This document shows positions 1 through 24,473 of a stretch of DNA of 24,473 nucleotides, in pieces; the first letter of the stretch is position 1; every line of letters begins with the position of its first letter. Source of the stretch: a virus; IMG/VR virus record IMGVR_UViG_3300022074_000362, positions 1 to 24,473 of that record. The stretch is one strand, 5' to 3'. The position numbers and the translations under genes are program-made. The notes beneath the pieces are model-generated. The model had not been told where the DNA came from and made no database searches. It saw only the letters and a list, made by a program, of their open reading frames with translations.

Positions 1-2
1 GT

Positions 3-779
3 GCAAGTGCCTTGGAACAAGGTATAGAGACGGCCCTTAGTGGTGCTCCGCTACTGTTTGGAACTACTGGAGCGTATGACCCACAATCTGCTCAAGCGTT
101 CATGGATCCATTTACAGAACAGGTGATCCGACAAGCAGAACGCGATATCCAAAGACAGGGCGATATCCAAAGACAAAACATTGGAGCACAGGCAGTAAGG
201 TCTGGTGCCTTTGGTGGATCAAGACAAGCAGTTGCAGACCAAGAATTACAACGTAATCTCGCTGACCAGATGGCAAGAACCGGTGCACAACTCCGTTCAG
301 CAGGGTTTCAACAAGCACAGGCTCAAGCGCAAAACGCTTTTCAAAATCAAATGGCAAGACAACAGTCTGCTGCACAGTTGTTTGGGCAACTTGGACAAGG
401 GATTGGGCAACTGGGCTCTGCTCTTGGAAAAACTGGTTTGTCGCAAGCGGCGTTAGGCGAGTCTGCACAGGCGGCACAACAACGCGATGTTAATGCTTTA
501 CTGGCATTAGGTGGTCTCGAGCAACAACAGGCACAGGCACAGATAGAAGCACAACGTGCCACGGACCTTGAAAGACAAGCAGAGCCCTTCCAAAGGATCA
601 GCTTTATGTCTGATGTTTTCCGTGGTGTACCGTCGACTCAACAAACATTGACTGCTAAAACGGCACCGTCTCCATCTACAGTTTCACAGATTGCAGGTCT
701 TGGAGTAGGTTTAGCCGGTTTGAGTGAGGCAGGGGTCATACCTAAACTCTTCGGCCAAGGTGGGATGTTCGGCTCATGA
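3..779 (+). CDS. Putative internal virion (ejection) protein, 5' end outside window
   Basis: The frame is open to the first base of the window, with residues A-S-A before a TTG at 12, so the true start is probably upstream and the gene is 5'-partial. The visible part is very rich in Gln and Ala (AQAQAQ-type runs) and predicted mostly helical. A Gly/hydrophobic stretch (near GLGVGLAGLSEAG) lies close to the C-terminus. There are no enzyme motifs. Such Ala/Gln-rich helical proteins ahead of two other large virion-type genes and a lysozyme resemble the DNA-ejection protein blocks of short-tailed phages (P22 gp7/gp20/gp16, T7 gp14-16); this is analogy, not detected homology. A short tandem repeat of period 18 (copies at 144 and 162) encodes a doubled D-I-Q-R-Q. 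The stop overlaps the next ATG by 4 bases, indicating translational coupling. It could also be another tail or neck component. Confidence 0.75.
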   Translation, partial: ASALEQGIETALSGAPLLFGTTGAYDPQSAQAFMDPFTEQVIRQAERDIQRQGDIQRQNIGAQAVRSGAFGGSRQAVADQELQRNLADQMARTGAQLRSAGFQQAQAQAQNAFQNQMARQQSAAQLFGQLGQGIGQLGSALGKTGLSQAALGESAQAAQQRDVNALLALGGLEQQQAQAQIEAQRATDLERQAEPFQRISFMSDVFRGVPSTQQTLTAKTAPSPSTVSQIAGLGVGLAGLSEAGVIPKLFGQGGMFGS

Positions 780-3025
780 TGGACGTGAACCAAAGAAAAA
801 TGTTCAAGACCCGACCAGCGAGAGACAAGCTTAATCGCATGGGCGGTATCATGGCATCTAGTGCCCCATTAATGAATACGGTGGCCCAGTACAACCAAAA
901 GAGAGGCGCACAAAACTTTCAGCTTGGAGGTGGGGTTCAACTACCCCTTCTTGCAGAAGATCAAGCAAAGCGAGATTTAATTGAAGCGGTTGATCAAAGG
1001 TTCCCGCAAAGAAATGTTTTTGGTCGAGGTGCTACTGGAGGTGCCAGACCTGGAGGTGCTTCTCTTCTGCAAAGAACTAGAATACCACTTTCGCTTGCTG
1101 CAAGATCAACTGTACCAGGCGCACTTGTTCTTGGTGCAGCAGATTTAGCTCTTGGTGAGGGTGTGGATCGTGAAGGGATCATGGCTAATACTGCTCGTGT
1201 TCAACCTTTACTTGCGAGAGAAGGATTCACCCAAAAGCAATTTGATGCATTATCCCCAGAAGAACAACAAAGTCTTTTTCAAACAGAACAAGACAGACGT
1301 TTAGCGTTGGGTACTGTAGCTGGTAGTGTCGGACAAGAATTTGCAATTCTTCCTGATATTGCTCAAAACCTTTACGAGGATGTTGTAGGCTCAAATATTG
1401 TTCAAAGAGGTCTAAAAGCCGCTGGAATTATCGACCCTACTAGTCAATTTGAAAGAACAGGTCGAAGAGATTTTGAAGAGGGTGCTACCAGATTTAAGGC
1501 TGAAAACATACCCTTTGATGATATCGCTCAATTCCGCGCATCTCTTCCGTTAGACCCTGAAACAGAAGCAGAGCGAGTACGACAAAGCTTTATGGGTAGA
1601 TCTACTAGACCGCCAAACCCTGCTTTTGACTCTGCTGATGTTACAAGAGCAGATCCTATAGAAGCGGCTACAGATATTGACAAAACTACAGCAATTGCGG
1701 CCACAGAAACAGGACCGGAAAAAGAGGAAAAAGAGCCAACACCTGCTTTTGACTCTGCTGATGGCACAGGCACAGAGGAAAAAAGATTAACAGCAGAAGA
1801 GGCCGCAGCACAGGAAGGTGGAAAGTTTTTAGACGAAGATTCAGACGCAATAACGGAAAAAGACCGAATTGCAAACGTTATAAATTCAAATGATCAAGAG
1901 CTACAACAGGGCGAATTACAACGTTTAATGGCAGAGTTTACCGAAAACGCTCCTGAATATGAGGGCACGAGTAAGGGTCTTGCGATTGCTAAAATTGGCT
2001 TTGCTATGGCTGCAGGTCAAAGTCCAAATGCGATCACTAACATAGCATCAGCACTATCTGATGGTGCTGATATGTTAATTAAAGATAAGAAAGATCGCGA
2101 CGCATTTGATCGACAACTTCAATTATCTGCTTTGCAGTATGGTTTAGGCGAACAGAGTAAAATTCGTGCTCAAAAACGCGCGGATGAACGAAACATAATG
2201 AAGTTTGTAGATGATAATAATGAGGTGGTCACGGTTTCAATCGCGGAATACATAGCAAATGGTCGTGAAATTCCTGAAGGTTTGCGTACAACTGATATGT
2301 ACACACAGGATCAAAAGGCAATTGTTGAGCGAGCTAAGGCAACCGCGAAAGCGTTGAACGAAGCTAATAAGCGTAAATTTTTGACTCGAACAGAGGTTCG
2401 TACAGATAGAGAGGCGTATGCAAAGGCTTACGACGTTGCTAGTCAATCTGAGAATACAGCATATGTTCTTGAAACTGTTATGAAGATGAACGCGGATGGT
2501 GAGCTTACTGGTGCGGCAAATGCGCTTAAAACTGGTGCGGCAAAGGTTGGAGCGTTTTTAGGAATAGAGGTTCCTGATTCTTTTAATAATAAACAACTTG
2601 CCATAACTAAACTAAAAGGAGCTTTGCAAGGTGTTATTAAAGTAACACTGGCAGGAACCCAATCGGCAAACTCTATCTCTAACCGAGATGTTGATTTGTT
2701 AATCCAAGGCTTTCTTGCGGATGGAGTAATGAGTGTTGACTCAAACGGCGTATTAACTTTTGCAAACGTTCCTGCGAAAGTTATTAATCAATCTTTAAAA
2801 AATGGCCTTCAAGCTGTTCGTCAAGCACAGGCTAAGGCACTTAATGACATGTCTGCAATTGAAGGAGAACTATCAGGCATGTTTACGCCTCAAGGACTTC
2901 CCGGAGCAAGTATTCTTGAGCCGTATCAACAAGTAGACATTAGAACCGAAATAAAAAAACGGGGTGGTAAAACGTTATCTTTTGACAAAGAAACCAATCT
3001 ATATTCTGCAGTAGATGTGGAGTAA
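776..3025 (+). CDS. Large putative structural/internal virion protein (749 aa)
   Basis: The start ATG at 776 overlaps the previous stop (ATGA); a second ATG follows at 779. The N-terminal part has a basic M-F-K-T-R-P segment and M-G-G-I, a style common in uncharacterised virion proteins of marine phages. The middle (about residues 270-365) is acidic, low in hydrophobic residues and probably disordered, and holds two copies of P-A-F-D-S-A-D. The C-terminal half is helical, with segments such as G-F-A-M-A-A-G-Q-S-P-N near residue 405. No catalytic motif was found. Position between two other large virion-like genes supports a structural or ejection role. Function remains inferred from context. 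Confidence 0.75.
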   Translation: MMDVNQRKMFKTRPARDKLNRMGGIMASSAPLMNTVAQYNQKRGAQNFQLGGGVQLPLLAEDQAKRDLIEAVDQRFPQRNVFGRGATGGARPGGASLLQRTRIPLSLAARSTVPGALVLGAADLALGEGVDREGIMANTARVQPLLAREGFTQKQFDALSPEEQQSLFQTEQDRRLALGTVAGSVGQEFAILPDIAQNLYEDVVGSNIVQRGLKAAGIIDPTSQFERTGRRDFEEGATRFKAENIPFDDIAQFRASLPLDPETEAERVRQSFMGRSTRPPNPAFDSADVTRADPIEAATDIDKTTAIAATETGPEKEEKEPTPAFDSADGTGTEEKRLTAEEAAAQEGGKFLDEDSDAITEKDRIANVINSNDQELQQGELQRLMAEFTENAPEYEGTSKGLAIAKIGFAMAAGQSPNAITNIASALSDGADMLIKDKKDRDAFDRQLQLSALQYGLGEQSKIRAQKRADERNIMKFVDDNNEVVTVSIAEYIANGREIPEGLRTTDMYTQDQKAIVERAKATAKALNEANKRKFLTRTEVRTDREAYAKAYDVASQSENTAYVLETVMKMNADGELTGAANALKTGAAKVGAFLGIEVPDSFNNKQLAITKLKGALQGVIKVTLAGTQSANSISNRDVDLLIQGFLADGVMSVDSNGVLTFANVPAKVINQSLKNGLQAVRQAQAKALNDMSAIEGELSGMFTPQGLPGASILEPYQQVDIRTEIKKRGGKTLSFDKETNLYSAVDVE
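1619..1763 (+). repeat. 22-nt exact direct repeat inside the structural gene
   Basis: The same 22 bases occur at 1619-1640 and 1742-1763, in frame and 123 bases (41 codons) apart. Both encode P-A-F-D-S-A-D in the acidic linker of the 749-residue protein. The intervening sequence does not repeat as cleanly, so this is either the remnant of a 41-codon duplication or a short functional peptide used twice. Confidence 0.8.
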
Positions 3026-3027
3026 AT

Positions 3028-6000
3028 ATGGGAATAATAAGAGTAGACACTTCAGACGGGATTAAGCAAGTTCAAATTGCTGGAGAGGTCCCTACGGAGC
3101 AAGAACAAGAGTTAATTTTAAATACTTTTTTTGCGGGTGAGTCTACGACTGCAACAGAGCCATCTCCTAAAACAACACCTAAGCTTGATTTTGCCACAGC
3201 GTCTTTAGATGAGATTCGTGAATATAATAATTTGTTGCGCAGTCAAGGCATTGACCCGTTTACTGGTTCTCAAATAAGCGAAGAAGAGTTCATCAACAAC
3301 TACAAAGAACCGGGTGTGGATTACTCGAGTGGTGTGGATGATGTAGAAGGATTCTCGCGCTTTCAATTTGGCCGCATGGACACGGATGAAGAAAGGTCCG
3401 CTTATCTTACGCAGGCACTAGGAACTGAGGGCTTCCGACAAGACGCGCTCGGTCGATTTATCATTACAGAAACAGGTAGACAAAAATTAGGAATGGGTGA
3501 AGGCCCAGATGTTGCAATTGATGAACAAGGTTTCTCCTTTGCGGACGTGAAAGAATTTGCAGGGCAGTCTGGTGCTCCTATTCTTACAGGTATCGGTGCT
3601 TCTTTAATGGCTTCTGGTGTTGGCATTTTCCCAGGGTTAGCTATCACGGGCACTGGAGCACTTATTGGTAAAGCTCTTGATGAGGCTGTGGAATCCGTTG
3701 AAGGGCTACAGCGGCAGAGTTTTTCAGAAGTTGCAAGAGCTTCTGCAATGGAAGGGGCGTTTGGAGCGTTTGGCGAAGGTCTTGGCCGAGGTCTGTCTAA
3801 GGTCTTTGGACGAATAATCAAAGGTCCAGGCGGTGAAGCAAATGAGGCTCTTCGTGCAGAAGCTCGTGCAATGATTGACCGCGGCCTTCGGCCCACAGTT
3901 ACCGGAGCAACTTCCGAAGAGTTCCGCCCAGTTTTAAATCGTCTACAAGCCATATATGAAGGTGTCTTTCCAAACGAAAAAGCTGCTCGTCAAAATCTAG
4001 ACATTTTGCTAAAAGAATTACAGTCGGCTCCTGGGGTCAACATTGGATCGCTAGATGACTTTGGTAATGCTGTCCGTAGAGACATCGATGAATTTTATGG
4101 AACCGCAGATGATGCCTTAGCTCAGGTTCAAAAATCTGTTGACGAAGATATTGAGCGTGAGATAGCGGCGGTTATCAAGCCGTTACAGCAGGGTAAGGAC
4201 CTGCCTAAAGACTTACTCGAAAGTATACGATTGCGTAAACGGTTGTTTGACGAAGATGTAGATCGGTTGTATACGATTGCTACAGATGTGCTTGAAGGCA
4301 ACACCATCGTTCCGACTAAAGGAATTAAGCAAGAGCTTGAGGAGCTTATCAAAGCAAACCCCGCAGACATTGGAAATACCAAGTTTGCTCGTATGGTTCA
4401 AGACCTTGATGAATATGCAACTCCACAAGATGTTAATAATTTACGGAAGGCTTTGACGGACGCGTCATATAACCCAGACCTTGTTGGCGGCGCGGCTGGC
4501 AGAGCATTAAGTCGTCTAAAGAAAGCAACAGACGATGCAATGGTTGACGCTGAACTGGGCCTACAACGCGGTCTCAATGCAATGACTGCCAAGTATGGAA
4601 CGCAGGGCGGAGCAGTTCCTGGTGGTCAGGTTCCTGCGGGCAAGGGCTTAACTCCTGAGTTCAAGCCCGGAGCAGAAGCAAGCGACGATGTTTCTTTGAC
4701 TATAAATCAAGCACGTCAGGGCCTGAGTATCTTGCGGCGGTCGAACCAACTGTACCGTAATGGAATTAAAAAGTTTGACAACGTTGTTACTCGAGACCTT
4801 GTTAAACAGGCACAGAAGGGCCAGCTTAACACCAAGTTTATTTATCAAAAGATAATCCAAGAAGACAATCCAGAAGCACTGGATCAACTTTTAAAAGCTG
4901 TTCGTGGCGTTCCAAACCTAATCAAGGATGTTGGCGAAAGCAAAATGTTTTTAGAGGGGCAGATGATCGGCTCTCAGACCATTGAAGAAGCTGTTGAATC
5001 TGTAAAAAACCTTCCAAACAGTAATGAAACTAAACGTTTTGTTATGGCTCGTAAGGCCGAGTTAGAGAAACGGGCCGAGCAACTTACGGCTTTAAGAGGA
5101 ACTGGGGCAGAAGCGGCAGAAGATTTGCGTCAACGTTTAGCGTCGCAATATCTCGATGACATGCTGAATAACTCTCGAGTTACAGACAAACTGACAGGGC
5201 AGACGGTTATTGACCCGGTTAAGCTTGCAGCTAATTTACGCAGTAAAGGAACAACCGTTGATAAACTGTTTGGCAAAGACAAGGATGCTTTAAATGAAGT
5301 GATTAAGGCACTTGAGTCGGGCAAGTCGAACATTGCTCCAAGTGTGTTCCAAACCATACCTGCAAAAAATCTGGCTAGTCAATTGAACGTTGTCAAAGCC
5401 GCTCAAGCAGAAAGACAGCGGTTGTCTAGAGATACAATTCTGCAACGGTTTAATACTGGTGATACAGACGTTATTGCAGATGTTCTGTTAAAAACTCCAA
5501 ACGCTGTGACAGTTGCACGTCGGACCTTGGCCCCTGAAACTTTTGAACAAGCAAAAGATGCAGCGATGGGACGGATTATTAATCAAATTGGTGGAACAAT
5601 TGAAGAGGGCGGAACGATACGTCTTTCTGGTAACTTCTTTGATGAGTTCACCTCTGGTCGCCTTGGTTTAAAGTTACAAAGCACTTTGAAAACTTATGGC
5701 GAACAGCATATCGATAGCTTGTTTGGTAAAGACACCTACAAAGCGTTGTTTGGTCTAGCAGATGATATGACCAAGGCATCTAACGCGGCCATCAAAGGCA
5801 AGGGTGGTCTTGCCGCTCCACAGATTGCACTAAGTCTTGGTATAGTTGGCCTTATAACAAACCCAATTGCTACAATCGCTACGGGTGCTACATACAGTGC
5901 AATGTCTAAGTTGCTTCGCAATCCAAAAGTATTGAAAGCGATGATGGCCTCTCGTAAGCCTAACTCTGTTCGTGAATTTTTGTCTGGAAAATTCAAAGCA

Positions 6001-6291
6001 AACGATCCAATTGCACAAGGACTGCAAGCTGCACTACAGCTTGCTGGGGCTGGGGCTGTGCAATCTATTAGAATGTCTACCGAGCAAGCAAAAGAAGAAC
6101 TTGAACCTTTTGTTGAAGGAGCGAAACAGCAGGCACAGGCTCAACTGCCCACACCACAACAGATACTGCCCGCAGTGCAAAGTGGCCTACAGAATCTTAA
6201 TCCGTTCCAGCCGCAGGGCGCACAACAACAAGGTGTTTCACCGATCCTTGTACCCAACCCAGCAACAAGGGCCGCTGTGGGGAGCCAGTAA
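3028..6291 (+). CDS. Very large putative internal virion/DNA-ejection protein (1087 aa)
   Basis: The gene starts 2 bases after the previous stop; a GGAG inside the upstream stop region can serve as ribosome site. The long helical, Ala/Gln/Lys-rich protein has two Gly-rich hydrophobic segments. One is at about residues 183-215 (ILTGIGASLMASGVGIFPG and following) and the other near 930-960 (IALSLGIVGLITNPIATIAT). Both could insert in a membrane or form amphipathic packing helices. The C-terminus is Gln/Pro-rich (Q-Q-A-Q-A-Q-L-P). Ejection proteins that build a trans-envelope channel often show this mixture, but no specific family motif is visible. The lysozyme gene starts on its final stop (TAATG), so the two are coupled. 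It may equally be another large virion protein. Confidence 0.75.
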   Translation: MGIIRVDTSDGIKQVQIAGEVPTEQEQELILNTFFAGESTTATEPSPKTTPKLDFATASLDEIREYNNLLRSQGIDPFTGSQISEEEFINNYKEPGVDYSSGVDDVEGFSRFQFGRMDTDEERSAYLTQALGTEGFRQDALGRFIITETGRQKLGMGEGPDVAIDEQGFSFADVKEFAGQSGAPILTGIGASLMASGVGIFPGLAITGTGALIGKALDEAVESVEGLQRQSFSEVARASAMEGAFGAFGEGLGRGLSKVFGRIIKGPGGEANEALRAEARAMIDRGLRPTVTGATSEEFRPVLNRLQAIYEGVFPNEKAARQNLDILLKELQSAPGVNIGSLDDFGNAVRRDIDEFYGTADDALAQVQKSVDEDIEREIAAVIKPLQQGKDLPKDLLESIRLRKRLFDEDVDRLYTIATDVLEGNTIVPTKGIKQELEELIKANPADIGNTKFARMVQDLDEYATPQDVNNLRKALTDASYNPDLVGGAAGRALSRLKKATDDAMVDAELGLQRGLNAMTAKYGTQGGAVPGGQVPAGKGLTPEFKPGAEASDDVSLTINQARQGLSILRRSNQLYRNGIKKFDNVVTRDLVKQAQKGQLNTKFIYQKIIQEDNPEALDQLLKAVRGVPNLIKDVGESKMFLEGQMIGSQTIEEAVESVKNLPNSNETKRFVMARKAELEKRAEQLTALRGTGAEAAEDLRQRLASQYLDDMLNNSRVTDKLTGQTVIDPVKLAANLRSKGTTVDKLFGKDKDALNEVIKALESGKSNIAPSVFQTIPAKNLASQLNVVKAAQAERQRLSRDTILQRFNTGDTDVIADVLLKTPNAVTVARRTLAPETFEQAKDAAMGRIINQIGGTIEEGGTIRLSGNFFDEFTSGRLGLKLQSTLKTYGEQHIDSLFGKDTYKALFGLADDMTKASNAAIKGKGGLAAPQIALSLGIVGLITNPIATIATGATYSAMSKLLRNPKVLKAMMASRKPNSVREFLSGKFKANDPIAQGLQAALQLAGAGAVQSIRMSTEQAKEELEPFVEGAKQQAQAQLPTPQQILPAVQSGLQNLNPFQPQGAQQQGVSPILVPNPATRAAVGSQ

Positions 6292-6719
6292 TGGATAGAC
6301 AAAGACTTTTTACACAACTCCGGTTGCATGAGGGCGTAGAGCATATGCCCTATAAATGTAGTGCTGGATTTTTAACAATCGGAGTGGGTCGTAATATCGA
6401 GGAACGCGGATTGTCCGACGATGAGATCGACTACATCCTCAACAACGATGTCAACATCGCCACCGACGAACTGGTCAGAATGTTTGATTGGTACCCTGAT
6501 CTTGATGAAGTGCGTCAACGTGTCGTGATTGACATGGTGTTTAACCTTGGGATGCCCCGCTTCCAACAATTTAAAAAGATGATCCAAGCTCTGGATGAAG
6601 GGGACTACAAAGAAGCCTCCATTCAGATGATTGACAGCCGTTGGGCATCTCAGGTAGGTGCTCGAGCAGAGCGTTTACGGGACATGATGGAGAGTGGTGA
6701 GGACTCGTCAGACTTTTAG
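6291..6719 (+). CDS. GH24 (T4-type) lysozyme / endolysin with Glu-Cys-Thr catalytic triad
   Basis: This protein hydrolyses the MurNAc-GlcNAc bond of peptidoglycan. At 142 residues it is close to the length of T4 lysozyme. The N-terminal motif L-R-L-H-E14-G is followed by Y21-K-C23-S-A-G-F-L-T29-I-G-V-G-R, matching the T4 lysozyme E11...D20...T26 region with exactly conserved spacing. The Asp position is Cys23. In T4 lysozyme a Cys at this position is known to keep activity, and several phage GH24 enzymes naturally carry it. No signal peptide or SAR anchor is seen, so release would need a holin, which is not visible here. Its TAATG coupling to the preceding virion gene leaves open a virion-associated muralytic role rather than, or besides, lysis. 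The 3' end overlaps the convergent polymerase gene by 4 bases. Confidence 0.92.
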   Translation: MDRQRLFTQLRLHEGVEHMPYKCSAGFLTIGVGRNIEERGLSDDEIDYILNNDVNIATDELVRMFDWYPDLDEVRQRVVIDMVFNLGMPRFQQFKKMIQALDEGDYKEASIQMIDSRWASQVGARAERLRDMMESGEDSSDF

Positions 6720-8620
6720 CCGACTTCACCCCAGTTATTTCCTAGTTCCTGATCTACGCTACTTGGCACACGAAGATCAACGCACGTTTCCATAATCTCC
6801 TTGATCCGTGACGCTTGTTCCTTGGAACCTATACTAAAGCACAGTTCGTCGTGTACGGTCAGCAGAGGAACTAATCCCTCTTTGTAGCATTCAGCCATTG
6901 CTTTCTTCGTTTGATCCGCGGCAGAGCCTTGTATCAGCTTGTTAAGAGCTTTGTATGTAAATGCTCTACGAATGCCAGGACCATATTCCCGAATCGCATC
7001 CTCATGTTGCATTGGTTTGTTATAATCAAAACTTCTCGGTTCCCACATATCAAACCGGCATTTACGTCCTAACAATGTTCTAATCTGACCGTTCTTAGAT
7101 GCTCGCTGAGATGCCATGTCAGCAATCCGTTTAACAAAAGGAACTCTGTCATGGTATGTGGCTAGTAGTTCTTTTGCGTCATCCTGACTGATATCTAGCG
7201 TGTTAGCTAACTTACCTCGACCCATGCCATACATGATTCCAAGGTTTACAGTCTTAGCTTCTTTACGCCCGATCCCTGCCATGTCTGCCACCATTTGATG
7301 GAAATCCACGTCAGTTGTTTTAAACGCTTCAACAATTTCTTCTACTCGCGGATCTTCATACTTATCTGCAAGCAAGGATGAGAAATGAACCAACAACCGC
7401 GGCTCTTGGCTCGAGTAGTCAAACGAGCCCCACTGTTCTCCTTCTTCAGGAATAAACAGCCCACGAATCGCAGCTTTGAGTTCAGGATCTCGAGCAGGAA
7501 TCTGTTGTAGGTTTGGATTGCTGGAACTGAAACGTCCCGTTATCGTCCCACCATCATCAGAACGTAGTTGATTAAACTCACAGTGAATCCTCCCGTTATG
7601 CTGATATCGAAGGATAGAGTCAATAAACGTGCTGTTTGCTTTGTTTAATTCACGAAGTTTAAGAATCTGGGCCGCGATTTCGTGGTCACAGCCTTGCAAG
7701 AACGCTTTTGTAATCGAGGGTTGATTTGAGACCTCTGTGCGAGAGTAAGGGATTTGGTAATGGTCCAACACTGCGGACACGCTTGTTGCCACCCAGGGCT
7801 CGACCATAATTCCTGTTTTTGCTTTGATGTCATCTTTCAACTGCCTTTCTAGCTTTGCTAGATGTAGTTTAGTTCGCTCTGCCTTATCGAGATCTACGCG
7901 AACACCCTTTTCACGCATGTCGAGCATCATTGGGATTAGACTGCTTTCTAACTCAAATATCGATCCAAGTTCTTGCTTTTGAAGTTCTGTCTCAAAACAA
8001 TTCCAAAGCTTCAGTGTCAATGCTGCATCTTGTTCTGCATATTGACCAACAAACTTAGCCGGTAGTTTCCACATCTCAGCCTTTGGATCAATGCCCCATC
8101 TCTTTGCCTCTTCGCGTAAAACCTTTTCATTCTTACGCTCGCCTAAGTAGTCCCGGCCTAAAGAATCAAGAGAAAAGCTAAACCGGTTTTCATTAATCAA
8201 GGGGGCGGCAATCATCGTATCGATAATTTTGCCCTCAACAGGCACCTCGGCCCATCGCAACCAGCCTAAGTCATATGTGGCATTGTGGAAAACTTTGGGG
8301 ATATGTGGCGTAGCCATTTGTTTTTTCAGCCATTTCATAACTACATTTTGTGTCATGTTGCCGCCGCCAGCGTGTTTGATCGGGTAGTATCCAATAAAAT
8401 CACCTGCCGCTACTGCCACTCCCACAATAAATCCATCGTTACGAACCCATCCAGGCCCTAGAGTCATAAGATTAGGGTCACAAGTTTCTAAATCGACTGC
8501 GATATACTTGGATTGAGAAAGGTCAGGAAAGACCTCGGGGGCAACCCAGTCGATCTCTGCCATGTCCATCTCCATGCGTTCGACCCAGTTGATTGTGCTT
8601 GTGTCTTTACTCTTCCTCAT
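6716..8620 (-). CDS. polA: Family A DNA polymerase with 3'-5' exonuclease domain, Leu762-type
   Basis: This is the replicative phage DNA polymerase. The N-terminal DEDDy exonuclease shows D43-L-E45 (exo I), H-N-A-T-Y-D117 (exo II) and Y194-A-E-Q-D198 (exo III). The polymerase domain shows motif A F-D401-Y-S-S-Q-E406-P-R and motif B R452...K456-T-V-N-L460-G-I-M-Y464-G. Motif C is V-H590-D591-E592. There is no 5' nuclease domain; 634 residues is near the size of T7 gp5. Aligning R754/K758/Y766 of E. coli Pol I places Leu460 at the Phe762 position, a residue known to affect nucleotide selectivity and fidelity. The start ATG at 8620 overlaps the upstream small gene by 14 bases. It is the last gene of the minus-strand replication operon. 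Confidence 0.97.
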   Translation of the reverse strand: MRKSKDTSTINWVERMEMDMAEIDWVAPEVFPDLSQSKYIAVDLETCDPNLMTLGPGWVRNDGFIVGVAVAAGDFIGYYPIKHAGGGNMTQNVVMKWLKKQMATPHIPKVFHNATYDLGWLRWAEVPVEGKIIDTMIAAPLINENRFSFSLDSLGRDYLGERKNEKVLREEAKRWGIDPKAEMWKLPAKFVGQYAEQDAALTLKLWNCFETELQKQELGSIFELESSLIPMMLDMREKGVRVDLDKAERTKLHLAKLERQLKDDIKAKTGIMVEPWVATSVSAVLDHYQIPYSRTEVSNQPSITKAFLQGCDHEIAAQILKLRELNKANSTFIDSILRYQHNGRIHCEFNQLRSDDGGTITGRFSSSNPNLQQIPARDPELKAAIRGLFIPEEGEQWGSFDYSSQEPRLLVHFSSLLADKYEDPRVEEIVEAFKTTDVDFHQMVADMAGIGRKEAKTVNLGIMYGMGRGKLANTLDISQDDAKELLATYHDRVPFVKRIADMASQRASKNGQIRTLLGRKCRFDMWEPRSFDYNKPMQHEDAIREYGPGIRRAFTYKALNKLIQGSAADQTKKAMAECYKEGLVPLLTVHDELCFSIGSKEQASRIKEIMETCVDLRVPSSVDQELGNNWGEVG

Positions 8621-8876
8621 TCAGATGCTCCGCCAGTTCCTCTATTGACTCTAAGCTAGTACGGAACACAAAAATTGGGGTGTGCGTTCCCATATACGCC
8701 CCGTCGATATTAAACTCAAAGTATTCGACAGCTTCATCGTGATCCATGCCATCGCGCTCTACTAAGACTTCAATCATCTCCAAAGCGTCATATACAATTC
8801 GGTGCACTCGTGTATTGCCATCCCACACCTCTGCAACTCCCAAAATACAATCATCGAAACCTTCTGCTCTGATCAT
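8607..8876 (-). CDS. Small conserved phage protein of unknown function (89 aa)
   Basis: An acidic 89-residue protein with a central segment E-Y-F-E-F-N-I-D-G-A-Y-M-G that I associate with an unnamed small protein widespread in phage replication modules; no function is known to me. Its ATG overlaps the helicase stop (ATGA) and its 3' end overlaps the polymerase start, so it is translated between two replication enzymes. A replication accessory or host-interaction role is only inferred from position. Confidence 0.8.
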   Translation of the reverse strand: MIRAEGFDDCILGVAEVWDGNTRVHRIVYDALEMIEVLVERDGMDHDEAVEYFEFNIDGAYMGTHTPIFVFRTSLESIEELAEHLNEEE

Positions 8877-10399
8877 AGTGGATACCCGTAGTCAGTTTGT
8901 GCATCAATAATATGCAAGTTTTGTTTTGTTCGCGTAACGGCTGTGTAAAACACACGGTGCTCATCGTTTGGGTCATAAAGAAGTGTTTGGTACGGCATGT
9001 ACCCCATGTCCAACATTAACACAATGTTTTGGTCTTCCCCGCCTTTCATGCGGTGAATAGTTGACAGTTTAATTTCTGGAGATAGTGGAATACCGTCGGC
9101 GTATCTACGACACAAAGCGTTCCAGTACACATGATCCTCATGGCTCAGATTTAACGCTTCTTGTGCAGGCATGTCCTTTGATGGGATTAAACCGTGGTTC
9201 TCAACTAAGTCCTCATATGTCAGTGGGATCATGGGATCGATTAGCTCCAAGGACTTTGCCTTACCACGCCGTACCCGGGCATTGTCTCCTTGTTTTGGCA
9301 TCAGACTGTACATGTTAATCGCATCTTCAACAGACACTTTTTCTCCACGGCTAAGACGAGACCATGTCTTCATGCCATCAATTAATTCTTCATCGAACGA
9401 TAGTTTTCCGTTTTTTAAGAACATTTGGCCATCTCGTTTTAACTCGTCAGCCATGTTGTTCAAACCTTTCACGGTTCTAGACATAACAGTCCACGAGCCC
9501 TCAGTCATATCCAAATTATCTATAGACATGTGGTGCTCAATGCTGCCTTCATCGTCTCGAGCACTCCACACCTTTGGCTCTCGACCCTCGATTCTTTGAG
9601 CTAATTCAGCAGACAGATCATGTATGATTCGAGGCGTTCGATACGACTGATTCAGAATACGCTTGTCTGAACATGCGTTTAACATCTTCTTAACATCAAC
9701 CCCGGTGTATCTAAAAATTGCTTGATCGTCATCACCCGCGTAATACACGCGTTCAGCATGTCGGGCTAACACCTTAACCTGTTCCCACTGCAACGGTGTG
9801 AGATCCTGCGCTTCATCCACTATCAACAAATTAAGGTTTGGTCCAGTGTCCTGCATGACCATCTGCTCAATCATGTCGGTGAAATCGAACTTCCCCATTT
9901 CATTTTTGTAGTTGTGGTAGACCGTATTCAGTTTAACCAACAACTCCCAATGCATTTTGTAGTCGCCGTTTTCGTTGAACTCCTGCTCAAGTGTAATCAT
10001 CCGCATCTTCGCACGTTGAATTAGGGTCAGATATTTGTTGCCTTCTTTCGCAGATAACAACATCTGTCCGTCATCGTCATAGACCTGACGATTATCGAAC
10101 ACCAGGCCCATCTCTAATCCAATCTGTTTTAAATCATAAACACTGATGATCTGATCTTTACGCATACCAAGCCACATGAATCCCATGCTGTGTAACGTGC
10201 GAAAGTACGGGGTGTCCTGCGCTGTTAAGCCTAGCTCTGCTCCAGCCCTTTCTCGGGCTTCCGCGATTGATTTTCGAGTAAAAGAAACAAAGCCAATCTT
10301 ATCTGGGGCCACTCCCTCTTTCAGCGCATCCTTAACAATGTTGATTAGTGTGTGCGTTTTGCCACATCCTGGGGGACCAAAAATTAATTGTTCACTCAT
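8873..10399 (-). CDS. UvrD/PcrA-like superfamily 1 DNA helicase
   Basis: An ATP-dependent DNA helicase of 508 residues. Motif I is G-P-P-G-C-G-K-T (8-15) and motif II is V-D-E-A-Q-D (about 194-199). Motif III is G-D-D-D-Q-A-I-F-R (from 222) and motif IV is Q-S-Y-R-T-P (from 251). Motifs V (T-I-H-R-M-K-G-G-E) and VI (Y-T-A-V-T-R-T-K) lie near the C-terminus. An upstream in-frame start exists at 10420, but the ATG at 10399 has a clear GGAGGA 9 bases before it and overlaps the previous stop as ATGA, so I chose it. The protein is shorter than bacterial UvrD because the 1B/2B insertions are reduced. In this operon it probably assists fork progression or recombination; whether it replaces a hexameric helicase is unknown. 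Confidence 0.95.
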   Translation of the reverse strand: MSEQLIFGPPGCGKTHTLINIVKDALKEGVAPDKIGFVSFTRKSIAEARERAGAELGLTAQDTPYFRTLHSMGFMWLGMRKDQIISVYDLKQIGLEMGLVFDNRQVYDDDGQMLLSAKEGNKYLTLIQRAKMRMITLEQEFNENGDYKMHWELLVKLNTVYHNYKNEMGKFDFTDMIEQMVMQDTGPNLNLLIVDEAQDLTPLQWEQVKVLARHAERVYYAGDDDQAIFRYTGVDVKKMLNACSDKRILNQSYRTPRIIHDLSAELAQRIEGREPKVWSARDDEGSIEHHMSIDNLDMTEGSWTVMSRTVKGLNNMADELKRDGQMFLKNGKLSFDEELIDGMKTWSRLSRGEKVSVEDAINMYSLMPKQGDNARVRRGKAKSLELIDPMIPLTYEDLVENHGLIPSKDMPAQEALNLSHEDHVYWNALCRRYADGIPLSPEIKLSTIHRMKGGEDQNIVLMLDMGYMPYQTLLYDPNDEHRVFYTAVTRTKQNLHIIDAQTDYGYPL

Positions 10400-10584
10400 C
10401 GACGGGTTTCCTCCAACCAAGCCTCAACTTCACTCATTCTCCAACGAACCGCTGCATCTCCAATGTCATACGGTCTTGGTAACTTTCCTGCATCAACCCA
10501 TCGATAAATAGTTGACGGAGCTACACCAAGGAATTCAGCAAGCTCTGACACTTTGAGCATTCGATCATTAGAAGGGTGCTTCAT
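10396..10584 (-). CDS. Small HTH DNA-binding protein (excisionase/AlpA-like helix-turn-helix)
   Basis: A 62-residue protein dominated by a winged-HTH of the MerR/excisionase type: L-K-V-S-E-L-A-E-F-L-G-V-A-P-S-T-I-Y-R-W then G-K-L-P-R-P and a C-terminal V-E-A-W-L-E. The ATG at 10584 is preceded by GGAGG with a 6-base spacer. A longer reading frame exists to 10608, but its extra codons lie inside the primase gene and have no ribosome site of their own. The gene overlaps the primase by 17 bases and the helicase by 4. No integrase is present, so an excision role has no partner here; a transcription regulator or origin-binding factor is more plausible. That is inference. Confidence 0.85.
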   Translation of the reverse strand: MKHPSNDRMLKVSELAEFLGVAPSTIYRWVDAGKLPRPYDIGDAAVRWRMSEVEAWLEETRR

Positions 10585-12100
10585 GGACATCCTCCACTGG
10601 CAAAACAATTTCGTCTTTTTTCACCTCTGGAATCCACCATACTCGAGTGTTTTTCCAAACGCCTTTATCGTCCTTGTAACGATAAAATCCGCTACACTTC
10701 TTGTTGTTGTTCATCTCTTCCAAACGCCTCTGCATTTGAGGTCTGGTTAAATGCGTAAACCCGTGATTTTTTAAATATTCCTGCAAACCTTTAATCTTAA
10801 AATAGGTCTTACCCTCGTCGGTCCACGGCTTACCCATCTCTAGTTCTTCTGGAGAACGTGCCTTGATTCTGGACGTACAAAAGTTTTCCACCAGTTCCTT
10901 AAACTGACCGCTAATAGTCAGTTCTTCTGGAACCTCAATCTCTGCGGCATCTTTTAACATGCTGTTAATTAAGATTTGCCAATCAGCGGACTTCATCAAT
11001 GGGGGCATATATTTTGTTTGTTCCATACACGCTTCTTGAAACCTGAGCGGAATCTGTAACTGTTTGGTGTTCAGTTCCAATCGGTGCCCGTCGATATCTA
11101 AAAAGTACAAGCGCGGCTCAGACAATAAGATGGTCAGGCCACCGATATGCGGCATGTCCGCACTCGCTCCGTTGCCCACACCAAACTTTCTACTTTTACA
11201 CAAAGGCTTATTGCAGTAACTGCACATGGGTTCTTCGTTACACTGGTAAAAGTAATCTTTCTTTTCGAGTTGTTTTTGTAACTGTACAATCTCAGACGCG
11301 GGAAGCTTCGGCTTGCAGTACTTTGAGTTTGCATCTTCAAACTTTTCTTGCCACTCGTCTGGATACTTCATCTTCAGGTAAAGGCCGAAGTTGAACATAA
11401 CCTTATTGCGTACACCTTCCATTGCGCCTGTTGAAACGATGACTTGAAGGCATGGTGGACCGTCTACCATGAACTCCCGTTGCGTACCAAAATCCACTTT
11501 CTCTAAGTCGGACATCGAGACACGGTTGCTATCAATCCATTCTAAAAACTGATCAAGTTCAAGATCGTCCCCTGCCTTGTTTACGGCGTAACGAACCGTC
11601 TGTTCTGAGTCAAAATAAGGTAGATTGATAAAGTTTCCGACGTCCCCTCGGTCAGCCAGAATCTTGTCCTGCTTAGGGAATATTTCACAACCTGAGTGAC
11701 CAATGGCCGAGGCTATTTCAGTTAAGTATTCTCTGATCTCTGCCGCTGGATACCAATCATCGAAAAAAATAAAAAGATGTGCCCCGCCTGACTTTGAACG
11801 GCACACAATCATTGGAATCTTCATTAAGTCTAGTTTACAAACCAGTTCTTTGTGGTCGATTGGATAGGTATCAATATCAATCGCAGCAAACTTACATTTA
11901 TTTTCACGGTTAATTGGTATCGCGCCAAGACCTTGCTTCCCTTCTAAATGGTCTTTTACCTTTTGTTGAGCTACCTGTTCACGAACAACAAAGCTCTTCG
12001 CTTCCGTTTTACCGTTACGTCGCTGACTTCCAAGGGTTGTCTGTCCATGTGCGGCATCTGATCCTTCAAAAGCCGCCATGAATCTTTCTAATTGTGGCAT
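10568..12100 (-). CDS. Archaeo-eukaryotic primase (AEP) superfamily primase/primase-polymerase
   Basis: This protein probably makes primers for the phage PolA. The AEP core shows D75-I-D77 in a F-A-A-I-D-I-D-T-Y strand, then S102-K-S-G-G-A-H108-L-F, then F-P-K-Q-D-K and G-N-F-I-N-L-P-Y-F (about 156-163). The layout is like primases of the TOTE-associated and mobile-element AEP families. Next comes a helical region with P-P-C217 and G-V-R-N, followed by Y-Q-C287...C293-S-Y-C296-N-K-P-L-C301. Cysteines 217, 287, 296 and 301 could bind metal or an Fe-S cluster as in PriL C-terminal domains. The C-terminal part (about 400-510) ends in a segment that may be a helical DNA-binding domain. A hairpin sits just upstream. 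The start at 12100 has only a weak ribosome site, but the family's N-terminal pattern begins here. Confidence 0.88.
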   Translation of the reverse strand: MPQLERFMAAFEGSDAAHGQTTLGSQRRNGKTEAKSFVVREQVAQQKVKDHLEGKQGLGAIPINRENKCKFAAIDIDTYPIDHKELVCKLDLMKIPMIVCRSKSGGAHLFIFFDDWYPAAEIREYLTEIASAIGHSGCEIFPKQDKILADRGDVGNFINLPYFDSEQTVRYAVNKAGDDLELDQFLEWIDSNRVSMSDLEKVDFGTQREFMVDGPPCLQVIVSTGAMEGVRNKVMFNFGLYLKMKYPDEWQEKFEDANSKYCKPKLPASEIVQLQKQLEKKDYFYQCNEEPMCSYCNKPLCKSRKFGVGNGASADMPHIGGLTILLSEPRLYFLDIDGHRLELNTKQLQIPLRFQEACMEQTKYMPPLMKSADWQILINSMLKDAAEIEVPEELTISGQFKELVENFCTSRIKARSPEELEMGKPWTDEGKTYFKIKGLQEYLKNHGFTHLTRPQMQRRLEEMNNNKKCSGFYRYKDDKGVWKNTRVWWIPEVKKDEIVLPVEDVHEAPF

Positions 12101-12118
12101 GGCCTTACCCGTAAAATT

Positions 12119-12134
12119 GGGGGCTTTCGCCCCC
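12119..12134 (-). terminator. GC-rich stem-loop between SSB-like and primase genes
   Basis: On the minus strand the sequence folds as GGGGGC, tetraloop GAAA, GCCCCC, followed by AATTTTAC. The U-run is short, so it may be a leaky terminator or an mRNA-stabilising hairpin. It would let more of the upstream ssDNA-binding protein be made than of the downstream primase and helicase. Confidence 0.6.
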
Positions 12135-12140
12135 TATCAA

Positions 12141-12932
12141 TCAAAATAAAGCGTCTTGGTCTGCTTCACCTGGTTTTTGCTCTTCTGCGACATCTTGTGC
12201 CACAGCTCTTGCTTCACCAGACATGACTGATTTACGGAAGTTAACCGCTGCTTCAAGTATTTCTTTGTCTTCGACAAACCCTGCATTAGCCACTGACCAA
12301 TTCATCCATGTACCTTGATCATTGGACTCTTCGACAGTGGTAAGCTGCCACATGGTTCCGAAGATTGGAGGAGAAACAAGAACACCTGTCTTCGGGTGTT
12401 TCACCGACAACATTTTGATTTGTGTCTTCCAACGACGGGACACCTTCAACTGCGATGATTTCATGTCAACGATGCCGAAGCTCGGGACACCATCCTCTAC
12501 AACAATGCAATAATGTTGGTCAGACTTAACCAACTCATTGCCGTCAGGCAATATCTCTTTTGACCCCGTGCGCGTAGCGGCGATAACATCCGGGTCATCT
12601 TTTGCAAGTTCTCCTAAAAATCCACCGCCTGACTCTCGAGGCGTGAACTTCAGATACTTTGTTTCCTGATAGCACGGGATAACTGTAATGCCTTCTTCGC
12701 CTCCCCAATGCTGTCCGGTGACGGTGTTAAACACATCACCTGAAGAAGCCCCATCAATATAAGCTGGATCTCTCTTGTTAATTTGAGGTGAAAGGGCCTG
12801 GATAATGCGTATAAATGGGATCTGTAGATCTGAAGTCTCATAATCGAGTCCCTCGCCCTCATACATTGATAAAAGGTCGAGTACCTCTTCTGAAGGCAGG
12901 TTTGCCTCCGCTTTTGCTACTGCTTTGCTCAT
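12141..12932 (-). CDS. Putative ssDNA-binding protein with acidic C-terminal tip
   Basis: A 263-residue protein. I recognise the general pattern of a widespread phage replication-module protein: D-L-Q-I-P-F-I-R-I-I-Q, S-G-D-V-F-N-T-V-T-G, S-S-Q-L-K-V-S-R-R-W and W-M-N-W near residue 215. It is sometimes annotated as ssDNA binding. The C-terminus is disordered and acidic and ends D-Q-D-A-L-F, an acidic-hydrophobic tip like those of bacterial SSB and T7 gp2.5 that recruit replication partners. The ATG has an AGAGGA ribosome site and lies 2 bases after the upstream gene. The function rests on the tail and the context; a direct OB-fold match cannot be shown by eye. Confidence 0.75.
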   Translation of the reverse strand: MSKAVAKAEANLPSEEVLDLLSMYEGEGLDYETSDLQIPFIRIIQALSPQINKRDPAYIDGASSGDVFNTVTGQHWGGEEGITVIPCYQETKYLKFTPRESGGGFLGELAKDDPDVIAATRTGSKEILPDGNELVKSDQHYCIVVEDGVPSFGIVDMKSSQLKVSRRWKTQIKMLSVKHPKTGVLVSPPIFGTMWQLTTVEESNDQGTWMNWSVANAGFVEDKEILEAAVNFRKSVMSGEARAVAQDVAEEQKPGEADQDALF

Positions 12933-12934
12933 TA

Positions 12935-13492
12935 CTATTTCCTCTTAATATTTGCGGTTCTAGCAACAAATGCCCCGAACAAATCGAGATCAATTGGCTG
13001 ACCGTTTTCAACACGCTCACGCACGAACGCTTTTAACGTTGACGAATGAATGTGCGTCTTCGCCTCTGGATGAAGCCCTTGGTTTTCAAGATCAAGCATG
13101 ATCTTGTTCGCTTCGTTATCCTCTCCGCGACCGAACGACAGAATTACATCGTTTTTGATGATGTCGTCAAGACCGTGATCTCGTAACCATTGATACGCTT
13201 CTTGTTTCCGATCCTGTGGAATCGAAGCAGAAACAAAGGGTTTGAGTGTGACGGATACTTCACCGACATCTAGTCGGTTGACATGCATCTCATCCATGAC
13301 GGCGGGAATCGCTTCCATCGCTAGGCGATTTTTTTCTTGTTTGAGTTTTTTAATATGAAGCTCTGCCTGATCTATGTCGTTAACTACTGATTCGAGTTGA
13401 CGCACAAGATTAGAAAGTGCTTTAGTCTTGTCTGTGTCAACTGACTCTAATTTGTCAGCCGCATCGAACACTTCTGTAAATAACTCGTTCAT
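12935..13492 (-). CDS. Conserved coiled-coil phage protein, first gene of replication operon (185 aa)
   Basis: The first 60 residues form a charged heptad-like helix (L-E-S-V-V-N-D-I-D-Q-A-E-L-H-I-K-K-L-K). A compact domain follows with A-I-P-A-V-M-D-E-M, I-P-Q-D-R-K-Q-E-A, D-I-I-K-N-D-V-I-L-S-F-G-R-G-E-D and H-S-S-T-L-K-A-F-V-R-E-R. This combination recurs next to ssDNA-binding genes in many phages, but I know no assigned function. The N-terminal coiled coil is reminiscent of Gam-type nuclease inhibitors, which is only a structural guess. A ribosome site AGAGGA lies 9 bases ahead of the ATG. It is transcribed first, from the divergent intergenic region. Confidence 0.8.
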   Translation of the reverse strand: MNELFTEVFDAADKLESVDTDKTKALSNLVRQLESVVNDIDQAELHIKKLKQEKNRLAMEAIPAVMDEMHVNRLDVGEVSVTLKPFVSASIPQDRKQEAYQWLRDHGLDDIIKNDVILSFGRGEDNEANKIMLDLENQGLHPEAKTHIHSSTLKAFVRERVENGQPIDLDLFGAFVARTANIKRK

Positions 13493-13583
13493 AAAGTATA
13501 TCCTCTTCAGGTTAGAGTGAGTTTGTGTCTCTGAACATTTATGTTAATGTATCGGAGACGATGCAACAGTAGTGGAGGATTTT
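13493..13583. promoter_or_regulatory. Divergent control region between replication operon and SNF2 helicase gene
   Basis: This short gap holds the start signals for both directions. Reading minus, TTGCAT, 17 bases and CATAAA form a weak sigma70-like pair. Reading plus, a T/A-rich stretch (TATGTTAAT at 13540-13548) could hold a -10. An imperfect dyad, ACATT (13535-13539) to AATGT (13546-13550), lies between and could be an operator. The plus-strand ribosome site GGAGG is at 13574-13578. Promoter assignments are weak. Confidence 0.4.
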
Positions 13584-15047
13584 GTGTCTGTCAACTACCC
13601 TTTCAAAACAAAACCGTATAAGCATCAGCTTTATGCAATGCAACAGGCGGGAAACAAAGAAAAATTTGCTTTTTTCATGGAAATGGGAACAGGCAAATCG
13701 AAGACATTAATCGATAATCTTGGCGATCTGTTTTTACAAGGCGAAGTCAATTTTGCTTTGATAATCGCGCCCAAAGGAGTGTACCGGAACTGGGTAACCA
13801 AAGAGTTACCAGAACATATGTCTGATGACATACCTCACCGTGTAATTCGATGGGTTAGTGGTCCAAATAAAAAGCAACAAGAAGAAATGCGCTCTGTCCG
13901 TCATGAGTATAATGGGCTGACTGTGTTCGTGATGAACGTGGAGTCTTTTTCAACAAGTAAAGGACAAGCTGCCGGGGACTGGTTGGGTAAAAAATTTGGA
14001 ACTAAAGGGCTTATTGCAATCGACGAAAGCACAACGATTAAAAATCCAAAAGCCAAGCGAACCAAATCTTTGCTCAAAGTAGCAAACCATTTTAAGTATC
14101 GAAGAATCCTGACGGGATCACCTGTCACGCGCTCGCCAATGGACTTGTTTAGTCAGTGCGAGTTTCTCGGCCCTCGGACCCTGGGGTTTGAAAGTTATTA
14201 CGCGTACCAAGGCCGTTATGCTGTGGTTAACAAACGACAGTTCGGGCATCACTCCTTTCAACAAATCGTTGGATATCGACATCTAGAGGAGCTTACAAAG
14301 AAAGTGAACCAGTTTAGTTATCGAGTATTGAAAAAAGATTGTTTAGATCTGCCAGAAAAAACATACACGATCCGATATGTCTCCATGACTGAGGATCAAC
14401 GCAAGATGTATGATGAACTACGTCATGAGGCGTTAACTTTGCTTGATAGTGGTGATTTAGTTACTGCGCAAAACGTCATGACACAAATGCTTCGGCTACA
14501 ACAGGTGCTTTCGGGACATCTGATGACAGATGACGGGGAGTTGGTTGAACTACAAACCAAACGTCTTGAAGCTTTACTTGATGTAGTCGAAGAAAGTTCG
14601 GGCAAGATAATTATCTGGTCACGGTTCAGAAACGACATACAAAGAATAGGGAAACTTTTAGAGGAAAAGTATCCCTTGCAATCTGCATCGTATTATGGTG
14701 ACACCCCCGACGATGAGCGGCAGGAGATTGTAACTCGGTTCCAAGACCCTGACTCGGGACTACGGTTCTTCATTGGTAACCCCGCAACCGCAGGCTACGG
14801 CCTAACGCTGACTGAAGCCAACACCGTGATCTACTATGCGAATGACTTCAACCTCGAAACACGAATACAGTCGGAGGATCGTTGTCATCGTATCGGGCAA
14901 ACAAACCCAGTAACATATATCGATCTGATCACGGAAAACACGATTGATGAAAAGATCGTCAAGGCACTCCGAAACAAGATTGACCTCGGGGCTGTTGTGT
15001 TGGGGGAGGAGGCTCGAGAATGGCTGCAAATCAAACCGACAAAATGA
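13584..15047 (+). CDS. SNF2-family (superfamily 2) DNA helicase/translocase
   Basis: An ATP-dependent DNA translocase of 487 residues. Motif I is E-M-G-T-G-K-S-K-T (Walker A at about 35-39) and motif Ia contains I-I-A-P-K-G-V-Y-R-N-W. Motif II is I-D-E-S-T (147-150, the DEST form seen in many phage SNF2 proteins) and motif III is L-T-G-S-P-V-T. The C-terminal RecA domain has I-I-I-W-S-R-F, then N-P-A-T-A-G-Y-G-L-T-L and the signature motif VI Q-S-E-D-R-C-H-R-I-G-Q (429-439). I chose the GTG at 13584 because GGAGG lies 5 bases before it; the frame extends 4 codons to another GTG that has no such site. Phage homologues are thought to act in replication, recombination or transcription start, but the exact role is unsettled. 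Confidence 0.93.
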   Translation: MSVNYPFKTKPYKHQLYAMQQAGNKEKFAFFMEMGTGKSKTLIDNLGDLFLQGEVNFALIIAPKGVYRNWVTKELPEHMSDDIPHRVIRWVSGPNKKQQEEMRSVRHEYNGLTVFVMNVESFSTSKGQAAGDWLGKKFGTKGLIAIDESTTIKNPKAKRTKSLLKVANHFKYRRILTGSPVTRSPMDLFSQCEFLGPRTLGFESYYAYQGRYAVVNKRQFGHHSFQQIVGYRHLEELTKKVNQFSYRVLKKDCLDLPEKTYTIRYVSMTEDQRKMYDELRHEALTLLDSGDLVTAQNVMTQMLRLQQVLSGHLMTDDGELVELQTKRLEALLDVVEESSGKIIIWSRFRNDIQRIGKLLEEKYPLQSASYYGDTPDDERQEIVTRFQDPDSGLRFFIGNPATAGYGLTLTEANTVIYYANDFNLETRIQSEDRCHRIGQTNPVTYIDLITENTIDEKIVKALRNKIDLGAVVLGEEAREWLQIKPTK

Positions 15048-15256
15048 TGGAGATTTCATGGGAGTACTGTCAGGGCTTGTACACTCTTGAACAGGCAGTC
15101 GATAAAATGACGGGGCTTACGGGTTTAGACACAGACATCGCTGAAGTGTTTCTTCGCGGTTTAAATCGGGATAACATTGTTCGGGTAGATTTTAGTGAGA
15201 AAACTCGCAATGGCAGAGAAGCAAGGCGTACTATCGGTCCAGGCCCCAAAATATGA
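15020..15256 (+). CDS. Small hypothetical protein coupled to SNF2 helicase (78 aa)
   Basis: The ATG at 15020 lies inside the end of the helicase gene and is preceded by a strong GGGGGAGGAGG at 15002-15012, so translation is well supported. The first 50 residues look like a compact helical domain (W-E-Y-C-Q-G-L-Y-T-L-E-Q-A-V-D-K). A basic tail follows (K-T-R-N-G-R-E-A-R-R). No family was recognised. It could be a helicase partner or a DNA-binding accessory. Confidence 0.7.
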   Translation: MAANQTDKMMEISWEYCQGLYTLEQAVDKMTGLTGLDTDIAEVFLRGLNRDNIVRVDFSEKTRNGREARRTIGPGPKI

Positions 15257-17738
15257 GCGGGGGTTTCTGACTCCTGAACAGGAAAAGAAAGTATCACTCC
15301 TTGGTTTAGGCGGTGCGGAAGGAATTGCAGAGCTTCTTAACCCATACCCAATGAACCTCCAGACCGGTGAACGCGAACTTGCGCCTCCCGGTTTGTTTGA
15401 AGCAATTGCTACCGGCGGTAAAGGTATAGCAGGAGCAATCAAAGACCCTGTCGGGACGTATGAAAAGGTTGCCCCTGCGCTCGAGCAGATGGGCGACCGC
15501 ATGATGCAGGCTCCCGGCCTAGTTCCGGGGCAGATGGCTTTTGTTGATGGGGAACTCCGACCGCTGACTTCAGACGAAGTTGTTCAAGAACGTATCGACG
15601 CAGGCATGGATCCAACCGTTGCATTTACAGGCGCAGCACCTATTGCTGCCCGCACAGCTAGGGCCGGTCTTGCAGGTTTGGCCGCCGAACCTGGGACCTT
15701 GACAGCCTTCGGTGTCCCAGCAACAGCCGAAAAGCCTTTTGTGACGCGTGGCGCACAGTTCTTGGAAGATAAAGTCAAAGGCAACTTTGCCAAAAAAGAT
15801 TTGTTAAACCAACTCAACGCTTCTGACCTGCCTCAAACTGACAAAATTATGTTAAAACAGGCTATCGATGCCGCACAAACAGATCAAAAAGGGCGTGTTA
15901 ATCAGTTTTCACTTCGGGATGAATATCAAAAAATATCTCCAGAAAACCGTACAAGGATTGAGGTTGTAGAGCCTGGCGATGCGGGATACATCTATGGTTC
16001 ATTTGATAATCTTACGGGTGATGATCTCGGTATTATTCAAATTGGGGTTGATGTTCTTCCAGTTGGTAAATACCTAGACGATGCCGTCTCGTCCGAAATA
16101 ACAAAATTTACGTCTGTAGATCGATTTGACGAGCTTGACAAAATTAAAGAGAATAAAGTTCTCATTGATCAAGCTATTTTGGACAATCCAGAGCTACAAT
16201 TTTTACAAAAATCTATCGATAAACTGCATAAACAAAAGCTTGACCTAGCTGATAAAGTCGTAGAAGAAAGACAGTTAGATTCATTAGTAAGTCTTTACAG
16301 GGGTTTGGGGAAAGGTGACCAAGACATAGTAAGCAAAGACTCTAGACTTACGAGTTTCCTAAACGAAAATCCTGAAATTACTAAGAAAATTATTACAAAA
16401 CGGTCAGACGTGCTCGACTTTGAGTCCGATGGTTTTCCCCCGCAACGTATGGAGCACTATGACGGGCTTAGACAAGCCGCTCAATCTTTAAGAGAAAAAG
16501 GTTTTGACGGTTTTGATGAGTACAATCTTACACGTTATGACAAAGATGGAAATAAAATTTTTGGTTTTGAACATAGAGACAAAGTAACAGCCTATATCGG
16601 CCCAGATATTTTAGAATCCTCGCCAGAGGTGCTTTTACAGATTGAAAAAGAAGCAGAAGAACTTCTCTTTAAATATGCAGATCCCGATGTTCGGGAGTTT
16701 TTTGAAAACAAACCTAAACCTGTTGCAGATGAATTTTCGTTAGAAGTTGGGTCTGAGGGCTCCAAAGTTAGATATAGTCAACTTCGTCTTGCCTCGGCAG
16801 GCATATCAGAGCAACTGGCAAAAAGAAATAGAGCCATCCAAGATATAATCACCGCGGACGCCAAACAGATTGATCAAGAATTAATTAAAAAAGGGTTTAA
16901 GCCTGACGTATATCGTTCAGGGCAACACTCTGCATTAGAAATTAAAGATCCAGCTACCGCAACATTGTCTACGGCTCGTTATGCAGATGTAGACGCTACT
17001 CTTCCAGATGGAACTTCGGTAGAAGGAATGCATATCGCAGAACTTCAGTCAGATTATGCAGACGATCTTCGTAAACTTGGTCCTACTACCAAAACTGCGG
17101 CAATGGATGATATTGAAGCATTAGAACTTGAAGGAGAAGTCGTTTCTTTAGATTGGAAGATCGAAGATTCAAAAACACCAGATTTGCCTGAAGGTGATCC
17201 CTCGTTACTTGTTGAAAGAGAAGGCATACGAGGTAAACAGAAAAGACTTCAAGAAAGAGTTGAGAGGTACAGGACTGACGGTCGTAATGAAAATATGTAT
17301 CAAGTTCCTGAGCTATACCCAGAAATGGGTGAGCGTGGTAATGCACAGCAAATAATAGAAATAATTGGTGCCACAATGGGGGCTGTGCAGCGGGGCAGAA
17401 ACGCTATTTCTTTTCCTATTCCAGACGACATTGGAAGTAGTGTAGCTAAACCCTTGTATGATCCAAGTAAATTTAATAACAATGTTCGTGAAGCCGTTAA
17501 GCGAATGGGTAGGGGCTATCAAGCAACCTTAATAGAATTTACCGACAAAAATGGAAACGTTGTTAAACGTCCAGGAATCACTTGGTCGGAGGCAGAGCCT
17601 GCGATAGGTAAAGAAAGCATTGGCGGTGTGAAGATGTTTCAGGGCGGTGGAATCGTTAATGCCAAGCCACCGGTTCAGGGCAACTCAGGCATAGTAGATG
17701 TTATCAAGCAGTATCGTCGGGACGGGTTGATGGACTAA
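15210..17738 (+). CDS. Large phage protein with polyvalent-protein 'ELQSD' signature (842 aa)
   Basis: The ATG at 15210 (MAEKQGV) is preferred over an in-frame GTG five codons earlier; both overlap the preceding small gene by about 50 bases. The N-terminal 150 residues are Gly/Pro-rich and virion-like. The middle is charged and helical. Near residue 608 the string H-I-A-E-L-Q-S-D-Y resembles the E-I-Q-S-D-W signature found in large polyvalent or injected phage proteins. The downstream I-S-F-P-I-P-D-D-I-G fits the same module. The C-terminus, M-F-Q-G-G-G-I-V...Y-R-R-D-G-L-M-D, is like tails of other marine phage virion proteins. It may be packaged and ejected with DNA, or be a tail component. 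Its location beside a helicase rather than with the other virion genes is odd. Enzymatic activity is unknown. Confidence 0.8.
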   Translation: MAEKQGVLSVQAPKYERGFLTPEQEKKVSLLGLGGAEGIAELLNPYPMNLQTGERELAPPGLFEAIATGGKGIAGAIKDPVGTYEKVAPALEQMGDRMMQAPGLVPGQMAFVDGELRPLTSDEVVQERIDAGMDPTVAFTGAAPIAARTARAGLAGLAAEPGTLTAFGVPATAEKPFVTRGAQFLEDKVKGNFAKKDLLNQLNASDLPQTDKIMLKQAIDAAQTDQKGRVNQFSLRDEYQKISPENRTRIEVVEPGDAGYIYGSFDNLTGDDLGIIQIGVDVLPVGKYLDDAVSSEITKFTSVDRFDELDKIKENKVLIDQAILDNPELQFLQKSIDKLHKQKLDLADKVVEERQLDSLVSLYRGLGKGDQDIVSKDSRLTSFLNENPEITKKIITKRSDVLDFESDGFPPQRMEHYDGLRQAAQSLREKGFDGFDEYNLTRYDKDGNKIFGFEHRDKVTAYIGPDILESSPEVLLQIEKEAEELLFKYADPDVREFFENKPKPVADEFSLEVGSEGSKVRYSQLRLASAGISEQLAKRNRAIQDIITADAKQIDQELIKKGFKPDVYRSGQHSALEIKDPATATLSTARYADVDATLPDGTSVEGMHIAELQSDYADDLRKLGPTTKTAAMDDIEALELEGEVVSLDWKIEDSKTPDLPEGDPSLLVEREGIRGKQKRLQERVERYRTDGRNENMYQVPELYPEMGERGNAQQIIEIIGATMGAVQRGRNAISFPIPDDIGSSVAKPLYDPSKFNNNVREAVKRMGRGYQATLIEFTDKNGNVVKRPGITWSEAEPAIGKESIGGVKMFQGGGIVNAKPPVQGNSGIVDVIKQYRRDGLMD

Positions 17739-17910
17739 GCCGCTTACGCTCGTCCTCCCTTGCAATCTTTCCAACAAGCCTTGCAAACTCAGTCAACTCG
17801 GCAAGATTCGCAACAAAACCCCTACCGCTAATCTTTTCCATCTGTTCAGCAAAACCTTCTTTTCGGATCATCCCTGCTTTGTCAGCAAGCTCATAAATCA
17901 ATTTGCTCAT
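17704..17910 (-). CDS. Small hypothetical protein (68 aa), antisense to end of the 842-aa gene
   Basis: From the ATG at 17910 the protein reads MSKLIYELADKAGM...F-A-R-L-V-G-K-I-A-R-E-D-E-R-K-R. This pattern of two short helices is one I associate with small unnamed phage proteins. An extension to 17979 exists but has no better start. The ribosome site is poor, and a terminator hairpin lies directly upstream, so expression would depend on read-through or a local promoter. Its 3' end overlaps the plus-strand 842-aa gene by 35 bases. Confidence 0.5.
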   Translation of the reverse strand: MSKLIYELADKAGMIRKEGFAEQMEKISGRGFVANLAELTEFARLVGKIAREDERKRLSPSTRPDDTA

Positions 17911-17927
17911 GCAAATCATTATGACAC

Positions 17928-17952
17928 AAAAAAGGCGGCACTCAGGCCGCCT
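17928..17952 (-). terminator. Rho-independent terminator of the small-gene operon
   Basis: On the minus strand AGGCGGC pairs with GCCGCCT around a 6-base loop (17933-17952) and is followed directly by six T residues (17928-17933 region). It lies 17 bases past the stop of the ribbon-helix-helix gene, the expected end of the long minus-strand operon. Confidence 0.8.
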
Positions 17953-17968
17953 CGAAAAAAGTGGCGCG

Positions 17969-18127
17969 TTAAACACCATATGCCTGATTAACGATTACAC
18001 TAATCTGCCGCGCAATCGATCTCTGCTCCCGTTCTGCCATTTCTCTTGCTTGGTTGTACGCTTCAAGAGGCAACGCAACCGTCTTAAACTCAGCTTTTGG
18101 CTTAGATGATTTTTTCTTAGATGACAT
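17969..18127 (-). CDS. Ribbon-helix-helix (CopG/Arc-like) DNA-binding protein, 52 aa
   Basis: A small gene easily missed for its length. A Lys/Ser-rich arm (MSSKKKSSKPKAEF) is followed by the strand K-T-V-A-L-P, then helix L-E-A-Y-N-Q-A-R-E-M-A-E and helix R-S-I-A-R-Q-I-S-V-I-V-N-Q-A. This is the strand-helix-helix layout of CopG/Arc repressors, which bind DNA as dimers. A GAGG ribosome site precedes the ATG. It is the last gene before the operon terminator. It could repress its own operon or another early or late promoter; the target is unknown. No toxin partner is evident next to it. Confidence 0.75.
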   Translation of the reverse strand: MSSKKKSSKPKAEFKTVALPLEAYNQAREMAEREQRSIARQISVIVNQAYGV

Positions 18128-18154
18128 ATAAAATCCTCACTACTTATCAATTCC

Positions 18155-18364
18155 TCACATTGTAACTGTTTTTACCTGACGATACACACAATCACCCAAC
18201 GCCATCTTTTCATTCCTGCGTGGAAGCGTGTACACCGCTTCTCGAAACTTGGCTTGCTTGCATGCAGCCAGTGTTTCAAACTGTGTTGGGTACACAAAAG
18301 TGTCGCAATGATGACCCCTGGGCGTGTTATCCAACACACAAATCAAAGCTACTAAGACGAACAT
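18155..18364 (-). CDS. Small Cys-containing protein with hydrophobic N-terminus (69 aa)
   Basis: A strong GGGGGA lies 6 bases ahead of the ATG, and the start overlaps the previous gene by 13 bases. The N-terminus MFVLVALICVLDN is hydrophobic, suggesting a short signal or membrane segment. Four cysteines occur (C9, C20, C35, C59), two of which flank a Q-F-E-T-L-A-A-C-K-Q-A core. An exported, disulphide-bonded small protein is plausible; no family is recognised. Confidence 0.7.
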   Translation of the reverse strand: MFVLVALICVLDNTPRGHHCDTFVYPTQFETLAACKQAKFREAVYTLPRRNEKMALGDCVYRQVKTVTM

Positions 18365-18510
18365 TCTTCATCCCCCATATCTGGCACTTCATTTAGTTGC
18401 TCATCCCAAATATAGACGTATCTTTCGCCATGTTTTTTCATAAACTGCTCACGAGTAAGATAAATGCAGTCTTCCTGCATCTCGATTACCCAATCACCAA
18501 CCTTGCTCAT
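18352..18510 (-). CDS. Small hypothetical protein (52 aa)
   Basis: An open frame of 53 codons begins MSKVGDWVIEMQEDCIY and ends D-E-E-C-S-S. Its ATG overlaps the stop of the upstream 67-aa gene (ATGA), and AGAGG lies 8 bases ahead of it. It fills what would otherwise be a gap in the operon, which supports it. No function is recognised. Confidence 0.7.
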   Translation of the reverse strand: MSKVGDWVIEMQEDCIYLTREQFMKKHGERYVYIWDEQLNEVPDMGDEECSS

Positions 18511-18710
18511 GCTCCAAACCTCTTCGCGTGAATGATGTGTGGAAAATTAAACGCTCGCTCATAGCGATAAGAATATCGAGAGACCATCTGCTCGATCACC
18601 CTGTACGTCTTCCCGAAATGATCTGCCGTCTCTTGCAGAGACTTGCCTCGGCTCCAGTAGGTCATGATCTCTTCGACCGTGGTGCCCTCATAGTGCTTTG
18701 GATGTGTCAT
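18507..18710 (-). CDS. Small putative HTH-like protein (67 aa)
   Basis: GGGGGA precedes the ATG. The central part, S-L-Q-E-T-A-D-H-F-G-K-T-Y-R-V-I-E-Q-M-V-S-R, has the spacing of a helix-turn-helix (helix, G turn, recognition helix), preceded by M-T-Y-W-S-R-G-K, as in sigma70 region 4-like or transposase-type HTHs. A basic, aromatic C-terminus follows (Y-S-Y-R-Y-E-R). It may bind DNA, but the match is short. It overlaps the upstream gene by 23 bases and is ATGA-coupled downstream. Confidence 0.72.
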   Translation of the reverse strand: MTHPKHYEGTTVEEIMTYWSRGKSLQETADHFGKTYRVIEQMVSRYSYRYERAFNFPHIIHAKRFGA

Positions 18711-18930
18711 TTTTCCCCCATTTATTTATCTCTTCTTCTAACTGTTTGCTATACAAACAGCCCTGCGGGCCTCGGCCCAGGGATTCTGCGGCCACCATAT
18801 ACTCGTCATGCGTGGCCACGTCTCCGCTGAAGTAAGCCTCTTCAGCCAGAAACGCGTACCACACTGCCGCACACTTTGTCGTTAACGCGCCAGTTATTTT
18901 GTCGCGCTCGACCTTCGGAGCCTTAGACAT
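18688..18930 (-). CDS. Small hypothetical protein (80 aa)
   Basis: An acidic helical protein: MSKAPKVERDKITGALTTK, then W-Y-A-F-L-A-E-E-A-Y-F-S-G and C-L-Y-S-K-Q-L-E-E-E-I-N-K-W. It overlaps both neighbours by a few bases, as is usual in this operon. No family or motif is recognised. Confidence 0.72.
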   Translation of the reverse strand: MSKAPKVERDKITGALTTKCAAVWYAFLAEEAYFSGDVATHDEYMVAAESLGRGPQGCLYSKQLEEEINKWGKNDTSKAL

Positions 18931-19123
18931 CTAATTCGACGCCCTCATAATCCGTCGATTTGATTACTGTGCAGATTGACGCGCTGTATACCTCCTCCAG
19001 TTGCAGCAATCTGTTGTATTGCTCCTCACACTCCATGTAAGTCTCATGTGCAAACCAATGATCCTCATACGTCGGCTCTGGTCCTTTCGACTCATGAACC
19101 TCAGTCCAAACTAAAAGAAACAT
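18923..19123 (-). CDS. Small hypothetical protein (66 aa)
   Basis: GGGAGGAG lies just before the ATG at 19123; a GTG one codon earlier is a less likely start. The protein begins MFLLVWTEVHESKGPEPTY, contains H-W-F-A-H-E-T-Y-M-E-C-E-E-Q-Y and ends acidic. It resembles the many unnamed early phage proteins that start with a beta strand. No function can be assigned. Confidence 0.7.
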   Translation of the reverse strand: MFLLVWTEVHESKGPEPTYEDHWFAHETYMECEEQYNRLLQLEEVYSASICTVIKSTDYEGVELDV

Positions 19124-19307
19124 CACTCCTCCCTTCGTTATATGCCGTGCTTAACATCACGACCAACTGCCACTTGTATCTATATTCAAGCTTCTCGAGC
19201 CGTACATCTTCACCGTGCTTCAATATCATTTTCCGCGCCTGTGAATAACTCGTCATGAACCACTGGGTCTTTTCCCCATCATTACGAACTTTATAAATGA
19301 TCGGCAT
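19101..19307 (-). CDS. Small hypothetical protein (68 aa)
   Basis: I start it at the ATG at 19307 (MPIIYKVRNDGEKTQWF), with AGAGAG 8 bases upstream; an ATG two codons earlier and longer frames lack a spaced ribosome site. The segment T-S-Y-S-Q-A-R-K-M-I-L-K-H-G-E-D-V-R-L-E-K is helical, followed by a strand-like Y-K-W-Q-L-V-V-M-L. The gene overlaps neighbours on both sides. Function is unknown. Confidence 0.68.
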   Translation of the reverse strand: MPIIYKVRNDGEKTQWFMTSYSQARKMILKHGEDVRLEKLEYRYKWQLVVMLSTAYNEGRSDVSFSLD

Positions 19308-19467
19308 CTTCATCACTCTCTGTGTCAAAGTTAAGTTCAACTCTGTCATTAAGAGTTGCATCGACACTGTCAAGCGGCCAATGTTCGTTATCCATCATGT
19401 CGCAAATATGAACTGGCAAATTTTGCGGCAAGGATTGTAGTTGCTCCATCAGTTCTTTAACTGTCAT
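19291..19467 (-). CDS. Small conserved-type phage protein (58 aa)
   Basis: MTVKELMEQLQSLPQNLPVHI is an N-terminal pattern (helix, L-P, beta strand) shared by many tiny phage proteins that start M-T-V-K-E-L. The C-terminus is strongly acidic (D-T-E-S-D-E-D-A-D). The ATG overlaps the upstream stop (ATGA), and the 3' end overlaps the next gene by 17 bases. No biochemical role is known to me. Confidence 0.75.
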   Translation of the reverse strand: MTVKELMEQLQSLPQNLPVHICDMMDNEHWPLDSVDATLNDRVELNFDTESDEDADHL

Positions 19468-19727
19468 GATTTTAACTCCCGCTTCTGGAACTCAGTCTTC
19501 ATCTTTTCAAGCGCACTACCAAGTTGAATCATGTCGTCCATCGTGATGCAGTTGTGGTTGTTACAAACACTCTCACAAAGTGAAAAGTGCAGACTGTCCA
19601 TTGCACGGATCGCTTCATCAAGTGCCTCGACACAACTCTTCGGCAGCCGATTCTCACGAATCGACTTCACCCGCTTGTTATGCTTCTCAGCATTCTCGTT
19701 ATACGTTTTAATCCATTCTTCACTCAT
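19464..19727 (-). CDS. Small helical hypothetical protein (87 aa)
   Basis: The ATG at 19727 (MSEEWIKTYNENAEKHNKR) has GAGGAGAG 6 bases ahead and overlaps the previous gene by 8 bases; an in-frame extension to 19790 is not needed. It is mostly helical and charged, with three cysteines (S-C-V-E-A-L, S-L-C-E-S-V-C-N-N-H-N-C region) that include a C-x3-C-x4-C cluster. A metal site is conceivable. No family is recognised. Confidence 0.72.
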   Translation of the reverse strand: MSEEWIKTYNENAEKHNKRVKSIRENRLPKSCVEALDEAIRAMDSLHFSLCESVCNNHNCITMDDMIQLGSALEKMKTEFQKRELKS

Positions 19728-19914
19728 TGTTACTCTCCTCAAGAATATAAGAATCACAGAAGCCAACGGCCTCTCGTATTTCATCATCACGCAGACTCAT
19801 TGCACGTTCGATAATTGCAAAACGAATCTCAGATGGTCGTAACGTTTCGCCACGCTCATCGTTCGCCACAATGCTAAACCCTACGTCAAACATGACGTTG
19901 TACTGTTTAGTCAT
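19720..19914 (-). CDS. Small hypothetical protein (64 aa)
   Basis: I start it at the ATG at 19914 (MTKQYNVMFDVGFSIVAND), with a G-rich GGGGGCGAAG directly upstream. It has a strand-rich first half, then L-R-P-S-E-I-R-F-A-I-I-E-R-A-M-S-L as a helix and an acidic end. This resembles small regulators or inhibitors made early in infection, but nothing specific can be stated. Confidence 0.7.
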   Translation of the reverse strand: MTKQYNVMFDVGFSIVANDERGETLRPSEIRFAIIERAMSLRDDEIREAVGFCDSYILEESNNE

Positions 19915-20284
19915 CTTCGCCCCCAATCATTACTTCATGCTCCGTTTTTACGGTGACGTAATGCCACTCATAATCATCATGATCCTCATCGAATAATCCC
20001 TCTCTTTTGAGGTACTCCAAATGTTCCTCGGCTTCTTTTTCTGAGGCGTGTGAACTTAGATCACGGAACACCTCGTCTTTAATATTCAAAGCGTCTTTGG
20101 TATGGATAGAAATAACAGTCCCAACGTTCCTGCTTTCTACAATTTTGAAGTCTCTGATTCTGGATGAATCGGACAGGTTAAATCCGTCAATGAACGCCTT
20201 GGCTTCGCCGAATGTATCAACAGGCCAATCCAAATTGTTTTTACTGTTAGGCCATGTTCCTCTGACCCTATAAGTTGAAGCCAT
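19907..20284 (-). CDS. Hypothetical protein (125 aa)
   Basis: The ATG lies directly on the previous stop (TAATG). MASTYRVRGTWPNSKNNLD is followed by F-G-E-A-K-A-F-I-D-G-F, I-V-E-S-R-N-V-G-T-V-I-S-I and a basic-acidic C-terminal half ending I-G-G-E-D-D. The alternation of strands and helices suggests a small alpha/beta fold. No motif or family is recognised. Confidence 0.72.
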   Translation of the reverse strand: MASTYRVRGTWPNSKNNLDWPVDTFGEAKAFIDGFNLSDSSRIRDFKIVESRNVGTVISIHTKDALNIKDEVFRDLSSHASEKEAEEHLEYLKREGLFDEDHDDYEWHYVTVKTEHEVMIGGEDD

Positions 20285-20565
20285 TACTTATCCTCCTTTG
20301 CATAGTCCATGTTAAAACCCAAACGCTCGCAGATAGAGATGACACCCTTTGGCAATTCGTAAACACCGTCATAATCCACCAAATGTGTACCATCGAACCA
20401 CAGGCCGCCCGAACCACCTTCATCCCCGTACTGGGTATGCTCGAATCCGAGAGGTTCACCCTCTTCATCGACATACACAGTCCACGCGTCAGTTTCATAC
20501 CGCCGCGTGGTCGCTGTTTCGATGAGCTTCAGCTCACCCTGATTCTCAACCGCATTGAGATCCAT
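20284..20565 (-). CDS. Hypothetical acidic protein (93 aa; possible longer GTG start)
   Basis: The ATG at 20565 (MDLNAVENQGELKLIE) has GAGGAG with a 7-base spacer. An in-frame GTG at 20610 has an equally good AAGGAG 7 bases ahead and would add 15 residues, so the start is uncertain. The core contains W-T-V-Y-V-D-E-E-G-E-P-L-G-F and G-G-L-W-F-D-G-T-H-L-V-D-Y-D-G-V-Y-E-L-P. This alternating strand/Gly pattern suggests a small beta-rich fold. Function is unknown. Confidence 0.72.
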   Translation of the reverse strand: MDLNAVENQGELKLIETATTRRYETDAWTVYVDEEGEPLGFEHTQYGDEGGSGGLWFDGTHLVDYDGVYELPKGVISICERLGFNMDYAKEDK

Positions 20566-20602
20566 CTTTTTTCTCCTCAAGTTCTCTGCCGACTCATTCA
20601 AG

Positions 20603-20851
20603 TCACTCACTTTTATTCTCCTTAACGACAACTTTCATGGAACACCAATCAAAGTGCGGTTGGTGTTCATTGATAAAATCCGTGCATTGACCAACGATCT
20701 GCTTAATCATCTGAGAATCCCCAGAAGAGCAGGACAGAAAACCCTGCCCCGCTCTCTTCGCGTTAAATTCATCAATGCATTGATTCAAGTTTGCTGAACA
20801 ACTGCCCACCTGTTGAACGTCAATCACGACTGTTACAGGTTTAGTGTCCAT
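20603..20851 (-). CDS. Small Cys-rich hypothetical protein (82 aa)
   Basis: The ATG at 20851 (MDTKPVTVVIDVQQVGSC) has GAGGAG 7 bases ahead; a further ATG two codons upstream is too close to that site. It overlaps the upstream gene's end by 11 bases. Five cysteines are spread across the protein, with S-C-S-A-N-L-N-Q-C-I-D-E-F and G-F-L-S-C-S-S-G. There is no signal peptide, so metal binding is likelier than disulphides. No family is recognised. Confidence 0.72.
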   Translation of the reverse strand: MDTKPVTVVIDVQQVGSCSANLNQCIDEFNAKRAGQGFLSCSSGDSQMIKQIVGQCTDFINEHQPHFDWCSMKVVVKENKSE

Positions 20852-21551
20852 ATCCATACTCCTCAAAATGCTCCAAACCACGGTCACGCACTGGCTCCGC
20901 TTGGAACACGCGCCACTGCTCATATGTCATTTGACTCAAATGCTGTGGACCTTCAGCCGATTCACCAAAGCCGTTGATCCACTCTGCCGCCTCATACCAA
21001 TCGCAGAACACCCGACTGCCTTCCATCTCACACAGATCACAGTCACGCGCCCAGTAATAAAAGAAAATCGACTGCTTCAATTCCTTCTCACGGTGATACT
21101 CGTAATCCATCAGAATCTTGATTAGCCGTTTATGAAACTTAGGCTTCAACATCAACAGGTCGCCTGCATCTCGATCAAGCTCTGGGTCGTAATCCATCAT
21201 CGACAGGTAAAAGTTAAATTCATTTAACACACCATCCCAACTGTACTCAGGTTGATAGTCATCATCGAACTGGAACCCGCCCAACTCTCCAATACGAACC
21301 TGATACAAATCTTTATCAGTAATGGATTCAAGAGCCGCGGCCCAGGGTTCTGAGCCAACCTCGACATCTCCAAAGTTTTCCGTATTCACAGACCACATAT
21401 CAGTTAGGATAAGATCGTCGCGGTAGTCACGGAGCTTGCGTACAGGACCGCGGACCTTGGACCAAAGTGTTTTGTAATCCACACCGTCAAAAGAAAAGTC
21501 TGCCCCGAAAGAGGACATCAAATTAACAAAATCAGGATTAAGAGTAGCCAT
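20841..21551 (-). CDS. Hypothetical acidic protein, first gene of the small-gene operon (236 aa)
   Basis: It has an excellent ribosome site (TTTGGAGGTTTT, then GAA and ATG) directly behind the P1 promoter, so it is probably the most strongly made early protein of this strand. It is acidic, with many Asp/Glu and aromatic residues (W-S-W-D-G-V and F-Y-Y-W-A-R-D-C-D-L-C-E-M-E), and includes a C-D-L-C pair. No enzyme motif is visible. Acidic early proteins can mimic DNA or bind host enzymes, but this is speculation. Confidence 0.78.
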   Translation of the reverse strand: MATLNPDFVNLMSSFGADFSFDGVDYKTLWSKVRGPVRKLRDYRDDLILTDMWSVNTENFGDVEVGSEPWAAALESITDKDLYQVRIGELGGFQFDDDYQPEYSWDGVLNEFNFYLSMMDYDPELDRDAGDLLMLKPKFHKRLIKILMDYEYHREKELKQSIFFYYWARDCDLCEMEGSRVFCDWYEAAEWINGFGESAEGPQHLSQMTYEQWRVFQAEPVRDRGLEHFEEYGYGH

Positions 21552-21894
21552 TTCAAAACCTCCAAATATAGTTACCCAAACGCATTATCATGTTATGTGA
21601 TTCTATATGTCAAGCATTTATTTGTTAACGATTTGAGTTTTCTTTATAGGGCTGTGAAATTCATTTTTTTAAAAAGTTTTTTTTTTAAAATAATTTGGTG
21701 TTACAAGTGTTACAAGTGTTACGAAATCTCTGAGTTGCCCAGACAACGCGGTTTTCAGCCGTAACACTTCTTCCTGTTTTCGTAACGTTCGTAACACTTC
21801 TCTATATAGGAAAGTGGGTTTTAGACCTCTTTGTTTAACAAATGTTAGCTTTTTTGGCAGAATCCGTAACATCCGTTACATTTAGGAAGCTGAT
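21552..21894. other. 343-base gene-free control region between early operon and terminase
   Basis: The region contains, in order, the leader and P1 promoter of the minus operon (to 21613), a T/A-rich tract (about 21660-21697, with long T and A runs), and a cluster of GTGTTACAA tandem copies and CGTAAC/GTTAC words. It ends at the terminase ribosome site AGGAAG. No ORF of reasonable size is seen. A TATATA at about 21804 could be a plus-strand -10 for the terminase gene, but no good -35 was found. Confidence 0.7.
21584..21613 (-). promoter_or_regulatory. P1: sigma70-like promoter of the minus-strand small-gene operon
   Basis: Read on the minus strand: perfect TTGACA (21613-21608), 18-base spacer, GATAAT (21589-21584). 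The expected start of RNA falls at the GGG near 21577, giving a leader of about 26 bases that carries the GGAGG site. It is the best promoter match in the window and sits exactly upstream of the first gene of the operon. Confidence 0.75.
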
Positions 21895-21935
21895 ATGAAC
21901 GATAAAGTTGTAACGAAAATTGAAGAACGTAACGA
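21698..21935. repeat. GTGTTAC / CGTAAC repeat cluster (iteron- or operator-like)
   Basis: There are three tandem 9-mers, GTGTTACAA at 21698 and 21707 and GTGTTACGA at 21716. Inverted relatives are CGTAACAC at 21760 and 21790, CGTAACG at 21781, CGTAACAT at 21865 and CGTTAC at 21874. The word recurs inside the start of the terminase gene (GTAACGA at 21910, CGTAACGA at 21928). Both orientations are present. Confidence 0.75.
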
Positions 21936-22437
21936 CCGTAAATTAACTAATCGACAGCGAGAGTTTGCTAAATACTTTGTTGAAGGCATTTACTCGAATG
22001 CTGAGTGTGCAAGAAAGGCAGGATTCTCTCCTACCGTTGCTCATATTCAAGCATCAAAATTGATCAATGGCAGAGATTTTCCTCATGTGCTTGAGTACAT
22101 TAAGGAACTTCGTGAAGAAAGGGAGCGTCGTTATGGCGTTACCTTAGTGGGCCAGATGAAACGTCTTGATGAGCTATCTCGAGCGGCTGAAGATGCCAAC
22201 CAATTTTCTGCAGCGATTAACGCAGAAAAGATTAGGTCTGCTTTAGGTGGATTAACTATTGATCGTCGTGAGACCACCAATAAATTAGATGATCTGTCTA
22301 GAGCGGAAGTCATAGCAAGATTGATTGATCTACAGAAAAAGTATCCAACGGCTTTCATCGACGGAGAGTTCAAAGATGTCACGGGGACCGGAAGCGAACT
22401 TTTGGAACACAATTCGCAAAAATCTTCCAAAGGGTAG
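21895..22437 (+). CDS. terS: Terminase small subunit (TerS, Terminase_2-like)
   Basis: This protein recognises phage DNA at the packaging site and delivers it to the large subunit. Of 180 residues, about 17-80 contain the family-like L-T-N-R-Q-R-E-F-A-K-Y-F-V-E-G and N-A-E-C-A-R-K-A-G-F-S-P-T-V-A-H, an HTH-type DNA-binding domain. A helical oligomerisation region follows (G-V-T-L-V-G-Q-M-K-R-L-D-E-L) with A-I-N-A-E-K-I-R-S-A-L-G-G-L. The start ATG has AGGAAG 7 bases ahead. The large subunit is not next to it here. The repeat cluster upstream and within its 5' end is a candidate recognition site. Confidence 0.85.
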   Translation: MNDKVVTKIEERNDRKLTNRQREFAKYFVEGIYSNAECARKAGFSPTVAHIQASKLINGRDFPHVLEYIKELREERERRYGVTLVGQMKRLDELSRAAEDANQFSAAINAEKIRSALGGLTIDRRETTNKLDDLSRAEVIARLIDLQKKYPTAFIDGEFKDVTGTGSELLEHNSQKSSKG

Positions 22438-22813
22438 TCAAGCTTGGCGATTAGAAAACCGTGTTGCGGCAGGGATGCCTGACTGTTACATCATGATTGA
22501 TGGCTATCCATTGTGGATTGAGTTGAAAGTAACAAAATCTAATAGCGTGAAGCTATCACCACAACAAATCGCTTGGCATATGGCTCATAGTCACGCAGGA
22601 GGCCATAGTTTGATCTTAGTTAAGCGGTCTACCACGGGATGCCTATTTTTATTTGAGGGCCGTGGAGCGCGGGACGTTGCCTCTCAGGGCCTGCTTTCGG
22701 AGGCTATTTTTTCTGGGGTCGGGGTTCGAGAAGCTATAGACGCGGCTATCGGGTCGGTTCGGGATCATTTCGGGGCCTTATTCGGGTCGGGTTCGGGTCG
22801 GGTTCGGGGATAG
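22376..22813 (+). CDS. PD-(D/E)XK nuclease (VRR-NUC/resolvase-like) with repeat-encoded tail
   Basis: The ATG at 22376 has GGAG 9 bases ahead; a longer frame to 22325 lacks a better site. The gene overlaps the terminase gene by 62 bases. The core, R-L-E-N-R-V-A-A-G-M-P-D36-C-Y, then W-I-E49-L-K51-V, then K-L-S-P-Q63-Q, is the G-x-P-D...E-x-K...Q pattern of VRR-NUC-type nucleases, which cut branched or flap DNA or resolve junctions. The last residues (F-G-S-G-S-G-R-V-R-G) are encoded by the TTCGGG repeat and are probably not part of the fold. Beside a terminase gene it may process DNA for packaging or recombination. Confidence 0.87.
   Translation: MSRGPEANFWNTIRKNLPKGSQAWRLENRVAAGMPDCYIMIDGYPLWIELKVTKSNSVKLSPQQIAWHMAHSHAGGHSLILVKRSTTGCLFLFEGRGARDVASQGLLSEAIFSGVGVREAIDAAIGSVRDHFGALFGSGSGRVRG
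22749..22809. repeat. TTCGGG array A, at and in the 3' end of the nuclease gene
   Basis: Imperfect repeats begin at 22749 (TCGGG, TCGG, TTCGGG). The regular part is 22781-22808: TTCGGG, TCGGG, TTCGGG, TCGGG, TTCGGG. It has five GGG runs on the plus strand with 2-3 base loops, enough for a G-quadruplex. Translated, it makes the Gly/Ser/Arg tail of the nuclease, whose stop is at 22811. Confidence 0.9.
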
Positions 22814-22826
22814 ATAAACAAAAATT

Positions 22827-22848
22827 AAGCCCCCGCGAACGGGGGCTT
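22827..22848 (-). terminator. Terminator hairpin with UUCG/CGAA tetraloop
   Basis: Nine perfect pairs (AAGCCCCCG with CGGGGGCTT) surround a tetraloop at 22836-22839. On the minus strand the loop is TTCG and the stem is followed by AATTTTTG, so it is best as a terminator for minus-strand RNA. The stem without a T run could also slow plus-strand RNA from the nuclease gene. Confidence 0.8.
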
Positions 22849-22856
22849 GGGGTGAC

Positions 22857-22874
22857 AGTAGTTGGAGGACTACT
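22857..22874. other. Perfect hairpin displaying GGAGG in its loop
   Basis: On the plus strand AGTAGT pairs with ACTACT around the loop TGGAGG. The next plus-strand ATG (22889) is 20 bases beyond the GGAGG, and its frame is antisense to a real gene, so it is not an obvious ribosome site. Purpose unknown. Confidence 0.55.
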
Positions 22875-22896
22875 AAAACGGATTGTCCATGAAAAA

Positions 22897-22915
22897 GGCC
22901 CTAGTGTCTAGGGCC
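22897..22915 (-). terminator. Terminator of the 22928-23823 minus-strand cassette
   Basis: GGCCCTAG pairs with CTAGGGCC around a 3-base loop. On the minus strand it is followed by TTTTTC. It lies 12 bases after the stop of the 58-aa gene. Confidence 0.85.
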
Positions 22916-22927
22916 GTAGGCTTTTGG

Positions 22928-23104
22928 TTAAGCTTTAACTATCTTTTGTTTTTTGTCATACCGTATAAAGATGTTCGGCAAATTGTCCCGGATGCTCAAA
23001 TAAGAACCGCTAACCGCGCACACAAAATCCTTTCCGGTGCGCCAATCAGCTAACGCTGCTTTTTTACTCTTATAGTCGCGCCCGTAGGCTGGTAGTACTG
23101 TCAT
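22928..23104 (-). CDS. Small conserved-type phage protein (58 aa)
   Basis: An uninterrupted 59-codon frame starts on the stop of the upstream gene (ATGA). The protein MTVLPAYGRDYKSKKAALAD continues with W-R-T-G-K-D-F-V and ends N-I-F-I-R-Y-D-K-K-Q-K. The P-A-Y-G-R-D-Y-K-S-K-K motif is one I associate with a common tiny phage protein of unknown function. Its coupling to the larger gene and the terminator just past its stop argue strongly that it is expressed. Confidence 0.8.
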   Translation of the reverse strand: MTVLPAYGRDYKSKKAALADWRTGKDFVCAVSGSYLSIRDNLPNIFIRYDKKQKIVKA

Positions 23105-23823
23105 GATGATACCCTCGCTATCAATTCTGGATTGTCGATAATAAAAGGCGAATCCGATTTTTTCGCCTCATGTCCTTTCACGCGTAACCCGATGACGTCA
23201 TCGACGCGCTCGAGGTTCGCGATATCCGATAAATCGCCATCGTACACGTCACGCCCTAAAAACGTTTTAGGTAGTCCGCCGCGGAATACCGCGGTTATTG
23301 GGACGCGATGCGCTAAGGCTTTTTTAACCTGATTCTGGAATCCGTCCGCCATGGAATAAGAAAACATTAACCGATAATTACTAGGCGTTTTGCCTAATCG
23401 GTTGGCGCGTTTCGTGTAGTCATAAGAAAACAAGGCGCGAAACTCATCCGCAAAATCGAGATAGTTTTCCCAAGGAATATCTGAAAGAACATTTAACCGC
23501 GTTACCGGTACGACGTTTTGCCGGTCGCACAAATTGATAAAGTTGTGCAGTTCTCTTTTGAGCATAGCCAGAAACTTGTCTTGGTCTGAGTGCCATAGAT
23601 TGGTTCGCGTTTGCCGTCCGTCGATAACATTCTGCATAATGCCGCGACCGCTCGAGCGCAAGCAATCATTCGCGCACTCTGCCAACCAACGTGCAGGACA
23701 AATAATGTCGTCAGGCATCAACGACAAGGAAAGGATGCGGATACTGGACCCGCCGATTAAGCTTTTTTCCGATTTCGCAACTTTGGTATTGGTTGCGTCG
23801 ATTGATGATAAACGGGAAAACAT
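23101..23823 (-). CDS. Conserved phage protein resembling the GP88-type family (240 aa)
   Basis: A three-cysteine cluster C42-x7-C50-x3-C54 in I-I-C-P-A-R-W-L-A-E-C-A-N-D-C is followed by V-T-R-L-N-V-L-S-D-I-P-W-E. Further motifs are F-S-Y-D-Y-T-K and S-N-Y-R-L-M-F-S, then A-V-F-R-G near residue 180 and V-I-G-L-R-V-K-G-H-E-A-K-K. This order is like a group of phage proteins called gene-product 88-like, whose role is unknown; I am fairly, not fully, sure of the link. The Cys cluster could hold metal or Fe-S. It is the first gene of a self-contained cassette, with its own promoter and the TTTGGAGGTTTT ribosome site directly before the ATG. Confidence 0.78.
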   Translation of the reverse strand: MFSRLSSIDATNTKVAKSEKSLIGGSSIRILSLSLMPDDIICPARWLAECANDCLRSSGRGIMQNVIDGRQTRTNLWHSDQDKFLAMLKRELHNFINLCDRQNVVPVTRLNVLSDIPWENYLDFADEFRALFSYDYTKRANRLGKTPSNYRLMFSYSMADGFQNQVKKALAHRVPITAVFRGGLPKTFLGRDVYDGDLSDIANLERVDDVIGLRVKGHEAKKSDSPFIIDNPELIARVSS

Positions 23824-23851
23824 AAAACCTCCAAATATTAGTTACCCTCGC

Positions 23852-23882
23852 ATATTACATCACATTACATCACAACAAACAA
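23852..23882 (-). promoter_or_regulatory. P2: promoter-like element related to P1
   Basis: On the minus strand: TTGTTT (23882-23877), 19-base spacer, TAATAT (23857-23852), then GCG and a GGGTAACT leader almost the same as that of P1. As in P1, the -35 is preceded by GC. The -35 is weaker than in P1. Assignment leans on the shared layout. Confidence 0.6.
23854..23873. repeat. Two tandem copies of ATTACATCAC in the P2 spacer
   Basis: The exact 10-mers at 23854-23863 and 23864-23873 fall between the -35 and -10 of P2 and overlap the -10, one helical turn apart. That is a good position for a repressor or activator site, or the copies arose by slippage. Confidence 0.75.
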
Positions 23883-23889
23883 GCTCTTT

Positions 23890-23936
23890 TTCGGTTCGGG
23901 TTCGGGTTCGGGTTCGGGTTCGGGTTCGGGTTCGGG
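23890..23936. repeat. TTCGGG array B: seven perfect tandem hexamers
   Basis: A partial TTCGG is followed by seven uninterrupted TTCGGG units (23895-23936). The plus strand has seven GGG runs separated by TTC, a near copy of the vertebrate telomere unit GGGTTA and well able to form a G-quadruplex. The array lies 12 bases upstream of the P2 -35 and just downstream of two minus-strand terminators. Confidence 0.97.
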
Positions 23937-23948
23937 TTCTATAAATAA

Positions 23949-23970
23949 AAAACACGCAAACGCGTGTTTT
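23949..23970 (-). terminator. Second terminator of the 24051-24338 cassette
   Basis: AAAACACGC pairs with GCGTGTTTT (9 pairs, loop AAAC). On the minus strand it is followed by further T residues (TTATTTAT), and on the plus strand the stem itself ends in TTTT, so it can act in both directions. Confidence 0.8.
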
Positions 23971-24015
23971 ACTAATACTTAATCTAAAGACAAAGAACAA
24001 AGCAACAGATAAAAA

Positions 24016-24035
24016 AGAGGGCCTCCCGGCCCTCT
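24016..24035 (-). terminator. First terminator of the 24051-24338 cassette
   Basis: AGAGGGCC pairs with GGCCCTCT around TCCC. On the minus strand it is followed by TTTTT. It lies 15 bases past the stop of the 95-aa gene; a second terminator follows 45 bases on. Confidence 0.85.
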
Positions 24036-24050
24036 CTGCTTACTCCTGCG

Positions 24051-24338
24051 TTAAATGTTGTTTATCATCTCGCGAACGCGCGCGTCTATTTCTTCTGGCA
24101 TTTCAATTTCGTCATGCTCGAATGTGTTACAAGCGTTCATGTTCAAACCATAGAACCGTGCACACTGTGCAATGAACGGCATATGCTCAATGACCAAGGC
24201 GCGATTGTGCGTGTCCAAAGGCGCGAACGCACGATGGCATTCTGCAAGAGCCTGCTCGAGCTCATAATGGCGCGAGTCCGCGATGCCAGCATCGTAAAAC
24301 AACTCTCTCAACTTATTCTCAAAACGATTATCTCTCAT
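24051..24338 (-). CDS. Hypothetical protein in its own cassette (95 aa)
   Basis: A mainly helical, acidic protein: MRDNRFENKLRELFYDAGIA, then H-Y-E-L-E-Q-A-L-A-E-C-H-R-A-F-A-P-L and P-F-I-A-Q-C-A-R-F-Y-G-L-N-M-N, ending E-E-I-D-A-R-V-R-E-M-I-N-N-I. Two cysteines and several histidines are present, with no clear metal site. No family is recognised. It has its own promoter candidates, a structured leader and a double terminator, so it is an independent unit. Confidence 0.75.
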   Translation of the reverse strand: MRDNRFENKLRELFYDAGIADSRHYELEQALAECHRAFAPLDTHNRALVIEHMPFIAQCARFYGLNMNACNTFEHDEIEMPEEIDARVREMINNI

Positions 24339-24339
24339 T

Positions 24340-24373
24340 TTAGTTCTCCAACTAAGACGGGCGGAATTGCCCG
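24340..24373 (-). promoter_or_regulatory. Structured leader: 5' GC hairpin plus hairpin with Shine-Dalgarno in loop
   Basis: On the minus strand CGGGC pairs with GCCCG (24373-24358, 6-base loop). Then TTAGTT pairs with AACTAA (24355-24340) around the loop GGAG, which is the ribosome site. The start ATG follows one base after the second stem. Confidence 0.65.
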
Positions 24374-24378
24374 ACCCT

Positions 24379-24408
24379 TTTATGATACATGATGCTACAT
24401 AATGTTAA
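24379..24408 (-). promoter_or_regulatory. P3a: proximal promoter candidate for the 95-aa gene
   Basis: On the minus strand: TTAACA (24408-24403), 18 bases, CATAAA (24384-24379). RNA would begin near GGG at 24377-24375, placing the GC hairpin at its 5' end. The -10 is weak (four of six). Confidence 0.45.
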
Positions 24409-24415
24409 AGCTTTT

Positions 24416-24437
24416 TTCGGTTCGGGTTCGGGTCGGG
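24416..24437. repeat. TTCGGG array C: short degenerate array
   Basis: TTCGG, TTCGGG, TTCGGG, TCGGG. As in array B it is joined to a run of T's and an AGC (reading toward lower coordinates) just upstream of a minus-strand promoter candidate. It has three GGG runs plus one GG. Confidence 0.9.
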
Positions 24438-24443
24438 CTTAAT

Positions 24444-24472
24444 ATTATATACATGGTGCGGTTCATCGTGAA
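24444..24472 (-). promoter_or_regulatory. P3b: distal promoter candidate with perfect TATAAT
   Basis: On the minus strand: TTCACG (24472-24467), 17 bases, TATAAT (24449-24444). RNA starting near 24437 would carry array C in its leader as a CCCGAA-type repeat. The element sits at the window edge, so its upstream context is unseen. Confidence 0.5.
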
Positions 24473-24473
24473 C

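Follow-up and report, generated by a model that had tools for sequence, protein, structure and literature searches.

Clade-wide tandem arrays with one repeat word per phage suggest a shared framework around swapped accessory genes

Why does a phage genome carry the same GC-rich hexamer in tandem at three places beside its small terminase gene, and what might such arrays do? The window, that is, the whole stretch of DNA analysed here, is a complete virus record (a linear fragment of 24,473 bases) and holds three TTCGGG arrays, all on the plus strand. Array A (22748-22809) is a mixture of TTCGGG and TCGGG units with a regular core at 22781-22809, array B (23890-23939) reads TTCGG, seven exact TTCGGG units and TTC, and array C (24416-24437) consists of two exact TTCGGG units and a TCGGG. 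A search for (TTCGGG)2 with at most one mismatch found nine places in the window, all within the three arrays and on the plus strand, whereas 0.06 matches were expected from shuffled sequences, which never reached nine (0/100). The arrays described in the first-pass annotation are therefore real and far beyond chance; the seven perfect units of array B and the common orientation were likewise confirmed, and no further array of the TTCGGG unit was found within the window, as had been stated. An assembly error as their source was ruled out, because a sister phage from a separate assembly (L226, 91% nucleotide identity to the window) carries both A and B without a single difference. The original observation is right, and the feature is more general, extending clade-wide.

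The arrays lie downstream of terS, the terminase small subunit gene (21895-22437, plus strand; Pfam PF03592, E 2.9e-8; phrog_51). Array A is not intergenic: it forms the 3′ end of a nuclease-like gene of the restriction/Holliday-resolvase type (22325-22813, plus strand), which overlaps terS, and it encodes the FGSGSGRVRG tail of the product. This gene matches phrog_2165 (E 3.7e-17), phrog_93 endonuclease and phrog_5702 Holliday junction resolvase; a Pfam search returned no match for it, and we infer that it is VRR-NUC-like. Arrays B and C are upstream of minus-strand accessory genes. Array B is located between a terminator and the promoter of a GP88-family gene (23101-23823, minus strand; PF17338, E 6.5e-24; phrog_1617). 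The GP88 promoter-like site, TTGTTT N17 TGTAAT (23854-23882, minus strand), has a modest consensus score and lies 7 bases from the array, which is also adjoined by a hairpin with a T-run (23949-23970, minus strand). The same transcription unit includes, downstream of GP88, a 58-aa gene (22928-23104, minus strand) that is also present in L226, and is closed by a terminator hairpin (22827-22848, minus strand) adjoining array A. Array C is upstream of the promoter of a 95-aa accessory gene (24051-24338, minus strand), with a promoter-like site, TTTAAC N16 TATCAT, at 24382-24409 and a terminator hairpin at 24014-24037 (both minus strand). The 95-aa gene has no known family, and its relatives (family c52) sit in other slots. 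The spacers containing arrays B and C have little in common except the array and the adjacent T-tract.

The annotated phage collection held no near relative of the window by DNA. The TerS, TerL, DNA polymerase and capsid proteins match those of HTVC027P and HTVC023P, which are phages of Pelagibacter, and of DSL-LC04, which sets the phage apart from T4-like myoviruses; the DNA polymerase is 48-54% identical to its counterparts in HTVC027P, HTVC023P, 023Pt_psg01 and DSL-LC04. We confirmed 558 TerS relatives in IMG/VR and used the best 80 of them. GC-rich arrays with 5-9 bp units were found in the terS-terL island of about 80 related regions, of the isolate HTVC027P (GCTTGNN arrays between terS and terL) and of the assembled genome DSL-LC04 (CGGCCCA arrays, likewise between terS and terL). 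Among 81 terS regions, 19 carried TTCGG-type arrays, 51 carried TGCG-type arrays, with CTGCGGCC, ACCCTGCG, CTTGCGC, TGCGCCC and others as units, and 11 carried neither, so that the presence of arrays beside terS in related phages, proposed earlier as a check, was borne out by the IMG/VR search. At sites matching those of the window, the arrays of relatives carry CTGCGGCC, ACCCTGCG or CTTGCGC instead of TTCGGG. The array-bearing phages are mostly marine and form a large group. We found no description of such arrays in the literature searched.

Judged from near-complete records, the unit that a genome repeats is confined to the terS-terL interval; GC-rich repeats of unrelated units occur elsewhere in these records, mostly in coding regions. 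A group-blind scan for (TTCGGG)4 yielded 111 stretches, at least 12 of which were accompanied by terS, terL or portal of the window's phage group. Many of the remaining stretches resemble coding repeats. The commonest repeated 8-mer of each locus lay in the terS sense, with hardly any occurrences on the opposite strand; exceptions in orientation or strand include CCGCAG in L132 and L134 and CAGGGCG in L163. In 38 of 47 genomes the nuclease gene reads through array A, and its product ends in an LRP-rich or GSG-rich tail; the genomes counted as lacking read-through include a few in which the nuclease frame was not reliably located. Cassettes closer to terL are frequently without arrays.

The array unit belongs to the genome, not to the site. 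The 5-mer cosine similarity between the first-slot array and later arrays was 0.70 within a genome, compared with 0.63, 0.37 and 0.19 between genomes with TerS identities of ≥0.85, 0.7-0.85 and <0.7, respectively, and the excess of within-genome over between-genome likeness was reached in 0/5000 permutations, confirming that the arrays form one family. This sharing of a unit among the arrays of one genome excludes independent slippage at each site, and the earlier argument that simple slippage would not suffice was correct. A single genome can hold units whose length varies between 5 and 8 bp. The TTCGG class requires four changes or more along supported branches of the TerS tree. The array upstream of GP88 is TTCGGG in the window, L121 and L118 and CTGCGGCC in L117, L119 and L120, and the promoter side of GP88 can be aligned across both unit classes up to the edge of the array. 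The contig that bears L226 comes from a Maricaulis MAG, a weak hint of the host. A host-derived satellite was rejected, since apart from the phage contig this MAG is free of such arrays: it contains (TTCGGG)2 at just four places, each outside any array.

The comparison between the window and L226, a single pair, provides a view of how the arrays behave when a gene is exchanged. Over 29 bp of array A and 47 bp of array B the two phages do not differ, at a flank divergence of about 9%, and array C has one unit fewer in the window than in L226. In place of the gene between arrays B and C, L226 has two different genes (swapped segment 24016-24370 in the window, 8296-8715 in L226). Homology stops at the terminator T-run, the hairpin at 24014-24037 being the left edge of the swapped segment, and resumes at 24371, in the stretch that separates the start codon from the −10 site. 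The edges of the swap are thus the ends of frames, and the arrays are inside the frames, beside the breakpoints and not in them. In close pairs of genomes, breakpoints at which homology stops lay within 30 bp of an array in 24% of cases versus 11% for random positions, an excess to be read with the caveat that array differences can themselves terminate an alignment; breakpoints at which homology resumes were not enriched near arrays (10% versus 11%). A cassette gain distinguishing L163 from L170 coincides with a repeated leader sequence instead of an array. The same gene families are found in different slots, beside either unit class. The suggestion that the arrays are points of cassette exchange therefore stands as to their position at cassette borders, but not as to the breakpoints: given the edges of the L226 swap, the mixed enrichment and the gain at a leader, the arrays mark frames and are not necessarily the crossover points themselves.

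The best-supported reading is that the arrays are part of fixed terminator-array-promoter frames around exchangeable cassettes, as suggested by the retention of A and B in L226 while the gene between B and C was replaced. Intrinsic terminators in the accessory-gene sense were present within 160 bp upstream of 60 of the 76 arrays outside the first slot, in contrast to 3/79 on the opposite side and 2% in shuffles. The arrays in this test were picked by their core motif on the terS-sense strand, so the count is not evidence for orientation; the strand bias of the repeated 8-mers is. Downstream of the arrays, sigma-70-like promoter boxes, such as TTGACT N16 TATAAT, recur by eye at a distance of 0 to about 60 bp. 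Automatic promoter scores of the array-side sequence showed no excess over composition shuffles of AT-rich sequence, and for this reason the promoters rest on manual reading of −35 and −10 boxes and on HTVC027P, where the TTGACA boxes of gp33 and gp34 directly adjoin arrays. The promoter part of the frame is accordingly weaker than the terminator part.

The position of arrays directly upstream of promoter-like sites, including those of arrays B and C, raises another possibility, namely that they are operator clusters for one phage or host factor that times the promoters they precede, the unit and the factor co-evolving. A single unit per genome fits such a shared regulatory site, as do gp33 and gp34 of HTVC027P, which by themselves make up a separate temporal cluster in RNA-seq data (PMC12753301), although the two genes may cluster merely through having promoters of their own. 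Array A, however, is not upstream of any promoter, the variable spacing from array to promoter and the unit lengths of 5 to 8 bp are awkward for an operator, and no candidate factor emerged; we regard regulation as possible but rather unlikely.

We tentatively favor homology frames for gene exchange as the best explanation of the arrays. The arrays would be the fixed, genome-specific core of spacer frames in the terS-terL accessory-gene island, each frame running, in the direction of the accessory genes, from a terminator T-run through the array to a promoter. Such frames may provide repeated homology through which cassettes are exchanged by the recombination machinery of phage or host; this process, aided by some slippage, could also homogenise the units within one genome. 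Because all arrays share one direction, as do most cassettes, an exchange between two frames would insert, remove or substitute a cassette but leave its orientation intact. Array A, which closes the nuclease gene, would delimit the island on its outer side. A bolder version, which we consider doubtful, is a genome-wide private spacer code: each genome would have a single word, which some factor of recombination or transcription recognises at all of its accessory cassettes, and this code would keep the swappable island ordered and change as a set when lineages diverge. HTVC023P/HTVC027P-like phages are common in the ocean, and most of the variation among them lies in accessory genes. If a physical frame does exist at the sites of exchange, cassette turnover could be measured from sequence alone, and the stretches between arrays would offer a route to accessory genes in uncultured phages. 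The change of unit across a whole set of arrays also poses a question about concerted evolution in viruses.

Morons are accessory genes with their own promoter and terminator, and promoter-gene-terminator cassettes occur here too; to our knowledge, the moron concept as described does not include a tandem array between cassettes. The proposed frames are similar in logic to the PeSL mobile regulatory cassettes of T4-type phages (Arbiol 2010, Comeau 2014, as cited in PMC4503421), which consist of promoter and stem-loop motifs and were proposed to mediate gene shuffling. The frames would likewise set a terminator and a promoter between the accessory genes of a variable region; here a terminator lies upstream of 60 of 76 arrays, the promoter was read by eye, and of a repeated homologous motif the spacers have in common the array unit and the adjacent T-tract, not the remainder. 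PeSLs occur in T4-like myoviruses, whereas the present phages belong to an unrelated group and place a tandem array with a genome-specific unit between terminator and promoter. The start-associated sequences (SAS/ESAS) of cluster K mycobacteriophages are likewise genome-specific, precede many accessory genes and lie nearly all in one orientation (PMC3203893), resembling the arrays as repeated elements common to several gene families; unlike the tandem arrays upstream of promoters, a SAS measures 13 bp and lies at the ribosome binding site.

Another account is that the arrays are neutral low-complexity spacers: short repeats would arise and persist where nothing is transcribed, after a terminator and before the next promoter, and recombination would make their units alike in passing, with no advantage to the phage. 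Beyond the first slot, arrays do change at about the rate of their flanks (0.091 versus 0.117 substitutions; 188 versus 140 indel bases per kb), and units vary freely among relatives. Neutrality sits less well with matching sites in most of the clade, mostly in one orientation, with cores (TTCGG and TGCG) that were regained independently, as seen in the class changes on the TerS tree, and with the unchanged copy number of array B at 9% divergence, and we judge it unlikely. The near-flank indel rate and the constancy of array B in L226 also led us to reject a hypervariable microsatellite or phase variation.

The pac site of phage P1 contains hexamer repeats bound by its packaging enzyme, and the arrays had been suggested to be a packaging mark near the terminase gene. 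They occur only downstream of terS, within about 3 kb and in one orientation, and the first overlaps the gene adjoining terS, as might be expected of pac-like sites bound by TerS. The recognition-helix stretch of TerS is highly variable, but its similarity did not covary with that of the arrays when the rest of TerS was controlled for (partial r 0.04, p 0.19; 0.07, p 0.08), and instead tracked the 9-bp repeats that precede terS (partial r 0.26, 0/2000 permutations). These correlations argue indirectly against TerS as the reader of the arrays, and a packaging signal now seems very improbable. Identical TerS proteins may go with different 9-bp repeats upstream of terS. Fixed orientation, GC-rich 5-8-mers and restriction to the terS side of the island would also suit Chi-like, orientation-dependent sites, which would shield the ends cut in packaging or, together with a host nuclease, promote recombination, the unit changing with the host. 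The Chi sequence of these hosts is not known, and the Maricaulis MAG outside the phage contig offers just the four matches noted above, none of them in an array; we give this idea hardly any credence.

The arrays had also been considered capable of forming G-quadruplexes. Arrays A and B do fit the pattern, but array C, with only three GGG runs, does not. Across the relatives, 29 of 45 TTCGG-class arrays qualified, compared with 6 of 112 in the TGCG class; since the homologous arrays of CTGCGGCC, ACCCTGCG and CTTGCGC are almost never G4-capable, a common G4 function is unsupported, and an element of this kind acting on replication, transcription or recombination is most improbable. GC-rich 7-bp tandem repeats between genes are known from Xanthomonas and Nostoc, whose position-stable intergenic GGGNATC heptamers form G4 in vitro (PMC4692102), but those belong to bacterial chromosomes and have one unit, whereas the phage arrays have many, most of them not G4-capable. 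The likeness of the unit GGGTTC to the telomere repeat GGGTTA had been pointed out as well, but nothing indicates a telomere function. A structured RNA or DNA fold as a general function was similarly rejected, because folding of the arrays in the accessory-gene sense showed no general stability signal relative to shuffled sequence (mean z +0.23 and −0.80 for the two classes). Only a few TGCG-class arrays fold at z below −3.

The array at 22748-22809 (+) forms the 3' end of the nuclease-like gene and encodes the C-terminal tail of its product (window 22740-22813). In relatives, the array-encoded tails of this protein are rich in LRP or GSG. Stop codons are nearly absent from such A-poor arrays, and therefore the nuclease-like gene reads through the repeat.

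Several relatives (L118, L121 and the sister phage L226, at 8833-8852) carry a second, C-rich array with the units CCCTCCCA, CCCA and GCCC, located between the TTCGGG array and the adjoining terminator. The single composite that was tested gave no folding signal. Arrays of GGGTTA, the actual telomere-type hexamer, lie near TTCGGG arrays in five contigs of low GC content, 34-39% (L006, L038, L110, L097 and L114), two of which, L038 and L114, contain the terL of the window's phage group. Another hexamer, GAGCCT, is repeated about 41 times immediately 5' of terL in L207, a 57.9 kb relative (G011:C1:25320-25570), and may be a coding repeat. Several contigs, the window (end 24473), L127, L161 and L184, end inside an array or within about 40 bp of one, as if the arrays or cassette variants broke the assemblies.

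The spacer 5' of terS contains iteron-like triplets of 9-10 bp units, at 21698-21722 and 21862-21881 in the window and also in the homologous spacer of relatives, frequently as two mutually inverted sets. The unit varies despite identical TerS (TTGAGTCA in L162/L170 versus GTAAACACC in L163/L171); an operator, an origin or a packaging site is possible. At 23854-23874, a 10-bp direct repeat, ATTACATCAC, overlaps the -10 region of the promoter-like site of the accessory gene GP88, and is retained in part among relatives.
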